Assembly (NCBI RefSeq): GCF_033971325.1
Contig: NZ_CP117180.1
Coordinates: 378,041-442,040 of the forward strand
Length of the DNA: 64,000 nucleotides
From: Hydrogenobacter sp. T-2
GTDB lineage: Bacteria > Aquificota > Aquificia > Aquificales > Aquificaceae
Direction: 5' to 3'
Below the pieces are notes generated by a model, which was not told the origin of the DNA, ran no database searches, and saw only the letters and a list, made by a program, of their open reading frames with translations. The stretch's first letter is position 1, and each line of letters opens with the position of its first letter. The position numbers were made by a program, and so were the translations under genes. Below, piece after piece: positions 1-64,000 of this stretch.

Positions 1-109
1 AAACCCATCTAATCGAGAGTTTTACTCTTATGGGTATTTCTTTCCACGATGTAATTACCTCACAAGACTTTTCCTTATCTAAATCCTTAAGTATTTCGGA
101 TACCGTCAT
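1..109 (-). CDS. Partial unknown protein, N-terminus only (runs off left edge)
   Basis: An open frame starts with ATG at 109 on the minus strand and leaves the window still open after 36 codons (begins [14 protein letters not shown]). Its ATG overlaps the TGA stop of mtnA (ATGA, 106-109), so it is almost certainly the next gene of the same transcript and translated by coupling. I do not recognise the family from these residues. The charged start followed by an alternating basic/hydrophobic stretch would be compatible with a small soluble domain, but no function can be assigned. Confidence 0.6.
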
Positions 110-1053
110 AGTTTTATTATACCTTCCTCTGTTATTATTGCAGTTATGTTCTCTGGTGGTGTTATATCAAAGGCAATGTGGAGAGCAGGAGAATCTTCAG
201 GAGCTATGGGAATGCCTCTTATAAACTTGATCTCTTTCTCGCTTCTTTCCTCTATAACTATACCATCTCCTGTAGTATATGGGTCAAAGGTAGACTTTGG
301 TGCTACCACGTAAAAGGGTATTCCATGAGCTTTTGCGAGCACTGAGAGAGCATATGTTCCTATTTTGTTTGCCACATGGTAGTCCTTTGTTATTCTGTCC
401 GCACCAACTAAAATGCAGTCCACTAAGCCCTTTTTCATTAGAAAGCCCGCGGTGGAATCGGTTATGAGCTTATGAGGAATGCCTTCCTTTAGAAGTTCCC
501 ATGCGGTCAGCCTTGAGCCCTGAAGGTATGGTCTTGTCTCGTCAACCCATACAAAAATGTTTTTTCCTGCGTAGTGGGCTGACCTGATAACTCCAAGGGC
601 TGTGCCCCAGCCAGCGGTTGCCAGAGCACCAGTGTTGCAGTGAGTTAGCACCCTCGCACCAACTGGAATAAGAGCCTGACCTATCTCCCCCATACTTTTG
701 TTAGCCTTGTAGTCCTCTTCTTCTATAGCTTTTGCCTCTGCCTCAATGTCTTTTCCTTCCTCAAAAGCCTTTTTCATCCTATCCAGTGCCCAAAAGAGGT
801 TATAAGCGGTGGGTCTTGTGTTTTTGAGAGTCTCGTAGACCTTCTCTGGGTTCTCTCCAGCCTTTACGCCGAGGACAAAGCCATAAGCAGCAACGCATCC
901 AATAGCGGGTGCTCCCCTTACAGCCATATCCCTTATAGCCTGAGCGACTTCTCCGTAGTCCTTTAGGCTTAACCAGATTTCTTTGTTGGGAAGCTCTCTC
1001 TGGTCTAATAGTTGAAGAACATGTCCTTTCCAGTAAAAAGCTTTAACCTCCAT
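106..1053 (-). CDS. mtnA: S-methyl-5-thioribose-1-phosphate isomerase
   Basis: This enzyme isomerises 5-methylthioribose-1-phosphate to 5-methylthioribulose-1-phosphate in methylthioadenosine salvage. At 315 aa it is slightly shorter than the usual ~340 aa. Family signatures are visible: [12 protein letters not shown] near residue 45, the [17 protein letters not shown] stretch with the catalytic Cys, and [18 protein letters not shown] with the catalytic Asp. Members of the same eIF2B-like superfamily act on ribose-1,5-bisphosphate, but these signatures favour MtnA. The phosphorylase that supplies its substrate (mtnP, 43424-44257) and the MTA producer speE (48370-49212) are also in this window but not adjacent. 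The downstream gene overlaps its stop by 4 nt. Confidence 0.93.
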
Positions 1054-1071
1054 AGCCTATACAAGAAATAC

Positions 1072-1116
1072 TTGCAAATTTAGCATAGGGAATTATAATT
1101 ATACCCGAGTTCGGGT
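1072..1116 (+). promoter_or_regulatory. Promoter with start-site inverted repeat, upstream of the FliK-like gene
   Basis: TTGCAA at 1072-1077 and TATAAT at 1094-1099 are 16 bp apart, a good sigma-70-like promoter. An inverted repeat ACCCGA-GT-TCGGGT (1103-1116) sits where transcription would start, so it could be an operator or a 5'-end hairpin. A strong ribosome site (GGGAGG, 1121-1126) precedes the ATG at 1130. Function of the repeat is not known. Confidence 0.5.
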
Positions 1117-1129
1117 TTGAGGGAGGAAA

Positions 1130-2560
1130 ATGAAAACGCAAAGCTTAGAGGGACTGCTTCAAGGAGCTGGATTGGTTCAAAGTGTATCTCCACAGTATAA
1201 CAACATATCCTTTGAGGGTGTTCTGCTTGAGGTTTTTGATGGGATAGGCTTAGATGGACAAGTTTCTTCCGAAGGATTGGGTCAAAAGGAACATTCAGAC
1301 CTTTCAGGGGAAAACCACTACATACAAATACTTTCTGAGATATCGGGCATGATGATGGTCTCTCAGACTGGGGTTGGAGAAGCTCAAATATCCTTAGATG
1401 CTCATATATCAAATCGTGCAGATATCAAAGAAGTTCAAATAACTTCAGATACTAACATATCAAGAGATGGGGTTTTCAACACAAGTGTTTTTGAGAAGAC
1501 TTTTGGGGATGTTGAAAAACAGCTTAATTATATAGAGACTTTGGGAAATCCAAAGAAAGGCAGTATACAGATTGATGGCCTCAGATACTACCAGGAACCT
1601 ACCAGTGGTTTAGAGGCAGGTTTACCAGCAGATGTATCTCAAGAACATGAAAGACCTATGACTCAAGAGTTGTATGGTTATGTGGAGATGTTAAGAAGTG
1701 AAAAGGACACGGAGCAGAGGTATGATGCTATTTCAAAACCTCAAGAGCAAGTTAAAAAAGCGTCATCCGAAGAACCTTTTGTTGGAAAAGAATTGTCTTC
1801 TTTTGTTTCCACCCAGTCTGAAGAATATACGCACGGAAATGTTCATGTAAAAACTTTTGACCAATCCAGAATGTTTTATGGAGAGATAAGACAGGGCAAC
1901 AATGTGAAGTTTGAAAAAGATAGGGTCCAAGAGAATAAATCCTTAAGAGAAGCAGTTTTTGAAACAAACCCAGATTATACAAATTTTGAAGAGCCTCAAG
2001 AGACTTTTCAGAATAAACCCTTTTCTCAGGAGCACAGATTGGTTCATCAGGAAGGTAAGAACTTGGAACACTTTCACTTAAAAGATTACGGTGAAGAAGA
2101 AAAGAAGGGAGATAGAGACCTTGCCTTAGAAAAGGAAGGGAAAGGGATGGAGTTGTTAGCGAAAGAAACCATAAGCACCACAAGGTCTAAAGAGGATGTT
2201 CCTCAGAGAGTGGAGAGGGTTGAAAGACCACAAACACAGCCTTTTCATGAAGCCAAGCACATAAACATTCGTTTTGAAGAGGGAAGCATAAGGATAATGT
2301 TATTTGGCGATAGATTGAGATTATCAATGAACCTTAGTGAGGAATTCTATAGACCACCAACTACTTTAGAGGTTCAGAGACTTGTTCAGTCTCTTCAAAG
2401 TATAGGATTGAACCCCGAAGTGTTAAGACTTAATGGAAACAACCTTTACAACTCCGAGTATAGACAAGGGGGTAAGAGAGAGGATAAGGAAAGGCATAGT
2501 CAATTCTCAGTGCAAGACCCTTCAGAAAAGCCCATAAAAAATTTCAGCCTTTATCTTTAA
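1130..2560 (+). CDS. Putative flagellar hook-length control (FliK-like) protein
   Basis: The 476-aa protein is mostly a hydrophilic, low-complexity, Gln/Glu/Ser-rich region (about residues 1-380) followed by a compact conserved-looking C-terminal segment (about residues 385-450: GSIRIMLFGDRLRLSMNL, then a helix and GLNPEVLRLNG). A long variable ruler-like region plus a small C-terminal beta/alpha domain is the architecture of FliK, which sets hook length and switches export specificity. Primary sequence similarity is weak, so this is an inference from architecture and from another flagellar gene in the window (flgF). Its TAA stop shares the TTAA tetranucleotide with the convergent secD stop. 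Confidence 0.45.
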   Translation: MKTQSLEGLLQGAGLVQSVSPQYNNISFEGVLLEVFDGIGLDGQVSSEGLGQKEHSDLSGENHYIQILSEISGMMMVSQTGVGEAQISLDAHISNRADIKEVQITSDTNISRDGVFNTSVFEKTFGDVEKQLNYIETLGNPKKGSIQIDGLRYYQEPTSGLEAGLPADVSQEHERPMTQELYGYVEMLRSEKDTEQRYDAISKPQEQVKKASSEEPFVGKELSSFVSTQSEEYTHGNVHVKTFDQSRMFYGEIRQGNNVKFEKDRVQENKSLREAVFETNPDYTNFEEPQETFQNKPFSQEHRLVHQEGKNLEHFHLKDYGEEEKKGDRDLALEKEGKGMELLAKETISTTRSKEDVPQRVERVERPQTQPFHEAKHINIRFEEGSIRIMLFGDRLRLSMNLSEEFYRPPTTLEVQRLVQSLQSIGLNPEVLRLNGNNLYNSEYRQGGKREDKERHSQFSVQDPSEKPIKNFSLYL

Positions 2561-4050
2561 ACCTTAAAAAGTCTTATTTTGCTTAGAAGTTCAAGCAATA
2601 CCTTGGCAAAATACACGTTAGAGATAAAGGATGCTATAGTTCCTATGGTGAGAGTTGTCGCAAAACCCTTTACTGGTCCACTACCAAACTGGAAGAGTAT
2701 TAGAGCTGCAACAAGGAGTGTTATATGTGTATCCCACACAGCACTTAGAGCTCTCCTATAACCCAATTCAATGGATTTCCTTATGCTATTGCCCAGCCTA
2801 AGCTCTTCCTTTACCCTTTCAAAAATCAGCACGTTTGAATCTACCGCTATGCCCATGTTGAGTATTACGCCCGCGATGCCCGGAAGAGTAAGCGTGCCAC
2901 CCAATAGCACAAGCCCAGCCCATAGCATCAAGGCGTTCAAAATTATGGAAAAGGTAGCGGTGATGCCTGCGGTTTTGTATCTGGCTATGAGTATAAACAC
3001 AAGCAGTAAGAAGCCCACCACACCTGCCTTTATCCCCTGCTCTATGGCATCCCTTCCCAAGGAGGGACCTACTACGCTCTCTTGCAAAAACTGAACCTTT
3101 GTGGGAAGAGCACCTGCCCTTAGCACTACAGCAAGTTCTCTGGCTTCTTCTGGTGTGAAGTTTCCACTTATCTGACCTCTGTCGCTTATTCTGCTTCTTA
3201 TGACCGGCGCGGATATTACCCTTTTGTCAAGCACTATGGCGAGCCTTCTGCCGATATTTTGCTCTGTAGCCTTTGCAAAGGCTTCTGCACCTTTACCTGT
3301 TAGCTCAAAGCCTACCGCTGGCATGCCAAACTCGTCGGTGGTAGTATAAGCGGTCTTTAGGTCTGCACCAGTTATAACAGGAACTTTCTCCAAAAGAAAC
3401 CACTCATCGCCTGTCTGGTCTGGTAAAAGCTCGTAGTCCTTTGTGAGCCTTTCTATGAGAGCCTCTCTTGGTCCAGAGTCTACAACCAACTTTAGCTCTA
3501 AAAGTGCAGTCCTTCCCACTATGGATTTTGCCCTCTGTATGTCCAGAACGCCGGGAAGCTCAACTAGTATTCTGTCCGCACCTATGCGTGTTATAACAGG
3601 TTGGACCACACCAAGCTCGTCAATTCTTTTGCGAAGCACCTCTATGGTCTGAGTTAGCACGCCACTTTTGAGCTGTTCCAGTTCTATATCTTTGAACCTT
3701 ATAAGCACCTCACCCTTTTGCCTTTCTGCAACCGTAAACCTTGGAAAGTCTTTTTCTATTATGGAAAGTAGCCTCGTATACTGTCCTTCATCAAGAAGCT
3801 CTACCCTTATGCCCTCTTTACTTGCAACAACGTCAAGAATCCTTATTCCCTCTTCTCTGAGCCTTTGTTCTATGTCCCTTGAGAGCCTTTCATATTCTTG
3901 TTCAAGGCTGTAGTTCATATCGGGCTGGATAACCATAGATATGCCACCCTTGAGGTCAAGACCAAGGTTTATAGGCTTTAGGAGTATAACCACCACAGAA
4001 AGAGAGAACACAATTAGTATAAGCAAGAGGTTAATCCTTAAATCTCTCAT
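2557..4050 (-). CDS. secD: Protein translocase subunit SecD
   Basis: SecD, with SecF, uses the proton gradient to assist late steps of Sec export across the inner membrane. The 497-aa protein has an N-terminal membrane segment (residues ~7-25) followed by GLDLKGGISMVIQP, a periplasmic domain with the typical VVQPVITRIGADRILVELPG and FTPEEARELAVVLRAGALP stretches, and a C-terminal bundle of about five membrane segments with LNMGIAVDSNVLIFERVKEE. It is shorter than E. coli SecD (615 aa), as in many bacteria. secF is not next to it: the downstream neighbour is the convergent FliK-like gene. It follows waaA by 16 bp and probably belongs to the ino1-waaA-secD transcript. Confidence 0.95.
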   Translation of the reverse strand: MRDLRINLLLILIVFSLSVVVILLKPINLGLDLKGGISMVIQPDMNYSLEQEYERLSRDIEQRLREEGIRILDVVASKEGIRVELLDEGQYTRLLSIIEKDFPRFTVAERQKGEVLIRFKDIELEQLKSGVLTQTIEVLRKRIDELGVVQPVITRIGADRILVELPGVLDIQRAKSIVGRTALLELKLVVDSGPREALIERLTKDYELLPDQTGDEWFLLEKVPVITGADLKTAYTTTDEFGMPAVGFELTGKGAEAFAKATEQNIGRRLAIVLDKRVISAPVIRSRISDRGQISGNFTPEEARELAVVLRAGALPTKVQFLQESVVGPSLGRDAIEQGIKAGVVGFLLLVFILIARYKTAGITATFSIILNALMLWAGLVLLGGTLTLPGIAGVILNMGIAVDSNVLIFERVKEELRLGNSIRKSIELGYRRALSAVWDTHITLLVAALILFQFGSGPVKGFATTLTIGTIASFISNVYFAKVLLELLSKIRLFKV

Positions 4051-4066
4051 CGCTAACCATGATATT

Positions 4067-5113
4067 TTACAAAACTTTTTCCAAAAAGGAGTTTAGATGA
4101 AACAGATGGCACTCAAGGACTTTCTGTGCGTGCTCTTTGAGCGTGGTATGTTTTTTGGTGTCTTCCTTCCCTAACAGTTCTAATGCGGTCTTGTATAGCT
4201 CTTCCTCGTCTCTAACACAAAAGCCGAGCCCAATCTTTTCCAAAAAAGCCCTAAGCTCTCCTACCTTGTGGGTATAAGGTCCGTAAAGCACAGGCTTTCC
4301 AAAGTAGGCAGGTTCAAGGAGGTTATGCCCTCCTACAGGGACAAGCGTTCCACCCACAAAGCTAACCTTTGCGTATCTATACATTGAAAAAAGCTCGCCA
4401 AGGGTATCAAGCACAAGCACATTCCATCCTTCTTCTTCCTTACTTCTTAAACTTGCCCCCAAGTCCTGAAAAAGCCTTAAGACTTCTGTAGCCCTGCTTA
4501 TATGTCTTGGTGCTATTAGGAGCTTGACCTCTTTGAGTTCCTTTATAAGCCTTTCGTATACCCTTTTTATGATTTCCTCTTCTCCTGGATGGGTGCTACC
4601 TGCCACGAGGAGTTTTGAAGTTTCCAACTTTATCTCTACAGGCGGTGGCTCTTCAAGGACAAATTTAAGATTGCCACAGGCAAACACCTCAGATAGTCCA
4701 TAAGACCTAAACTTCTCTGCATCCCTCTCTTCCCTCGCTAATATTAGAGAAAACCTTTTGGACAATAGCATCTCTAACATACCTCCCTTCGCATAGGCGT
4801 TTAGCCAAACCTTTGGAGCTTTGGTTGACAAGAGAAGAAAGGGCCAGAGCTCCCTTTCCATGATTAAAATAGCATTGGGTCTTATCCTTTTTTCAAAACT
4901 TTTCACAAAAGGGGGAAAGTCCAGTGGTAGCCTATAGAGTTCATGAAAGTAGCCCTTGCCCTCTTGGCTTTGTAAATACCTTTTCGCCCGTGGAGAGAAG
5001 TAGGTGAGGGTTATGTAATGGTCTTTATAAAGCCTCTTGAGGAGTGGCTTTGCGGTGTTAAACTCTCCTACGCTTGCGGTGTGAAACCAGAGCCTACCTT
5101 TCCCTCTTTCCAC
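4067..5113 (-). CDS. waaA: 3-deoxy-D-manno-octulosonic acid transferase (Kdo transferase)
   Basis: WaaA transfers Kdo from CMP-Kdo to lipid A precursor at the inner face of the cytoplasmic membrane, so the cell makes lipopolysaccharide. The 348-aa protein has the GT-B layout: TASVGEF with the conserved Glu at residue 17, a C-terminal nucleotide-binding half with [20 protein letters not shown], and [17 protein letters not shown]. The N-terminal membrane anchor of many homologues is absent. The start is GTG, directly preceded by an in-frame TAA, so the protein cannot be longer. It overlaps the end of ino1 by 20 nt, which implies translational coupling. The Aquifex enzyme is known to be monofunctional; whether this one is cannot be read from sequence. 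Confidence 0.93.
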
Positions 5114-6194
5114 TTATAAACTCTTCTACCATCTTTCTTGCCTGCCAATCGGGATACTGCACTGGAGGATGCTTCATGGTGTAGGCACTTATGGAGTATA
5201 GGGGTCCACCTATACCCCTATCTCTGGCAAGTTTACAGCACCTTATGGCATCTATCATAGAACCAGCACTGTTTGGAGAGTCCTCCACATCCAGCTTTAG
5301 CTCCACATACATGGGCACATCGCCAAAAAGCCTTCCCTCAATGCGTATGTAGGCTATTTTTCTGTCCTTTAGCCAGGGTACCCAATCGGAGGGTCCTATA
5401 TGGATACTAAAGGGGTCCATCTCATAGGGTATTAGAGAAGCGACTGCTTGGGTCTTTGAGACCTTTTTTGTCTTTAGCCTCTCCCTTTCAAGCATATTAA
5501 GAAAGTCTGTGTTTCCGCCAAAGTTTAGCTGATATGTCCTGTCAATCTTTACACCTCTGTCAAGAAAGAGTTGAGCCAAAGTCCTGTGGACTATGGTTGC
5601 ACCCACCTGAGATTTTATATCATCCCCCACGACAGGAATACCCGCCTTTTCAAACTTCTCTGCCCACTCTGGTTCAGAGACTATAAAGGTAGGCATACCG
5701 TTTATAAAGGACACTCCTGCCTCAAGGCACGCCCTTGCGTAAAACCTCGCTGCCTCCTCAGAGCCAACTGGGACGTAGTTTATAAGCACGTCCGCATTGG
5801 TCTCTTTGAGAACCCTAACCACATCCTCAAGCTCATCCTCCTTTTCCTCAGAAAGCACAAAGCTCCTTTCTGGAGGGTAGTTTGCCATATGACTTGCATA
5901 TCCATCCAAAACCTTGCCCTTTCTCACTATAACGCCTGTCTTTGGCACGTTAGGTTCAAAAACCGTGGTGCAGTTAGGAGGTGAAAAAATAGCCTCAGAG
6001 ACATCTTTCCCCACCTTTCTGGCATCAATATCCCAGGCGGCGACTACTTCAATATCCCAAGGCTTGTAGCCACCCACATCCTCAAACATCAAGCCACTTA
6101 CGTTTTCCCTGTGTTTTGCGTAGTAGTAGATACCTTGAACAAGGCTACTGGCACAGTTCCCTACACCTGCTATTGCTACTCTTATTTTTGACAT
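5094..6194 (-). CDS. ino1: Inositol-3-phosphate (myo-inositol-1-phosphate) synthase
   Basis: This NAD-dependent lyase/isomerase converts glucose-6-phosphate to inositol-phosphate, the precursor of inositol lipids or the heat-protective solute di-myo-inositol phosphate. The 366-aa protein is of the short archaeal/actinobacterial class: Rossmann motif [13 protein letters not shown] at residues 9-21, [49 protein letters not shown], and [11 protein letters not shown]. It is the first gene of a unit with waaA and secD, with GGAGG at 6200-6204 ahead of the ATG and a divergent promoter shared with the next gene upstream. Use for a thermoprotective solute is an inference from lifestyle. Confidence 0.93.
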
Positions 6195-6231
6195 TTCTAC
6201 CTCCGCAAAGGCTTATAATATTATAACAGGC
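6195..6231. promoter_or_regulatory. Divergent promoters between ino1 and a hypothetical gene
   Basis: The 37-bp gap holds TATAAT on the plus strand (6214-6219) and TATAAT on the minus strand (6225 to 6220), overlapping each other. ino1 has a ribosome site in its leader. The plus-strand gene starts at 6232, only 12 nt after its -10 box, leaving almost no leader. Confidence 0.5.
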
Positions 6232-6714
6232 ATGAAGGTTCTTATAGTCTTTTACTCAAAACTGCTTCAGGACAACGAGCTCTTGCAGAAGGTTGTGGAC
6301 AAGGTGAATATCCTAAAGAAACTAATAGGTCCAGACAGCCTTTACGCGGTAATAACAACAGAGATGAAGGATTTTATAGACAAGTTTCCAGACCTGGTAT
6401 TCATAAGAAATGATGAGGGCACTTTTCTTTATGGGCTTTATAAGGGACTTAGGAAGCTAAGAGGCAACGATGTGCTTGTTCTTGACCCCTCTCAGGTCAT
6501 AAGTCTGGATAAACTTAAAGAATTCATTGCTAAAAAACGGCAAAACGCTCTATATTCAGAGGATGGTAGATGGAAGGGTATTGCACTTTTGAGGTTGATA
6601 GACCTTGACTATCTTATAAGAACCCTGGAGGGCTTGCTTGGAGAGGAAAAGGAGCTGACCACAGTAATGGAAAAGGTCAGTCAGGAGTATGGTATACAAT
6701 ATGAAACTCTGTAA
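6232..6714 (+). CDS. Conserved-looking hypothetical protein upstream of gcvH
   Basis: A 160-aa soluble protein that I cannot assign to a family with confidence. It begins with a beta-strand-like MKVLIVFYSKLL, has alternating strand/helix character throughout, and contains GNDVLVLDPSQVISLDKLKEFI, weakly reminiscent of nucleotidyltransferase/glycosyltransferase-A folds, but no metal-binding or nucleotide motif is complete. It lies 11 bp ahead of gcvH in the same direction and is likely cotranscribed with gcvH-gcvPA, so a role around glycine cleavage or lipoyl metabolism is possible but unproven. No secretion signal or membrane segment is visible. Confidence 0.7.
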   Translation: MKVLIVFYSKLLQDNELLQKVVDKVNILKKLIGPDSLYAVITTEMKDFIDKFPDLVFIRNDEGTFLYGLYKGLRKLRGNDVLVLDPSQVISLDKLKEFIAKKRQNALYSEDGRWKGIALLRLIDLDYLIRTLEGLLGEEKELTTVMEKVSQEYGIQYETL

Positions 6715-6725
6715 GGAGGATAAAT

Positions 6726-7253
6726 ATGGATGAGATACTTGTTGGTAAGTATGTGGTAAAGACAGACAGGTATTACACAAAAGACCATGAATGGGCTCTC
6801 GTAAAGGGAAACAAAGCTTGGATAGGTATAACAGACTACGCACAGAAGGAGCTTGGAGATGTGGTTTATGTAGACCTTCCTCAGGTAGGAGAGAGCTACG
6901 AAGCTGGTGATACCATTGCCAACGTGGAATCGGTAAAGAGCGTATCACCCATATACTCACCCCTCTCTGGAACTGTGGCGGAGGTAAATGAAACTCTAAG
7001 TGATGAGCCACATCTTATGAACGAGTCTCCTTACGAGGACGGATGGCTTGCGGTTATAGAGCTTTCTGATCCCATGGAAGTGGAAGACCTTATGCCTGCA
7101 GAAGACTACGCACAGCTCCTCGTGGAGATAGTAAAGGATGAGAAGGGAGAAATCATAAAGCTGGAGCTACCTGGGGAGGAAGAAGAAAGGTTTGAAGAAT
7201 CCCTTGAGGCTCTGCCAGAGGAGGAGTTGGGCTACGAAGAGAAGGAAAGGTAA
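6726..7253 (+). CDS. gcvH: Glycine cleavage system H protein
   Basis: H protein carries the aminomethyl group on a lipoyl arm between the P, T and L proteins of glycine cleavage. The lipoyl-domain core is clear: KDHEWALV, ITDYAQKELGDVVYVDLPQVG, and NVESVKSVSPIYSPLSG, with Lys71 as the lipoylation site. At 175 aa it is longer than the usual ~130, with an acidic C-terminal tail (residues ~140-175) of unknown role. GGAGG lies just upstream of the ATG. Its TAA stop abuts the gcvPA ATG directly. gcvT and gcvPB are not in the window. Some bacteria keep H-like proteins for protein lipoylation relay, but linkage to gcvPA favours the classical role. Confidence 0.93.
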   Translation: MDEILVGKYVVKTDRYYTKDHEWALVKGNKAWIGITDYAQKELGDVVYVDLPQVGESYEAGDTIANVESVKSVSPIYSPLSGTVAEVNETLSDEPHLMNESPYEDGWLAVIELSDPMEVEDLMPAEDYAQLLVEIVKDEKGEIIKLELPGEEEERFEESLEALPEEELGYEEKER

Positions 7254-8570
7254 ATGTATATTCCCCACTCAGAGGAAGAGACACAAAGACTTCTGAAAAG
7301 GCTTGGTCTTGAAAATCTTGAAGAGCTTTTTTCACATATAGACCCATCGCTCCTTTCAAAGCCAGAGCTTCCAGAGCCAAAAAGTGAAGAGGAGCTAAGG
7401 AGATACTTCAAAGACCTAAGCAAGAAAAACATACCTCTTATTTCCTTTGCAGGCTTTGGCTCTTACGATAGGATAATTCCGTCGGTAATATGGCAAGTCC
7501 TCAACAGAGGCGAGTTTCTTACCGCATATACTCCTTACCAGCCAGAGGTTTCTCAGGGAACACTGCAGGCTCTCTTTGAATACCAAACTCTTATCTGTGA
7601 GCTCACAGGCATGGAGGTTGCCAACGCAAGCATGTATGATGGGGCATCCGCACTGGCGGAAGCTCTTCTAATGGCAAGGGCTATAAGAGGCAAAGGCAAA
7701 AGGGTGGTTTTGAGCGAGGGAGTAAACCCTCTCTATAGAAGAGTGGCAAACACATACCTAAGGGGCTACATGGATGAGATTGAAATATGTTCGCTTACTC
7801 ATGAAGGCTATACAGACCTTGAGAGGCTTGAGGGTTTGATAAAGGATGGAGAAACACACGCCTTGGCGGTGCAGTATCCTAACTTTATGGGTTTTGTAGA
7901 GCCTCTTGGAGAAATGGTGAGTCTTTCAAAGAGGTATGAAGTCCCCATCGTAGTAGTTGCAGACCCTATAGCTTTGGCAATTCTTAAGCCTCCTGGCGAG
8001 TTTGGTGTGGACATTGTGGTGGGAGAGGGTCAGCAGATGGGCGTGCCTATGAACTTTGGAGGACCCTATGCGGGCTTTTTTGCGGTAAGGTCAGAGCATC
8101 TCAGGAGAATGCCTGGAAGGCTTGTGGGCATGGCAGAAGACATAGAGGGCAAAAGAGCCTTTACCCTAATGCTACAGACAAGGGAACAGCACATAAGAAG
8201 AGAGAGGGCAACCTCCAACATATGCACCAACCAAAACCTCATAGCCTTAGCAAACCTGCTTTATATGGTCTTGCTCGGAAAAGAAGGTATGAGAGAGGTA
8301 GCCAGACAAAGCCTCTCAAAGGCTTTATATCTCAAAAGAAGACTTCTTGAAATAGGCTTTGAGGAAGTCTACAACGGAAAGCACCTTTGGGAGTTTCCAC
8401 TAAGACATGAGAGGGCGGAGGAGCTTTATCAAAGGGCTTTGAGGGCAGGTTTCCTTGCTGGTGTGCCTTTGGAAGGTTTTGGATATCACAAGACCATACT
8501 CTTTGCTATTACTGAAAAGAGGACAAAAGAGGAGATGGATAGTTTGGTGGACGCTATAAGAGCTGTCTAA
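7254..8570 (+). CDS. gcvPA: Glycine dehydrogenase (decarboxylating), subunit 1 (P protein alpha)
   Basis: The N-terminal half of the pyridoxal-phosphate P protein of glycine cleavage, made as a separate subunit, as in many thermophiles and Firmicutes. The 438-aa length is standard for the split form. Visible family features include the start IPHSEEE, FAGFGSYDRIIPSVI, FLTAYTPYQPEVSQGTLQAL, EVANASMYDGASALAEA, and QTREQHIRRERATSNICTNQ. The PLP-binding lysine belongs to subunit 2 (GcvPB), which must be encoded elsewhere. Translation is coupled to gcvH with no gap. Its stop shares a CTAA tetranucleotide with the convergent EAL gene. Confidence 0.95.
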   Translation: MYIPHSEEETQRLLKRLGLENLEELFSHIDPSLLSKPELPEPKSEEELRRYFKDLSKKNIPLISFAGFGSYDRIIPSVIWQVLNRGEFLTAYTPYQPEVSQGTLQALFEYQTLICELTGMEVANASMYDGASALAEALLMARAIRGKGKRVVLSEGVNPLYRRVANTYLRGYMDEIEICSLTHEGYTDLERLEGLIKDGETHALAVQYPNFMGFVEPLGEMVSLSKRYEVPIVVVADPIALAILKPPGEFGVDIVVGEGQQMGVPMNFGGPYAGFFAVRSEHLRRMPGRLVGMAEDIEGKRAFTLMLQTREQHIRRERATSNICTNQNLIALANLLYMVLLGKEGMREVARQSLSKALYLKRRLLEIGFEEVYNGKHLWEFPLRHERAEELYQRALRAGFLAGVPLEGFGYHKTILFAITEKRTKEEMDSLVDAIRAV

Positions 8571-9646
8571 GAGCCTTTTACGCTTATTTGCCGGGAAGGT
8601 TCTGGGGAGGGCTTTGCAAACAGGAAACCCTGCATGTAGTCAACCTTTTCAAAGATAAAATTGAACTCTCCAATGGTTTCAACTCCTTCCGCCAAGACCT
8701 TAATATTATTCTTCCTGCAAAGGTCTACGAGGGCTTCCACGACTCCCTGCTTAAGGTTGTCTCCATTTACATTATGAATTATCTCTCTGTCTATCTTTAT
8801 AATATCTGGATGTAGATTTACGAGGTTCGTAAGCCCAGAAAAGCCTGAACCTACATCATCAAGAGCAACCTTGAAGCCCTTTTCTCTGTAGTAATCAAGG
8901 ATATTTCTAAGATGCTTTATATCCTCTACCTTATGTGTTTCAACTACCTCGAAAACTATATTTTCATGCTTGAGGTTATATGAGTCCGCAAGTTCTATGG
9001 TTGTTTTCAAACAAGTCTCTGGGTTATATATACTTGTAGGCACAAAATTTATAAAAATTAGGGCATCCTTTAACCCTTTCTCCGCAGACTTTCTTATGGC
9101 TACTTCTCTGCAGGTTCTGTCAAAGTAAAAAATACTGTCCGTCTTCTCCGCACAGTCAAAAAGATAGGCTGGAGATACCAACGAGCCATCCTGGTCTATC
9201 CCTCTTATTAGACATTCAAAGCCTATAACAGAAAGTTCTCTATTGACTATAGGATGAAAATACACAGTAAACCTTTTTTCTTCGAGAATTTTAATGTATT
9301 TACTACAAGCTACCTGAGAGAGCCAAAAGTTTAGATTTCTGGCGTTTTTAACATGATAGCTTTTGAGCATTTCTCCAGAGCTTAGAACCACAATCCATAT
9401 ATCCTCGCCCTCAAGTTCTGAAAAAGTGTTTGTTTGGTAGAATTTCTCAAAGAAGCTCCTTAGTCCAGAAACTTCAATAGTTATTGAATCCTCTTCCTCT
9501 TGGTATTTAGATGTTATGCTCGCAAGCTGTCTTTTTAGTTTGTCTTTCAATAGTTGATTTTCCAATATAAAGACCAGTGTAGCTGGTTCCTCCCTTAATC
9601 CCTTTATACCGTCGCATCTTTTACATTTTTCGTCCATTCTATCCAT
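8567..9646 (-). CDS. EAL-domain protein, probable cyclic-di-GMP phosphodiesterase
   Basis: The C-terminal ~240 residues form an EAL domain. The signature reads ECL (E144) instead of EAL, but the metal and catalytic positions look kept: INFVP Asn, FEVVE Glu, ALDDVGSGFS double Asp, IKID Lys, and AEGVE Glu, followed by MQGFLFAKP. It is therefore probably able to hydrolyse c-di-GMP. Residues 1-120 are a divergent N-terminal domain of unknown type beginning with a CxxC (C8, C11). AAGGA precedes the chosen ATG. It is the last gene of the efflux operon, 10 bp after the DUF2860 gene, which suggests a link between efflux expression and c-di-GMP. No membrane segments are seen. Confidence 0.85.
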   Translation of the reverse strand: MDRMDEKCKRCDGIKGLREEPATLVFILENQLLKDKLKRQLASITSKYQEEEDSITIEVSGLRSFFEKFYQTNTFSELEGEDIWIVVLSSGEMLKSYHVKNARNLNFWLSQVACSKYIKILEEKRFTVYFHPIVNRELSVIGFECLIRGIDQDGSLVSPAYLFDCAEKTDSIFYFDRTCREVAIRKSAEKGLKDALIFINFVPTSIYNPETCLKTTIELADSYNLKHENIVFEVVETHKVEDIKHLRNILDYYREKGFKVALDDVGSGFSGLTNLVNLHPDIIKIDREIIHNVNGDNLKQGVVEALVDLCRKNNIKVLAEGVETIGEFNFIFEKVDYMQGFLFAKPSPEPSRQISVKGS

Positions 9647-9656
9647 ATATTATCCT

Positions 9657-10559
9657 TCACCAACTGTATCCCGTCAAGACCCCAAAGAATAGGGCTTTTC
9701 TGTCGTAGAAGTTTGCATTAGAGTTTACCTGTCTGTATGCGGTGAAGGATGTCAAGTAGACATTTTTATGGATAAAGTTCCTTTTGGTCATAGAAACAAG
9801 TAGGTAGTAGCCTGTGTCTTTTCTCTTTTTAAGTAAAACTGGGTCTTTGCTTAGGTAATTATCCACATCTATTCCCAAGCCTGCGTTGAATAGGTATGTG
9901 CTTTGTCTGTATATGCCAGAAAGTCCAAGTGTGTAGCCTGCATAAGAGTTAGCTTTGCCCTCTGCCTTAGAATACCTTAGGTTTAGTGAGGGCGAGATGC
10001 CAAAATTTTTGCTAAGGCTGTATCTGTAAGAATAGCTTAACTCTGTAAGAAGCCTGTCTCTTCTCAAGTCCCTTTCTCTCTCGCCTAACTTGTCATCCTC
10101 TATGTCTGAGTATACAGACCTTATACCAAGGCTTGAAGGACCTTGAAAAAACTTCACACCTACTTCGTAGTCTCGCTGGTAGGTCTTCTCTCTTGGTGTG
10201 TTTAACAAATATGGGTCTTTCCATACCCTTCTTAGAGGGTTGTAGCCAAGATATAGCTCCGTTGATTCAAAGACAAAGCCCTGTCTTTTGAAACCTACCT
10301 GAAGCCCAGGCATCATGGCTTCGGTGGAAGTCCTCAAAAAGTAAGTGTTTGTCCCGCTTTTGTAGGATAGGTTTATATCAAGAAAAGGCAAAGCCCTTAG
10401 GAAGCTATCCTCTGGCTTATCAAGGCTTTTTACGACGCTACTCCCCCTTGTGGATGTGTTATCCTTACCCCACATAATAGCACCGCCAGCCCCTATACGG
10501 TTCTCCGCCATAGAGACCGCTGGTAGAAGCAATGTAAGTAAAACCATGTATGGACGCAT
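9657..10559 (-). CDS. Outer-membrane beta-barrel protein, DUF2860-like
   Basis: The 300-aa protein has a signal peptide (residues 1-18, ending VSMA) and a chain of amphipathic strands rich in Tyr and Ser ending in an aromatic (GYSW), typical of outer-membrane barrels. The pattern with WKDPYLLNTPREKT, a GIRSVYSDIEDDKLG stretch and a RYSKAEGKANSYAGYTLGLS strand resembles the DUF2860 family of Gram-negative outer-membrane proteins of unknown function. It lies 3 bp after the EmrB-like gene in the efflux operon, so a role in outer-membrane passage of the exported compound is conceivable. The family call is from remembered pattern and should be confirmed with a profile. Confidence 0.75.
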   Translation of the reverse strand: MRPYMVLLTLLLPAVSMAENRIGAGGAIMWGKDNTSTRGSSVVKSLDKPEDSFLRALPFLDINLSYKSGTNTYFLRTSTEAMMPGLQVGFKRQGFVFESTELYLGYNPLRRVWKDPYLLNTPREKTYQRDYEVGVKFFQGPSSLGIRSVYSDIEDDKLGERERDLRRDRLLTELSYSYRYSLSKNFGISPSLNLRYSKAEGKANSYAGYTLGLSGIYRQSTYLFNAGLGIDVDNYLSKDPVLLKKRKDTGYYLLVSMTKRNFIHKNVYLTSFTAYRQVNSNANFYDRKALFFGVLTGYSW

Positions 10560-10562
10560 GGC

Positions 10563-12134
10563 TTACACCTTCCTCCTTCTTGCAAAAAACTTTAATCCAA
10601 AATCTCTTACATCCTCCCAAAAAAGATAAAAAACTGGCAGACTGCCAAGAAGAGCCCAAAGGGCTGCAAAGAAAAGAGTAGAGCCAAAGGCATCAGAAAG
10701 GGCATAAAGGTTTTGAAGCTGGTATATCATAGCCTTTGCCTTTTCCTCTGACTGGTAGGCGAACTCAGATAACCACCGGCTGGCTTCTTGTATTTTGAGT
10801 TCTAACCAATAAGTATCTTGTATCTCTGTGCTTCTTTGAAAGTTTTCTACCGCAAACCTTTGAAGGTCATTGGTGGCAAAGGCTGTTCCAAAAGAGCCTC
10901 CCACAAACCTCACATAGTGCATAAGACTTACTCCAAGAGTTGTCTTATCTCCTAACTTTTTTAGAGCCATCTGAGTGACTGGTGCAAAGAAAAAGCCCAT
11001 ACCCGCACCCATTGCTATAAGATAAGGAATGGCAGTTTCCTTTGAGGTGAAGTAATTGAGCCTTGGCAGTAGCAAAAAGGCAACAGAGAGATACAAAGCG
11101 GTTGCAATGTATAGAGCAAGCCGTGGAGATTTTTTGTCAGAGAGTATGCCAGCAACTGGAGAGAGAAAGCCTATAGTAAGAGCCATAGGCAGTATAACAA
11201 GACCTGTCTGAAAGGTGGTATAGCCCTTGAGCTTTTCAAAGTAGAGAGGTATAAGGTAAAAGACCTGATACATGGAAAAGCCAAGCACAAAGCAATAGAC
11301 CCAAAAGGCTACCACAAACTCCTTAATCTTGAAAATAGACGGGTCTATGAGCTTGTTTTTAGAGAGCATTTCAGAAAGCAGGAAAAGGAGAAAGGAGAAA
11401 AGGGAAAGCAAAGAAAGGTAAAGTATAAAGTCGCTGGCAAACCAACCCTCCTTTTGACCCCTTGAGAGGACTATGAGAAAGCTCACGGTGGCAAGAGAAA
11501 TGAAAAGGTAAGATAGGAAGTTGAGCCTTAGCTTGTGAGCAGGCTTGTGGTCTTTTAGGAAAAAAAGGGCAAGGGTGAAGTTAAGGATACCTATGGGTAG
11601 GTTTATGTAGAAAATCCATCTCCAGTCTATGTGTTCAGTTATCCAGCCACCCAGTGTGGGACCAAGGGCGGGAGCAAAGCTCACACCAAGCCCGTATATA
11701 CCCATGGCAAGACCACGCTTTTCTGGAGCGTAGGCGGAGAAAAGAAGGGCTTCCGCACTTACCACAATTAAGGCTTCGCCAAGGCCTTGAACTGCCCTTG
11801 ACGCTATCATCCATTCAAGGGATTGAGCTTGACCGCAGAAAAAGGAAGCGGTAGTAAAAAGAAAAAGCCCGAGCAGGAAGACCCTCTTTAGACCCACAAG
11901 ACCCTCAAGCCACTCTACCAGCAGTATGGCACTTGCGGAGGCGGTCATGTAGGCGGTTATTACCCACTGGACGCCATATAGGTCTGTGCTAAGAGGTGCC
12001 ATCATCTTAGGCACCACTATGTCCACGATGGTGGTATCCAAAATCGCCATAAAGACGCCTATCATCAGAGAAAAGGTGAGAATACCCCTCTCTATGGGTG
12101 TAAGACTTTCGTGAAAGGGTCTTTCTTCCTTCAT
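10563..12134 (-). CDS. DHA2-family MFS drug exporter (EmrB/QacA type)
   Basis: A 523-aa inner-membrane proton antiporter with about 14 predicted membrane segments. Motif D1-like LDTTIVDIVVPKM follows the first helix, VQWVITAYMTASASA the second, and the antiporter motif C region GLGVSFAPALGPTLGGWI is clear, followed by WRWIFYINLPIGI, diagnostic of the DHA2/EmrB branch. It overlaps emrA by 4 nt (ATGA), so the two make an EmrAB-type pump that reaches the outside through one of the two neighbouring TolC proteins. Substrates cannot be predicted. Confidence 0.92.
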   Translation of the reverse strand: MKEERPFHESLTPIERGILTFSLMIGVFMAILDTTIVDIVVPKMMAPLSTDLYGVQWVITAYMTASASAILLVEWLEGLVGLKRVFLLGLFLFTTASFFCGQAQSLEWMIASRAVQGLGEALIVVSAEALLFSAYAPEKRGLAMGIYGLGVSFAPALGPTLGGWITEHIDWRWIFYINLPIGILNFTLALFFLKDHKPAHKLRLNFLSYLFISLATVSFLIVLSRGQKEGWFASDFILYLSLLSLFSFLLFLLSEMLSKNKLIDPSIFKIKEFVVAFWVYCFVLGFSMYQVFYLIPLYFEKLKGYTTFQTGLVILPMALTIGFLSPVAGILSDKKSPRLALYIATALYLSVAFLLLPRLNYFTSKETAIPYLIAMGAGMGFFFAPVTQMALKKLGDKTTLGVSLMHYVRFVGGSFGTAFATNDLQRFAVENFQRSTEIQDTYWLELKIQEASRWLSEFAYQSEEKAKAMIYQLQNLYALSDAFGSTLFFAALWALLGSLPVFYLFWEDVRDFGLKFFARRRKV

Positions 12135-13249
12135 TCTCTCCTTATCTCCACCTTTCCGCCCATGCCAACTCTAAGAAGGCTCTTGTCCCCTTTGGTTATC
12201 CTTATCTTCACCGGTATTCGCTGGACTACTTTGGTAAACTCTCCTGCGGACACATCCCTTGGCACGAGGGCAAAGGTTGCCGCAGAGGCTGGGCTTATCT
12301 CTTCCACTACGCCTTCAAAGACTACATTCTTGTAGGCATCAAGCCTCACATAGGCTTTTGAGCCGGGCTTTACACCCCTTAGCTTTGTCTCCTCAAGAAG
12401 GGATTCCACATAAAAGCTCTCCGGGTCTATTAGACTAAAGGCTGGCTGACCAACCCTTACCATGTCTCCTACGCTTATAAACCTCTTGGCAACTATGCCA
12501 TCTATGGGTGAGCGTAGCTCTGTTCTTTCAAGGTTTAACTTTGCCTGTTGTATTTGGGTTTCTAAAGCCTCTATGTCCCTCTCCAGTGCCTCAATCTGTT
12601 TGCTAAGCTCCTTTGCTCTTATTCTTTCAAGCTCGGTTTTTTCGTATTCCCTTTGAGTTCTTGAGTATACCGCTCTTAGCTCCCTTAAACTGTCTTCCAA
12701 AGCCTTTTTCCTAAGTTGAAGGCTTTTATAGGTGGTGTCTATCTGTTCAAACCTCTGCTTTGGAATAAGACCCTCTTTAAAGAGGTTTTCCGCTCTTTGT
12801 CTGTCTCTTTCTGTCTGTTGTATTTGGACTTCAAGCTCTTGCACTTGTCTTATTAGTGCGTCCTCTTTGGCTTTTAGCTCTTTTAGGGTATCTCCTGCCA
12901 TACCAACCCCTAAGTCAATCTGAGCCTTTGACCTTTTTAGCTGAAGTTCAAGGGCTTCCTTTTGTGCCAAGAGAGAGTTTAGCTTCATCTGTAAGCTCTC
13001 TAAGTGTAGCCTATAATCCTCTGGTTCAAGCCTCGCCAAAAGCTCTCCCTTTTTTACCCTGTCTCCCATATCCTTGTAGACCTCCACCACTCTACCACTA
13101 ACCTCAAAGGACACGTTGCTCATGGTGTCCACCCTTACAAAAACCGCATCCGTTATGGCATATTCCATTCTGTGCTTTATCCATCTATAGGACAAAAAGC
13201 CAAAAAGCACCAAAAGAAAAAGAATTACCCCTATTCCTACCTTTCTCAC
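12131..13249 (-). CDS. HlyD/EmrA-family membrane fusion protein
   Basis: The periplasmic adaptor of the MFS pump. It has one N-terminal membrane segment (residues ~4-23), a first lipoyl half-motif (VSGRVVEVYKDMGDRVKKGELLARLEPED), a long alpha-helical coiled coil (roughly residues 80-235, with many Gln/Glu/Leu heptads) and the second lipoyl/beta-barrel part (LRSPIDGIVAKRFISVGDMVRVGQPAFSLI). At 372 aa it matches the family. It overlaps the upstream TolC gene by 4 nt and the downstream EmrB-like gene by 4 nt. Confidence 0.92.
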   Translation of the reverse strand: MRKVGIGVILFLLVLFGFLSYRWIKHRMEYAITDAVFVRVDTMSNVSFEVSGRVVEVYKDMGDRVKKGELLARLEPEDYRLHLESLQMKLNSLLAQKEALELQLKRSKAQIDLGVGMAGDTLKELKAKEDALIRQVQELEVQIQQTERDRQRAENLFKEGLIPKQRFEQIDTTYKSLQLRKKALEDSLRELRAVYSRTQREYEKTELERIRAKELSKQIEALERDIEALETQIQQAKLNLERTELRSPIDGIVAKRFISVGDMVRVGQPAFSLIDPESFYVESLLEETKLRGVKPGSKAYVRLDAYKNVVFEGVVEEISPASAATFALVPRDVSAGEFTKVVQRIPVKIRITKGDKSLLRVGMGGKVEIRRE

Positions 13250-14514
13250 AGCTCGCCCACCTCTCTTAGAAGTTCAAAGTAGGCTTCAAGTAATTTGTAG
13301 TAGGCTATAACCTTAGACTTCAAGGCTTGGGTTCTACTTGCCTCCGCCTGCAGTAGGTCTGTCCCGCTTATTATCTGGTTTCTATACTGCTCAAGGGAAA
13401 GCCTATAAAACTCCTCTGCAAACTTTACAGACTCCTCTGCCACCTTAAGATTGTCCTGTGCGGTCAAAAAGTTCTCATAGGCGGACTTCACCCTTAGGGC
13501 TATTGCCTGCTGTAGGTCTCTTAGGTCTTCCTTTACGGACTTTTCTTCCTGCATAAAAGCCAAAGTGCTATAGTAGGCACTAAGGGACTGAAAACTTAGG
13601 CTAACCCCTGCACTTAGGACAAAAAAGCCCTTTGGAGAAACTGTAGGGTTTTGGTCTGAGTAGTTGTAAACCGCTTCCAGAAAGACCTTTGGATAGAGCT
13701 TTGAGCTTTCCATTCTTCTTTGAGCTTGTGTAAAGGAGATTTTTTCTCTGAGTGCTTTTATGGCTGGTCTTTTTTCTATGGCGGTCTTTATAAGCTCCTC
13801 GAGACTTGAAAGCTCTGGCTTTATATTTAAGGGTTCTAAGGCTTTTAGCCTTTCCTCCTCAATACCTGTGAGCCTTGAAAGGTTGGCAAGGGCTATTTTG
13901 TAGTTTCCTTCCGCTTCTCTTAGGTCTCTTTGGACCTCTGCAAGTCTCACTCTTGCCTGTAGCACGTCCGTTATGGCGATTAGACCCTCTCTAAAGAAGG
14001 CTTCCCTTTGCCTTAGGTCCGCCTCCACCGCCTCCTTTTGCTTTTTTACCACTTCAAGAAGCTCCAAAGCGGAAAGCACAGAAAGGTAAGCCTTTATAAC
14101 CTCAAGTTTTACCTCAAGCACCGTCTCCCTATAGTCCTCCTCAGATATCCTCAACTGAGCCTTTGATATATCAAGACTTGAAGACCTAAAGCCTCCATCG
14201 TATAGCACCTGCCTTACTCCGAGCTGGAAGTTTTGGTAGTTCCTTTTTGAGCTTCTTACCTCAAAGGGTGGCAAGCCTCCAAAAGATGGTATACTTATAG
14301 ACTGTCTTTCTGACTGAATTGAGTATCGGTATACCGCAAAAAACTCAGGATAATAAAGTTGCTGACTTGACTTTAGCCTTAGCTTAGCGGACTCCACCAC
14401 GTAGTCCTTTGAGGAAACCCTTGGATTTTTTTCAATTGCGGAGCTTATTAACTCCTCAAGTCCAAGAGAGAAGGAAAGTCCACAAAAAGCCAAAAGAATG
14501 CCTATTGCCCGCAT
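13246..14514 (-). CDS. TolC-family outer-membrane efflux protein (second copy)
   Basis: A 422-aa TolC-like channel with a signal peptide (about residues 1-17) and two internally repeated halves of long periplasmic helices. The helix-repeat signatures EGLIAITDVLQARVRLAEVQRDL and NQIISGTDLLQAEASRTQALKSKVI are the two matching ones. It is encoded between tetR and emrA and overlaps tetR by 13 nt, so it is the likely exit duct for the EmrAB-type pump. It is clearly different in sequence from the other TolC gene of the operon (15077-16294). Confidence 0.9.
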   Translation of the reverse strand: MRAIGILLAFCGLSFSLGLEELISSAIEKNPRVSSKDYVVESAKLRLKSSQQLYYPEFFAVYRYSIQSERQSISIPSFGGLPPFEVRSSKRNYQNFQLGVRQVLYDGGFRSSSLDISKAQLRISEEDYRETVLEVKLEVIKAYLSVLSALELLEVVKKQKEAVEADLRQREAFFREGLIAITDVLQARVRLAEVQRDLREAEGNYKIALANLSRLTGIEEERLKALEPLNIKPELSSLEELIKTAIEKRPAIKALREKISFTQAQRRMESSKLYPKVFLEAVYNYSDQNPTVSPKGFFVLSAGVSLSFQSLSAYYSTLAFMQEEKSVKEDLRDLQQAIALRVKSAYENFLTAQDNLKVAEESVKFAEEFYRLSLEQYRNQIISGTDLLQAEASRTQALKSKVIAYYKLLEAYFELLREVGEL

Positions 14515-15080
14515 TTTAACCCCCTGAATATAAGTCCAAGACCCTCATCTACCTCTCTTAGTAGGTCTTCCAAAGATGCGTTGTTTAGAAGGAGCTCCTC
14601 CATGTATATAAGTCTTACATAGCCTGCTATCAAGTTAACAAGGGCTTTTGTGTTTCCACATAGAAACTCACCCCTCTGGTATCCCCTTTCCACCATCTTT
14701 GTAAGCAGTTCTCTTATCTCTTGTAGGTGTGCGAGGTAAAGTCTTCTAAAGTCTTCCCTGTTGCATATGAGCTCAAAGAAAAAGACATAAGCTATATGCC
14801 TGTCCTCGTAGCATTCTACAAGAAAGTCCCTTATATGCCCCCTAATGCACTCCTCTGCGGAGACATCTTTTTCTAACCACCTTTTCATAATACCCTTTGT
14901 TCTTTCCGCCATCGTGTTTACAAGCTCTTCCATAAGCTGGTCTTTGCTCTTAAAGTAGAAGTAAAAAGCACCCTTTGAAAGACCCGCATGCCTTACTATG
15001 TCATCCACAGTGGTATGGTTATAGCCCCTTTGAGAAAAAAGCTCCTTAGCGGACTGGATTATCCTATCCTTTGCACTCAT
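14502..15080 (-). CDS. TetR/AcrR-family transcriptional regulator
   Basis: A 192-aa repressor with the N-terminal TetR helix-turn-helix (residues ~5-50): RIIQSAKELFSQRGYNHTTVDDIVRHAGLSKGAFYFYFKSKDQL. The C-terminal ligand domain is family-typical but not informative about the inducer. It is embedded inside the efflux operon, overlapping both neighbouring TolC genes (4 and 13 nt), so it should autoregulate. Its likely targets are the two identical palindromic operators at about 17370-17394 and 17737-17761, which overlap the promoters of this operon and of the divergent RND pump. That assignment is an inference from position and motif type. Confidence 0.9.
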   Translation of the reverse strand: MSAKDRIIQSAKELFSQRGYNHTTVDDIVRHAGLSKGAFYFYFKSKDQLMEELVNTMAERTKGIMKRWLEKDVSAEECIRGHIRDFLVECYEDRHIAYVFFFELICNREDFRRLYLAHLQEIRELLTKMVERGYQRGEFLCGNTKALVNLIAGYVRLIYMEELLLNNASLEDLLREVDEGLGLIFRGLKCGQ

Positions 15081-16294
15081 CTTATAAGCCTTTCAAGCCT
15101 TGCTAAGGCAGTGTTATACAGATAGAGCAAAAAGTAGTAGTTTTGCAAAGTGTTGTTATAGTTGCTTACCGCATCAAGGACCTCAAGCTGAGTTCCAACA
15201 CCAAAGCCATATCTCTCCTTGGAGAGCCTAAGACTTTCCTTGGCAGATTCAAGGGCTAACTCTGTAGCCTTTATTTGAGCATCCAGAGCTTTTATGTCTA
15301 ACAGGGTTTTGTTTAGCTCCGCCTTTAGCTTTTCCTCTGTGTCTTTTAAGTTTTCCATCTGCCTTAAAAGGTCAATCCTTGCCTGTGCTATGCTTGCCTC
15401 ACGGGCAAAGCCATCAAAGATCTTGTAGTTTAGCCTTGCACCAACCGTATAACCTTCCACCATGGTGTCCCTGCCACCAATCCTTGCGGTATTACCCTGA
15501 TAGGTAGCAAAGAGGTCAAGGGTAGGATAATACTGAGACCTTTGGACTTCAACCACCCTTTGGAAGACCTCAAGGTTCTTTTTTGCTACCCTTAGGGTGC
15601 TATTGTTTTCAAGGGATACTTTTAGGTCTTCTTGCCTTAGCTCTTTCCCTTGGAGTTCTCCTTGAATTTCAAGCTCTCCTTCATATCTAAGAAAGGCTTT
15701 AAAGTCCTCAAGGCTTTTCTTGTAGTCCGCTATTGCCTTTTCTAACTGAGCTTTGGCGTTTTCAAGCTGAGCCTTTGCTCTCACAAGCTCCACCTTTGGC
15801 ACGATGCCTGCCTGAAACTTGCCTTCTGTCTGTCTGTAGTTTTCTTCCCAGTATCTGAGGTTTTCCTCCAAGAGTTTTATAACCTCCTTCTTATAGAGAA
15901 GAGAATAGAAGAACTGCTTGGTTTGAAACTCCACCTCTCTTTTCACATCCTCGTATATGAGCTCTTGAAGTTCTCTTTGGTCTTTTGCAAGCCTTAGTCC
16001 TTCAAAGACCGCACGATTAAAAACCGCTTGGTCTAATTGAAGCAAATAGCTGTGTCTGTTCTTTGGTGTAAAACCAAAAGCTAAATCCCCACCAAGTCTC
16101 GTATAGCTGTAAGAGAAACTTACCTGAGGCAGTATACCCGCCTTGGCTTTCCTTATGTTTTCCTCCGCCTTTTGAAGGTCAAGGATAGAAAGCCTCATGG
16201 AAGTGTTGTTTTTTATGGCAAGCTCCACTGCCTCCTCAAGGCTTATGGCAAAAACCAGCTTTAGACTTACAAAGAGCAATACAATAAGCCTCAT
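15077..16294 (-). CDS. TolC-family outer-membrane efflux protein (first copy)
   Basis: A 405-aa channel with a signal peptide ending near residue 16 and the duplicated TolC helix repeats (KFQAGIVPKVELVRAKAQLENAK and RYGFGVGTQLEVLDAVSNYNNTLQ). It sits directly after the RND adaptor gene (4-nt overlap) and before tetR (4-nt overlap), so it is the probable outer-membrane partner of the RND pump encoded at 17776-20808. The adaptor and channel are on the opposite strand from the pump, which is an unusual split of a tripartite system. Confidence 0.9.
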   Translation of the reverse strand: MRLIVLLFVSLKLVFAISLEEAVELAIKNNTSMRLSILDLQKAEENIRKAKAGILPQVSFSYSYTRLGGDLAFGFTPKNRHSYLLQLDQAVFNRAVFEGLRLAKDQRELQELIYEDVKREVEFQTKQFFYSLLYKKEVIKLLEENLRYWEENYRQTEGKFQAGIVPKVELVRAKAQLENAKAQLEKAIADYKKSLEDFKAFLRYEGELEIQGELQGKELRQEDLKVSLENNSTLRVAKKNLEVFQRVVEVQRSQYYPTLDLFATYQGNTARIGGRDTMVEGYTVGARLNYKIFDGFAREASIAQARIDLLRQMENLKDTEEKLKAELNKTLLDIKALDAQIKATELALESAKESLRLSKERYGFGVGTQLEVLDAVSNYNNTLQNYYFLLYLYNTALARLERLIR

Positions 16295-17355
16295 CTTACC
16301 TCCACCTTTACGCCTTGTTGAAGCACGTAGGCATTTTCTAAGGCTATGCTATCACCCTCTTGTAGCTCACCCTTTATGTAAACTATGCCTTTTCCTTGTT
16401 TTATAACCTCCACTTGCACAGGCTGGGCTGTGCCATCCTGAATTTTCCAAACCACCCTCTTGTTTCCTTGAACTACCACCGCCTGCTCTGGCACTGCAAA
16501 ACCCTTTTCAACTCCGAGCGAGAGCCTTGCTTCTCCATACATGTTTGGCTTTAGGTCTCCCTTAGGGTTTTTTAGCCTTGCTTTTATGGTTATAAGCCTA
16601 TTGGCATCCGCAGTGGGTGAAACAAAAAACACTGTCCCTTCGTATTCTCCAAAGGCTTCAACCCTTATCTTAACCTTTGAACCCTCCTTTGCGTATGGAA
16701 GATATTCTTGAGGAGTTTGAAAAACAAACCTTATAGGGTCAAGGGTCACAAGTCTAAAGGTCTGACTTTGAGGTGTTATGTAGTCTCCCACGTTTACAAA
16801 CCTTTGGGCTATGTATCCAGAGAAGGGTGCTGTGAGGCTTGTCCTGCTCAAGTTTAGCCTTGCGTTGGCTATCTGTGCTTGAATGCTTCTAATTAGCTCT
16901 TCTTGAGCCTTGAGCTGTGTCTGGACGTTTTCAAACTCTTCTCTTGCAATAAGCTCTCTTTCAAGGAGAAATTTTCTCCTTTCATAGACGGACTTTAAGT
17001 TTTCATAGCTTGCCTTTGCTTGTGCAAGCTGTGCCTCTAACTGTCCGAGCACATTTTCATAGTCCGCAGGGTCTATCTTCAAGAGAGCCTCTCCGCTCTT
17101 TACGAATGCACCCTCTTCCACAAAAAGGCTCAAAACTCTACCGCTGACAAGAGGTCTAAGCAAAACATCCTTTTCTCCCTCAAAGTAGCCCTTTGTAGCA
17201 TACTCTATTGGCACTTCTTCGGACTTCAATTTATAGAGGCTCACCACTACCCTTCTCTCTCTTGGCTGTTGTTCTGAAGCCTTTTGAGCTTGCCTCTGAC
17301 AGGAAAGGGCAAAGAGTAGAGCAAAAATGCCTATGGCATAAAGAACCTTCCTCAT
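16291..17355 (-). CDS. RND efflux periplasmic adaptor (MexA/AcrA type), probable lipoprotein
   Basis: A 354-aa adaptor. The chosen ATG (17355) is preceded by TATAAT 10 nt away; a longer reading frame to 17652 exists but would run through the operator and antisense to hicB, so it is rejected. The N-terminus has a lipoprotein-like signal with C19 (FALSCQRQ). The LVSGRVLSLFVEEGAFVKSGEALLKIDP lipoyl half, a short coiled coil (residues ~95-160), and LTAPFSGYIAQRFVNVGDYI, with barrel and membrane-proximal domains after it, are typical. First gene of the eight-gene efflux operon. Partner pump: the divergent RND protein. Confidence 0.9.
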   Translation of the reverse strand: MRKVLYAIGIFALLFALSCQRQAQKASEQQPRERRVVVSLYKLKSEEVPIEYATKGYFEGEKDVLLRPLVSGRVLSLFVEEGAFVKSGEALLKIDPADYENVLGQLEAQLAQAKASYENLKSVYERRKFLLERELIAREEFENVQTQLKAQEELIRSIQAQIANARLNLSRTSLTAPFSGYIAQRFVNVGDYITPQSQTFRLVTLDPIRFVFQTPQEYLPYAKEGSKVKIRVEAFGEYEGTVFFVSPTADANRLITIKARLKNPKGDLKPNMYGEARLSLGVEKGFAVPEQAVVVQGNKRVVWKIQDGTAQPVQVEVIKQGKGIVYIKGELQEGDSIALENAYVLQQGVKVEVR

Positions 17356-17365
17356 AGTGAGAAAG

Positions 17366-17394
17366 ATTATAACATACTGACCAGTCGGTCGGTT
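17366..17394 (-). promoter_or_regulatory. TetR-type operator copy 1 and promoter of the efflux operon
   Basis: The imperfect palindrome ACTGACC-AGTC-GGTCGGT lies in 17376-17393 and is part of an exact 25-bp direct repeat (17370-17394) also found at 17737-17761. On the minus strand it lies just upstream of TATAAT (17371 to 17366), where it would block RNA polymerase. On the plus strand TTGACA (17393-17398) begins at its edge and, with TAATGT at 17416-17421 (17-bp spacer), could drive hicB. The ATG of the adaptor follows only 10 nt after the -10 box. Confidence 0.75.
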
Positions 17395-17427
17395 GACATA
17401 CAGGCTAAGAGATTTTAATGTATTCTT

Positions 17428-17637
17428 ATGGTTTTCCAAGTAGTAATTCAAAAGGATAAGTATGGTTACTTCGCATACTGTCCTGAACTGCCCGGTTGTC
17501 ACACACAGGGAGACACCTTTGATGAGGTTGTAAAAAACATAAAGGAAGCTATAGAGCTTTACCTTGAAACCCTTACGGAAGATGAGCTTGAGGAGCTTAG
17601 AGGTAGGGAACTTATAACTGCATTCGTGGAAGTTTAA
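17428..17637 (+). CDS. hicB: HicB-family antitoxin-like protein
   Basis: A 69-aa protein with the HicB fold signature: a strand, KDKYGYFAYCPELPGCHTQGDTFDEVVKNIKEAIELYLE. HicB normally neutralises the HicA mRNA interferase and may bind DNA through an added C-terminal domain; here only the core is present, without a recognisable HTH or ribbon-helix-helix tail. It lies between the two divergent efflux units, flanked by the duplicated operators. The following hicA is a remnant, so this is an orphan antitoxin. A possible promoter (TTGACA/TAATGT) ends 6 nt before the ATG, implying a leaderless message. Confidence 0.85.
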   Translation: MVFQVVIQKDKYGYFAYCPELPGCHTQGDTFDEVVKNIKEAIELYLETLTEDELEELRGRELITAFVEV

Positions 17638-17736
17638 TGCCAAAGCTACCAAGGCTTACACTGTAGGAAGCGGAGGGATTGCTAATATCCAATTGTTTTG
17701 AACTGTTAAGGACAAAGGTAAGCCATCCTAACCCAC
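17637..17736 (+). pseudogene. hicA: Decayed hicA toxin remnant
   Basis: An ATG overlapping the hicB stop (TAATG) reads MPKLPRLTL and then hits TAG (17664-17666). The first eight residues match the usual HicA start (MPKLPRLT). After the stop the same frame continues with CFELLRTKVSH, which resembles the HicA segment GFE-L-R-x-KGSH that carries the catalytic His. The rest of the gene is missing: the homology runs into the second operator copy at 17737. It therefore looks like a truncated, nonsense-bearing toxin gene. The alignment is by eye. Confidence 0.6.
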
Positions 17737-17766
17737 TAACATACTGACCAGTCGGTCGGTTATAAT
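17737..17766 (+). promoter_or_regulatory. TetR-type operator copy 2 and promoter of the RND pump gene
   Basis: Second exact copy (17737-17761) of the 25-bp operator repeat, in the same orientation as copy 1. It runs straight into TATAAT (17761-17766), so a bound TetR protein would cover the spacer of the pump promoter. The ATG of the RND pump (17776) is only 9 nt after the -10 box, so the message is predicted to start at or within a few bases of the start codon. Confidence 0.75.
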
Positions 17767-17775
17767 ATACCTACC

Positions 17776-20700
17776 ATGTATCGCTTTTTTATACACAGAC
17801 CGGTCACCTCTTGGATGTTTATGATAGCCTTTATAATCCTTGGGCTTTATTCTCTGAGGACAATACCCCTTGATAGGCTTCCTGACGTGGACTTTCCCAC
17901 AGTTAGCATCGTAACTACCTATCCCGGTGCCAACGCCTACGTGGTGGATGTGAACGTCACAAGAGTTATCGAAGACCAGATAGCCACCATAAGTGGGATA
18001 GAAAGCATCTCATCTGCCAGCTTTGCAGGCACTTCAAGGATAACCATAACCTTCTCCCTTGAGAAAGATATAGATGTTGCAGCACAGGAGGTCAGGGATG
18101 CGGTGCAAAGGGTTTTAAGAAGACTTCCCGAGGGAGTAGACCCACCTCTGGTTAGAAAGGTGGATACAGCCCTCACCCCTGTTTTTGTCACACTGCTCCA
18201 CTCTAAGACTGCGGACTATCAGACCCTCGCTTACTGGGCGGACAAGGTTATAAAGAGGGAGTTTGAAAGGATAAATGGCGTAGGACAGGTAGACCTTGGC
18301 GGTTTTAGAGACAATGTGCTTTGGGTGAGGATTGACCCAGAAAGGCTCTACTCAAGAGGGCTTGCGGTTCAGGACGTATTGGATGCGGTAAGTAAAAACC
18401 ACATAGAAGCACCCGCAGGAGCCATATACGGCAAAAATAGGGAATACATACTAAGGCTTTACGGAAAAGCTCAAGACCCAAGAGAGCTTGAAAGTGTATA
18501 CATAAGAAACGGTGTAAGGCTTAGAGATGTGGGCTTTGTGGAGTTCACAGAAGATGAAAGAAGAGGCATGGCAAGGTTTATGGGCGAGCAGGCTATTGCC
18601 TTGGTTGTTTACAAGCAATCTAAGACCAACACCGTTGAAGTGGTGGATGCGGTAAAGGCAAAGATGGAAGAGCTAAACAGACAGCTACCTCAAGGCATGA
18701 GGATGGACTACACCTTTGACTCCTCCATATTTGTAAAGGATAGCGTCAGAGCGGCAATAGAGGAGATAATAATAGGTAGTTTGCTAACCGCCCTTGTGGT
18801 TTACTTTTTCCTTGGAAACTTAAGGCTTACCCTTGTTCCCATATTTGCAATACCCATAACCCTTCTTGGCACTGTCTTTTTCATCTACCAGCTTGGAAAC
18901 TCCCTTAATACCTTTACCCTTCTTGCCCTTGCAGTAGCAGTAGGCATAGTCATAGACGATGCCATAGTGGTGCTTGAGAGCATATACAGAAGAAGATATG
19001 AAGAAGGTCTTAGTCCCTTAGAGGCAGGAGAGGAAGGAACGAAAGTAGTTATATTTGCTCTACTTGCCTCCACAGCCTCTTTGGTGATAGTTTTCCTGCC
19101 TATAATATTCCTGAAGGGTGTAGTAGGCAAGCTCTTCGGAAGTTTTGCACTAACACTCGCTATAGCCATAGCACTCTCTTACCTTGTTGCCATTAGCTTT
19201 ACCCCCATGGCGGTTTCGAGGCTTGTGGCAGGTCCTCCCTCCACTAACCCCTTTGTAAGAGCTTACGAGAGGTTTGAAAACTTCTTTGATAGACTTCTCA
19301 GGTGGTCTCTTGACCACAAGTTAGTGGTTATAGCCTTCTCTTTGCTAAGCGTTTTTATAGGCTTTCAACTATTTAAGGCGGTCAAAAAGGAATTTTTCCC
19401 CATAGTAGATGAGGGCAGGTTTCTTGTAAGGTTTGAAACGCCTGTGGGCTCTTCCTTTGAATACACAGAGCAGAAAACAAGGGAAATAGAATCAATTCTT
19501 CTCAAAAACCCCTATGTGGACCGCTTTGGTCTTGCTATGGGTCAAGGCGTGGCAGGAAGACCAGACGTAAACGGAGGTCTTGGCTTTGTTTACCTAAAGG
19601 AGGGCAAAAGACCCCATCAGGCAAAGATTATGGAGATGGTAAGAGAAGAGCTAAGAAAAGTAAAGGATGTTAGAGTAAGCGTAGAGCCTCCGGGCATTGT
19701 GGGACCTGGCGGTGGAAGGCAGGTAGACCTCCAGTATGCCATAAGAGGTCCCTCTCTTGAAGAGCTTCAAAACATAGCCAATAGACTTACCACAGAGTTT
19801 AGAAACAGGGCTGGCTACAGGGACGTGGACACAGACCTTAGGCTCAACGAGCCACAGGTTCAAATAAGGGTAAACAGAGAAAAACTTGGAGACCTAGGTG
19901 TTAGCGTGGAGGATGTGGCAATAACCCTTAACGTGCTTTTTGGTAAGTTTCAGCTCGGAACTTACGAGCTTGGTGCGGAAAGCTACGATGTGTATGTCAA
20001 GTCCATGCCGGAGTTTGTGCAAAACATGGAAAACCTCAAAAGGGTATATGTGAGAAACCTCAAGGGAGAGCTTATACCACTAACGGAGCTGGTAGATATA
20101 CAAGTAGCCACAGGTTATAAGGCAATAAACCGATATAACAGACAATATTCTTTCACCTTCTTCGCCAACCTATCTCCAGAAAAGCCTCTTGCTGATGCGG
20201 TGGCAGAGGTTGAAAACTGGCTAAAAAATAACCTTCCACCCGGCTACACCTTTGAGCCGGTGGGTCAAGCAAAGGAGTTTCAAAGAGCCTTTCAAGGTCT
20301 TGGCTTTGCACTTATCTTTGCACTAATAGGCGTTTATATGGTGCTTGCTTCTCTTTTTGAAAGCTACAGGCATCCCTTTACCGTGCTTCTCATGGTCCCC
20401 CTTGCAGTGGCTGGTGCTTTCGGGCTTTTGCTTCTTACAAATACCTCCCTCAGCGTCCCTTCCTACTTTGGCATAATCCTCCTTGTGGGTATAATCGTCC
20501 GTGATGCGGTGCTATTCATAGAGAGGATAATCCAGCTTAGAAAGGAAGGTATACAAACCCGTGAGGCTATCCTTCAGGCAAGAAGAGAAAGGCTAAGACC
20601 CATTCTTATGACTACCTTTACCATAGTGTCCGCCCTAACACCCGTAGCTCTTGGTCTTACCGCAGGTGCGGAGCTAAGAAAACCCCTTGCCCTTGCGGTC

Positions 20701-20808
20701 ATAGGTGGTATATTCACTGGACTTCCACTTAGCCTTTTCCTTTTGCCAGTGCTGTATGAACTCTTTGACAAGCTGAGCCTAAGAAAGTATCATATTAGAA
20801 AAACCTAA
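17776..20808 (+). CDS. RND-family efflux pump (AcrB/MexB-like, HAE1 type)
   Basis: A 1010-aa inner-membrane proton/drug antiporter. It begins MYRFFIHRPVTSWMFMIAF and has the internal duplication of the family: about 12 membrane segments and two large periplasmic loops. The proton-relay Asp pair is present (D394, D395 in GIVIDDAIVVLESIYR). Family stretches such as FPTVSIVTTYPGANAYVVDVNVTR, TGAELRKPLALAVIGG and RLRPILMTTFTIVSALTP are clear. Its adaptor and TolC partner are in the divergent operon. It has no upstream ribosome site because its promoter nearly touches the ATG. Pump specificity cannot be judged. Confidence 0.95.
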   Translation: MYRFFIHRPVTSWMFMIAFIILGLYSLRTIPLDRLPDVDFPTVSIVTTYPGANAYVVDVNVTRVIEDQIATISGIESISSASFAGTSRITITFSLEKDIDVAAQEVRDAVQRVLRRLPEGVDPPLVRKVDTALTPVFVTLLHSKTADYQTLAYWADKVIKREFERINGVGQVDLGGFRDNVLWVRIDPERLYSRGLAVQDVLDAVSKNHIEAPAGAIYGKNREYILRLYGKAQDPRELESVYIRNGVRLRDVGFVEFTEDERRGMARFMGEQAIALVVYKQSKTNTVEVVDAVKAKMEELNRQLPQGMRMDYTFDSSIFVKDSVRAAIEEIIIGSLLTALVVYFFLGNLRLTLVPIFAIPITLLGTVFFIYQLGNSLNTFTLLALAVAVGIVIDDAIVVLESIYRRRYEEGLSPLEAGEEGTKVVIFALLASTASLVIVFLPIIFLKGVVGKLFGSFALTLAIAIALSYLVAISFTPMAVSRLVAGPPSTNPFVRAYERFENFFDRLLRWSLDHKLVVIAFSLLSVFIGFQLFKAVKKEFFPIVDEGRFLVRFETPVGSSFEYTEQKTREIESILLKNPYVDRFGLAMGQGVAGRPDVNGGLGFVYLKEGKRPHQAKIMEMVREELRKVKDVRVSVEPPGIVGPGGGRQVDLQYAIRGPSLEELQNIANRLTTEFRNRAGYRDVDTDLRLNEPQVQIRVNREKLGDLGVSVEDVAITLNVLFGKFQLGTYELGAESYDVYVKSMPEFVQNMENLKRVYVRNLKGELIPLTELVDIQVATGYKAINRYNRQYSFTFFANLSPEKPLADAVAEVENWLKNNLPPGYTFEPVGQAKEFQRAFQGLGFALIFALIGVYMVLASLFESYRHPFTVLLMVPLAVAGAFGLLLLTNTSLSVPSYFGIILLVGIIVRDAVLFIERIIQLRKEGIQTREAILQARRERLRPILMTTFTIVSALTPVALGLTAGAELRKPLALAVIGGIFTGLPLSLFLLPVLYELFDKLSLRKYHIRKT

Positions 20809-20820
20809 GGAGGTGTCGCC

Positions 20821-21117
20821 ATGCCAGTGTATGTGATGCTAACCACTCTAACCGACGAGGGTATGAAAACCCTCAAGCACAAGCCCGAGAGGATAAAGGA
20901 AGTAGACAAGGAAGTGCTGGAGCGTTTTGGCGTCAAAGTGCTTGCCCAATATGTGGTGATGGGACCCTACGACTTTGTCAACATTCTTGAAGCTCCAGAT
21001 AACGACACCATAGTTAAAATGGCGGTGGAGCTTGGCTCAAGAGGGACTATAAGGACACTTACCATGCCTGCCATTGATGTAGACCAGTTTATAAAGGACC
21101 TAAAGGAGCTGGGATAA
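20821..21117 (+). CDS. GYD-domain protein
   Basis: A 98-aa protein of the GYD family, small alpha/beta-barrel-like proteins of unknown biochemical role. The start MPVYVMLTTLTDEGMKTLKHKPERIKEV and MGPYDFVNILEAPDNDTIVKMAVELGSRGTIRTLTMPAI match the family; the eponymous motif is seen as GPYD. An AAGGAGGTG ribosome site precedes the ATG. It follows the RND pump gene by 12 bp and may be cotranscribed, but it is also upstream of metF. Confidence 0.85.
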   Translation: MPVYVMLTTLTDEGMKTLKHKPERIKEVDKEVLERFGVKVLAQYVVMGPYDFVNILEAPDNDTIVKMAVELGSRGTIRTLTMPAIDVDQFIKDLKELG

Positions 21118-21124
21118 GGCATTT

Positions 21125-21466
21125 ATGGAGCATACCCTTAGGGCATTCTTTGAGATAACGGTAAGGTATACAGACCTCAAGTGGGCAAAGACCAGGGATG
21201 ACCTTATAAGCAGGTCTATAAAGGTTTTGAGAGCCTTCAAAGAAGGCAAAGACCTTGAAGAGATAAAAGGCACAAGGGAACTGAGCTTTGAAATAGAAGA
21301 CTCCCTTCCTTTTCTATACTCTTTTGTAAAAGAGCATCCAGAGGAAGTGGAAAGGCTTATAGAACTGCTTAGTATGTTTATAAAGTCACCAGCACCCTGT
21401 AAAATAAGACTTATAAACTTTTCGGAGGCTTTGCTTGAAGATAGGAGATTATCTAAGGCAGGGTAA
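21125..21466 (+). CDS. Hypothetical protein overlapping metF
   Basis: A 113-aa, mostly helical, charged protein I do not recognise. It contains no membrane segment, signal or metal motif; the ladder of Glu/Lys residues with hydrophobic spacing ([19 protein letters not shown]) suggests a helical bundle. It begins 7 bp after the GYD gene and its last 32 nt overlap metF in another frame, so it is sandwiched in a GYD-x-metF transcript. Confidence 0.7.
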
Positions 21467-22316
21467 GTTTAGCGTATCCTTTGAATTTTTTCCCCCAAAA
21501 ACGCCAGAAGGGGAGGAGGAGCTTTTCCAGACCATAAAGAGCCTTCAGCAGTTAAACCCTACCTTTGTGTCTGTAACCTATGGAGCGGGTGGAAGCACAA
21601 GGGACAGGACAAGAAGAGTAGTAGAAAGAATTCACAAAGAAACAAACCTCACCGTAATGGCACATCTTACCTGCATAGCCCATACAAAAGAAGACCTATA
21701 CGATATACTCAAAGGCTACGCACAGATAGGGATAGAAAACATATTAGCCCTTAGAGGAGACCTTCCTGCAAACATGCCAGATTTTAAGCCTCCAGAGGGT
21801 GCCTGCAAGCATAGCTCTGAGCTTGTGAGGTTTATAAGGGAAAACTTCGGAAACACCTTCTCCATAGGCGTCGCCTCTTACCCAGAGGGACATCCAGAAT
21901 CTCCCAACATGGAGTGGGAGATAAGATACTTCAAGCAGAAGGTAGAGGCGGGTGCGGACTTTTCCATAACCCAGATGTTTTTTGATAACTCTTACTTTTA
22001 CAGGTTCTTGGAGCTTTGCCAAAGGGCACACATAAACATTCCCATTATACCGGGTATAATGCCAATTACCAACTTCCGGCAGATACAGAAGTTTGCCAGC
22101 ATGTGCGGTGCGGAGATACCCCAAAGCCTTGTGGAAAGACTTGAGCCTTATGCGGACAATCCAGAAGAGACACTAAAGATCGGTGTAGAGTTTGCCATAG
22201 AGCAGTGCCTTGACCTTTTGGACAACCGCGTGCAAGGTCTGCACTTTTATACCCTAAACAAGTCAAAGGCTACACTTCTTGTATACGAAGGCATAAAAGG
22301 TGCTTTAAAAACATGA
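21435..22316 (+). CDS. metF: 5,10-methylenetetrahydrofolate reductase
   Basis: MetF reduces 5,10-methylene-THF to 5-methyl-THF using FAD; the product feeds methionine synthesis and, in some autotrophs, one-carbon metabolism. The 293-aa TIM-barrel protein shows [64 protein letters not shown], and [17 protein letters not shown]. The start is TTG (21435) with GGAGG at 21424-21428; no ATG fits the conserved N-terminus. It overlaps the upstream hypothetical gene by 32 nt and ttuB by 4 nt. Confidence 0.95.
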
Positions 22317-22522
22317 GGGTGAAGGTAAGCTATAGGGGACAGACCCTTGAACTGGAGTTTGAGGGCGAAAGGGTAAGGGTAGGTGAACTTCTCAAAGCCT
22401 TAGGGCTTTCAAGGGAATATGCCTTTGTGGTCAAGGGCGAGGATGTGCTTGAGGAGAAAGACACCATAGTAGACGGAGAAAGTGTAAGGGTTATAAACGC
22501 CATATCGGGTGGATATATTTAA
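22313..22522 (+). CDS. ttuB: Ubiquitin-like sulfur carrier protein, TtuB-like (MoaD/ThiS fold)
   Basis: A 69-aa beta-grasp protein. In Thermus, TtuB is thiocarboxylated at its C-terminal Gly-Gly and hands sulfur to TtuA for 2-thiolation of ribothymidine 54 in tRNA. Here ttuA follows after 5 bp. The protein ends SGGYI, so the Gly66-Gly67 pair is followed by Tyr68-Ile69, and a free Gly carboxylate would need removal of two residues. ThiS is a separate gene (34155-34361) ending in Gly-Gly-Gly, so this is not ThiS. MoaD is the other possibility, but the neighbour argues for TtuB. Confidence 0.8.
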
Positions 22523-22527
22523 AAAGA

Positions 22528-23445
22528 ATGCGTAGGTGTCAAAGGTGCGGACAAAAGGCGGTAGTGTATCTCCCTCAACATAGGCTTTCTCTTTGCAAGG
22601 AGCACTACATAGAGTGGTATCTCAAAAGGGTAGAGTCCACTATAAGAGAGTTCAAAATGTTCGGTAAGGACGATAGGGTCCTTGTTGCAGTCTCTGGTGG
22701 GAAAGATAGCCTTTCTCTGTGGGATGCACTGTGTAGGCTTGGATACACAGCGGATGGTCTTTATATAGACTTAGGTATAGGTGAGTATTCTCAGAGGTCA
22801 AGACTTGCCTGTGAAAGGTTTGCAAAAGAGAGGGAGCTTGAGCTTTATGTGTTGGAGCTAAGAAAAGAGATTGCTACCATACCAGAGATAAAAGAGGTGG
22901 AAAGCAGACCTGCCTGTTCCTTCTGCGGACAGCTCAAGAGATACTACATGAACCGCTTTGCAAGGGAGAAGGGCTACCATGTGATAGCTACAGGACACAA
23001 CCTTGACGATGAAAGTGCAACCCTCCTTTCTAACGTGCTAAGCTGGAACATGGGTTATCTTTCAAGACAGTTTCCAGTCCTGTTGGAAGGAGATGGTTTC
23101 GTGAGAAAGGTAAAGCCTCTTGTGAAGTTTACAGAAAAGGAAAACGCCCTATATGCCTTTCTTTCTGGCATTGAATATGTGGAAGAGGAATGTCCCTTCT
23201 CGGAAGGTGCAAGCTCCATAGAATACAAGAAAACACTCGCCCAGATGGAAGAAAAGAGCCCAGGAACCAAGCTAAGGTTTTACATGGACTTTTTGAGAAG
23301 ACTGCACCCTATACTTCAAACCCAAGAGGTGGAATTAAGACCTTGCAAAGTCTGTGGTGAGCCCACCACTGCTGAAGTATGCTCCGTCTGCAGGTTAAAA
23401 GAAAGGGTTATTCCAAAGCTTTTGTCATCCTCACCCAGTAGTTAA
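22528..23445 (+). CDS. ttuA: tRNA-5-methyluridine(54) 2-sulfurtransferase
   Basis: TtuA activates U54 of tRNA with ATP and inserts sulfur to give 5-methyl-2-thiouridine, a thermostabilising modification. The 305-aa protein shows every expected element: N-terminal zinc finger (C4, C7, C23, H26), PP-loop SGGKDS (56-61), the three Cys ligands of the [4Fe-4S] cluster (C130, C133, C222), and a C-terminal zinc finger (C273, C276, C285, C288). Spacing and numbering agree with the characterised TtuA family, as opposed to TtcA (position 32). The partner TtuB is immediately upstream. Its end overlaps the convergent GNAT gene by 38 nt. Confidence 0.95.
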   Translation: MRRCQRCGQKAVVYLPQHRLSLCKEHYIEWYLKRVESTIREFKMFGKDDRVLVAVSGGKDSLSLWDALCRLGYTADGLYIDLGIGEYSQRSRLACERFAKERELELYVLELRKEIATIPEIKEVESRPACSFCGQLKRYYMNRFAREKGYHVIATGHNLDDESATLLSNVLSWNMGYLSRQFPVLLEGDGFVRKVKPLVKFTEKENALYAFLSGIEYVEEECPFSEGASSIEYKKTLAQMEEKSPGTKLRFYMDFLRRLHPILQTQEVELRPCKVCGEPTTAEVCSVCRLKERVIPKLLSSSPSS

Positions 23446-23869
23446 ACCTGTCCCTCTCCTCAAAGCCGAGATTTTTGTAAAAGTCTATAGCCTGTTTATT
23501 TTCGTCCCCTACCCAAAGCTCCGCCATATCAAGCCCCCTGCTTTTGAAGTATTCCAAAGCCTTTTGCACAAGAGCCCTACCTATACCCCTATTTCTATAC
23601 TCGGGAAGAACCACAAGTTCATGAATAGCACCCACCACCTTACCTTCCCTTTTACTAAACCAATTTCCGTCGCTGGCAACAAAGCCAACTACTTTGCTAT
23701 CCTCCTCTGCAAGCCATATACCCGCCACATCCCTCCTAAAAAGCCAGTTAAGATATGCTTGCACGTCATCCGGGTGTGTATAGGAGTATTCCTCAAGACC
23801 CTTGTAGCCTAACAAATATAGGTCCACCAAAATTTTTATGTCCTTCTCTTCTGCCCTTCTTATGGTCAT
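23408..23869 (-). CDS. GNAT-family N-acetyltransferase
   Basis: A 153-aa acetyl-CoA-dependent acetyltransferase. The acetyl-CoA loop reads ELVVLPEYRNRGIGRALVQKALEYFKSRG, matching the R/Q-x-x-G-x-G/A signature, and the C-terminal NKQAIDFYKNLGFEERDRFNYWVRM is typical of the RimI/protein or small-molecule branch. The substrate cannot be predicted. It is the distal gene of the ilvE-M28-lolA-GNAT unit and starts 4 nt inside the lolA end. Confidence 0.9.
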   Translation of the reverse strand: MTIRRAEEKDIKILVDLYLLGYKGLEEYSYTHPDDVQAYLNWLFRRDVAGIWLAEEDSKVVGFVASDGNWFSKREGKVVGAIHELVVLPEYRNRGIGRALVQKALEYFKSRGLDMAELWVGDENKQAIDFYKNLGFEERDRFNYWVRMTKALE

Positions 23870-24471
23870 GGTCTTACAACTCTCGCCCCTTCGGGAACGA
23901 CCACTCTAAAGAGGTTTTCAGAGGGTGTAAAGTTTGTGGTAATCCTTAGAAACTCTATGGTAGTGATTGTGCCACCCTTTTCTTCAACCCTTATACCTCT
24001 TATATCTCCCCTTGAAGATACCTCCACCAAAACCCTTGAAAAATAGTCGTCTCTTACCTTTGGCTTGAGAATAAAGGTCTTCCCTCTTGAACCTTCCATC
24101 TCACCCACAAGTTCAAAAACCTCAGAGAGAGGTCTTGAGACCAGAAATAGGGCTTCCACCACCGGCGAGCTGTTTCTTTCAACTCGTTCAAGAAAAGCAG
24201 TCCTATCCCTGGGAACATAAACCATGACCTGCACTCCGTCAGACACTATAAGGGTCCTCTCTGGCTGTTCGTATTCTATCCTAAACCTTCCTCCCTTCTG
24301 AGCGTAGAATATTCCCTTTGATACCTCTGGTTTTGACTGCCATGGATACTGGACTCTTTGCACAAAGTCCACCCTTATACTTCTTATATTCTCAAGTCTT
24401 CTCTCAAAGTCCTCAAAGGACTGTGCCACAACCAAGGATACCACAAAGAGGAACAGCAAAAGGGCTCTCAT
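23866..24471 (-). CDS. lolA: Outer-membrane lipoprotein carrier LolA
   Basis: LolA ferries lipoproteins across the periplasm from the LolCDE complex to the outer membrane. The 201-aa protein has a signal peptide (residues 1-16, ending VVAQ), then SIRVDFVQRVQYPWQSKPEVSKGIFYAQKGGRFRIEYEQPERTLIVSDG, the central open-barrel signature, and a C-terminal half matching LolA architecture (FILKPKVRDDYFSRVLVEVSSRGDIRGIRV, then LRITTNFTPSENLFRVVVPEGARVV). It overlaps the M28 gene by 4 nt. No LolB is visible in the window. Confidence 0.9.
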   Translation of the reverse strand: MRALLLFLFVVSLVVAQSFEDFERRLENIRSIRVDFVQRVQYPWQSKPEVSKGIFYAQKGGRFRIEYEQPERTLIVSDGVQVMVYVPRDRTAFLERVERNSSPVVEALFLVSRPLSEVFELVGEMEGSRGKTFILKPKVRDDYFSRVLVEVSSRGDIRGIRVEEKGGTITTIEFLRITTNFTPSENLFRVVVPEGARVVRP

Positions 24472-25553
24472 AGCCTATGGAACCTCCTAAGAAAAGATAG
24501 TATAACCTCGTGCCACATGACCACGTGGTCCCAGCTTATGGCGTCATAGTTGTCATAGGTGGTGTGCTTGAGAGTAAAAGGGTATGAGCTAAGATAGAGG
24601 GTTTGTATACCTAACTCCTTAAAGGGTAAGTGCTCACCCTCCAGCTCACCGACCATGCAAAAATCTATATCCACCCTCATTTCCTGCAAATGCCTGTAGA
24701 ACATCTCGTTTATCCTCTCTCCATTGTATCCTGCCATATCTTTGTAGACGACCACAGGGTTGTGCCACCCTATATCTTCAAGGTTTATACAATAAAAGGT
24801 ATGCTTTACCCCGTTTCTTAGGTGAAACCTTACTCCTTCCATACCTACCTCTCTGCAGTCAGTGATAAGGAATCTGAGCCTATAAGGTAAATTGTAATTG
24901 TCTTTTAACTCCTCGTAGAGAAAAAGTAGGAGAAGAAAACCAATACCATTGCCAATAGCTCCACGTATTCCTGCCACCGTATCCCTATGAGAAACCAGGT
25001 ATATCACAGGACCCTTTCCTATCTCCGTGAAAAGGTTTACCCCCTCTATTACCCTTTCCTCTGACCTTACTTTGAGTAAAACCTCAGAATCCTCCACCTT
25101 GGGAACATGCTCCCTCCTTATACTGACTATCGGTATGTTCGCACCCATGTCATGACCGTGCACGTATGCATCCGCCTTGTCTTCCGACCTATAGGTTATT
25201 ATAGCTACCGCGCCCCTTTGCTGAGCCAAAAGAGCCTTTTCCTTAGTTAGGTCTGGCACAAGGGCTATATCTCCCTCTATATAGTTTCTTTTCACATAGG
25301 CTTTATTCTCAATAGGTTTACTACCTATGTAGGCTACAGCCTTTATACTCTCCTCTCCTACTCTTATCTGTGCTTCCTCTGGCACAAATTTTCTTACATA
25401 AAAGGTTTCTTTTTCATACTTGGAGGAGGCATACTCAAGAAAGGATTCCACAAGTTTGTGGGTTTTTCTGCTTTCTTCTGTTCCCGATAGACGGTTGTAA
25501 GTCAAAATCTTATAAGCATACTCTTTGAAAAACTCCAACCTTTCACTTTTCAT
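24468..25553 (-). CDS. M28-family metallopeptidase homologue, probably altered active site
   Basis: A 361-aa protein with a PA-like insert (residues ~60-170) followed by an M28 aminopeptidase domain. Usual M28 zinc residues are partly present: H189 with D191 (SHRDTV), E235, D260 and H330 (KHTTYDNYD), and a GEHLPFKELGIQTLYL stretch. However, the bridging Asp expected in GAxDN is Gly201 (GAIGNGIG) and the general-base Glu before E235 is Arg234 (CREVG). This suggests loss of peptidase activity or a changed mechanism. No signal peptide is seen, so it is probably cytoplasmic. It lies between ilvE (11-nt overlap) and lolA. Confidence 0.8.
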   Translation of the reverse strand: MKSERLEFFKEYAYKILTYNRLSGTEESRKTHKLVESFLEYASSKYEKETFYVRKFVPEEAQIRVGEESIKAVAYIGSKPIENKAYVKRNYIEGDIALVPDLTKEKALLAQQRGAVAIITYRSEDKADAYVHGHDMGANIPIVSIRREHVPKVEDSEVLLKVRSEERVIEGVNLFTEIGKGPVIYLVSHRDTVAGIRGAIGNGIGFLLLLFLYEELKDNYNLPYRLRFLITDCREVGMEGVRFHLRNGVKHTFYCINLEDIGWHNPVVVYKDMAGYNGERINEMFYRHLQEMRVDIDFCMVGELEGEHLPFKELGIQTLYLSSYPFTLKHTTYDNYDAISWDHVVMWHEVILSFLRRFHRL

Positions 25554-26460
25554 AAACAGGCGTTAGCCAGCCAAAATACCGCTCTATCATTCCTCTTACC
25601 GCACGGAAGTATATATCTTGAAGTTCTTTTGTTATAGCTCCCACATCACCACCACCTATCTTCCTGTTGTCCACTTCCACCACAGGTGTTATCTCCGCTG
25701 CAGTGCCAGTTAAAAATATCTCATCCGCCACATATAGCTCACTCCTTGCCACGGGACGCTCTTCTATCTCCACCACAAGCTCGTTTTTAAGAAGTTTCTT
25801 CACCGCAGAGCGAGTTATACCCTCAAGTATATGCTCAGAGTAAGAGGGAGTTATAGCCTTGCCTTCCCTTATCAGGAATATGTTTTCTCCAGAACCTTCT
25901 GCAACAAAGCCATGTTGGTTTAACATGATAGCTTCGTCATATCCTGCCAGAAGAGCCTCTGTTTTTGCCAAAGCACTGTTTACATAAGCACCAGCCACCT
26001 TCCATCTTGAAGGTATGGAGTTGTCGTCATTCCTCCTCCAAGAGGATACCTTTACCCTTATACCCTTTGAAGTATCCAAATATCTTCCAAAGTTGTAGGT
26101 GTATATGGCTATTTCGGGCGTATAGTCTATTAGCTTGGGAGTGAGCTTGAGGTCCTTAAAGTAGACTATGGGTCTTATGTAAACGTCTTCTTTTATCTGA
26201 TTTTTTCTGAGTAGTTCTACGGTTATGTTTACAAGGTCTTCCACACTGTAGGGTAGTTCCATAAACATGGCTTTGCAGTTTCTTAGCAGTCTTTGGTAAT
26301 GCTCTCTTGCAAAGAGGATATATAACTGCTGATGCTCCTCATTCCAATAAGCCCTTATGCCCTCAAAAATTGCAGTGCCGTAGTGGAAGGAATTGGTCTT
26401 TATGTTTATTTTGGCTTCCTCTATTGGGACAAACTTTCCTTCAAAAAAGGCGTATTCCAT
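25543..26460 (-). CDS. ilvE: Branched-chain amino acid aminotransferase
   Basis: A class IV PLP aminotransferase, last step of valine, leucine and isoleucine synthesis. The 305-aa protein shows HYGTAIFEGIRAYW, SSWRRNDDNSIPSRWKVAGAYVNSALAKTEAL with the PLP lysine (RWKVAG), DEAIMLNQHGFVAEGSGENIFLI, and EIFLTGTAAEITPV, the standard ilvE series. Its promoter (TATAAT, 26476 to 26471) is only 10 nt from the ATG, so it is a predicted leaderless start. It heads ilvE-M28-lolA-GNAT. Confidence 0.95.
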   Translation of the reverse strand: MEYAFFEGKFVPIEEAKINIKTNSFHYGTAIFEGIRAYWNEEHQQLYILFAREHYQRLLRNCKAMFMELPYSVEDLVNITVELLRKNQIKEDVYIRPIVYFKDLKLTPKLIDYTPEIAIYTYNFGRYLDTSKGIRVKVSSWRRNDDNSIPSRWKVAGAYVNSALAKTEALLAGYDEAIMLNQHGFVAEGSGENIFLIREGKAITPSYSEHILEGITRSAVKKLLKNELVVEIEERPVARSELYVADEIFLTGTAAEITPVVEVDNRKIGGGDVGAITKELQDIYFRAVRGMIERYFGWLTPVYEK

Positions 26461-26537
26461 GGCAATATAGATTATAGCAGAAAAGCGGTTGAAGTTTACA
26501 AGTCTTAGCTTATATTTTTATTCCCTTGGAGGCGGGC

Positions 26538-26936
26538 ATGAAGAGGTTTATGTTAAAGTCAAAGATTCATAGAGCGAGGATAACGGGTGCGGAGCTACAC
26601 TATGAGGGTAGCCTTTCCCTTGACCTTGCCCTTATGGAGTCTGCGGACCTTTTACCTTTTGAGAAGATAGAGGTGTATAATGTGAGCAACGGTGCGCGTT
26701 TTTCCACTTATGTAATACCAGCACCAAGATACTCTGGTGAAGTAAGGTTAAACGGTGCCGCTGCGAGGTTGGGTGCAGTGGGCGATATTGTGATAATAGC
26801 CTCCTATGGTCTATTTGACAAGGAGGAGCTTGAGGGTTTTAGACCTTACCTTGTTTATGTGGATGAGAACAATCAGATAAGGGAAGTAAGAAGGGAGATG
26901 GTTATAGAAGGTGTGAGTAGCTGGCATGATTGGTAA
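26538..26936 (+). CDS. panD: Aspartate 1-decarboxylase (pyruvoyl enzyme)
   Basis: PanD makes beta-alanine for pantothenate and coenzyme A. The 132-aa proenzyme self-cleaves between Gly24 and Ser25 (YEGSLSLD) to create the pyruvoyl group; both residues are at the canonical positions. [40 protein letters not shown] is the family core. I chose the ATG at 26538 over an upstream in-frame TTG because GGAGG (26528-26532) is well placed for it. It begins a transcript running through the TPR-like gene, tilS and ftsH. Confidence 0.95.
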
Positions 26937-27528
26937 GGTTTTTAGAATATTTAGAGAGAAGGGAGGTGTGCTAAAAGCCCTTGAACTTTGGGATTGGTAT
27001 GAGTCCCTTGAACCAAAGGACCAAAAGAGGGTGAAGTATTACTTTTCTCTAAAAAGCATAAAGGATATGCGATTTCCCTTTAGAGCAAAGCACTTTGACA
27101 CCGGGGAGGTAAACAACCCTGGATACACGAAGGCTACCTTTCTTGGCACACTTGCTCAAACAGCCCTGCTTGACGGAAAATACGAGGATGCGGAATGGCT
27201 ATACTTGAAAGCCCTTGAGCTAAGCCAGAGCCCTTACGAAAAGCATCTAATATTAAACGACCTCGTTATGCTCTCTCAAAAGCTAAAAGACTTTGAAAAG
27301 ATGGAAAAGTATGCACGAATGGATTTGGAATTGTTCCAAGAGTATAAGGAGGAGCTCAAAGACAAAAACGGTGGCACTTTGCCACAGATAAACTCTTATG
27401 AGCTTATGGTTTATCTCTTGGAAAGGAAAGGAGACAAAAAGTCAGCTCTTGAGATTCTCGAGAGGTTTCACAAAGAAGGTGTCCCTCACCCCTTTTACGA
27501 GGAAGTAAAAAGAAGACTCATCGCATGA
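26926..27528 (+). CDS. Hypothetical TPR-like helical protein
   Basis: A 200-aa soluble protein with tandem helix pairs resembling tetratricopeptide repeats ([30 protein letters not shown], and [29 protein letters not shown]), suggesting a protein-binding scaffold. There is no enzyme motif. It overlaps panD by 11 nt and tilS by 4 nt, so it is tightly cotranscribed. I do not recognise a named family beyond TPR-like. Confidence 0.7.
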
Positions 27529-28418
27529 AATACCACAGGCTTATAAGAAAAGTGGTTCAGCTTCAAAGAGAGAAAAAACTCATATCAGAGGGAACTTCAC
27601 TGCTTGTTGCCTTTTCTGGTGGTGTGGACTCTGTAGCCCTTGCCCTTTGTATGCTTGAACTAAGGAGTTTTCTAAGTCTCAAAAGGCTCGCACTGGCCCA
27701 TATAAACCACCAACTCAGAGGAGAGGAGTCTTACAGAGACGAATCTTTTTGTGTAGAGTTTGCCAAGGCAAAAGGTCTTGAGGTATTTGTGGAGAGGATA
27801 GAAGTTAAATTGGAGAGAGAAAACCTTGAGGCTAAGGCAAGGGAGCTAAGATACAAGGCTCTCGAGGAGATAAGGCAAAGAGAAGGCTTTGACCTTATAG
27901 CAACCGCTCATCATCTTAATGACCTTGTGGAGACCGTCCTTCTGTGGCTTGTGCGTGGTGCAGGAAGGGAAGGGCTTTTAGGCTTTGAGGAGAAGGAGGG
28001 TAGGGTAGTTAGACCGCTATATTTAGCCACGAGGGAAGAGATAGAGGACTTTGTAAGGTCAAAGAAGGAAACCTGGGTGGAAGATTCTACCAACTACGAC
28101 CTTAGCTATGCGAGAAACCTCATAAGGCATAAGGTTATCCCAGAGCTAAAGAAGATAAACCCAAGGCTTGAGGAGAGTTTTCTAAGGCTTAGGAAAATTA
28201 TAAGAGAGGAAGAAGACTTGCTTGAGGACCTCACACAGAAAGCAATTATGGAAGTTTTCAAGGAAGGTGAGCTTGACAGGAAGTCCTTTTTGAAACTGCC
28301 ACAAGCCATAAAGAGGCGTATAACTTATCACCTTTATGGTATAAGAAACATGAAAGAGACAGAGAGACTAATAAACAGCATAAAAAAGGCTATACCCTTG
28401 AAAAGGCTGGGTGCATGA
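27525..28418 (+). CDS. tilS: tRNA(Ile)-lysidine synthase
   Basis: TilS converts C34 of the AUA-reading tRNA(Ile) to lysidine, an essential decoding change. The N-type ATP pyrophosphatase motif SGGVDS is at residues 30-35, followed by HINHQLRGEESYRDESFC, ATAHHLNDLVETVLLWLVRGAGREGLLG, and RPLYLATREEIEDFVRSKKETWVEDSTNYDLSYARNLIRHKVIPEL. At 297 aa it lacks the C-terminal domains of E. coli TilS (~430 aa), as in the shorter Aquifex enzyme. Starts 4 nt inside the preceding gene. Confidence 0.95.
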   Translation: MKYHRLIRKVVQLQREKKLISEGTSLLVAFSGGVDSVALALCMLELRSFLSLKRLALAHINHQLRGEESYRDESFCVEFAKAKGLEVFVERIEVKLERENLEAKARELRYKALEEIRQREGFDLIATAHHLNDLVETVLLWLVRGAGREGLLGFEEKEGRVVRPLYLATREEIEDFVRSKKETWVEDSTNYDLSYARNLIRHKVIPELKKINPRLEESFLRLRKIIREEEDLLEDLTQKAIMEVFKEGELDRKSFLKLPQAIKRRITYHLYGIRNMKETERLINSIKKAIPLKRLGA

Positions 28419-28452
28419 TTAATATTAAATCTTTAAGTGTGGAGGTAGACAG

Positions 28453-30330
28453 ATGCAGTGGATGAAGAGCATTTTTATATGGGTCGTTCTCTTAGGCTTT
28501 ATGGTCCTTGCCTTTAATCTCTTTGAGAGCAATAAGGGACAGACAGCGGTCAGGACACCAATAAACACGGTGCTTGAGCTTGCAGAAGATGGTAAACTCA
28601 AAGAGGTAAAGGTTAAAGACAACCTGCTTACTGGCATAACCACAGAGGGTCAAAAGATAGAGACGGGCATACCACCCGGTTCAGACATAGTCAACAAACT
28701 CATAGAAAAAGGGGTTAGAGTAGAAGTTGCGGTGCAAGAAAGTAGCTGGCTTTTTCCCTTTCTCATTTCTTGGCTTCCCATACTTCTTTTTATAGGTATA
28801 TGGATATACATGATGAGGCAGGTTAGCGGTGGCGGAAATCCCACCTCAAGGGCTTTCAGCTTTGGAAAAAGCAGGGCAAAGGTCTACATAGATGAGAAGC
28901 CCAAGGTTACCCTTGAAAACGTGGCAGGCATGGAAGAGGTAAAGGAGGAGGTAAAGGAGATAATAGAATACCTAAAAGACCCTGTGAAGTTCCAAAAGCT
29001 GGGTGGAAGACCACCAAAGGGTGTAATGTTCTACGGAGAGCCAGGTGTGGGTAAGACCCTCTTAGCAAAGGCTATAGCAGGCGAGGCTCATGTGCCTTTT
29101 ATATCCGTATCTGGTTCTGATTTTGTGGAGATGTTTGTGGGTGTGGGTGCGGCACGCGTGAGAGACCTTTTTGATACTGCTAAAAAGCACGCACCTTGTA
29201 TTATATTCATAGATGAGATAGATGCGGTGGGTCGCTCAAGGGGTGCTTTAAATCTTGGTGGTGGGCATGACGAAAGGGAACAAACCTTGAACCAGCTTCT
29301 TGTGGAGATGGACGGCTTTGATACCTCAGAGGGTATAATCGTCATAGCGGCTACCAACAGACCAGACATACTTGACCCTGCACTTTTGAGACCTGGTAGG
29401 TTTGACAGACAGATATACATACCCAGACCCGATGTGAGGGGAAGATACGAGATACTCAAGGTTCATGCAAAGGATAAAAAGCTCTCACCCAATGTGGACC
29501 TTGAGATAGTGGCAAGGGCTACGCCTGGCTTTACTGGTGCGGACTTAGAGAACGTGCTAAACGAGGCAGCACTTTTGGCAGCAAGAAGGGGCAAGGAAGT
29601 CATAGAAATGCAGGATATAGAAGATGCCATAGACAGAATAACTATGGGGCTTGAGAGAAAGGGTATGATGATATCTCCAAAAGAGAAGGAAAAGATAGCC
29701 TACCATGAGATGGGACATGCCATAATGAGCTTAATGATTCCTGGTTCTGATGCTCTTCACAAGGTTTCCATAATACCCAGAGGCATGGCACTTGGTGTCA
29801 CCCAACAGCTACCCATAGATGACAAGCATATGTATGATAGGCAGGACTTGTATGGCAGAATACTTACTCTCATGGGTGGTCGTGCTGCAGAAGAAGTCTT
29901 TTATGGCAAAGAGGGCATTACCACAGGTGCGGAAAACGACCTACAGAGGGCAACCGAACTCGCTTATAGGATGGTTTCCATGTGGGGTATGAGTGAGCGT
30001 GTGGGTCCATTGGCAGTGAGAAGGACAATAAATCCTTTCTTGGGTGGCATGACTACATCTGTAGATATAAGCGAAGACCTCAGAAAGGAAATAGATGAGG
30101 AGGTAAAGGAGATACTTATAAGGGCTTATGAAGATACCAAGAAGGTGGTTATGGAACACAGGGAAGCCATACGGGCAGTGGTAAAAAGGCTCTTGGAGAA
30201 GGAAACCATGTCCTGTGAGGAGGTGGTAGAGATACTAAAACTACATGGGGTTGAGGTAAAGAACGAGTGCAAAAAGGAAGAATTTAAGATGGAAGGAGAA
30301 AAGAAAAAACTTGAGCAGGAGGTAGCGTAA
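28453..30330 (+). CDS. ftsH: ATP-dependent zinc metalloprotease FtsH
   Basis: A membrane-anchored AAA+ protease that degrades damaged membrane and regulatory proteins. The 625-aa protein has two N-terminal membrane segments (about 5-22 and 95-118), the AAA domain with Walker A GEPGVGKT (195-202, with Glu where Pro is usual), Walker [12 protein letters not shown], second region of homology [20 protein letters not shown], and the protease HEMGH at residues 418-422. The C-terminus is a charged helix rich in Glu/Lys. A TAATG overlap couples it to leuC. Confidence 0.97.
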
Positions 30331-31619
30331 TGGGTATGACCATAACGGAGAAGATACTTGCAGACCACGCAGGTAAGAAGGAGGTTCACGCAGGCGAGCT
30401 TATAACGGTAAAGATAGACCTCGCCATGGCAAACGACGTGACCGCACCCCTCGCCATTAAGATATTGGAAAAATATGGCATTCAGAAGGTCTTTGACCCG
30501 GAAAAGATTGCTCTTGTGCTTTCTCACTTTGTGCCAGCAAAGGATATAAAGTCCGCAGAGCAAGCAAAGATGGTGCGGGACTTTGCCAAAAAACATAACA
30601 TAAGGTGGTTTTTCCAAGAGGGTGAGGGTATAGAGCATACCATCCTACCAGAGCAGGGTATTGTTGTTCCTGGAGACCTTGTGGTTGGTGCGGACTCTCA
30701 CACATGCACCTATGGAGGCATAGGAGCCTTTGCCACTGGTATGGGTTCTACGGACATAGCCTACGCTATGGCAACGGGAGAAACTTGGCTAAAGGTCCCA
30801 CCTACCATGAAGTTTATCTTCTATGGGAAGCTCCAGCCTTGGGTTTTTGGAAAGGATCTCATCCTTTACACTATAGGTCAAATAGGTGTGGATGGGGCTT
30901 TATACAAGGCTATGGAGTTTGATGGCGAAGCCATAAGAAGCCTTTCTGTGGAGCAGAGGCTCACCATAGCCAACATGGCAATAGAGGCAGGTGGCAAGAG
31001 CGGAATTATAGCACCCGATGAGAAGACTATAGAATATGTATCTCAGAGGGCTAAAAAGCCATGGAAGGTATACCAAAGCGACCCAGATGCCCAGTACGAA
31101 GTGGTATACGAATGGAACGCCGGTGAGATAGAGCCTTTGGTGGCTTGGCCCTATCTTCCTTCAAACGTCCATCCTGTGTCTGAGTCAACCCATATAACCA
31201 TAGACCAAGCCTTTATAGGCTCTTGCACCAATGGAAGAATAGAAGACCTAAGGATTGCGGCAAAGATACTAAAAGGTAAAAAGGTCCATCCCTATGTGAG
31301 ATGTATAGTCATTCCTGCGTCAAAGCAGGTTTACATGCAGGCTTTGAAGGAAGGACTCATAGATATATTCCTGTCTGCTGGGTGTTCTGTTTCTGTATCC
31401 ACATGCGGTCCTTGCCTTGGTGGTCATATGGGTATATTGGCAGAGGGTGAGCGATGCATATCCACATCTAACCGAAACTTCCCCGGTAGGATGGGACATC
31501 CAAAGAGCGAAGCCTATTTGGCAAACCCTGCAGTGGTTGCCGCCAGTGCAGTGCTTGGTAGGATAGCTCATCCAGAGGAGGTTGTCAAAAAGGAAGAGCT
31601 TGAAGAGGTTCTTGCTTGA
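30330..31619 (+). CDS. leuC: 3-isopropylmalate dehydratase large subunit
   Basis: LeuC isomerises 2-isopropylmalate to 3-isopropylmalate in leucine synthesis with LeuD. The 429-aa protein belongs to the short archaeal-type branch, which also contains homoaconitases, so specificity is not certain. Iron-sulfur ligands C299 (SCTNGR), C359 and C362 (CGPC) are visible, as are GADSHTCTYGGIGAFATGMGSTD and FPGRMGHPKSEAYLANP. leuD is not adjacent. Its last codons overlap the following Mut7-C gene. Confidence 0.9.
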   Translation: MGMTITEKILADHAGKKEVHAGELITVKIDLAMANDVTAPLAIKILEKYGIQKVFDPEKIALVLSHFVPAKDIKSAEQAKMVRDFAKKHNIRWFFQEGEGIEHTILPEQGIVVPGDLVVGADSHTCTYGGIGAFATGMGSTDIAYAMATGETWLKVPPTMKFIFYGKLQPWVFGKDLILYTIGQIGVDGALYKAMEFDGEAIRSLSVEQRLTIANMAIEAGGKSGIIAPDEKTIEYVSQRAKKPWKVYQSDPDAQYEVVYEWNAGEIEPLVAWPYLPSNVHPVSESTHITIDQAFIGSCTNGRIEDLRIAAKILKGKKVHPYVRCIVIPASKQVYMQALKEGLIDIFLSAGCSVSVSTCGPCLGGHMGILAEGERCISTSNRNFPGRMGHPKSEAYLANPAVVAASAVLGRIAHPEEVVKKEELEEVLA

Positions 31620-32058
31620 GGCAGACCTACATAGGCTTGCCTACTGGCTCAGACTTCTGGGCCAGGATGCACTTCTTTTAAAGACCGCTATAAGTAAGGT
31701 GGAAGTTCTAAAGCATCAAGGTAGGGTTTTTATAACCACTTCACGAAAGCTTGAGCAACACTTCAAAGCTTGGGGCATAGAATACTTGATAATTCCTAAA
31801 GATGAATGGGAAGTCCAGCTCTGCCTTCTTATAAAATACTTTCAAATAGAGCCAGTGCTTAAACTCAACAGGTGTTACCACTGCAACGGAGAGCTTTTAG
31901 CAGTGAATAGAGAAGAGGTAAATGACAGGGTTCCACCCATGGTTTATCTCTATGGAAGAGACTTCACCCTTTGTCCTCAATGTGGCAAAGCCTATTGGAA
32001 AGGTTCACATCATCCAAAATTAAGAAGAGCCTTGAGAAAGATTCTTGCTTCCTGTTAG
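31600..32058 (+). CDS. Mut7-C RNase-domain protein with zinc ribbon
   Basis: A small protein of the Mut7-C family: an N-terminal PIN-like RNase domain (KRFLLEADLHRLAYWLRLLGQDALL and VFITTSRKLEQH) followed by a zinc ribbon with two CxxC pairs (CYHC and CPQC). The family is predicted to be a ribonuclease. I placed the start at TTG 31600 because AAGGA (31590-31594) precedes it and the protein then begins MKRFLLEADL like relatives; an upstream TTG at 31582 is possible. Both starts lie inside leuC. Its end overlaps hemG by 39 nt, convergent. Confidence 0.8.
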   Translation: MKRFLLEADLHRLAYWLRLLGQDALLLKTAISKVEVLKHQGRVFITTSRKLEQHFKAWGIEYLIIPKDEWEVQLCLLIKYFQIEPVLKLNRCYHCNGELLAVNREEVNDRVPPMVYLYGRDFTLCPQCGKAYWKGSHHPKLRRALRKILASC

Positions 32059-33354
32059 GTATTCTTCCACTCTCTTTGCCACCTCATCACTTGACCTTAT
32101 ACAGTCCGCAACAGACACACCGTGCAGGTAATTTCCAGTTAAGAAAAGTCCTGGGTTTTCTCTCTCGAGGGTCTTTGTCAACTCAAGGTATTTTCCATAG
32201 CCGAGGGTGTATTGAGGTATGGCTTTTTTCCACCTCGTTATGTTAAGAAGCTCCACATCGTCTACACCAAGCGTTTCTTTCAGCTCCCTTTGGGCTATGT
32301 TTATTATTTCTTGTTCTTCATAGTCTATTATCTCTGGGTCTGTGGCTCCGCCCATGTAGATGGTCAAAAGCTCCTTGCCTTCTGGAGACCTACTTTTGAA
32401 TATCTGAGAGGAGAACAAAACTCCAAGAATCCTTTTACCTTCCACCCTTGGCACGAGGAAGCCAAAGCCAGGAGGAATTGAACCAGACCTTACGCTCACA
32501 TGTAGGACTATAACGGGTGCGTAATATATACTGTCAAACTCTTCCGACGCACTCCATGATATATCTCTCAGTAGGTAGCCTGCGGAGGTAGCAGGAGCAG
32601 AGACCACCACAGCCCTTGCTTCATATTTACCCTTTTTGGCATCAAGCACAAAGTAGTTTTCCTTCCTTCTTATTTTGAGAACCACGTTTTCCGTGTCAAC
32701 CTTTAGCTCAGAAGAAAGCTTCTCTATCAACGCGTAGTTTCCACTCTCAAAGGAGATAAGCCTACCACCAGGACCCAGAGCCTTTAGCTTTATAGCTCCT
32801 TTTATAAGACTTCCAAATTTTTGCTCAAGCTCGTAGACCCTTCTGACCGCATACTTTACAGAAAGTCCTTCTGGGTCTCCTGCGTAAACACCCGACACGA
32901 AGGGAGCAACTATGTAGTCAAGAAACTCCCTGCCAAGCCTTCTGCGAACAAACTCTCCTATGCTTTCCTCCGTTTTTACTGAGGGTGGAACAAAGGGTTC
33001 TCTCAAGACCTTGAGCTTGGCACCAAAGGACAAAAGAGGAGACTTTAGAAAACTAATAGGGGACATGGGGAGGGGTATTAGCTTACCTTTTTTGTATACA
33101 TACCTTATTTTGGAGCTCTCCTCTGCGTATTGTGGACTTATGCCTACCTTCTTTAGAAACTCCTCCACCTTTGCATCCGCTAACACCGTTTGAGGACCAA
33201 GCTCAAGTATGTATCCATTTTTTCTTACAGTCTGTATGTTACCACCGGGTAGCTCTTCCTTTTCAAAAACATGAACACTAAAGCCCTTGCTTTTAAGATG
33301 CAAGGCTACGGAAAGACCAGATATGCCTGCACCAACTACCGCAACGTCTATCAT
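32020..33354 (-). CDS. hemG: Protoporphyrinogen/coproporphyrinogen oxidase (HemY type)
   Basis: An FAD enzyme that oxidises the porphyrinogen ring late in haem synthesis. The 444-aa protein starts with the dinucleotide-binding motif [21 protein letters not shown] (GxGxxG at 8-13), then [59 protein letters not shown], and the C-terminal FAD stretch [29 protein letters not shown]. It could act on protoporphyrinogen or coproporphyrinogen. The gene name is also written hemY. It overlaps thiG by 4 nt and is the last gene of thiS-thiG-hemG. Haem is needed for the ba3 oxidase encoded next door. Confidence 0.92.
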
Positions 33355-34154
33355 GTCTTATAGGGCACTCCCTTAAGAGGTGAGGAAGGCACTGCATAGG
33401 TTCTCTTTGGCATCCTTCCCGCAAGGTAAGAGAGCCTTCCTGCAATAACCGCATACTTCATAGCGACCGCCATCTTTATGGGGTCTTTTGCCTCCGCGAG
33501 GGCTGTGTTAGTAAGAATTGCGTCCACACCAAGCTCCATCACCGGTGGAATGTCCGCAGCACTTCCTATGCCTGCGTCCACTATAACGGGCACTGAGACC
33601 GCTTCCTTGATGAAGATAAGGTTATAAGGGTTTTGCATACCAAGACCAGAACCTATGGGTGCTGCAAGGGGCATTACCGCAGCACAGCCTATGTCTTCAA
33701 ACTTCTTGGCGTATATGGGGTCGTCAAAGATATAGGGCAGGACTACAAAGCCTTCCTTTACCAGAAACTTCGCTGCCTTTAGGGTCTCTTCCATGTCTGG
33801 TAGGAGGGTCTTTTGGTCTCCTATAACTTCAAGTTTTACCCAGTTTATGCCTGTTGCCTCCCTTGCCAGCATGGCAGTCCTTATAGCCTCGTCTCCAGTG
33901 TAACAGCCTGCTGTGTTTGGAAGTATCTGATACTTTTGAGGGTCTATGTAGTCAAGTAGGTTTTCTTTGTTTCTGTCTGTTATGTTTACCCTTCTGACCG
34001 CCACGGTTATCATCTCTGCACCACAGGACTCAAGAACCTCTTTGTTTTCCTGAAAGCTTTTGAACTTACCAGAGCCTATTATGAGCCTTGAGCGAAAGCG
34101 TTTGCCTGCGATCTCAAGGTAGTCATCCTCCAAAAGCCTTTCATAGTCTAACAT
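33351..34154 (-). CDS. thiG: Thiazole synthase
   Basis: ThiG forms the thiazole phosphate of thiamine from deoxyxylulose phosphate, dehydroglycine and ThiS-thiocarboxylate. The 267-aa TIM barrel shows [39 protein letters not shown] with the Schiff-base lysine region, [55 protein letters not shown], and [28 protein letters not shown]. It follows thiS without a gap. Confidence 0.96.
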
Positions 34155-34361
34155 CTATCCACCTCCTACAATGTTTACTATCTCAACCCTATCTCCCTCT
34201 TTCAGCTTGTACTCCGCATATCTACTCTTTGGGACTATCTCCTCGTTTACCGCCACCGCAAGTCCCACGGGTCTTACCTCTATGCGGTTTTTCTCTAAAA
34301 GAGCAAGCAGACTGATATCCTCTTCCACCTCCAAGGGCTTGCCGTTAACTATGATCCTCAT
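34155..34361 (-). CDS. thiS: Sulfur carrier protein ThiS
   Basis: A 68-aa beta-grasp sulfur carrier for thiamine thiazole synthesis. It ends VEIVNIVGGG, so the terminal glycine is ready for adenylation and thiocarboxylation, unlike the TtuB-like protein at 22313. It is immediately followed by thiG. Its promoter is 8 nt from the ATG, so the start is predicted to be leaderless, and there is no room for a thiamine riboswitch. Confidence 0.92.
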   Translation of the reverse strand: MRIIVNGKPLEVEEDISLLALLEKNRIEVRPVGLAVAVNEEIVPKSRYAEYKLKEGDRVEIVNIVGGG

Positions 34362-34369
34362 GGAATTAT

Positions 34370-34398
34370 TAAATATAAACTTTAGCTCGGTTTTGCAA
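34370..34398 (-). promoter_or_regulatory. thiS-thiG-hemG promoter
   Basis: On the minus strand TTGCAA (34398 to 34393) and TATTTA (34375 to 34370) are 17 bp apart. The thiS ATG begins at 34361, 8 nt beyond the -10 box. Confidence 0.5.
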
Positions 34399-34499
34399 GA
34401 TGGATAAGTATATTAGTATTTTCTTAATTACTTATTAAAGATTAATAAACCATAAAAGGTGAAAAGAAGAAATTGAATAAATCTTGCTTTTAATAGAGG

Positions 34500-34528
34500 T
34501 TGACAAAATATAATATCTTGCATATAAT
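34500..34528 (+). promoter_or_regulatory. Consensus promoter of the ba3 oxidase operon
   Basis: TTGACA (34500-34505) and TATAAT (34523-34528) are separated by exactly 17 bp: a perfect sigma-70-type promoter. The region from 34362 to 34499 upstream is AT-rich without an evident gene. Transcription would start near 34535, giving a leader of about 43 nt with AGGAGGT at 34566-34572 before the first ATG. A strong constitutive promoter for the terminal oxidase is implied. Confidence 0.8.
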
Positions 34529-34577
34529 TATAAGTAAGTTTTATTGTGCTATAAAAAAATGTTATAGGAGGTATGCC

Positions 34578-34703
34578 ATGAAGGACGAGCACTTCTTCCC
34601 CAAAGGGGCAGTAGCCTTCTTTCTGTCCATGGTAGGCATCTACGCACTGCTGTGGCTCAGCATCTATGCAGTTCTCGTAATGAGAGGTGCAACACAACAG
34701 TAA
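34578..34703 (+). CDS. cbaD: ba3-type cytochrome c oxidase subunit IIa
   Basis: A 41-aa single-membrane-segment protein starting MKDEHFFPKGAVAFFL, with one hydrophobic helix (residues ~11-34) and a C-terminal RGATQQ. The PKGA start and the W-x-x-x-Y-A-V...RG pattern match the tiny subunit IIa of Thermus ba3 oxidase, which supplies the helix missing from subunit II. Strong ribosome site; subunit II follows 12 bp later. This gene is short enough to be missed by automated callers. Symbol is by analogy to the cba nomenclature. Confidence 0.8.
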   Translation: MKDEHFFPKGAVAFFLSMVGIYALLWLSIYAVLVMRGATQQ

Positions 34704-34715
34704 GGAGGTTATGCC

Positions 34716-35174
34716 ATGGACAGAGCAGAAAAGTTCGCTCTCAAAGTTACATTAGTATTGCTTGGCGTGTTTACCGGTCTTCTTGTTTACGCTGCCAAAG
34801 GTCTAAACATTGACGTGCCCACCTGCATTACAGATGTAGAGCCCTTCACAGAGGGTAAGCTAATCCAACATGCGGAAGACAGATACGAGCTTCACCTACT
34901 TGCTAAGATGTGGTATTTTGAGCCGGGGGAAATTGAAATACCAGCAGGGTCTGTAGTGGACATTTACCTTACCAGTGCGGATGTCATCCACGGTATAAAG
35001 ATAGTAGGCACAAATGTGAACCTAATGGCTATTCCCGGTGCGGTTGCTTATGCAAGGTATAAGTTTGACAAACCTGGAGAATATCTCATAGTGTGCCACG
35101 AATACTGTGGTATAGGTCACCAAAACATGGCTGGAAAACTCATAGTAAAGCCAACTACAACAGCAAGGAGGTAA
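34716..35174 (+). CDS. cbaB: ba3-type cytochrome c oxidase subunit II
   Basis: A 152-aa CuA-bearing subunit with one N-terminal membrane helix (residues ~9-28) and a periplasmic cupredoxin domain. The CuA ligands are visible: His in DVIHGIK and the CHEYCGIGHQNM motif (two Cys, Glu carbonyl, His, Met). This short single-helix form is the ba3/B-type oxidase subunit II, which accepts electrons from cytochrome c. It lies between subunit IIa and subunit I with strong ribosome sites on both sides. Confidence 0.93.
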   Translation: MDRAEKFALKVTLVLLGVFTGLLVYAAKGLNIDVPTCITDVEPFTEGKLIQHAEDRYELHLLAKMWYFEPGEIEIPAGSVVDIYLTSADVIHGIKIVGTNVNLMAIPGAVAYARYKFDKPGEYLIVCHEYCGIGHQNMAGKLIVKPTTTARR

Positions 35175-35177
35175 ACC

Positions 35178-36926
35178 ATGAGAGTGCCTGGTAGCATAAA
35201 AACGGTTCTTTACATTGAAATTCTATTGCCTATGCTACTTTTGGTTTTTGGTGTGTATCACGGTCTTTTGCAGGTTCTCTACAGAGCTGGTTTTATGAAG
35301 GAGCTGTCTTTCCTAAGGATTGAATACTATCAAGGTCTAACACTTCATGCGGTTATAAACGCTATAGTGTTTACCACCGTTCTGATAGTTGCCTTTGGAA
35401 ACCTTATGTTTCTCTACCACCTTAAGAAACCACTTAGACCCGCTGTCCAGTGGACTGGTGCTATTTTGATGGTTGTAGGAACTCTTATGGCCGCTTGGGC
35501 TATGTTTACTGGCAAAGCGAACGTGCTTTATACCTTCTACCCACCTCTTTTGGCTCACTGGAGCTTTTATCTTGGTGCTGCACTGTTGGCGGTAGGTTCT
35601 CTTGTGCCCTTCTTCTTTGACTGGATACCCAACTACATCTCTTGGAAAAGGGAAAATCCCGATAAAAAGGTTCCTCTTGCGGTCTACGGCGTTTTTATAA
35701 ACCACATACTCTGGCTTATAATGCTTGTTCCTCTGGTAATAGAAATCTTTTTCCAACTCTTACCACTTTCCTTGGGTCTTGTGAGTGAAATAAATCCCTC
35801 TTTGGCAAGAACCCTCTTCTGGGCTTTTGGGCACCCAGTGGTTTACTTCTGGCTATTGCCTGCATATGTGATGCTATATACAGTTCTACCTAAGGTTGTT
35901 ACAGGCGAGGGCAAACTTTACTCCGATGGTGCTGCAAGACTTGCCTTTATACTCTTCCTTATATTCTCCTTCCCTGTTGGTCTCCACCACCAGTATACAG
36001 AGCCAAGCATAACCGATAGCTACAAGCTCATACACGCCATCTTCACCTTTGGTGTTGCAGTGCCAAGCTTTATAACCGCTTTCACTGTTGCTTCTTCTTT
36101 GGAGTATTCCATAAAGTCCAAGTATCCTGAAGTAAGAGATTCTCTTTTCGCTTGGTGGAAAAAAATACCTTATGCAAGCACAGAAGGTGATAAATGGCTT
36201 GTGTCCTACTTCATGGCTGGGCTATTCTTGTTCCTCATAGGGGGAATAACAGGAATAGTCAATGCTTCTTACAATATGAACAATGTGGTTCATAACACTG
36301 CTTGGGTTCCTGCACACTTTCACACCACGGTTGGTGGTCTTGTGACTCTCGTTTTCTTGGGTATGGCTCTCTATTTCTTGGCTCAACTTAAGGGGACAGA
36401 GGTAAAAGCGAAAGGTCTTGCGGTAGCAGCTCCATGGCTATGGCTCGTGGGTATGGTTATATTCAACGTGGGCTATTCCATAGCAGGTCTTATGGGCTAT
36501 CCAAGGAGGACACAAACGGGTGCAACAGGTTCTTACTTTGACCCCTCTTCTCCCTACTATATGCCTGACTGGCACTTTTATGCGGTGTTGGGGGCTATAG
36601 GTGGTGTAATTGCTACTCTTGGCTTTGTCCTATACCTTGTGTCCTTTGTCTCTACGCTTTTTGCACCTGCAAAAGAAAATGCGGAGCTTTATATCCCAAG
36701 TGCAGAGCCCTATCATGACGAAAAAATGCCATCTCTTCAAAAACTCACTCCATGGGTTGCTTTCAGCGTAATTCTCTTTGTGGTTTCCTATATCCCACCT
36801 CTCTACGATGTTACAAAGAGGGGTGTTTTCTTTGATTCCCCAGGCTACAATGACAAAAGCCCAATTCCCATCACAAAACCTCAATCCGCAAGGGATGAAA
36901 GAAAAGAAACCGCAGAGGCTAAGTGA
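35178..36926 (+). CDS. cbaA: ba3-type cytochrome c oxidase subunit I
   Basis: The 582-aa catalytic subunit of the B-family haem-copper oxidase, reducing O2 to water while moving protons across the inner membrane. About 13 membrane helices are evident. Haem and copper ligands can be seen in LHAVINA (low-spin haem His), FGHPVVYFWLLPAYVMLY (CuB His plus Tyr), LHHQYTEPS (CuB His pair) and VPAHFHTTVGG (haem a3 and low-spin haem His). The lack of classical A-family D/K-channel residues agrees with ba3. Oxygen respiration at low O2 pressure is the expected role. Confidence 0.96.
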   Translation: MRVPGSIKTVLYIEILLPMLLLVFGVYHGLLQVLYRAGFMKELSFLRIEYYQGLTLHAVINAIVFTTVLIVAFGNLMFLYHLKKPLRPAVQWTGAILMVVGTLMAAWAMFTGKANVLYTFYPPLLAHWSFYLGAALLAVGSLVPFFFDWIPNYISWKRENPDKKVPLAVYGVFINHILWLIMLVPLVIEIFFQLLPLSLGLVSEINPSLARTLFWAFGHPVVYFWLLPAYVMLYTVLPKVVTGEGKLYSDGAARLAFILFLIFSFPVGLHHQYTEPSITDSYKLIHAIFTFGVAVPSFITAFTVASSLEYSIKSKYPEVRDSLFAWWKKIPYASTEGDKWLVSYFMAGLFLFLIGGITGIVNASYNMNNVVHNTAWVPAHFHTTVGGLVTLVFLGMALYFLAQLKGTEVKAKGLAVAAPWLWLVGMVIFNVGYSIAGLMGYPRRTQTGATGSYFDPSSPYYMPDWHFYAVLGAIGGVIATLGFVLYLVSFVSTLFAPAKENAELYIPSAEPYHDEKMPSLQKLTPWVAFSVILFVVSYIPPLYDVTKRGVFFDSPGYNDKSPIPITKPQSARDERKETAEAK

Positions 36927-36935
36927 GGGTCCGTC

Positions 36936-37661
36936 GTGAGTGGTGTTTTGAGAGGGCTTGTGGCCCTCCTTTTTCTTATAAATCTTTCCCTTTCTCAAGA
37001 GGCTTCAACGGGAATACCACCCAACGAGAGAAGAACTCTTGGAAAGGAGCTTCCTGATGTGCTTTTGGTAGACTCCTTAGGAAGAGAGTTTAACCTTCAC
37101 ACTCTCAAGGGAAAACCCATTATCTTAAGCCCCATATATACACACTGCAACTCCGCCTGCCCCATAATAACGGACTCTCTAAAGAAGGTAGTTCCAGCAC
37201 TTGGAAAACCCGGTGAGGACTTTTGGGTTCTTTCCTTCACCTTTGACCCCTTAGATGGACAAGAAGACATAGTAGCCTTTCAGGAGAAATACGGTCTTGA
37301 CGGTGAAGGCTGGAAGGTAGTTAGGGCAAAGACAAAAGAAGACCTCTTTAGACTTGTGGATGCCATAGACTTTAGGTTCATGTCTATTCCTAAGACAAGG
37401 GACTTTGTCCACCCTAATCTTGTGGTGTTTATATCTCCTGATATGAAGGTCAAAAAGTATATCTACGGTGTGGTCTTTGATGAAAAGAACATGGTTAAGG
37501 CTCTACAATATTCCTTAGGTGCCAGAGACCTCTTGGAAGATTTTAGAAGTTTTCTCTTCTTTTTTGGTCTTTTAGGTTTGTCCTTTAGCGGGCTATATCT
37601 TGTGATATCCAGTGCAAGACTACTTCAGAAAAGAGAAGAAAGCAGGAATTTTCAAAGGTAA
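36936..37661 (+). CDS. SCO1/SenC-family copper chaperone for oxidase assembly
   Basis: A 241-aa thioredoxin-fold protein that inserts copper into the CuA site or reduces its cysteines. It has an N-terminal signal/anchor (residues ~5-20), CNSACPI with the CxxxC copper motif, the distant His in DFVHPNLVVF, and an unusual C-terminal membrane segment (about residues 203-225) followed by a short basic tail. The start is GTG with GAGGG just ahead. It is the last gene of the oxidase operon. Its end overlaps the convergent acuC-like gene by 10 nt. Confidence 0.9.
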   Translation: MSGVLRGLVALLFLINLSLSQEASTGIPPNERRTLGKELPDVLLVDSLGREFNLHTLKGKPIILSPIYTHCNSACPIITDSLKKVVPALGKPGEDFWVLSFTFDPLDGQEDIVAFQEKYGLDGEGWKVVRAKTKEDLFRLVDAIDFRFMSIPKTRDFVHPNLVVFISPDMKVKKYIYGVVFDEKNMVKALQYSLGARDLLEDFRSFLFFFGLLGLSFSGLYLVISSARLLQKREESRNFQR

Positions 37662-38785
37662 TAAGATAGAGCTTGTTCAACTATCCCTTTTACCTCCTCT
37701 CTAACACCTCCTTCTCTTGGCATATCTAAAAGCAATTCATACATGTAGCTTCTGTCTACCTCATCGTCAAACTCTTCAAAGTCCACAGAAAGCAAAAGCT
37801 CCCTCGCCTTTTGGTTTAGGCTTTTAGGTATGTCCCTCTCTGACATTCTACACCACAAAAGAGTCCAAGCTCTTGCAAGTGCAATAGGGTGGTAGCCTCC
37901 ACCTCCAAGATATATACCCTCCCCAAGCATATCTCTTATTAGGTCAAAAGCCTTAAGAAAGCCCCAGTTGGAGAGCTCAAACTTGGAAAGGTAATCCTCG
38001 CTCAAAACATCTGTTCCCAGCTGGAGAAGGTATACCTCTGGTTTAAAAATCTCTAAAACCTTTGTCAACACCTTCTCAAGGACAAAGAGAAACTCCCTGT
38101 CATTGACTCCCTTAGGAAGTGGAAGGTTAAGGTTATAGCCCTTACCCTTTCCAGAGCCTCTCTCATGGATAAAGCCTTTTTTGAAGGGAAAGGCATACTC
38201 AGGAGACTGGTGGATGGAGAGGACAAACACCCTGTCATCTTCGTAGAAGAAGTCTTGCACTCCGTCGCAGTGGTGTGCATCAAGGTCTATGTATAGGATT
38301 CTCTTATAACCCTTTGAAAGGAGATACTGGAGGGCTACGCCAGGGTCGTTTATAAAACAAAAGCCGTTTGCTCTTGAGGGATAAGCGTGGTGCATACCAC
38401 CCGCAGGATTAAAGGTGGTAAAACCTTCAAGAAACAGCTCCACCGCCTGCACAGAAGAACCAGTGGCAAGCAAAGAACCTCTCCACATGGCTGGAGAGAC
38501 AGGGTTTTCGTAAGTGCCTATGTTAAACCTTTCCCTATATTCCCTCTTTACACACTGACATTGGTCGCATTCTTCAAGAGCTTTGAGATATTCTTCCTCG
38601 TGGAAGAGTCTTAGCTCCTCCCACTGGGCTGGTCTGCTTTCTACAAGCTCCGCCTCTGTGAGAAGACCCATAGCCTTTAAAAGTTCAAGCAGGAGAGAAA
38701 CTCTGGGTATTCTAAGAGGATGGTTCTTGGTGTATCTTAAGTTTCTGTATGCGTAGCTACCTATCAGCCTTGAGCTCTTCCGCAT
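37652..38785 (-). CDS. Histone-deacetylase-family protein (AcuC-like)
   Basis: A 377-aa zinc hydrolase of the HDAC/AcuC/AphA superfamily, which removes acetyl groups from lysines, acetyl-CoA synthetase or polyamines. Zinc and catalytic motifs are intact: AGGMHHAYPSRANGFCFIND with the tandem His, YIDLDAHHCDGVQ with Asp and His ligands, LQLGTDVLSED with the third ligand Asp, and GGGGYH. It overlaps the CBS protein gene by 29 nt in the dapL-symporter-CBS-acuC unit. The true substrate is unknown. Confidence 0.9.
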   Translation of the reverse strand: MRKSSRLIGSYAYRNLRYTKNHPLRIPRVSLLLELLKAMGLLTEAELVESRPAQWEELRLFHEEEYLKALEECDQCQCVKREYRERFNIGTYENPVSPAMWRGSLLATGSSVQAVELFLEGFTTFNPAGGMHHAYPSRANGFCFINDPGVALQYLLSKGYKRILYIDLDAHHCDGVQDFFYEDDRVFVLSIHQSPEYAFPFKKGFIHERGSGKGKGYNLNLPLPKGVNDREFLFVLEKVLTKVLEIFKPEVYLLQLGTDVLSEDYLSKFELSNWGFLKAFDLIRDMLGEGIYLGGGGYHPIALARAWTLLWCRMSERDIPKSLNQKARELLLSVDFEEFDDEVDRSYMYELLLDMPREGGVREEVKGIVEQALSYYL

Positions 38786-40049
38786 AACCCTTTACCAGTT
38801 TATGCACCTCTCTGTAGTTTATGTCTCCTGCAAGCACGTAGTTCTTCTCTCCATAGTTAAACTTCTTTGATACTGTAATACAAAAATCATCCGTTGCCTG
38901 TGAGATGTATATGTTGGAAATGTAAACGTCTTCGTGGCTTGCCTTCTTGAAATACTCCTTTTCTGACCTATCCGCACCCTTTTTCCCAGTTTTTACTGTA
39001 TAAGTAAGCTTTGGGTTTACCACATTGTTGGAAACCTGCAAACCATTCTCTCCTATTATGTAGAAAAGTTCAAAGTAAGGATACTTCTTAAAGAAGTCAT
39101 ACAGAGTAAACTCCCATAGGTCTCTGTCTGTCCTTTTTAGGCTCTCCACTATGCTTTCAAAATCTTGTTTTATTCTGTTTCTTATGTGATGTATAAGCTC
39201 TCTCCTTTCATACTCGCACAAAACCACTGAAGGTTTTTCCTCGTGAAATATAAAGCAAGAGGCATCATGGATATCTTCCATTCTCTTCTTTAACTCCGAG
39301 CTTATTCTGAAAAATTCCTCAAAGTTTTTCAATTTTTTCATAGGTATACAGTATCCAAATAGGTAAACTAGGCTCGCCTCCGAATAAAGCAAAGAAAACT
39401 CCCTCTGAAACTCTCTGTATAGGTTCATAATTTCTTCCTCTTTTAGCTTTATCTTAGAAAGGGCATAGACTTCATTCTCTTCGTAAGATAGGCTTACATC
39501 TCCCTGTATGCTGGTCTTTACCGCTTCATACAGAACTCTCTGAAGGCTTTCCGCCTTTGAAGAGCCATACTCTTCCACAAACTCCTTTAGACCTCTTATG
39601 TAAAAACAGTAAAAGTAGTATTCATGACCGAAGAGAGACCTTAGCTTCTGAAACATGGGAATGGTAGCTTCTTTGAAAAGGCTTGCATAATAGAGAACCA
39701 CGTGGTAGAAGAGGACACCCATGTATGAACCTTTTTTGTCCACAAGTAAAATAGGCAATTTACAGGATTTAAAAAAGTCTAAAAGAGAGGTAAGGTGCTC
39801 TGGCTTTAGTGTTGCTTCCCTTAGCTTCATAAGAGGATGGGCAATATCTCCCACGGTCAAATGCTCTCTGTGCTGAGCTTTAACGAGGTCAAGTTTGTTG
39901 ACTATGCCTATGGGTTTGTTGTTCATTACCACCACCAAAAAGTCATACATGCCATACTCCTCAAAAGCCTTTAGGGCTTCCCTTATGCCAAGGTTGTATT
40001 CTATTTTTGGAATGCCTGTGGCAAGTTGAGAGAGCTTAATCTCCTTCAT
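38757..40049 (-). CDS. CBS-domain and Cache/PDC-like sensor protein
   Basis: A 430-aa soluble protein with two N-terminal CBS domains (about 1-130: YDFLVVVMNNKPIGIVNKLDLVKA and LPILLVDKKGSYMGVLF), a long helical middle (about 130-300), and a C-terminal PDC/Cache-like module (about 310-425: GENGLQVSNNVVNPKL, GADRSEKEYFKKASHEDVYISNIYISQATDDFCITVSKKF). No membrane segment separates them and no output domain such as a complete GGDEF or kinase is seen, so how it signals is not clear. It is inside a transporter operon (4-nt overlap upstream), which suggests sensing of a small ligand linked to it. Family calls are from motif patterns. Confidence 0.75.
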   Translation of the reverse strand: MKEIKLSQLATGIPKIEYNLGIREALKAFEEYGMYDFLVVVMNNKPIGIVNKLDLVKAQHREHLTVGDIAHPLMKLREATLKPEHLTSLLDFFKSCKLPILLVDKKGSYMGVLFYHVVLYYASLFKEATIPMFQKLRSLFGHEYYFYCFYIRGLKEFVEEYGSSKAESLQRVLYEAVKTSIQGDVSLSYEENEVYALSKIKLKEEEIMNLYREFQREFSLLYSEASLVYLFGYCIPMKKLKNFEEFFRISSELKKRMEDIHDASCFIFHEEKPSVVLCEYERRELIHHIRNRIKQDFESIVESLKRTDRDLWEFTLYDFFKKYPYFELFYIIGENGLQVSNNVVNPKLTYTVKTGKKGADRSEKEYFKKASHEDVYISNIYISQATDDFCITVSKKFNYGEKNYVLAGDINYREVHKLVKGYAEELKADR

Positions 40050-41551
40050 AAGTGTGGTCCAGAAAGGTATCTTCTTCTACTTTCTATGGCAATAAAGGCG
40101 AGGAAGACAAGGGTGGCTATTATAAACATGCGTGCAACTGTTACATCCAATCCACCCTGAGCCAATACCTTAGGAGCTTGCACCACACCCCATTGGTATA
40201 GGAGTATTACCAAGAATATGGGAGAAACTATAGCAAAGAAATAAACCAAAGGCTTTGGCACCTTCAAGAATACGTCCCTTGTCAGTTCATGGTGGAACTT
40301 ATGAACTCCAAATATCCACACAAAGACTATTATTTCCACAAGTGCAAAAAAGACAAGCATAAAAGTCCCAGCCCAAAAGTCCACCTCATCTATAAACCCT
40401 GGAAGAAAGGCAGAAAGAAAAGCACCTACAGAAACCATAAGCATAGAAACATTTACCGCCTTTTTGTGAGACCATCTCATCTCATCTTCAAAGAGAGCTA
40501 TTAGAGGTTGCGTAAGTGCAAGGCTTGAAGTTAGTGCTGCGATAAAAAGCAGGAAAAACCATACCGCAGACAAAAGCCAGCCCAAAGGCAGAGCCATAAG
40601 AACCGCAGGCATGGACATGAAGCCCAGCCTAAAGGTACCTTCCTTTGCGAGCTCAGGGACCGCAAGAGCACCAAACATGGCAAAGGCAGCGGGTATAGCT
40701 ATGGAGGCACCTATGACTACCTCCACAAACTGATTAAGACCTGCAGTCCAAAGACCTGTTTTTAACACATCTTCTCTTGCCTTCACATAGCTGGCATAGG
40801 TGGCAATAGCACCCATTCCAAGGGAAAGGGTAAAGAATATCTGCCCCGATGCCTCAAGCCAAACCTGAGGGTCAGATATCCTGCTAAAATCGGGAGTGTA
40901 TATGAAAAGCAGACCCTCTAAGCCTTTACCACCTCTTATAGAAAGAGAGACTATGGCAAGGAAAATACCCATGAGTAAAAGTGCGGGAATGCCTACTTTT
41001 GCGGTAAGCTCAATACCCTTTACCACACCCCTTTGGAGTATATACCAGTTAACCGCAAGGGTAATAATAAGAAAGACTATAGCCAAGTATGAGGGTTCTG
41101 TGTAGCTTTTAAAGAAGTCCACATAGGGTTGCATGGCGGTTTTAGGGTCGGTGCTATCCACAGGATGTGGCAGTTGTCCAAAAATAGAAAGCACCGCAAA
41201 ACCCAGCGTCCAAGACTCAATGTATATGTAGTAGCACACTATGAGAAAAGGTATTGCTACACCTATGGAACCCAACACCCTCGCCCAGTTGGCATGATGG
41301 AAAAGAGAACCCATAATGCCAGTCATAGAGCCATGTCCCTTTGAACCCGCATACCTACCGATAACCCACTCTAAGACCAAAAGAGGTATTCCCAAAAGGA
41401 AAAGAGCCACAAAGTAGGGAATCATAAAGGCACCACCGCCGTAGAGAGCTACCTTAGACGGAAACCTAAGGAGATTTCCAAGACCTATAGCATTCCCCGC
41501 TGCGGCGAATATGAGACCTACTCTTGAAGCCCAGACTTCCCTTTTTTTCAT
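40046..41551 (-). CDS. Neurotransmitter:sodium symporter family transporter (LeuT-like)
   Basis: A 501-aa, 12-helix Na+-coupled amino acid symporter. The first helix carries the unwound ligand site AAGNAIGLGNLLRFP, closely matching LeuT of Aquifex, and helix 6 reads FFTLSLGMGAIATYASYVK, again LeuT-like. LeuT takes up leucine and small hydrophobic amino acids with two Na+ ions; the exact substrate here is unknown. It overlaps dapL by 4 nt and the CBS protein gene by 4 nt. Confidence 0.93.
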   Translation of the reverse strand: MKKREVWASRVGLIFAAAGNAIGLGNLLRFPSKVALYGGGAFMIPYFVALFLLGIPLLVLEWVIGRYAGSKGHGSMTGIMGSLFHHANWARVLGSIGVAIPFLIVCYYIYIESWTLGFAVLSIFGQLPHPVDSTDPKTAMQPYVDFFKSYTEPSYLAIVFLIITLAVNWYILQRGVVKGIELTAKVGIPALLLMGIFLAIVSLSIRGGKGLEGLLFIYTPDFSRISDPQVWLEASGQIFFTLSLGMGAIATYASYVKAREDVLKTGLWTAGLNQFVEVVIGASIAIPAAFAMFGALAVPELAKEGTFRLGFMSMPAVLMALPLGWLLSAVWFFLLFIAALTSSLALTQPLIALFEDEMRWSHKKAVNVSMLMVSVGAFLSAFLPGFIDEVDFWAGTFMLVFFALVEIIVFVWIFGVHKFHHELTRDVFLKVPKPLVYFFAIVSPIFLVILLYQWGVVQAPKVLAQGGLDVTVARMFIIATLVFLAFIAIESRRRYLSGPHL

Positions 41552-42711
41552 AGCTTAAGCCTTTTTATCCTTTCCACAGCCTCAAGAAGTCTTTGAGTAG
41601 GCACAGTGAGGGAAATCCTAAAGTACCCCTCTCCATACTCTCCAAAGCCGTTCCCGGGAGTGCATACTATTCCACACTCATCAAGAAGCCTTGATACAAA
41701 CTCCGCAGAGGTATATCCCTTAGGCACTTTTATCCATAGGTAAAAGGTAGCATCAGAGGGATAGACCTTTAGACCAACCTCTTCGAGGGCTTTTACCATG
41801 GCAGACCTTCTTTCCTTGTATGTATCTCTTATCTTTTGCAGTTCCTCCTCTGGAAGGTTCAAAGCGGTTATACCAGCCTCCTGCACCGCCTGAAACTGTC
41901 CCGAGTCCACGTTTGTTTTTACCTTTCCAAGACCTGCAACCAATTTTTCGTTTCCCACTGCCATACCAAGACGCCAGCCTGTCATATTAAAGGTCTTGGA
42001 AAAGGAATGAAACTCTATGGCTATGTCCTTTGCACCCTCTATCTGTAGGATGGACATGGGTTTTTCATTGCCAAAGTATATCTCCGAGTAGGCAAGGTCA
42101 GAGGCAACAATTATGTTATTTTCCCTCGCCCACTCTATTAGTTCCTTATAGAAAACCTCAGTTGCTGTAGCAGAGGTTGGGTTGTTAGGGTAGTTTACCC
42201 AGATAATCCTTGCCCTCTTTAACACATCCTTTGGAACGCTTTTAAAGTCTGGAAGAAAGCCATTTTCTTCCTTAAGTGGCAAAATATAAGGCTCACCGCC
42301 TGCAAAAAGCGTGCCTATCTTGTATACAGGATAAGCAGGGTCTGGACACAAAACCACATCCCCGGGGTTTACAAAAGCTAAAGGAAAGTGGGCTATACCC
42401 TCCTTTGAACCTATTAGCGTGACCACTTCCCTTTGAGGGTCAAGCTCCACACCAAAGCGTCTTTTATACCAATCCGCTACCGCCTGACGAAAAGAGAGCA
42501 TGCCCTCATAGGAAGGATACCTGTGGTGTTCTGGATTTTCTACAGCCCTTTGCATAGCTTCCACTACAGGTTGAGGCGTGGGGATGTCTGGGTCTCCCAC
42601 CCCAAGGTCAATTAGGTCTACACCCTGAGAAATTTTCTCTCTTTTTTTCTGGTCAATCTGAGCAAAAAGGTAAGGTGGCAAAGCCTTTATCCTCTGGGCG
42701 TATTCAAGCAT
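41548..42711 (-). CDS. dapL: LL-diaminopimelate aminotransferase
   Basis: A 387-aa class I/II PLP aminotransferase. DapL makes LL-diaminopimelate directly from tetrahydrodipicolinate for lysine and peptidoglycan. Features: IDLGVGDPDIPTP, YPSYEGMLSFRQAVADWYKRRFGV, GSKEGIAHFPLAFVNPGDVVLCPDPAYPVY, NYPNNPTSA, SFSKTFNMTGWRLGM with the PLP lysine, and TPGNGFGEYGEGYFRISLT. Other class I aminotransferases (aspartate type) are the alternative. AGGAGGTG precedes the ATG. First gene of the four-gene unit. Confidence 0.9.
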   Translation of the reverse strand: MLEYAQRIKALPPYLFAQIDQKKREKISQGVDLIDLGVGDPDIPTPQPVVEAMQRAVENPEHHRYPSYEGMLSFRQAVADWYKRRFGVELDPQREVVTLIGSKEGIAHFPLAFVNPGDVVLCPDPAYPVYKIGTLFAGGEPYILPLKEENGFLPDFKSVPKDVLKRARIIWVNYPNNPTSATATEVFYKELIEWARENNIIVASDLAYSEIYFGNEKPMSILQIEGAKDIAIEFHSFSKTFNMTGWRLGMAVGNEKLVAGLGKVKTNVDSGQFQAVQEAGITALNLPEEELQKIRDTYKERRSAMVKALEEVGLKVYPSDATFYLWIKVPKGYTSAEFVSRLLDECGIVCTPGNGFGEYGEGYFRISLTVPTQRLLEAVERIKRLKL

Positions 42712-42715
42712 TTTG

Positions 42716-42745
42716 CACCTCCTGAGCTTAAGCAGGAATATTATA
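42716..42745 (-). promoter_or_regulatory. dapL unit promoter -10 box and ribosome site
   Basis: On the minus strand TATAAT (42745 to 42740) lies 28 nt upstream of the dapL ATG, and AGGAGGTG (42723 to 42716) is the ribosome site. The -35 is not convincing. Confidence 0.4.
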
Positions 42746-42785
42746 TAATAGAGTATACATATGGTCTTAATTTCGCACTCGGGAT

Positions 42786-43427
42786 ATGGTATATAATTCT
42801 ATAAGAGCCAAAATGGTGCAAGAAATTCTTTCAAGGCTTGAGGAGGTGTTTCCAGATAGGCTTGAGCTGAAATTTTCAAGCCCGCTTGAGCTACTGGTGG
42901 CTGTTATACTTGCAGCACAATCAACAGATAAAAAGGTAAACCAACTGACCGAGAAATTATTCAAGAAATATAGAAGCTGTCAAGACTACCTTAAAGCACC
43001 CTTAGAGGAGTTAGAAAGGGATATAAGCTCCATAAACTACTATAAAAACAAGGCAAAGTTTATAAAGTCCGCCTGTCAGCAGATAATGGAAAGGTTTGGA
43101 GGACAAGTTCCAGACAGTATGGAAGCTCTCACAAGCCTACCCGGAATAGGCAGGAAAAGTGCAAACATTATCCTATACAACGCCTTTGGGAAAAACGAAG
43201 GTATTGCGGTAGATACGCATGTGTTAAGGGTTAGTCAAAGGCTGGGTCTCACAAGGGAGAAAAAACCTGAGAAGATAGAGCAAGACCTAATGAAAATAGT
43301 CCCAAGGGAACAATGGGGAAAATTCTCTAACCTCCTTGTCCTTCTTGGAAGGTATATATGCACCGCACAAAAGCCAAAGCATCAAGAGTGTCCTCTTTAT
43401 GACCTCTGTCCTTCGAGGGAGTTATGA
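42786..43427 (+). CDS. nth: Endonuclease III (DNA glycosylase/AP lyase)
   Basis: Nth removes oxidised pyrimidines and cuts abasic sites in base-excision repair. The 213-aa protein shows the HhH motif [18 protein letters not shown] with the catalytic lysine and [14 protein letters not shown] with the catalytic Asp. The C-terminal [4Fe-4S] motif reads C-x6-H-x2-C-x5-C instead of four Cys: the second ligand position is His (codon CAT at 43380). An alternative ATG at 42813, after TATAAT at 42792-42797, would give 204 aa and may be the real start. It overlaps mtnP by 4 nt. Confidence 0.93.
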
Positions 43428-44257
43428 TAGGCGTAATAGGTGGCAGTGGACTCTATAAACTTGAAGGCTTTGAAATAGTGAAAAAACTTAAAGTAAGGAC
43501 GCCTTTTGGCGAACCCTCTTCTGAAGTGGTAATAGTCAAAGTGGGAGATAGGGAGCTTGCCTTTATCTCAAGGCATGGTGAAGGGCATGTATACCCCCCT
43601 CATCTTGTGCCATATAGGGCAAACCTCTGGGCTTTGAGGGAGCTTGGTGTAAATAGAGTTTTGGCTGTGTCTGCGGTTGGTGGCATAAATAGGACTTTTA
43701 AGCCAGGAGATTTTGTGGTAATTGACGACCTTCTTGACCTTACAAAAAACAGAAAAGACACCTTTTACGAAGGTAAGTTTTCTCTGCCTGTGGATGGCAA
43801 TGACAAGGTAGCCAAACTATTGAAAGAAGGAAAGGTAGTTCACATAGACGCAAGCCAGCTATACTGTCCTCAGATGAGAAGCCTTCTTTTTGAGGTTTTG
43901 GAAGACTTAAAACTTTCCTACCATCCCTCTGGTGTTTATGCTTGCACAGAGGGTCCAAGGTTTGAAACACCGGCAGAGATAAGGGCGATAGAAAGGCTTG
44001 GTAGCGATGTGGTGGGTATGACGGGCTATCCTGAGGTGGTCCTTGCCAGAGAGCTTACCATGTGCTATGCCAGTGTGTGCGTAGTGGCAAACCCTGCAGC
44101 AGGTATAGCAGGCTACAGACTGACAAGCGACGAGGTTATAAGTCTTATGAAAGAAAAAGAGCAAGAAATAGGCAAGTTGATAGTTGAGTTTATAAAGAGA
44201 CTACCAGAGAATAGAACCTGCGGTTGCGACCGCATATTAGATGGTGCGGAGGTTTAA
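43424..44257 (+). CDS. mtnP: S-methyl-5'-thioadenosine phosphorylase
   Basis: MtnP cleaves methylthioadenosine, the by-product of polyamine synthesis, to adenine and 5-methylthioribose-1-phosphate, the MtnA substrate. The 277-aa protein shows [82 protein letters not shown], and CVVANPAAG, typical of the MTAP family including the inosine-preferring relatives. 277 aa fits. Its stop shares TTAA with the convergent LysR gene. Confidence 0.92.
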
Positions 44258-45162
44258 ACACTTACTTCCTGTAGAAATTTACTGAACTCCTCAAGAAAGT
44301 TCCTAACCGCCGAGCCCTGTGCTCTGTCCTTGCTGTAGACCATGTAAAACTTCCTCTTAGGTATTTCCAAACCCTGAAGCCTTAGGACACGGATTTCGGA
44401 CGCATCAGACCCTTTCAGCACATGGGAAGAGAGGTAGGAAACCGCCCTTATGTTTTTTAATACGTCCAATATGACCTCATTCTTGTTCACTACAAGAACC
44501 ACATTTAGGCTTCTCACATCCACCCCCACAGAGTTCAGAAAGCCTTCCACAAACTTCCTTGTACCCGAGGTCTCCTCCCTCAGAACAAAGGGCATCTTGG
44601 TAAGCTCTTCTAAGGTAAGCCCATCCTTCACATCTTTACCACCAACAAAGAGTATGCTGTCCTCCCAAACCTCTATTATTTCCATCCTTCTGTCTTGTTG
44701 AACAAAGCCTGTAAAGCCTATGTCTACTTCCCCTGCTTCAATCTTACTGAGCACTATCTCCGAATCCTCCACTATTAGGTCTATTTTGGTGCTTGGGTTT
44801 TTGTTAAGATACCTGCTTATAAAATGTGGAAGTAGGTATCTTCCCGGTATGGAGCTTGCTCCTATTTTTATGTATCCCTTGTAAGAACCCGTCAGAAGCC
44901 TTATCTCTTCTATTACAGAGAGCTTTAGCTCAAGCAATTTTCTTGCGTAGGGATATAGCATGTGAGCGTTGCTCGTGGGCAGGAGCTTCCTGCCTTTTCT
45001 GTAAAAAAGTTTAAGCCCTGTAGATTTTTCTAGCTGGTGTATATGAAAGCTTATTGTAGACTGGGAAAGGTGGAGACAGTTAGAACTCTCGGACAGACTT
45101 CCTTTCTCATACACGCAACAGAAAAGCTCAAGCAATCGCAGGTCTATATCAATATTCTTCAT
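44254..45162 (-). CDS. LysR-family transcriptional regulator
   Basis: A 302-aa LysR regulator: N-terminal winged HTH (residues 1-60, [54 protein letters not shown]) and a periplasmic-binding-like effector domain (90-295). It resembles the CysB/CysL/CbbR side of the family; the effector is unknown. It is a single gene, 60 bp from the glycosyltransferase end. TATAAG (45176 to 45171) lies 8 nt before the ATG. Confidence 0.93.
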
Positions 45163-45221
45163 GAAATTAGCTTATACATAAATCTGCAAGACATTCAATG
45201 AATGTAGTCATACGTTTTTGT

Positions 45222-46172
45222 CTACAGATTGACCTTTTCTTCTACTACAAAGGGTTTATCTTCTTTTGTCCTATAGTATATCCTCACTAAAAGCTCCGCT
45301 ATTACTCCTGTAGATATAAGCTGTATACCTGCAAGAATGAAAAGAACGCTAAGAATTAGGAGGGGTCTCCTTCCTATATCTTGGTCAAGAAAGAGTTTGA
45401 TAAAAGCAAGATAAAAGAGTGCAATAAGACCCAAGCTAAGCAAGATAAAGCCCAAAGTCCCAAAAACATACATGGGCTTGTTTATGTATTCGTTTAGGAA
45501 CTTTACCAAGAAAATATCAAGAATGACCCTTACAGTCCTACCAATGCCATACTTTGACTTTCCATACAATCTTGGATGATGCCTCACTGGAATTTCTGTT
45601 ATTTTTGCTCCAAGCCTTTTTGTAAGTGCTGGCAGAAACCTGTGCATGTCCCCGTATAGCTCAAGCCTTTTTACTATGTCCGCCCTGTAAGCCTTTAAAG
45701 TGCATCCGTAGTCATGAAGCTCCACACCAGTTACCTTTGAGATTATCCAATTAGCTATCATAGAAGGTAGTCTCCTTGAGAGGAAGGGGTCTTTTCTATC
45801 CCTTCTCCACCCGCTTACTATGTCATAGCCCTCCTCCAACTTTTGCAATAGCATGGGAATGTCTTCTGGGTCGTTTTGAAGGTCCGCATCCAAGGTTATG
45901 ATAACCTCTCCGGTGGCATGCTGAAAGCCCGCATACATGGCAGCGGTCTGTCCGTAGTTTTTCCTAAAGCGTATTAGCTTTACTCTTTGGTCCTTTTCCG
46001 CTATATCCTTTAGCCTTTCCCAAGTCCTGTCTACAGAACCATCATCCACAAAAATAATCTCATACTCTCTTCCAAGCCTTTCAAGAACTCCCTTTAACTT
46101 TTCATAGAGTATGGGTATGTTGTCTTCCTCGTTGTAGGCAGGTATAACTACAGAAAGGTAAGTGCTTTTCAT
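45222..46172 (-). CDS. Family 2 glycosyltransferase with C-terminal membrane segments (DPM1/ArnC-like)
   Basis: A 316-aa GT2 enzyme: N-terminal GT-A domain (VVIPAYNEEDNIPILYEKL, VDDGSVDRTWERL, ITLDADLQNDPEDIPML with the DxD) and two C-terminal membrane helices (about 235-300). Such proteins transfer a sugar or amino-sugar to a polyprenyl-phosphate carrier for LPS or cell-surface glycan modification. The sugar is unknown. It starts 4 nt inside the NYN-domain gene. Confidence 0.9.
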   Translation of the reverse strand: MKSTYLSVVIPAYNEEDNIPILYEKLKGVLERLGREYEIIFVDDGSVDRTWERLKDIAEKDQRVKLIRFRKNYGQTAAMYAGFQHATGEVIITLDADLQNDPEDIPMLLQKLEEGYDIVSGWRRDRKDPFLSRRLPSMIANWIISKVTGVELHDYGCTLKAYRADIVKRLELYGDMHRFLPALTKRLGAKITEIPVRHHPRLYGKSKYGIGRTVRVILDIFLVKFLNEYINKPMYVFGTLGFILLSLGLIALFYLAFIKLFLDQDIGRRPLLILSVLFILAGIQLISTGVIAELLVRIYYRTKEDKPFVVEEKVNL

Positions 46173-46861
46173 GTGCTTAAGCTCTCTACTATTTTAACAT
46201 AGTTCTTATTCCTTACAAAGTCCGCTTCTCTAATCATTTCCTTTGGTGGTTCTATAATTCCCTCTATAGCAGGAAGTACTATTTGGAGGCCATTATCCTT
46301 AGCGAGAAGAATTGCTGGCAAAAGGTCAGTGTCATAAGAAAAGAGAATTATCCTATCGACAAGCCTTTTATACGAGAGTGTTGCCACATCCAAACCTATT
46401 AGCATATCCACCTGCTTTTGTTCAAATCTTAGACTTTTGGCTGTGTCTTTATTTTCCTCACGAGGGCTAAGATGTCCAAGCCTAACTTGAACATTGTCCA
46501 TTTTAGCTACACTGTTAACTAAGCTTTTACTAAGCTCATAATTTCTTAAATATTTAGGGTATAGAGCTTCAATTCTTTTACGGTCTTCATCTTTGTGTAT
46601 ATTTAGTTTTTCCCTCTTCAATTTTATTGTTTCTGGATACAAGCAAGTATAAAAATATATTCTAAAAATATCCTCTTGCTGTGGGTCTACGAAAGATTTC
46701 AAAAAGTTTATAGCTTTCTGCGGATTTTCATTGTAGTTTATGGTTAGGTTGTCAGGTATTCCATGTTTTTTAAGAATATTATTATCAAATATTCTGTATC
46801 TTACATTTTCCCAATCTACCAGTATAGCAACTTTATAAATGGACTTGAGGGGTCCGCTCAA
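46169..46861 (-). CDS. NYN-domain (PIN-like) protein, putative ribonuclease
   Basis: A 230-aa protein whose core matches the NYN/LabA nuclease fold: YKVAILVDWENVR (D16, N19), KQVDMLIGLDVATLSYKRLVDRIILFSYDTDLLPAILLAKDNGLQIVLP with the acidic cluster expected for metal-dependent RNA cleavage. NYN proteins are linked to RNA processing and sometimes defence. Base and codon use is AT-richer than neighbours, a hint of transfer. The start is TTG (46861 on the minus strand), lying in the loop of a GC-rich hairpin; an in-frame stop lies just upstream. It is coupled to the glycosyltransferase, an odd pairing. Confidence 0.8.
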   Translation of the reverse strand: MSGPLKSIYKVAILVDWENVRYRIFDNNILKKHGIPDNLTINYNENPQKAINFLKSFVDPQQEDIFRIYFYTCLYPETIKLKREKLNIHKDEDRKRIEALYPKYLRNYELSKSLVNSVAKMDNVQVRLGHLSPREENKDTAKSLRFEQKQVDMLIGLDVATLSYKRLVDRIILFSYDTDLLPAILLAKDNGLQIVLPAIEGIIEPPKEMIREADFVRNKNYVKIVESLST

Positions 46862-46940
46862 CTTCTTGGACCCCCCTCATTCAAGAGTAGGTTCTGGGAA
46901 CCATCTACTATATTATATAGCCTGGCACACGATTTGTCAA
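46849..46940 (-). promoter_or_regulatory. Consensus promoter and structured leader of the NYN gene
   Basis: On the minus strand TTGACA (46940 to 46935) and TATAAT (46917 to 46912) are exactly 17 bp apart. The ~44-nt leader contains hairpin GGTTC-CCA-GAACC (46902-46890) and a second one with arms GGGGTCC (46874-46868) and GGACCCC (46855-46849), 12-nt loop, which holds the TTG start (46861-46859) in the loop and buries the G-rich ribosome site in the stem. Confidence 0.65.
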
Positions 46941-46942
46941 GT

Positions 46943-47605
46943 TTAGATTTCATACCTACCCTCCGACCTCATAACCACCAAGGTTTTATTGCCAAGGCTT
47001 TTTACATTTTCTACCTTGTAGTCATAGAAGTTTATCTTCTCAAGCTCCGAAAAGCTCAAGTTTTTCTCAGCTATGTATCTTAGCGTATAGGCGTAGTGCT
47101 TATAGGGCAATTTTACCCTTTGGTCTTTCCTATAATACTCAAAGCTAAAAAAGCCTTTGGCATGTTTTAGGTCAAAGAGTTTCTCGTAAGGCTTGCTAAC
47201 AAAGGAAACGACAACCTTTTCAGAAAGGAGCTTTTTTGAGAGGTTTCTTATGTGTTCTTTCCAGAAATCCATCAGAGTTTTCTCTCCATAAAATTCCTTC
47301 CAAGATACGGGTGCAAAGGGAATGCAAGCGGTAGGTTTAACAAGACCATACAAAGGAGATAAGACCCATGAATTTTCCTTTATGTAACTGACCACAGGAG
47401 GAGGCAAGACCCACAGCTCAAGACTTTCCCAAAAAACATCGCTAAACCTTCTATACAAAGGTGCGAGAGAGTAGTCTTTGACAAACGCCTTTTCAATAGA
47501 CCTTGCAAGAGGCTCAAACTCCTCAAGTGTAAACCTGCTATCATCACAATTTTTAAAGACCAACTTCCTTTGAAGCCTACTATAAGGCAAGAGGAAAAGA
47601 AACAT
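46943..47605 (-). CDS. yaaA: YaaA-family (DUF328) protein
   Basis: A 220-aa protein with the YaaA signature VLSPLYGLVKPTACIPFAPVSW, FWKEHIRNLSKKLL, SFVSKPYEKLFD and KHYAYTLRYIAEKNLSFSELEKINFYDYKVEN. In E. coli YaaA limits free iron under peroxide stress and binds DNA; the molecular activity is not settled. It is more divergent than typical copies. Start and divergent ksgA start are 17 bp apart. Confidence 0.8.
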   Translation of the reverse strand: MFLFLLPYSRLQRKLVFKNCDDSRFTLEEFEPLARSIEKAFVKDYSLAPLYRRFSDVFWESLELWVLPPPVVSYIKENSWVLSPLYGLVKPTACIPFAPVSWKEFYGEKTLMDFWKEHIRNLSKKLLSEKVVVSFVSKPYEKLFDLKHAKGFFSFEYYRKDQRVKLPYKHYAYTLRYIAEKNLSFSELEKINFYDYKVENVKSLGNKTLVVMRSEGRYEI

Positions 47606-47622
47606 GCCTAAAATTATAAGGC
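47606..47622. promoter_or_regulatory. 17-bp divergent promoter region between yaaA and ksgA
   Basis: Only 17 bp separate the two ATGs. Plus strand: TAAAAT (47609-47614), 8 nt before the ksgA ATG. Minus strand: TATAAT (47618 to 47613), 7 nt before the yaaA ATG. The -35 regions must lie inside the opposite gene and both transcripts must begin at or next to the start codon. Confidence 0.6.
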
Positions 47623-48363
47623 ATGAAGCTCAAAAAACATCTCGGTCAACACCTTCTTGTGGCAAAGGGTGTCCTTGAACGCATAGTGGAGTTTTTGGAA
47701 CTCCAAGAGGAGGACATAGTGGTTGAGATAGGTCCAGGCACTGGAAACCTAACAAAAGAAATCCTAAAAAAGAACTTCAAAGAGCTTCATCTTTTAGAAA
47801 TAGACCCGCAGATGGTAGAAATTCTTCATAAAAACATACAAGAGGAGAGAGTATTTATTCACAAAGAAGATGCCACCAAGTTTAACCTTTGCTCTCTGGG
47901 AGAAAACCTCAAAGTGGTGGGAAATCTACCCTATAATGTGGCAAGTCTTATATTGGAAAATACGGTTTTTCACCATTCCTGCATTCCAATGGCAGTTTAC
48001 ATGCTACAGAAAGAAGTGGCAGAGAAAATTCAAAAGGGAGCTTCTTGGCTTTCTACCTTTGTGAGAACCTTTTATAGGGTTGAGTATCTTATGAGCTTGC
48101 CTGCGCGCTTCTTTGTGCCACCCCCAAAGGTGCAATCCGGACTTATTAGGCTAAGCAGAAGGGAGGAGCTTCCAAATTTAGACCTTATGGACTATAAGAG
48201 TTTCTTGGTAGGCTTATACTCCATGAGAAGAAAGGCTCTAAAGAATAAAGTTCCAGAAACTATACTTCTAAAAGCGGGCATTGACCCCATGTGTAGGGTT
48301 GAAACTCTTGAGCCAGACAGAGTTTTTATGCTTTATAATATGCTTCAAAAAAATGAGAGGTGA
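47623..48363 (+). CDS. ksgA: 16S rRNA dimethyladenosine transferase
   Basis: KsgA/RsmA dimethylates two adjacent adenosines (A1518, A1519 in E. coli) of 16S rRNA during small-subunit maturation. The 246-aa protein shows KKHLGQHLLVAKGVLERIVE, VVEIGPGTGNLTKEIL (SAM motif I), LEIDPQM, VVGNLPYNVASLILEN (NLPY catalytic motif) and the C-terminal helical domain (FLVGLYSMRRKALKNKVP). The start is leaderless by promoter position. It is followed 6 bp later by speE. Confidence 0.95.
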   Translation: MKLKKHLGQHLLVAKGVLERIVEFLELQEEDIVVEIGPGTGNLTKEILKKNFKELHLLEIDPQMVEILHKNIQEERVFIHKEDATKFNLCSLGENLKVVGNLPYNVASLILENTVFHHSCIPMAVYMLQKEVAEKIQKGASWLSTFVRTFYRVEYLMSLPARFFVPPPKVQSGLIRLSRREELPNLDLMDYKSFLVGLYSMRRKALKNKVPETILLKAGIDPMCRVETLEPDRVFMLYNMLQKNER

Positions 48364-48369
48364 AAGACT

Positions 48370-49212
48370 ATGATGGACACCTTCTTCATGGAAAGAGACC
48401 CATATGCACCCATAAGACATTGCTATCCCATAAGCAATGTGCTTTACCACGGTAAGAGCGAATATCAGGAAATAATGGTTGTGGAGTCGCCACACTTCGG
48501 AAAAATCTTGGTGCTTGATGGTGTTGCCCAGTGCGACGAGCGATATGAGTTCATCTACCACGAGTTTATGGCACATGTGCCACTTTATGCCCATCCAAAC
48601 CCGGAAAATGTTCTTATAATAGGCGGTGGTGATGGTGGAGTTCTAAGGGAAGTTCTTAAGCACCCGGAGGTCAAAAGGGCTGTCCTTGTGGACATAGACA
48701 AGGAGGTTATAGAGGTATCCAAAAGGTTCTTACCTACCATGGCGGTCGCCTTTGAAGACCCAAGAGCAATAATCCTCAATGAGGATGGATATAAATACAT
48801 TCAAGACTACGAAAACGAGTTTGACGTGATAATAGTAGACTCCACAGACCCAGTGGGTTTTGCCCACGTGTTAACCACAGAGGAGTTCTTTAAGTATGTC
48901 TACAGAGCCCTAAAGGAAGATGGCATATACGTGGGTCAGACAGAATCCATACATTACCATGTTGAAATAGTTAGAAGAATACAAAAGGCTCTTAAGAAAG
49001 TTTTCCCAATAGTAGACCTCTACACCGCAGTAATACCGGGATACGCAGGATACTGGTGGACTATGTCCATAGGCTCTAAGAAGCACCCCGTAAGAGAGCC
49101 TTCCAGAGAGGTAAGGGTTCAGACAAAGCTATACTCTGCGGACATGCACCGTCATGCCTTCCTACCAGAGAGCTTTTATAACAGGCTCATATCCGGTGAA
49201 TACGTGTTTTAG
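48370..49212 (+). CDS. speE: Spermidine synthase-family aminopropyltransferase
   Basis: SpeE transfers an aminopropyl group from decarboxylated SAM to putrescine or, in thermophiles, agmatine or longer polyamines, releasing methylthioadenosine. The 280-aa protein has YGKSEYQEIMVVESPHFGKILVLDG-like sequence, the SAM-binding VLIIGGGDGGVLREVLKH, VDIDKEVIEVSKRF, VIIVDSTDPVGFAHVLTTEEFF, and YAGYWWTMSIGSKK. Substrate preference cannot be decided from sequence. No speD is in the window. The stop shares TTAG with convergent ykuK. Confidence 0.93.
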   Translation: MMDTFFMERDPYAPIRHCYPISNVLYHGKSEYQEIMVVESPHFGKILVLDGVAQCDERYEFIYHEFMAHVPLYAHPNPENVLIIGGGDGGVLREVLKHPEVKRAVLVDIDKEVIEVSKRFLPTMAVAFEDPRAIILNEDGYKYIQDYENEFDVIIVDSTDPVGFAHVLTTEEFFKYVYRALKEDGIYVGQTESIHYHVEIVRRIQKALKKVFPIVDLYTAVIPGYAGYWWTMSIGSKKHPVREPSREVRVQTKLYSADMHRHAFLPESFYNRLISGEYVF

Positions 49213-49649
49213 TATTTGCCGGTAATATAGTCCGCCACAGTAGTAGCTGCGATGGAATGAGGCTTTACCACAGGCTTTAGACCTTGAGCAAGCACATAAC
49301 CTATGGCTTCCTTGAGTATTACGCTGGAGTTATGCTCTGGGTTTGGGTTTATATCAAGGTGGACTTCAAAAGGTCTGTTGCCAACCACTTCAGAAATCTC
49401 AAGGGCAAGATAAACCGCTCTACTTACCTCCTCTAAAAGCCTTTGTCTTAGGGACCTTATGCGTGGCACTTTATCCACTTTCCAGAATATCCTTGCACCT
49501 CTGCAGGAATCTATGTGAACAACTACCACAGAAACAAAGACCGTGTGGTTTTTAACCTGTCTTGAATCACAGCCCACATAAACAGCGGTCTTCTGCGAGG
49601 TTTTTCTTATAAACTCCTTTACCTCTTCAATGTCCCTTATGAGAGGCAT
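49209..49649 (-). CDS. YkuK-family (RNase H-like) protein
   Basis: A 146-aa protein with the DUF458/YkuK pattern: KTAVYVGCDSRQVKNHTVFVSVVVVHI, DSCRGARIFWKVDKVPRI, RLLEEVSRAVYLALEI, VHLDINPNPEHNSSVILKEAIGYVLAQGLKPVVKPHSIAATTVADYITGKY. The Asp residues of an RNase H-like fold are apparent, but the family has no settled function. It overlaps the RibD-reductase gene by 23 nt. Confidence 0.8.
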   Translation of the reverse strand: MPLIRDIEEVKEFIRKTSQKTAVYVGCDSRQVKNHTVFVSVVVVHIDSCRGARIFWKVDKVPRIRSLRQRLLEEVSRAVYLALEISEVVGNRPFEVHLDINPNPEHNSSVILKEAIGYVLAQGLKPVVKPHSIAATTVADYITGKY

Positions 49650-50325
49650 ATAGATATTCTAATTCACTCTTTCTGTTTTCCAACCCTTCTGGAATCCAAC
49701 GGGTTATAAGGTATCCCTCTATAACTTCACTACTAACAAGTTTTAAGTTTAGCACAGGGACGTTCATCGCTTCCGCAAAAGAGGGTGCATCCTTTGAAAA
49801 TACCACCATTGGATGATGAATTATTACAAGCTCATCCACAAGAGACAGAGCCAAGAGACTTCCGTTTAGCTTTGAACCACCCTCTACCATTAAGCTTTTT
49901 ATTCCAAGTTCGTAAAGTTTTCCAAGCATGACTTTAAGGTCTATTTCATCTCTACCTGCGAGCAGGACTTTAACCCCTTGCCTTATAAAGGATTCTAAAG
50001 CCCTTCGGTCTGTATTTTCTGGAACAGCCAAGATAGCATCACTCGGTGGTTTAAAGACGTTCATATCTGGCGATATATCTACTCTGTTGCACGGTATAAC
50101 CCTTATAGGATTTTTACCCTCCGTGTATTCTACCCTTAGGAGTGGATTATCAAGCCTTACCGTGTTGCATCCCACACTTATGGCGTCAAACTTTGACCTT
50201 AAGGTATGCAAGTATACTCTCACTTTTAAAGGCAAGGGCATAGTGTGTTTAGAGGACACGCCCTTGGCAGGAGCCATTTTACCATCAATTGTTATTCCTG
50301 AAACTATACTTACCCACGGTTTCAT
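49627..50325 (-). CDS. Riboflavin biosynthesis reductase domain protein (RibD C-terminal type)
   Basis: A 232-aa NAD(P)H-dependent reductase acting on the ribosylaminopyrimidine intermediate of riboflavin synthesis. The RibD_C fold is indicated by VSIVSGITIDGKMAPA, FDAISVGCNTVRLDNPLL, LGIKSLMVEGGSKLNGSLL and LVDELVIIHHPMV. Bacterial RibD usually fuses this to a deaminase; here the reductase stands alone, as in archaea and fungi. Whether it is the sole riboflavin reductase or a paralogue cannot be seen. Confidence 0.82.
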   Translation of the reverse strand: MKPWVSIVSGITIDGKMAPAKGVSSKHTMPLPLKVRVYLHTLRSKFDAISVGCNTVRLDNPLLRVEYTEGKNPIRVIPCNRVDISPDMNVFKPPSDAILAVPENTDRRALESFIRQGVKVLLAGRDEIDLKVMLGKLYELGIKSLMVEGGSKLNGSLLALSLVDELVIIHHPMVVFSKDAPSFAEAMNVPVLNLKLVSSEVIEGYLITRWIPEGLENRKSELEYLYASHKGH

Positions 50326-50359
50326 AGCTCTCCCCCACTAATTATGAATATAGTCCTTC

Positions 50360-50713
50360 TTATTGTCCTTTTGTTGGCTTATTTTTACCTTCTGGTGGCA
50401 AAAAGCTTACCTCTTTGTAGTAGGTAGGTCTGAAAAATATCCAGTGCTTTAGGTTTTCTGGAGTTCTTGAGTAGCATACCTCACAAAGTAGCCCACCTTC
50501 TACCAGCTTTGAATTGTCATCACAGCAATCCGTTAAGTTCCAAAACTCATAATTATCGTGAAATACCAGCTTGCCACAACTTAGGCACTCGTATAGCTTA
50601 CAGCCTCTTGAGGCAAGAAACTCATCCAACTCCATATCCTCTGGAAGTTCTTCAATCTCAAAGAGGTTTTTTAGAAAGTCCTTTTGTTTTTGAGTAAGTT
50701 CCCTTATTTCCAT
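50360..50713 (-). CDS. Cysteine-rich hypothetical protein, likely zinc-binding
   Basis: A 117-aa protein with a helical N-terminus and a Cys cluster: CKLYECLSCGK (C38, C43, C46), CCDD near residue 63, and CEVC near residue 76, so at least two CxxC-type knuckles. I do not know the family. It lies between the transglycosylase and the RibD reductase, cotranscribed on the minus strand. A zinc-ribbon/rubredoxin-like fold is plausible. Confidence 0.7.
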   Translation of the reverse strand: MEIRELTQKQKDFLKNLFEIEELPEDMELDEFLASRGCKLYECLSCGKLVFHDNYEFWNLTDCCDDNSKLVEGGLLCEVCYSRTPENLKHWIFFRPTYYKEVSFLPPEGKNKPTKGQ

Positions 50714-50719
50714 TGCACC

Positions 50720-51235
50720 TCACCTAAAAAGAGCCAGCTTCTCAAAAACTCCCCTCACATAGTCCCAGTTGTCTGCCTTCAGCCCATTGTAGGCTTTTAC
50801 AGCCATTGCCCAGTTGCCAAACCTTTGGAAGTTTTCATAGAGTATCCTTGCTCCAAGCTCTATGTTGGTTTCTATGTCAAAAAGCTGGTTTGGGTCTGTT
50901 ATGCCATATTCTCTCATAAGCCTTAGGTTGTGCTGGTAGTTGACCTGCATGAGACCTCTATCCTCTGTGCCATCTTTGTTTTTATTGTAAGCCTTCGGGT
51001 TGAAGTTGCTCTCTTGCTTTATTATGGCATAGATAAGCTCCTTAGGGATTCCATACTTTTGGGATACCTCTTCCACCTTTGCACTAATTCTTGCATCTAC
51101 TGGCAAGGATTCTTTATTTACACGCTCTTGCTGTTTTTCCATAGCAGAGTTAAGGTAATAGCTAAAGTCCTCCCTAGGTTTTATATGCTCTGCTCTCGTA
51201 GTTTTAAGCTCCAACTTCCAGCCTTCTATTCTCAT
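50720..51235 (-). CDS. SLT-domain lytic transglycosylase
   Basis: A 171-aa protein whose C-terminal ~110 residues are a lysozyme-like transglycosylase domain: GIPKELIYAIIKQESNFNPKAYNKNKDGTEDRGLMQVN, with the catalytic Glu in QESNF, followed by NIELGARILYENFQRFGNWAMAVKAYNGL. It cleaves peptidoglycan glycan strands, sometimes to open a path for flagella. No signal peptide is visible from the chosen ATG; a longer TTG start at 51277 is possible and would deepen the overlap with fur. It is transcribed after fur, overlapping it by 32 nt. Confidence 0.85.
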   Translation of the reverse strand: MRIEGWKLELKTTRAEHIKPREDFSYYLNSAMEKQQERVNKESLPVDARISAKVEEVSQKYGIPKELIYAIIKQESNFNPKAYNKNKDGTEDRGLMQVNYQHNLRLMREYGITDPNQLFDIETNIELGARILYENFQRFGNWAMAVKAYNGLKADNWDYVRGVFEKLALFR

Positions 51236-51677
51236 ATTTTTTTGCCTTGCAGTCTGAGCATATACCAAAAATTTCAAGCCTATGGTTTAAAGGTGTAAAG
51301 CTGTGCTCTTCGCACACCTTGTCTTGAAACTCTTCTATTTCCTCTTTGTAAAACTCTATTATCTTCCCGCATTCCACGCATATGAGATGCTCATGGTGTG
51401 GCTTTCCCGCCACAAACTCATATATGGTTCTGTTGCCCAGCTTTATCACCTCCCTTATTGCTCCAAACTCCTGAAGAAGCCTTACGGTTCTGTAGACGGT
51501 AGACCTGCTTGCTATAGACCTGTCTTGGTTTGCTATCCAGCGGACAAGTTCTTCTATTTCAAAGTGAGGACCATAGCTGGCTATCTTGTCTATTATCTCA
51601 AACCTACCCCTCGTAATCTTGTGTCCGTTCTGTCGCAAAAACTGCTCAAACTTCTGTTTTAGTTCTTCCAACTGCAT
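51204..51677 (-). CDS. fur: Fur-family metal/peroxide regulator
   Basis: A 157-aa Fur/PerR/Zur-type repressor. The DNA-binding domain is residues ~1-85 (TRGRFEIIDKIASYGPHFEIEELVRWI, SRSTVYRTVRLLQEFGAI), then the metal domain with HHEHLICVECGK and CSDCKAK, two CxxC structural-zinc pairs. It may sense iron or peroxide; residues alone do not decide. It heads the fur-SLT-Cys-rich-RibD-ykuK unit. Confidence 0.92.
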   Translation of the reverse strand: MQLEELKQKFEQFLRQNGHKITRGRFEIIDKIASYGPHFEIEELVRWIANQDRSIASRSTVYRTVRLLQEFGAIREVIKLGNRTIYEFVAGKPHHEHLICVECGKIIEFYKEEIEEFQDKVCEEHSFTPLNHRLEIFGICSDCKAKKYENRRLEVGA

Positions 51678-51684
51678 ACCTTAT

Positions 51685-51713
51685 AATATAGTCTAACTGA
51701 ATATCATTTGCAA
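51685..51713 (-). promoter_or_regulatory. fur promoter, possible autoregulatory site
   Basis: Minus strand: TTGCAA (51713 to 51708), 17-bp spacer, TATATT (51690 to 51685). The fur ATG (51677) is 7 nt from the -10 box. The spacer contains AATGATATTCA, a weak Fur-box-like half site, so autoregulation is possible. On the plus strand TATAAT (51682-51687) may serve thiE. Confidence 0.45.
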
Positions 51714-51725
51714 CAGGAGGAAAGA

Positions 51726-52388
51726 ATGAAAAAGCCAGACTTAACTTTATACCTTGTAACCGATGACAGCTACCTTAAAGACAGGGACCTCGTATCTACC
51801 ATAGAGTCCGCCATAAAGGGTGGAATAACTGCACTCCAGTATAGGTTTAAAAACAAGTCCACAAGGCAGATGTATGAGGAGCTTTTGGTTCTTAGAGAGC
51901 TCACTCAAAGGTATAATGTTCAGCTTGTGGTAAACGATAGGGTGGACTTAGCTCTTGCGGTGTCTGCGGACGGTGTTCATGTGGGTCAAGAAGACCTTCC
52001 TCCCGATGTGGTTAGAAAACTCGTAGGAGACAAAATCTTTATAGGATACTCAGTAAACTCTGTGGATAAACTAAAAGAGGTGGAGCATCTTCCCATAGAC
52101 TATATAGGCTTTGGCTCTGTGTATGAGACTACCACAAAGGCAAACTACAAATTGGTAGGTATAGAGGGTCTGCGTCAAGCGGTAAAGCTAACCTCAAAGC
52201 CCATAGTCGCCATAGGTGGTATAACTCACTATCGTGTTGCGGAGGTGCTTTCTGCGGGTGCAAAGGGTATTGCGGTGGTTTCTGCTATCCTTGGCTTTGA
52301 GGACGTAGAAAAGGCTACAAGAAGCCTTGTGGAAGCTATGAAAGGCTATTACAGAAGGGCTCTCCATGAAGGTTTTGCATCTCCTTGA
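51726..52388 (+). CDS. thiE: Thiamine-phosphate synthase
   Basis: ThiE joins hydroxymethylpyrimidine pyrophosphate and thiazole phosphate to thiamine phosphate. The 220-aa TIM barrel shows LYLVTDDSYLKDRDL, GGITALQYRFKNKSTRQMYEE, LVVNDRVDLALAVSADGVHVGQEDLPP, IGYSVNSVDKLKE, DYIGFGSVYETTTKANYKLVGIEGLRQA and PIVAIGGITHYRVAEVLSAGAKGIAVVSAI. The ATG at 51726 is favoured over an upstream in-frame TTG because AGGAGG lies at 51715-51720. The end overlaps the exonuclease start by 23 nt. Confidence 0.95.
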   Translation: MKKPDLTLYLVTDDSYLKDRDLVSTIESAIKGGITALQYRFKNKSTRQMYEELLVLRELTQRYNVQLVVNDRVDLALAVSADGVHVGQEDLPPDVVRKLVGDKIFIGYSVNSVDKLKEVEHLPIDYIGFGSVYETTTKANYKLVGIEGLRQAVKLTSKPIVAIGGITHYRVAEVLSAGAKGIAVVSAILGFEDVEKATRSLVEAMKGYYRRALHEGFASP

Positions 52389-53235
52389 CGGCTCCGCCTT
52401 TCTGTATAGGAGCTTTTTTGCTCTTCCACCTCTTTCCACAAGGTCTGGCTTTCCTACCGGTGCCATATACGGCTTTATGAGGGCTATCTTTTCCATACTA
52501 AAAACAGAAAAGCCTTCTTACTTTGCCATAGCCTTTGACCTGCCTGCACCTACAAAGAGAGAAGAGGTCTATAGAGAATACAAAGCCAAGAGACCTTCCA
52601 TGCCAGACCCCTTAAAGGTCCAGATACCAGTTATAAAGGAGCTTGTTGACCTTCTTGGCATTAAAAGGTATGAAGTGGAAGGCTATGAGGCGGATGACAT
52701 AATTGCAACCATAAGCTGGTGGGCTCTTGAAAGAGGTTTTTCTGTAAAAGTCTACTCACCAGACAAGGATATATTGTCGCTTGTGTGTGAAAGGCTTGTA
52801 GTGGTTAATCCCATAAGCGGTGAGGTCTTTGACAGGAAAAAAGTTTTGGAGAAGTTTGGCGTTCCACCAGAAAAACTTCCAGACTACCTTGCCCTTGTGG
52901 GTGATAAGGTGGATAATATAGAAGGCGTAAAGGGTATAGGTCCAAAGACTGCCATAAAAGTTCTTGAAGCCTACGGTAGTGTGGAAAACCTTTTGAGAAA
53001 CTGGCAAGACTTCCTTAGAGCCTTTCCTCAGGCAAATAGAGAAAGCCTTGAGCTTGCTTTATCTCTTCTAAAACTGCAAAAAGTAGAGGGTTTAAGCCTA
53101 AAAGAAGAAGAGTTAAGGCTAAAAAGTCCTAACTTTAACGCATTAAGGAAAAGGTTTGAAGAATTGGAAATGAAAAGCCTTATAAAGGAGCTTGACAGCC
53201 TCTCAAAAGCCTCTGCACAAAAGAGCCTTTTTTAA
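52366..53235 (+). CDS. Stand-alone 5'-3' exonuclease (PolA N-domain/FEN-like)
   Basis: A 289-aa 5' nuclease that removes RNA primers and flaps during replication and repair. It matches the N-terminal domain of DNA polymerase I: [90 protein letters not shown], and [27 protein letters not shown] (the helix-3-turn-helix). In Aquificaceae PolA lacks this domain, so a separate protein supplying it is expected. It overlaps thiE and shares the TTAA stop with flgF. Confidence 0.92.
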   Translation: [289 protein letters not shown]

Positions 53236-53954
53236 AAGCTCTGGTTAAACCTCTCATAAATGGCGTCAAGAGACCTTATAAGATTGGAATAAACCTCGTG
53301 AGCTCTGTGGGTTTGAATAAGCTTTGCCATTTCAAGAATAGGGTTCACATTGGAAAGTTCAAGAAAGCCTTGCATAAGCCTATAGCCTTGAGCAGGCTGA
53401 GCCTGACCTGTATAGAGGTCTCTTCCTATTTTCTGAGGGTTTTGAAGCTCAAACACACCGATAGTAGCAATTTGCTGACCGTTTACAAACACAGAACCAT
53501 CAATACCAAAAGTTGGTTGCCCTTCCAGCCTTATCTCATTGAGGTTTGTATCAAGCACCCTGTAGCCAAGCTCGTTGACAAGGTAGCCGTCTGCGTCCAG
53601 CCTAAAGTTTCCCTTTCTTGTATATAGCACCTCTTGACCACTTCTAACTGCAAAAAAGCCATTGCCCTCTATGGCAAGGTCAAGCGGGTTTCCCGTCTGT
53701 TTTATAGCTCCTTGAGAGAGGTCTGTAAAGACCCTTTCCATGACTGGATATAAAAAGTTGTTGCTTGGGTTTTGTGGGTCGTTGTCTGGAAAGCCTTGAC
53801 CCATAGGAGTTTCCCAGAGGCTTGCCAAAATTAGGTCTTTCTTAAAGGCTGGCGTATCCACGTTGGCAAGGTTGTTGGTTATGGTTTCCAACTTTCTCTG
53901 CTGAAGTAGCATTCCACTGGATAGGATATATAAAGGCTGGTATTCTATCGCCAT
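53232..53954 (-). CDS. flgF: Flagellar basal-body rod protein FlgF-like
   Basis: A 240-aa proximal rod protein. N-terminal QQRKLETITNNLANVDTPAFKKDL matches the flagellar rod signature, the centre NPLDLAIEGNGFFAVRSGQEVLYTRKGNFRLDADGYLVNELGYRVLD is the FlgF/FlgG core, and the C-terminal EMAKLIQTHRAHEVYSNLIRSLDAIYERFNQS is the helical end. FlgF is favoured by length over FlgG (~260 aa). The ATG at 53954 with GGGGG nearby is preferred to a longer frame to 53993. Confidence 0.9.
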   Translation of the reverse strand: MAIEYQPLYILSSGMLLQQRKLETITNNLANVDTPAFKKDLILASLWETPMGQGFPDNDPQNPSNNFLYPVMERVFTDLSQGAIKQTGNPLDLAIEGNGFFAVRSGQEVLYTRKGNFRLDADGYLVNELGYRVLDTNLNEIRLEGQPTFGIDGSVFVNGQQIATIGVFELQNPQKIGRDLYTGQAQPAQGYRLMQGFLELSNVNPILEMAKLIQTHRAHEVYSNLIRSLDAIYERFNQSF

Positions 53955-54014
53955 TTTTAAACCCCCTAAACCATATTTTAATGTAGTTTGCAAGTGGTGT
54001 GCTATAATTTCCCA

Positions 54015-54962
54015 GTGTCTTCAAAAGACATAGCTTTAAAGGACATCTTTGAGGAAATCCCTTACAGGCTAAGCAGAATACTCACACCAGCACCCATCAA
54101 GGAGCTACTACCCACAAACTTTCCCTCTACAGAGCTAAGAGTGGACTTTTTAGCAAGACTTGAGGACGAAAGCATACTGCACATAGAATTTCAGTCCTTT
54201 AACGACCCTAACATGCCCTTCAGAATGCTACGCTACTACCTTGCCATATTGGAGAGATATCCTAACACTCCAATAAAACAGCTCCTTGTTTATGTGGGAA
54301 ACAGAAAACTAAGAATGAAGTCAAGGCTAAGGCTTAGAAATCTTACCTTTAGCTACGAGATGATTGACATAAGGCAGATAGACTGCAAAGTGCTTTTGGA
54401 AAGCCCAGACCCTATGGACAGGCTTTTGGCTTGTTTGTGCAAGGTAGAGGATGAAGTGTATCTGATAGAAAAGCTCATAAAGACCATGGAAAGCATGAAC
54501 GAAGAAGAGAGAAAAGCCTATCTTTTGAAAGCCTTGACGCTAACAGAACTAAGACCTAACTTAAGGATAAGGTTTACGGAGGAGGTTAGGCACATGCCTA
54601 TAGTGGTCAGACCTGAGGATGTAAGATTGCCAAAGAGGAAGTTGAGAAAGGATATTCTTTATAGGCTTGGACTTGAAGAAGGTAAACAGATTGGACTTGA
54701 AGAGGGTAGAAAAGAGGGCGAAGTTATTGGTGTTGAAAAGGGTAAACGGATTGGTATTGAAGAAGGTAGGCAAATTGGAGAGTTAGAGTTTGCACAAAAG
54801 ATGGTTATAACTCTCGTAGAGGGTAAACTTGGCTATGTGCCGGAGGGTTTGGCAGAGATGGTAAGAGAGATAAAGGACAGAGAGTTTTTACATGCTTTGA
54901 TTAAAAAGCTGATAACCTCTGAGGAAGTGCTGGAAGTCCTGAAAAAAGAGTTGAATGTTTAA
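54015..54962 (+). CDS. Rpn-family PD-(D/E)XK nuclease/transposase-like protein, copy 1
   Basis: A 315-aa protein of the Rpn/YhgA-like family (recombination-promoting nucleases of PD-(D/E)XK type). Start GTG, with TATAAT (54003-54008) only 6 nt upstream. The N-terminal nuclease core reads ELRVDFLARLEDESILHIEFQSFNDPNMPFRMLRYYLAI, with the Asp and the E-x-Q variant of the motif. The C-terminal third is an 8-residue repeat (GLEEGKQI type) followed by a helical end. It is 5' of a near-identical copy. Cellular role unknown; members can act in DNA rearrangement or phage defence. Confidence 0.85.
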   Translation: MSSKDIALKDIFEEIPYRLSRILTPAPIKELLPTNFPSTELRVDFLARLEDESILHIEFQSFNDPNMPFRMLRYYLAILERYPNTPIKQLLVYVGNRKLRMKSRLRLRNLTFSYEMIDIRQIDCKVLLESPDPMDRLLACLCKVEDEVYLIEKLIKTMESMNEEERKAYLLKALTLTELRPNLRIRFTEEVRHMPIVVRPEDVRLPKRKLRKDILYRLGLEEGKQIGLEEGRKEGEVIGVEKGKRIGIEEGRQIGELEFAQKMVITLVEGKLGYVPEGLAEMVREIKDREFLHALIKKLITSEEVLEVLKKELNV

Positions 54963-55697
54963 GCCTTTTAACTCCTTACGAATGCGTGATATACTTTTTG
55001 TGTGTCTTCAAAAGACATAACCCTAAAAGACATCTTTGAGGAAATCCCTTACAGGCTAAGCAGAATACTCACACCAGCACCCATCAAGGAGCTACTACCC
55101 ACAAACTTTCCCTCTACAGAGCTAAGAGTAGACTTCTTGGCAAGGCTTGAGGATGAGAGTGTATTGCATATAGAATTCCAGTCCTTCAACGACCCTAACA
55201 TGCCCTTCAGAATGCTACGCTATTACCTCGCCATATGGGAAAGATATCCAAACAGTCCCATAAAACAGCTCCTTGTTTATGTGGGAAACAGAAAGCTAAG
55301 GATGAAATCAAAGCTAAGGCTTAGAAACCTTACCTTTAGCTATGAGATGCTTGACATAAGGCAGATAGACTGCAATGTGCTTTTGGAAAGCCCAGACCCT
55401 ATGGATAGGCTACTGGCTTGTTTGTGTAGGGTGGAGGATGAGGCATATCTGATAGAGAAACTCATAAAGACAATGGAAGGTATGAACGAGGAAGAGAGAA
55501 AAGCCTATCTTTTGAAAGCCTTGACGCTAACAGAACTAAGACCTAACTTAAGGATAAGGTTTACGGAGGAGGTTAGGCACATGCCTATAGTGGTCAGACC
55601 TGAGGATGTAAGATTGCCAAAGAGGAAGTTGAGAAAGGATATTCTTTATAGGCTTGGACTTGAAGAAGGTAAACAGATTGGACTTGAAGAGGGTAGA
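54504..55697 (+). repeat. Span of the 207-bp identical segment shared by Rpn copies 1 and 2
   Basis: Positions 54504-54710 and 55491-55697 are the same 207 bases. Flanking homologous parts of the genes show scattered substitutions, so the perfect segment is either slower-evolving or recently homogenised by gene conversion. It is the strongest nucleotide repeat in the window. Confidence 0.85.
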
Positions 55698-55955
55698 CAC
55701 ATTGGACTTGAAGAGGGTAAACAGATTGGTCTTCAGGAAGGTAAACAGATTGGACTGGAGGAAGGTCTTTTGAAATCTGCACAAGAGATGCTTATAGCCA
55801 TAATTGAAGGTAAACTCGGCTATGTGCCTGAAGAAATAGCAAATAGGATAAGGGAAATAAAAGACGTGGAGTTTTTGAGGTCTTTAGCCAAGAAGTTGGC
55901 TTCTACTTCTGAGGACGTTATGCAGGTTTTGTCTACTGAACTGAGAATTTCATAG
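55002..55955 (+). CDS. Rpn-family PD-(D/E)XK nuclease/transposase-like protein, copy 2
   Basis: Paralogue of copy 1 (317 aa) with the same N-terminal nuclease core and start GTG (MSSKDITLKDIFEEIPYRL). TATACT (54990-54995) ends 6 nt before the GTG. A 207-bp stretch (55491-55697) is identical to copy 1 (54504-54710), and a ~101-bp stretch in the 5' half (copy 1 from about 54042) is identical too. It carries five GLEEGKQI-like 8-residue repeats versus a more degenerate set in copy 1. Its C-terminal end differs (LRSLAKKLASTSEDVMQVLS). Confidence 0.85.
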   Translation: MSSKDITLKDIFEEIPYRLSRILTPAPIKELLPTNFPSTELRVDFLARLEDESVLHIEFQSFNDPNMPFRMLRYYLAIWERYPNSPIKQLLVYVGNRKLRMKSKLRLRNLTFSYEMLDIRQIDCNVLLESPDPMDRLLACLCRVEDEAYLIEKLIKTMEGMNEEERKAYLLKALTLTELRPNLRIRFTEEVRHMPIVVRPEDVRLPKRKLRKDILYRLGLEEGKQIGLEEGRHIGLEEGKQIGLQEGKQIGLEEGLLKSAQEMLIAIIEGKLGYVPEEIANRIREIKDVEFLRSLAKKLASTSEDVMQVLSTELRIS

Positions 55956-55978
55956 ACTAATTCAAAACTCATAGTGGC

Positions 55979-56312
55979 AAGGCTCACGGAGGAGGTTAGG
56001 CACATGCCTATAGTGGTTAGACCTGAGGATATAAGATTGCCGAAGAGGATGTTGAGAAAGGATATTCTGTATAGGCTTGGGCTTGAGGAAGGTAAACAGA
56101 TCGGTCTGCAAGAGGGTAGGCAGATTGGAAAGTTAGAGTTCGCACAAAATATGGTTATAACTCTCGTAGAGAGTAAGCTTGGCTATGTGCCAGAGGGCTT
56201 GGAGGAAAGAGTAAGAGAGATAAAAGACAGAGATTTTTTACACGCTTTGATTAAAGAGTTGATAAGCTCTGAGAAAGTATTGGAAGTGTTGAAGAAGGAG
56301 CTAAATCTCTAA
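55979..56312 (+). pseudogene. 5'-truncated third Rpn copy
   Basis: This stretch matches only the C-terminal part of copies 1 and 2 (LTEEVRHMPIVVRPEDIRLPKRMLRKDILYRLGLEEGKQI onward) and lacks the entire nuclease core. Its end (KLEFAQNMVITLVESKLGYVPEGLEERV...LKKELNL) is closer to copy 1 than to copy 2. A start inside it could make ~100 aa, but it is best read as a remnant of a further tandem copy. It begins immediately after the copy 2 stop. Confidence 0.75.
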
Positions 56313-56352
56313 AACTTCGTCATATACTTGGGGTGCAGTTAACATAGAAAGG

Positions 56353-56486
56353 TGCTTTGTCTAATATCTTTAGTCCTTGCCTTAAAATTATTGAGAGACA
56401 ACAGCTTAATAAGCATGATTTATATCATAAAAATTCTCCAGATGACTGAAATTTCTACTTTCTCTGCGAATATATTGGACAAAGCA
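56353..56486. repeat. Imperfect 15-bp inverted repeats in the Rpn-helicase gap
   Basis: TGCTTTGTCTAATAT at 56353-56367 and ATATTGGACAAAGCA at 56472-56486 are inverted with one mismatch, about 105 bp apart. The gap between the Rpn remnant and the helicase remainder (56313-56517) holds no credible gene: an open frame on the plus strand has no family resemblance. The repeats could be the ends of a small non-autonomous element, but no target duplication is obvious. Confidence 0.35.
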
Positions 56487-56517
56487 ATAGAAAGGCAAAC
56501 TTTGGCTCGTAAACCTT

Positions 56518-56733
56518 TTATAGTCTATTTTCAACCGCAAGTATATAAACGGGCTCATGGCTTTCCATAAGGACTTTTACCTCTGGGTCTGGATATTCTT
56601 CCTTGAGTTGCATAAGTTGTTTCTGCAAGTCCTTTCCCAAGGACAGGTTTCTTATTTTGTTTATCACGTATTTTGGCACAGTGCTGTAATTCTCTATGTT
56701 TTCCATAAGGTTTTTCACATATTGACGTAAGTC
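56518..56733 (-). pseudogene. Out-of-reach C-terminal remainder of the helicase (after in-frame TAG)
   Basis: Directly after the TAG stop (56736 to 56734) of the SNF2 helicase, the same frame reads on: DLRQYVKNLMENIENYSTVPKYVINKIRNL and so on to YILAVENRL and a TAA at the end, 71 codons without another stop. The protein-like composition, the in-frame continuity and the typical end of such helicases (a C-terminal AVENR-like segment) suggest that one base change split the gene. An internal GTG at 56718 could restart translation, but there is no ribosome site. Confidence 0.7.
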
Positions 56734-59700
56734 CTATGGTAGTTGATAGTTCCTGACTATAGTATTTAGCATACTCCACGCTTCTGAATAACTTCTCTGT
56801 AATTTTCCTATTGTTTTTGTTGCAGCATGGTTCAAAAGCTCATTGTAGTTTTTCCAAAAGCTCTCAGAAAGCTCAAGAGGTCTATCTTGATAACTTGCCT
56901 TAATATGCTCGTATACATCCTCAAAACTAACTATCTTTGGTTTTCCTTCTGGTTCTTTGTAGCCAACAAATAGGTCTGTGCCTTTCTTTATTAGCACTAT
57001 AAGGTTTTCTTGGCTGTGCCTTTTTGCAGTCTTTACTCTGTATGGAAACTCTTCCACAACCTTTAAAACCTCTGGGTGCCTTTCCTTTATTTCCTCAAAT
57101 TCCTTTCTTACCTTTGAGAAAAAGCTCTCCTGCTCTGCTTCCGTGTAGGTGGTAAGTCTCCTGTATAGCTCAGAGGGTTGTGGCTCTTCCTCTGGTGAAA
57201 ATATCTTTGCATCTTCTCCCAAAACCTTGTGAATCATAAACATCTTGTTCTGGGCTATTTCCCTTGAACGCACTATATCCGCTCCCCTTTCTGTAGGGAA
57301 GAAGTTTACAATGGAAAGCTCATCGTAAACCTTTTTACCAATACGGTTAATCCTTCCAACCCTCTGGATAACTCTTATAGGATTCCAGGGAATATCGTAG
57401 TTTATAACCACTCCTGCACGGTTTAGGTTAAAACCCTCTGAAAGCTTGTCAGTGGCAAGTAAAATGTCATACTCACCTTTCTGCTCTTTTGCACTGGCAT
57501 CAAAGTTTTTGTATATGGACTCTATGGTTTGTTTTGAAAGGTTTCCATGGGCACAAAGAACCTTATCACCAAAAGCTTCTTCAAGGATTTTACATAAATA
57601 TCTGGCGGTATCCACATACTCTGTAAAAACTACCACCTTTCTGTCTTTTAAAAACTCCTTTATTGTTTCTATGAGCTTTTTTGCTTTTGGGTCTTCTCTT
57701 TCCAAACCTATTCTTTCAAACTTCTCCAAAAGCTCCCTAAAAAGCCTTATGTCCCTCTGTATATCTTCAACAAACTTTTTACCAAGCTCTTCTATCTTGT
57801 AAACTTCATGATACTTTGACTTCTTGCCTTGTTTGTATACCTTCTCTAATTCTTTTAGCTTTTGCTCTACGGTTTCATCGTCCTCAACAGAAAGTATCTC
57901 TTCTATGATGTCTCTGTCAAGCACAAAGCTTTTTGTTCTTTCTATGAAATCTAAGGCATTTTCGTGAATTTCTAAGAACCTTTTGAGGCTATTTTTAAAG
58001 GCTCCAAAACTGCTTTCAAACCTCTTTACCAATAGTCTTCTCATGAAGCTATAAAGGTTTTTCTGATAGAGGTAAGTAAAATCCTCATTTTCTTCCTCTT
58101 CTCTTTTGTATCTCTCTGGAAAGTATATGGCTCCTGTAAACCTTCCACCTTCTGAGAGGTCGGTAAAGGCACTTATGACCTCGTCGTAAAAGTCTAACTG
58201 CTCTGGTGTTAACTCAAAAAACTTCTCTATAGGGTCTTTTACTTCAGGAAGGTCTATTTTGTCTGGGTAATACCGTAGGTCAAGCCTGTTTCTTCTTATA
58301 ACTACTGGCTCAATAATACTTCTTATCTGCCTTGCCAAACTCTTTGCGGTTTCTTTTACCTTGTTTATGTCTATGTCATCTTCTTTGAAAAGTTCCTTAT
58401 AATACTTTCGGGCACGTTCTTTGTTGCTCTTGTTTGAGGAGTTCCAATAGGTTTTTATGTAGGATAGTTTTTTGAAGTCTCTTTCAAACTCTTCAAATTT
58501 ACCTTCAAGGTCTTCGTCAAAGACTATGGTGGATTTTTTGGGAATGGTAAAGAGTTTTAGCATGGCAAATATATCCGAAGGTCTGTTGTTAAAGGGAGTT
58601 GCACTCAAAAGTAAAACTTTTTTACCACTGCATATCTGTTGCAGATAGGTGTAGCTTTTGGTGTTTTCGTTTCTAAACCTGTGGGCTTCGTCCACTATAA
58701 CAGTTTGGACATCCTGGTGTTTCTCCACATATTCTAAGGCTTCCTTTAACTTTCCCACAGAAAAGACTCTCCAGTCATGCAGTCCAAAGTCCGCCAAGTA
58801 TTTTTTCCACCCATAGTTTTCTCCTTCGTCTCCTATGAGGTGTGGTGGTGCAATAACAATTCCTCTTGTGCCAAGTCTTTTGGCTACCGCAACCGCTATA
58901 ACAGACTTTCCAAGTCCCACCACATCCGCCAAAATAATACCATTATGGGTGTTTACTATTCTAACCGCCTGTGCAATCGCTTCCACTTGATAGCTATAGG
59001 CTTTATATCCTGCCTCTTCCAATAGAGTCTTTATAGTGTTTTTTGAACTTTCCGAGGTATCTGTGTAGCTTTCCATGTAGGTTTTAAGTGCATATACATA
59101 GGCTTCAAAGGGGCTTATAGCCCTTAGGAAGGTTTTTGTTCTAATATGGTCTAATATCTTGTTTACATCAAGGGATACCGCTTTTTCCCATAGTTTATCA
59201 AAGTATGCTTTAGCCTCATCAAAGCCATAGTCCCTTATTTCCACATTAAACTCTTCTTGATAGCTAAGCCCTGCGATGGTTAGATTGCTACTGCCCGTTA
59301 TAAAAAGGTGTGGTATTGCTTGTCCCTCTTCCAAGATAAAAAGGTAAAGCTTTGCATGATTAGGTTTCCTTGTCTTTTTCAAAAGAAGTTTCTTTTCCTG
59401 TAGAAGTTTTATAAAAAACTCCACTTGCTCGTAGGTTTCTTTTCTGTCCGTATCACTGGAGGTAAAAGCCTTGTCCAAAGAGAGGAAAAATTGATTTCTT
59501 GGGTCTGAAGTCTCAAGAGCATATTCATAAAGTTTGTTTATCCTCTGGTCCACATCAAGCCCAACGAGAATCTTTATATGTCCTTCTCTTAGCTTTCCCT
59601 TCTCCTCCATATCTTTGAGAACCTCATACAAGAAGGGTGCGGAGGAAAAGTAGAAAAAGCCCACAAGGATGTTTATTTCCACACTTTTGGGGATTATATA

Positions 59701-59751
59701 CCTTAGCCTCTGCTCAAGGGTTTTCTGGTCGCTGTTTGTTATAAAGGGCAT
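56734..59751 (-). CDS. PLD-fused SNF2-family DEAH helicase (C-terminally truncated by TAG)
   Basis: A 1005-aa superfamily 2 ATPase. N-terminal phospholipase-D-like nuclease domain: H132, K134 in NHAKLYLFIL and GSSN (153-156) complete one HKD-type half. Then a SNF2 motor: Walker A GLGKS (279-283), DEAH (354-357), LLLSATPFNNRP, and the C-terminal lobe with LLATDKLSEGFNLNRAGVVINYDIPWNPIRVIQRVGRINRIGKK. Such proteins are found near restriction or anti-phage genes, but here it stands alone next to the Rpn cluster. The final ~70 residues of the natural protein appear to be separated by a TAG stop. TATACT (59771 to 59766) is the possible promoter. Confidence 0.88.
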   Translation of the reverse strand: MPFITNSDQKTLEQRLRYIIPKSVEINILVGFFYFSSAPFLYEVLKDMEEKGKLREGHIKILVGLDVDQRINKLYEYALETSDPRNQFFLSLDKAFTSSDTDRKETYEQVEFFIKLLQEKKLLLKKTRKPNHAKLYLFILEEGQAIPHLFITGSSNLTIAGLSYQEEFNVEIRDYGFDEAKAYFDKLWEKAVSLDVNKILDHIRTKTFLRAISPFEAYVYALKTYMESYTDTSESSKNTIKTLLEEAGYKAYSYQVEAIAQAVRIVNTHNGIILADVVGLGKSVIAVAVAKRLGTRGIVIAPPHLIGDEGENYGWKKYLADFGLHDWRVFSVGKLKEALEYVEKHQDVQTVIVDEAHRFRNENTKSYTYLQQICSGKKVLLLSATPFNNRPSDIFAMLKLFTIPKKSTIVFDEDLEGKFEEFERDFKKLSYIKTYWNSSNKSNKERARKYYKELFKEDDIDINKVKETAKSLARQIRSIIEPVVIRRNRLDLRYYPDKIDLPEVKDPIEKFFELTPEQLDFYDEVISAFTDLSEGGRFTGAIYFPERYKREEEENEDFTYLYQKNLYSFMRRLLVKRFESSFGAFKNSLKRFLEIHENALDFIERTKSFVLDRDIIEEILSVEDDETVEQKLKELEKVYKQGKKSKYHEVYKIEELGKKFVEDIQRDIRLFRELLEKFERIGLEREDPKAKKLIETIKEFLKDRKVVVFTEYVDTARYLCKILEEAFGDKVLCAHGNLSKQTIESIYKNFDASAKEQKGEYDILLATDKLSEGFNLNRAGVVINYDIPWNPIRVIQRVGRINRIGKKVYDELSIVNFFPTERGADIVRSREIAQNKMFMIHKVLGEDAKIFSPEEEPQPSELYRRLTTYTEAEQESFFSKVRKEFEEIKERHPEVLKVVEEFPYRVKTAKRHSQENLIVLIKKGTDLFVGYKEPEGKPKIVSFEDVYEHIKASYQDRPLELSESFWKNYNELLNHAATKTIGKLQRSYSEAWSMLNTIVRNYQLP

Positions 59752-59781
59752 GGCTCTATTAGCTTAGTATAATATAACCTC
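59752..59781. promoter_or_regulatory. 30-bp divergent promoter region, helicase and ileS
   Basis: Plus strand TATAAT (59768-59773) ends 8 nt before the ileS ATG; minus strand TATACT (59771 to 59766) ends 14 nt before the helicase ATG. The -10 boxes overlap, so the two genes may compete for polymerase. The -35 boxes are not clear. Confidence 0.5.
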
Positions 59782-62541
59782 ATGCGAAACTACGCAGAAA
59801 CATTAAACCTTCCAAAGACGGACTTTCCAATGAAGGCAAACCTGCCAGAGAGAGAACCTCAAATACTTCAGAAGTGGCAGGGGCTATACAGAAAGCTCTG
59901 GGAGAGAAACAAGGACAAACCCCTTTTTGTGCTTCATGATGGACCACCTTATGCTAACGGGCATATTCATATAGGGCATGCTCTCAACAAAATCCTTAAA
60001 GACCTAATTGTCAAATATAGGCTTTTGACAGGGTATCGTGTGGACTTTGTGCCTGGTTGGGATTGTCATGGACTGCCTATAGAACAGCAGGTGGAAAAGG
60101 AGCTAAAGGAGAAAAAGCTCTCCAAGGAAGAGCTTGGTAAGGTGGAGTTTAGAAGGCTTTGTAGAGCTTATGCGGAGAGGTTTATAAAGGTTCAAAAGGA
60201 AGAGTTTATAAGGCTGGGGGTCCTTGCGGACTGGGAAAATCCTTACATAACCATGGACCCTGCCTATCAGGCACAAGAAGTAAGGGAATTAGGAAGGGTC
60301 TTCAGTAGGGGCTTGGTCATAAGGAGCAAAAAACCCGTCTATTGGTGCATATATGACAAAACCGCAGAGGCGGAGGCGGAAGTAGAATACTACGAGAAGG
60401 AAGACCCAAGCATATATGTGAAGTTTCCACTAAGGGACCAGCCAAAAACATACCTGCTTATATGGACTACCACTCCTTGGACTTTGCCTGCCAACCGTGG
60501 CGTTATGGTGGGAGAAGACTATGAGTATGTCTTTTTCAAGTCTGGAGAAGAGACCTACATATTGGCAAAAGAGTTATTAGAAAGTGTTAAGTCCCTTACG
60601 GGCATAAATGGAGAGGTTATAAGGCAGGTAAGAGGGTCTGAGCTTGTGGGTCTTGAGTATTTTGCACCCTATGGGGGCAGGGTAAACAGGGTATATCCCT
60701 CGGAGTTTGTGGAGCTTTCTACAGGAACAGGTCTTGTGCATATGGCACCGGGTCATGGTAGGGAGGACTATTTGGTGGGTCTTAGGTATGGGCTTGAGCC
60801 TTTTGCACCCGTGGACGACGAGGGTAGGTTTACCCAAGAAGCACCAGAGTTTATAAGGGGCAAGAGGGTCTTTGAGGCAAATCCTCTCATAATAGAAGAC
60901 CTGAGGGCAAGGGGTTTACTACTTTGGGAAGGCAAGATAAGGCACTCCTATCCTCACTGTTGGAGATGCAAAAACCCTGTCATATTTAGGGCAACACCTC
61001 AATGGTTTATAAGCATGTCAGGTCAGGTTGATGGTAAGAGTTTTAGAGAAAAGTGTCTTGAGGAGATAGAAAAAGTTCAATGGATTCCACCCTATGGCAA
61101 AAACCGCATAGGGTCTATGGTAGAAAACAGACCAGACTGGTGTATATCTCGTCAAAGGTTCTGGGGTGTGCCTATAACGGTCTTTTATTGTAAAAACTGT
61201 GGGCATGTGGTCTCTGACTTAGAGGTCTTTGAAAGGGTAGCTAATATGATAGAGACTTCTCCGGAGGGAGCTGACCTTTGGTTTGAGAAGTCTCCAGAAG
61301 AGCTCCTGCCAGAGGGCTATACCTGTCCTTCCTGTGGCTCAAGGGAGTTTATAAAGGAAGAGGATATTCTGGATGTGTGGTTTGACTCTGGCTCTTCTCA
61401 CGCACAGGTTTTGAGAAAGAGGGGTGTGCAAAAGGCGGACCTCTACCTTGAGGGTTCGGACCAGCATAGGGGATGGTTTCAGGCATCTTTGCTTGAGTCC
61501 GTTGCCAGCTACGGAGAAGCACCCTACAAGGCGGTCCTTACCCATGGCTTTACGGTGGATGAAAAGGGCAGAAAAATGTCCAAGTCCTTAGGAAACGTGG
61601 TCTCACCTCAAGAGGTCATAAGGCAATACGGTGCGGACGTGCTTAGGCTTTGGGTGGTATCTGAAGACTACACGGAGGATGTGAGGCTCGGAAAGGGCAT
61701 AATCCAAAGGCTCGTGGAGGACTACAAGAAGATAAGAAACACTATAAGGTTCTTGCTTGGAAACCTCTACGATTTTGAAGTCTCAAAGGCGTTGCCTTAT
61801 GAGGAGCTTCACCACTTTGACCGTTGGATGCTTTCATACTTGCAGAAACTTCTTCAAGAGGTTCATAAACATTACCAAGAATATGCCTTTCATAGGGTCT
61901 ATCACTTGGTAAGAAACTTCTGCTCTGTGGAGCTTTCGAGCCTGTATCTTGATGTTTTAAAGGATAGGCTCTACGTTTATGCTCCAAACAGTTGGGAAAG
62001 AAGGTCCGCTCAAACAGTCCTTTATGCCTTGGCGGAAGCCCTCATTACTTCAATTGCACCCTTTCTTAGCTTTACCGCAGAGGAGGCTTGGGAATATCTA
62101 AGGAAGATAAATCCAGAGCTTCCAGAGAGCGTCTTTATGCACCAAATACCTCAAGGAAAAGGAGAGCTCATTGATGAAAAACTCCTCAGGGACTACGAGT
62201 ATCTAATAAAGCTAAGAGAGGATGTGATGAAGGCGATAGAAATAGCAAGAAGGGACAAGGCGGTAAACCACCCATATGAAGCTCAAGTCTTTCTGTGGGG
62301 AGAAGGCTTGGAAATTGCGAGAGAGTATGAGGATTACCTTAAATACTTTTTTACCGTAAGCGGGGTCAAGTTTTCAGAGGGTGGTAGGTATGTTATAGAG
62401 GGTGAGGCGTTAAAGGGTATAAGAGTGGGCGTGTCTCCTGCGGAAGGTAAGAAATGTCCAAGATGCTGGCTATACTACCCAGAGGAAGAGTTTGAGGGAG
62501 AAGTATGCAAAAGATGTGCAGGAGTGCTACAAGAGGTATAA
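59782..62541 (+). CDS. ileS: Isoleucyl-tRNA synthetase
   Basis: A 919-aa class I synthetase. HIGH motif at residues 63-66 (HIHIGH), editing domain ([33 protein letters not shown]), KMSKS at 598-602 ([10 protein letters not shown]), anticodon-binding helical domain, and a C-terminal zinc knuckle (CPRCW...CKRC). Length fits the bacterial type. The promoter is 8 nt away, so it is predicted leaderless. The small coiled-coil genes follow directly. Confidence 0.97.
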
Positions 62542-62566
62542 ATTTAATAGATTACGAGGAAGTGTT

Positions 62567-62893
62567 ATGGTTAGGCTTTTACTTCTTTTAATCGTGCTTT
62601 TGGGCTTTGGCTTTGCCAAGGAGGTCTCTTTTACTCAAGAGGACAGGGAAAGGCTTAGAAGCATGGAGATAAGAATAGAGAGGCTTGATACAAAGGTAGA
62701 CATGGGCTTTCAGCAGATAGACAAACGCTTTCAGCAGATGGAGAAGCAAATAGACAGGCTTACTCAGATAATGATAGCCATCTTTGGTGGTCAACTTCTT
62801 TTGATAGCCACCATAATTGGGCTTATCCTGTGGGATAGGAAAAACGAGGACAAAAGGCTTTATGGGGTCTTGAAGAAGTATAATCTACTGTAG
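62567..62893 (+). CDS. Small signal-peptide/coiled-coil/membrane protein, copy A
   Basis: A 108-aa protein: signal peptide (residues 1-17, ending GFA), a coiled coil rich in Glu/Arg/Gln with DTKVDMGFQQIDKRFQQMEKQIDRLTQIM heptads, a C-terminal membrane helix (IFGGQLLLIATIIGLILWDR), and a charged tail ending VLKKYNLL. I chose ATG 62567 with a GAGGA-type ribosome site. It is a close paralogue of the next gene and has no assigned function; topology suggests a periplasmic coiled coil anchored in the inner membrane. Confidence 0.75.
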   Translation: MVRLLLLLIVLLGFGFAKEVSFTQEDRERLRSMEIRIERLDTKVDMGFQQIDKRFQQMEKQIDRLTQIMIAIFGGQLLLIATIIGLILWDRKNEDKRLYGVLKKYNLL

Positions 62894-62901
62894 GAGGTTG
62901 T

Positions 62902-63297
62902 ATGGGTAGACTTTTAATTCTTTTGACCATACTCTTATCCTTTAGCCTTGCCAAAGAGGTCTCTTTTACTCAAGAAGACAGGGAAAGACTTAGAAACACA
63001 GAAATAAAAATAGAAAAACTTGATACAAAGGTAGACATTGGCTTTCAGCAGATGGAGAAGCAAATAGACAGGCTTACTCAGATAATGATAGCCATCTTTG
63101 GTGGTCAACTTCTTTTGATAGCCACTATAATTGGACTTATCCTGTGGGATAGGAAAAGCACTGTGAAAAGGGCTACAGATGAGGCTCTTGAGAAGTTTGA
63201 AAAGGGTAAGTTTTCTAAACTTTTGGATGCACTCAAAGACCTCGCAAACGAAGACGAAAGGCTTTATAGGGTCTTGAAGAAGTATAATCTGCTGTAG
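62902..63297 (+). CDS. Small signal-peptide/coiled-coil/membrane protein, copy B
   Basis: A 131-aa paralogue of copy A. The signal peptide, coiled coil and membrane helix are shared, with 85 identical bases (63041-63125 versus 62727-62811). Copy B lacks the extra heptad QIDKRFQQMEK present in A but has an extra ~35-residue insert after the helix (KRATDEALEKFEKGKFSKLLDALKDL) before the common end RVLKKYNLL. Function unknown. It follows copy A by 8 bp. Confidence 0.75.
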   Translation: MGRLLILLTILLSFSLAKEVSFTQEDRERLRNTEIKIEKLDTKVDIGFQQMEKQIDRLTQIMIAIFGGQLLLIATIIGLILWDRKSTVKRATDEALEKFEKGKFSKLLDALKDLANEDERLYRVLKKYNLL

Positions 63298-63307
63298 GAG
63301 GAAAGCC

Positions 63308-64000
63308 ATGTTTGAACAAAGTATACCACTTATAGAACTTCTAAAGAGAGAAGAGGGAACTATTCTCATAGCCAGCCACGAAAACCCAGATGCGGATACA
63401 TTGGGAAGTGCTCTTGCTCTTTATCTTTTCTTAAAGAAGAAGGGTAAAAAGGTAACCGTAGGATGTAAAGATAAAGTGCCTCACTTTCTGGACTTTTTGC
63501 CCGGTTCTAAGGAGGTGGTTAAACTGCCAGTTAATGAGGTGTTCAGCTTTGGCGTGGTAGTGGATGCCAGTGGCTTTTACAGGATTAATGCAGAGGTAAA
63601 GGCTCTAAGAAAGGCGCGTATAGACCACCATATAGGAGGAGACTTTTACGGAGAGTATGACTACATAGACCCATCCGCACCATCAACCACAGCTTTGATA
63701 TACAAACTTCTTTGTGCTTGGGATAGGTCTGCTATAGACAAGGATATAGCCCAAAACCTCTATGCTGGGCTTGCCACAGACACGGGCTTTTTCAAGTATT
63801 CCAATACCACCGCAGAAACCTTCCAACTGGCAAAGGAGCTCGTTGAGCTTGGAGCTGAGCCTCATTGGACTTATGTGAACTTTGCGGAAAGAGAGAGCTT
63901 AAACAAGATGAGGCTGATATCAAAGGTGCTTGACACTCTGTCTCTTCATGAAGATGGTCTTGTTGCAGGTATAACCATATTTGATAGGTTTTTCAAAGAA
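63308..64000 (+). CDS. DHH-family phosphoesterase (NrnA-like), partial
   Basis: The frame starts at ATG 63308 and is open to the window end (231 codons). DHH-phosphoesterase motifs are visible: SHENPDADTLGSALALYLF (motif I, Asp-rich), VVVDASGFY, RIDHHIGGDF (DHH), and YAGLATDTGFFKYSNTTAETF. NrnA-type enzymes degrade short oligoribonucleotides and 3'-phosphoadenosine-5'-phosphate. The C-terminal DHHA1 domain lies outside the window. It follows the coiled-coil copy B by 10 bp. Confidence 0.88.
   Translation, partial: MFEQSIPLIELLKREEGTILIASHENPDADTLGSALALYLFLKKKGKKVTVGCKDKVPHFLDFLPGSKEVVKLPVNEVFSFGVVVDASGFYRINAEVKALRKARIDHHIGGDFYGEYDYIDPSAPSTTALIYKLLCAWDRSAIDKDIAQNLYAGLATDTGFFKYSNTTAETFQLAKELVELGAEPHWTYVNFAERESLNKMRLISKVLDTLSLHEDGLVAGITIFDRFFKE

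Follow-up and report, generated by a model that had tools for sequence, protein, structure and literature searches.

Structural work on human HDACs and on neurotransmitter transporters uses HDLP and LeuT of Aquifex as models, and HDLP is reportedly the first HDAC with a solved structure. Within our partial coverage of the literature, we found no paper on the native gene setting of HDLP or LeuT, or on acetylation in these bacteria. The window analyzed here, a 64,000-nucleotide stretch of the Hydrogenobacter sp. T-2 genome, holds relatives of both proteins in a string of four overlapping genes, together with dapL and a gene for a three-module protein, hereafter the sensor (Table 1). This raises the question of what these genes do together, and on which partner the sensor acts. 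An initial annotation suggested uptake of a small amino-acid-like compound, perhaps an N-acetyl amino acid or polyamine, which is sensed by the Cache module and deacetylated by the HDAC-type enzyme. The evidence presented below tentatively favors a different answer, in which the sensor controls the co-encoded HDLP.

Table 1. Features of the four-gene locus (positions in the window)
Feature	Position	Strand	Basis
dapL, LL-diaminopimelate aminotransferase, 387 aa	41548..42711	-	TIGR03540; aminotransferase 6l1l
LeuT-family Na+ symporter (LeuT-B), 501 aa	40046..41551	-	SNF profile; separate LeuT clade
Three-module sensor (CBS pair, degenerate GGDEF, Cache), 430 aa	38757..40049	-	Profiles, predicted structure
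HDLP-type HDAC-fold deacetylase, 377 aa	37652..38785	-	Hist_deacetyl profile; catalytic residues complete
dapL/symporter overlap, 4 nt	41548..41551	-	Open reading frame coordinates
Symporter/sensor overlap, 4 nt	40046..40049	-	Coordinates and window-genus loci
Sensor/HDLP overlap, 29 nt	38757..38785	-	Coordinates and window-genus loci
CBS pair, residues 1-127	39669..40049	-	Pfam CBS; fold match 2ef7
Degenerate GGDEF/cyclase-palm domain (predicted), about residues 130-281	39207..39662	-	Predicted structure
Cache domain, residues 282-424, invariant presumed pocket residues	38778..39206	-	Fold matches

The family names first given to the four products agree with profile scores and nearest structures. 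DapL passes the curated TIGR03540 profile (655.8 bits; cut-off 593.25) and matches aminotransferase structure 6l1l with an E-value of 9.1e-91. The symporter belongs to the NSS/SLC6 family (SNF profile, 190.8 bits; cut-off 27), its nearest solved structure being A. aeolicus LeuT (PDB 2a65, about 452 bits), and the deacetylase is an HDLP-type enzyme (Hist_deacetyl, 266.8 bits; cut-off 27.9) nearest to A. aeolicus HDLP (PDB 1c3p, 579 bits). Likewise, the coordinates bear out the reported overlaps of 4, 4 and 29 nt, the last two of which are repeated in loci of the window's genus (g1). The symporter and sensor genes overlap by 4 nt in 7 measured loci (L001-L004, L007, L010 and L013, with L001 being the window itself; for L003 the value is 4 when counted from the homologous start at 1501, and 148 nt when counted from the longest frame, which begins further upstream), and the sensor and HDLP genes overlap by 29 nt in 8 of 8 (L001-L004, L007, L010, L012, L013). 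Because the overlaps recur across these loci they are not due to chance, and they suggest translational coupling. Scans for promoters (11 sites versus 8.4 in shuffles) and terminators (10 versus 6.2) were uninformative.

Across the family, the four-gene string is not one conserved unit. All four genes lie in a row in 12 of the 14 window-genus genomes; the tight gene string first described is confirmed. The conserved core found in several Aquificaceae genera is dapL–sensor–HDLP, mostly with 4-nt overlaps, and the symporter lies inside it only in g1. Since the symporter is missing from the string where genera g3 and g4 and genome G050 keep the other three genes, it is not a required part, and the proposed uptake and subsequent deacetylation of an acetylated compound is not borne out. 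One Aquificaceae genus would appear to have inserted the symporter into an existing dapL–sensor–HDLP unit.

For the linkage counts, each gene was represented in each genome by its single best row. Of 64 Aquificaceae genomes, 32, from 4 genera, have the sensor and HDLP genes side by side, no more than 150 nt apart. Outside g1, both genes are nearby in 11 measured genomes; they overlap by 4 nt in 9 of these and are separated by 84 and 973 nt in the remaining two. The commonest neighbor of the sensor gene is dapL, which is directly adjacent in 31/64 genomes and separated by LeuT-B alone in a further 12/64 (7 genera); here the overlap is 4 nt in 17 of 18 measured genomes outside g1. Among the 42 high-quality Aquificaceae genomes, all encode the sensor and 38 encode HDLP, and none has HDLP without the sensor. 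The reverse, a sensor without HDLP, occurs in four (G018, G058, G060, G061), with the sensor still beside dapL. In G035 (69% complete) HDLP is present and the sensor was not found.

No linkage of the sensor to HDLP is seen in g2, g5, g7, g9, g11 or, except for G050, g8 (with some contig breaks), and the genes of the string are scattered in Hydrogenobaculum. The initial annotation had named unlinked dapL, with the other three genes each alone, as evidence that would refute it. This is the arrangement in the complete Aquifex genome G001, where all four genes are far apart, and the assemblies of Aquifex G002-G005, in 130-310 contigs, agree; elsewhere three of the genes are linked. In a sensor tree rooted by us on Hydrogenobaculum (29 of 42 rows, with arrangement labels assigned by genus), dapL–sensor–HDLP is present on both sides of the main split, and the arrangement therefore looks old. 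Two rows of this tree, L041 (G018, no HDLP) and L042 (G010, HDLP 973 nt away), carry the HDLP label despite having no such link.

The sensor itself was found only in Aquificaceae. When three peptide patterns from its Cache part were scanned against genome contigs, 85 stretches were returned, of which 44 are relatives and 41 are not; 43 of the 44 lie in records of Aquificaceae, Aquificales, Aquificota or their genera, and L058 is labelled Acidobacteria. L058 apparently corresponds to G039:C14, a window-genus genome.

The sensor's modules were examined in an alignment (A1) of 42 of 43 proteins, from which L014 was dropped since it has a stop and in which L001 was replaced by the window sequence; two further alignments (A2, A3) hold 21 and 23 of these rows. 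The CBS pair is barely above the Pfam cut-off (25.7 bits; cut-off 24), and its predicted structure matches 2ef7 with Z 14.7 and rmsd 2.1 over 121 residues. Conservation of [ST]xxD, the canonical nucleotide motif of CBS domains, is lacking, with Asp at position 54 of CBS1 in 25/42 rows and at position 117 of CBS2 in 0/42. The Cache domain scores below the dCache_1 cut-off (25.6 bits; cut-off 45); its fold is backed by the predicted structure, with Z 14.1 to the sensor domains of CtaA and PctC, and McpX and YkuI within 1, at 13.3. These nearest folds include amino-acid sensors, in agreement with the original suggestion that the Cache module senses an amino-acid-like compound. PctA residues Y121, R126, W128, Y129, Y144 and D173 correspond to A/S/T, K/R (38/42), Y, F (41/42), Y and D, the last two being the invariant Y381 and D409, so that across the 42 rows the six residues fail the full dCache_1AA amino-acid motif. 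The Cache profile found weak matches alone in the PDB (Tlp3, E 0.17; PctA, E 1) and served for residue alignment only. With the YkuI_C profile (PF10388; cut-off 26), the A. aeolicus sensor scores 21.0 bits and L036 13.8, and the window sensor is unlisted.

The initial annotation saw no output domain that it could name in this protein. Our profile searches likewise found no other named output domain; what it had missed is a third module between the CBS pair and the Cache domain. The isolated middle domain is predicted with pLDDT 94.1, and every one of its best 50 fold matches is a GGDEF domain, a class III cyclase or a Cas10 palm (a Cas10 chain on top at Z 11.9; DosC 4zvg at Z 11.3, rmsd 2.6 over 129 residues). 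The GGDEF assignment rests on predicted structure because sequence profiles find no GGDEF: Pfam GGDEF misses the domain, and a middle-domain profile searched against the PDB gave no GGDEF match, its best being PF0523 (E 0.00039, 65 columns), a similarity that we took as chance or local. When the motif was positioned visually on the hairpin of the model, 0/42 rows had GG at 190-191 and 4/42 an acidic residue at 192; the metal-binding Asp of strand 1 is also missing (Asp in at most 5/42 rows at any of 147-153), and Glu E193 is invariant. As judged from the model, the middle domain is a GGDEF fold without catalytic residues and not an active diguanylate cyclase.

The HDLP of the window retains a complete active site. 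H131, H132, D166, D168, H170, D173, D258 and Y297, which we take to be the catalytic and zinc residues, are present in 38/38 HDLP rows (counting the window twice and excluding frames under 320 aa). After HDLP, the highest whole-chain scores go to the two-domain HDAC6 (206 bits, in 2 stretches), followed by HDAC2/HDAC1 (191 bits). According to the available portions of PMC11532494, robust deacetylases carry RPP and XGGY motifs. HDLP has the latter as GGGY, and RPP is missing in 38/38 rows, being replaced by NPA (36), SPA (1) or SPS (1). The host acetyl-CoA synthetase (Acs) contains RSGKIMR, the sequence at which B. subtilis AcsA is acetylated according to the available text of the same source (PMC11532494). 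Acs as a fixed partner of HDLP was considered and set aside; its presence is uninformative, with TIGR02188 above cut-off in 51/64 Aquificaceae genomes, including the HDLP-less G018, G058 and G060.

The symporter has a separate history. Its residues at positions 20, 22, 27, 254, 286, 351, 354 and 355, presumably of the Na1/Na2 sodium sites, are the same as in LeuT, and position 23 is I for V. LeuT-B and A. aeolicus LeuT share their family, about 46% identity and the sodium-site residues, and differ in the pocket by V104I, F259M and L400I/V, as read in 17 of the 19 genomes matching at 68% or more (G053 and G054 omitted). A tree was built from 26 of 34 rows, after removal of 8 near-duplicates, and rooted at its midpoint; in it the two form clades with 100/100 support each, whose branches measure 1.45 and 2.01 changes per column, ruling out LeuT-B as a vertical orthologue of A. 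aeolicus LeuT. The LeuT-type proteins of the phylum thus split into two clades whose pockets differ, a point relevant to the natural cargo of these transporters. PDB 4us3, which we take to be MhsT, is far less similar (158 bits). MhsT has Met at the position of LeuT F259, like LeuT-B, according to the available part of PMC9599917.

The most likely reading, although a tentative one drawn by analogy, is that the sensor is a ligand-sensing adaptor that controls the co-encoded HDLP by contact, as AcuB does AcuC in Bacillus. It is favored by the side-by-side genes in half of the genomes, outside g1 mostly with 4-nt overlaps, by a three-gene arrangement that looks old, by the absence of HDLP without the sensor in high-quality genomes, by a sensor lacking cyclase residues or another named output, by the Bacillus precedent, and by the AcsA-site motif in the host Acs. 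It is weakened by the four genomes with a sensor and no HDLP, the unlinked genes of several genera, the lack of an ACT domain, the non-conserved CBS nucleotide motif and the missing RPP. Under this reading, the sensor would be a cytosolic signal integrator assembled from c-di-GMP-type signalling modules; its CBS pair and Cache domain would bind small molecules, probably an amino-acid-like ligand, an adenine nucleotide or both, the dead GGDEF domain may act as a scaffold or interaction surface, and direct contact with HDLP would gate deacetylation of protein lysines, putatively in substrates such as acetyl-CoA synthetase.

Since dapL is its commonest neighbor, the sensor may instead serve dapL, or nothing in the string. 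If its main partner is amino-acid or lysine metabolism, the Cache domain would report an intracellular amino acid, DapL (or the symporter) would be affected by contact or otherwise, and HDLP would be a passenger. The dapL–sensor pair is the most widespread and is retained in the HDLP-less g10 and G018, and the amino-acid sensors among the nearest Cache folds and the invariant counterparts of PctA Y144 and D173 fit as well. However, DapL-like matches (E 1e-60 or better) occur in 88/88 high-quality genomes of the phylum (outside Aquificaceae at about 38-44% identity in most genomes, hence partly paralogues) versus a full sensor in 42/88, the amino-acid motif is broken at Y121, with R126 as K or R in 38/42, and no case is known to us in which a CBS–GGDEF–Cache protein controls an aminotransferase; we regard this alternative as doubtful. 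Rather unlikely, too, is operon hitch-hiking, in which a common transcript and coupled translation carry no joint function in a family that shuffles its operons freely. Scatter in Aquifex, Hydrogenobaculum and g7 agrees with it, as do the varied neighbors of HDLP: a Usp gene in A. aeolicus, a gene that we take from the start of its sequence to be nrdB-like in one Thermocrinis locus and G057, and a cupin gene in one g11 locus. Against it, the dapL–sensor–HDLP order with its 4-nt overlaps recurs on either side of the main sensor-tree split, and among high-quality genomes HDLP is restricted to those with the sensor.

A dead GGDEF domain might still bind nucleotide; the sensor would then be a receptor for c-di-GMP or GTP and inform HDLP or other partners of the second-messenger state. 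Besides the fold, 14 GGDEF matches in the host genome, one in an 831-aa frame also holding four CBS matches, make live c-di-GMP signalling likely, and related Cache domains occur on EAL proteins; nevertheless, the active-site residues are lost and conservation is lower in the middle domain (3/144 invariant columns in 23 rows) than in the Cache domain (25/153 in 21), making this quite improbable. Least probable by far is a pathway in which an acetylated polyamine or amino acid is imported, sensed and deacetylated to serve lysine or wall metabolism. The intact string of the window's genus is in its favor, but the symporter is missing from the core elsewhere, lysine synthesis by way of DapL involves no acetylated intermediate, and the LeuT fold binds a free amino group, which makes N-acetyl amino acids poorly suited to it. 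Moreover, the available portions of PMC11532494 class A. aeolicus HDLP as a class I lysine deacetylase and place bacterial polyamine deacetylases in a separate HDAC cluster.

Returning to control of HDLP by the sensor, a candidate controller can now be named for this model enzyme, giving it a natural gene context; the sensor is presumably soluble and may control the HDLP relative in heat-loving Aquificaceae. If true, the archetypal HDAC structure would gain its native regulator and the AcuB–AcuC idea would extend to a different adaptor architecture. A bolder version, which we think unlikely as a whole, is a second, independently evolved HDAC controller: a retired c-di-GMP-type protein would bind HDLP and gate lysine deacetylation in response to an intracellular amino-acid-like ligand, so linking the acetylome to the supply of amino acids through DapL and, in one genus, through uptake by LeuT-B.

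Several known systems can be compared. The A. aeolicus HDLP is 68% identical to the window enzyme over its full length, with all catalytic residues present; its gene lies away from dapL and the sensor, overlapping a Usp-family gene, whereas that of the window lies in the string. According to the available parts of PMC13039410 and PMC13121692, the HDAC-like AcuC of Bacillus is inhibited by AcuB (a CBS pair plus ACT), which contacts it around its active site under Ap4A or AMP, and the B. subtilis acuB and acuC genes overlap by 4 nt. In the acuBC genes of Bacilli as in the string, though not in every Aquificaceae genus, a CBS-pair gene immediately precedes and overlaps a gene for an HDAC-fold protein, and the 4-nt overlap is that of most g3 and g4 loci and of G050. 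Unlike acuBC, the string includes dapL (and LeuT-B) and no acetyltransferase gene, acs lies elsewhere, and the sensor ends in a degenerate GGDEF plus Cache and has no ACT. Foldseek lists AcuB (9s50) for the sensor (E 3.1e-7); we rejected this as a specific likeness, given an rmsd of 8.3 over 226 columns and many other CBS proteins matched. Compared with YkuI-type EAL–Cache and CBS–GGDEF proteins, the sensor has an N-terminal CBS pair, a dead GGDEF and no EAL; like the YkuI-type proteins, it places its Cache domain (Z 13.3 to that of YkuI, rmsd 3.5 over 136 residues) behind a c-di-GMP-type domain.

Four genes lie together on the minus strand of the window with overlaps of 4, 4 and 29 nt, just as the initial annotation described them. 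Profiles and solved structures identify their products as DapL, a symporter of the SNF/LeuT family, the CBS/Cache protein (here the sensor, 430 aa) and a protein of HDAC fold whose nearest solved structure is HDLP of Aquifex aeolicus. The genome is a single contig of 1.69 Mb. No support was found for the metabolic pathway that had been read into this arrangement, in which the symporter takes up a small amino-acid-like compound, perhaps an N-acetyl amino acid or polyamine, that is sensed by the Cache module and deacetylated for lysine or cell-wall metabolism.

Each of the four proteins was searched against 136 genomes of the phylum, 64 of them Aquificaceae, and the coordinates were combined. 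Conservation of the order, which had been named as a check, holds for the window's genus (g1), with all four genes in a row in 12 of 14 genomes, and breaks down in Aquifex (7/7 genomes), Hydrogenobaculum (5/5) and genus g7 (1/1), where no linkage was found; except for G001 (A. aeolicus VF5), G030 and G033, which are complete or nearly so, the unlinked genomes are highly fragmented, and linkage may have escaped detection in some of them. Within g1, G047 has no dapL match and its contig stops at the symporter, and G045 carries dapL–sensor–HDLP without the symporter. The sensor adjoins HDLP in 32/64 Aquificaceae genomes (14 in g1, 12 in g3, five in Hydrogenobacter and one in Thermocrinis), while dapL and the sensor are direct neighbors in 31/64 and have the symporter alone between them in 12/64, the latter arrangement in g1 only, giving seven genera in all. 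Outside g1, counting L015/L113 once and L020/L112 once, dapL and the sensor overlap by 4 nt in 17 of 18 genomes measured (1 nt in L017), and nine of 11 show a 4-nt overlap of the sensor and HDLP, the exceptions being L021 (gap of 84 nt) and L042 (973 nt). In G035 (g6), a 69% complete genome in which the protein search found no sensor, symporter and HDLP are ~50 nt apart.

Among 42 high-quality Aquificaceae genomes (≥90% complete, ≤5% contaminated), the sensor is present in 42, HDLP (at least 52% identity) in 38 and a LeuT-type symporter in 28, and none has HDLP without the sensor. Outside the family, sensor matches are just partial and weak (14 genomes, to the Cache or CBS part), and a second, shorter HDAC (~30-40% identity) is present through the phylum. 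In a tree of 29 sensor proteins, which we rooted on Hydrogenobaculum and which has low support at some inner forks, dapL–sensor–HDLP is found in both branches of the main split; the three-gene order is therefore probably old, its linkage probably having been lost several times.

Coordinates of further features in the window and in other loci
Feature	Locus	Positions	Remark
Overlap of HDLP tail with tail of opposite-strand gene	window	37652-37661	10 nt; gene presumably SCO1-like
Small cupin gene (g3)	L035	9906-10271	near dapL–sensor–HDLP cluster
Small cupin gene (g11)	L109	3591-3971	immediately ahead of HDLP
DsbC-like lipoprotein gene (Thermocrinis)	L095	4045-4797	directly upstream of LeuT-B; in Pfam check
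DsbC-like lipoprotein gene (Thermocrinis)	L096	5717-6463	directly upstream of LeuT-B
DsbC-like lipoprotein gene (Thermocrinis)	L097	6120-6866	directly upstream of LeuT-B
DsbC-like lipoprotein gene (Hydrogenobaculum)	L110	4121-4960	directly upstream of HDLP; in Pfam check
HDLP and universal-stress-protein genes (A. aeolicus)	L049	4833-6792	overlap by 14 nt; latter gene behind a frame we take, from its sequence start, to be gyrB-like
LeuT-type protein (family f3, G105-G111; one example)	L105	2780-4672	~100 residues longer; matches in two pieces, extra sequence near query residue 205
Second HDAC, window's genome	L136	5171-6100	no sensor-like gene found beside it
Acetyl-CoA synthetase, acetate permease-like and cNMP-like/CBS genes, window's genome	L135	4266-10737	grouped; names presumed from sequence
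Acetyl-CoA synthetase match (A. aeolicus)	G001:C1	1479276-1481085	spread over two adjoining frames

The sensor is a three-module protein, with no whole-length match among Pfam, NCBIfam or PDB entries. Its AlphaFold2 model (42 relatives as input) has a mean pLDDT of 85.6 and a pTM of 0.59, so the domain folds are more reliable than their arrangement. Residues 1-127 are predicted to form a CBS pair (Z 14.7 to 2ef7). When residues 140-281 were modelled by themselves (pLDDT 94.1), each of the 50 rows listed by either program was a GGDEF, class III cyclase or Cas10 palm domain (top scores Foldseek E 1.4e-4 and Z 11.9), a resemblance that sequence profiles do not pick up. The cyclase site is dead: the GG[DE]EF motif and strand-1 Asp are not retained, and E193 is the hairpin's sole invariant Glu. 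Residues 282-424 are a predicted Cache domain, which scores best against CtaA and PctC, two amino-acid chemoreceptors, in their sensor domains (Z 14.1), with Tlp3 (Z 13.5), the amine receptor McpX (6d8v) and YkuI (Z 13.3 each) within 1 of the best. Compared with PctA residues described in PMC11245519 and PMC10104139, Y144 and D173 correspond to the invariant Y381 and D409, W128 to Y366 and R126 to K or R in 38/42 proteins, and Y121 is not conserved; R361, S383, T386 and C390 are also invariant. Because its modules are typical of soluble proteins and YkuI_C is described as one of two mainly intracellular Cache families (PMC4822843), the sensor is taken to be cytosolic. Recruitment from c-di-GMP-type proteins would be a natural origin, since a Hydrogenobaculum EAL protein bears a related Cache module (35% across 103 residues) and an 831-aa frame in the window's genome combines four CBS matches with a high-scoring GGDEF match.

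The phylum's LeuT-family proteins form two fully supported clades on long branches, one comprising A. aeolicus LeuT and proteins of other families, the other (LeuT-B) the window symporter and relatives from g1, g6 and Thermocrinis; no genome in the phylum search (E 1e-20 or better) was found to hold both. Pocket residues are I104 and M259 in all 17 LeuT-B genomes read and V104 and F259 in all ten of the other clade. As F259 of LeuT and the equivalent Met of MhsT are reported to act as volume sensors in the substrate site (PMC9599917), LeuT-B probably transports hydrophobic amino acids, but with an altered preference among them. At two sites that every other row conserves, LeuT positions 20 and 254, the LeuT-B protein of L007 (G038) has D and I, respectively, which reflects either sequencing error or an altered transporter.

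The deacetylase site of HDLP is intact, with every catalytic and zinc-binding position conserved in 38/38 rows. Where the RPP motif assigned to robust bacterial deacetylases (PMC11532494) would lie, all 38, including A. aeolicus HDLP, have NPA, SPA or SPS. We propose that the sensor acts as a ligand-gated adaptor for HDLP; gene layout, co-occurrence, predicted folds and the state of the two active sites are established, and the sensor would contact HDLP and gate it according to a ligand, with effects on its targets. Acetyl-CoA synthetase, which in the window's genome carries the site RSGKIMR and has an acetate permease-like gene nearby, may be one such target, a suggestion qualified by the presence of acs in genomes without HDLP.

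The sensor's partner could instead be dapL or amino-acid metabolism. We consider this less likely, but it stays alive through the strongest counter-evidence to an HDLP adaptor, namely that the sensor is retained without HDLP in four of the high-quality genomes (G018, G058, G060 and G061) and that its link with dapL is wider than that with HDLP.

The adaptor proposal draws on the AcuB–AcuC system. AcuB, a CBS pair with a C-terminal ACT domain, is described as binding around the AcuC active site and inhibiting AcuC under the control of Ap4A or AMP (PMC13039410, PMC13121692; 2026), and PMC13039410 notes a 4-nt overlap between their genes. The Aquificaceae sensor–HDLP pair shares this layout but differs in the C-terminal part of the sensor. 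With modest confidence, we regard the sensor as a probable variant of the CBS-adaptor–HDAC type.
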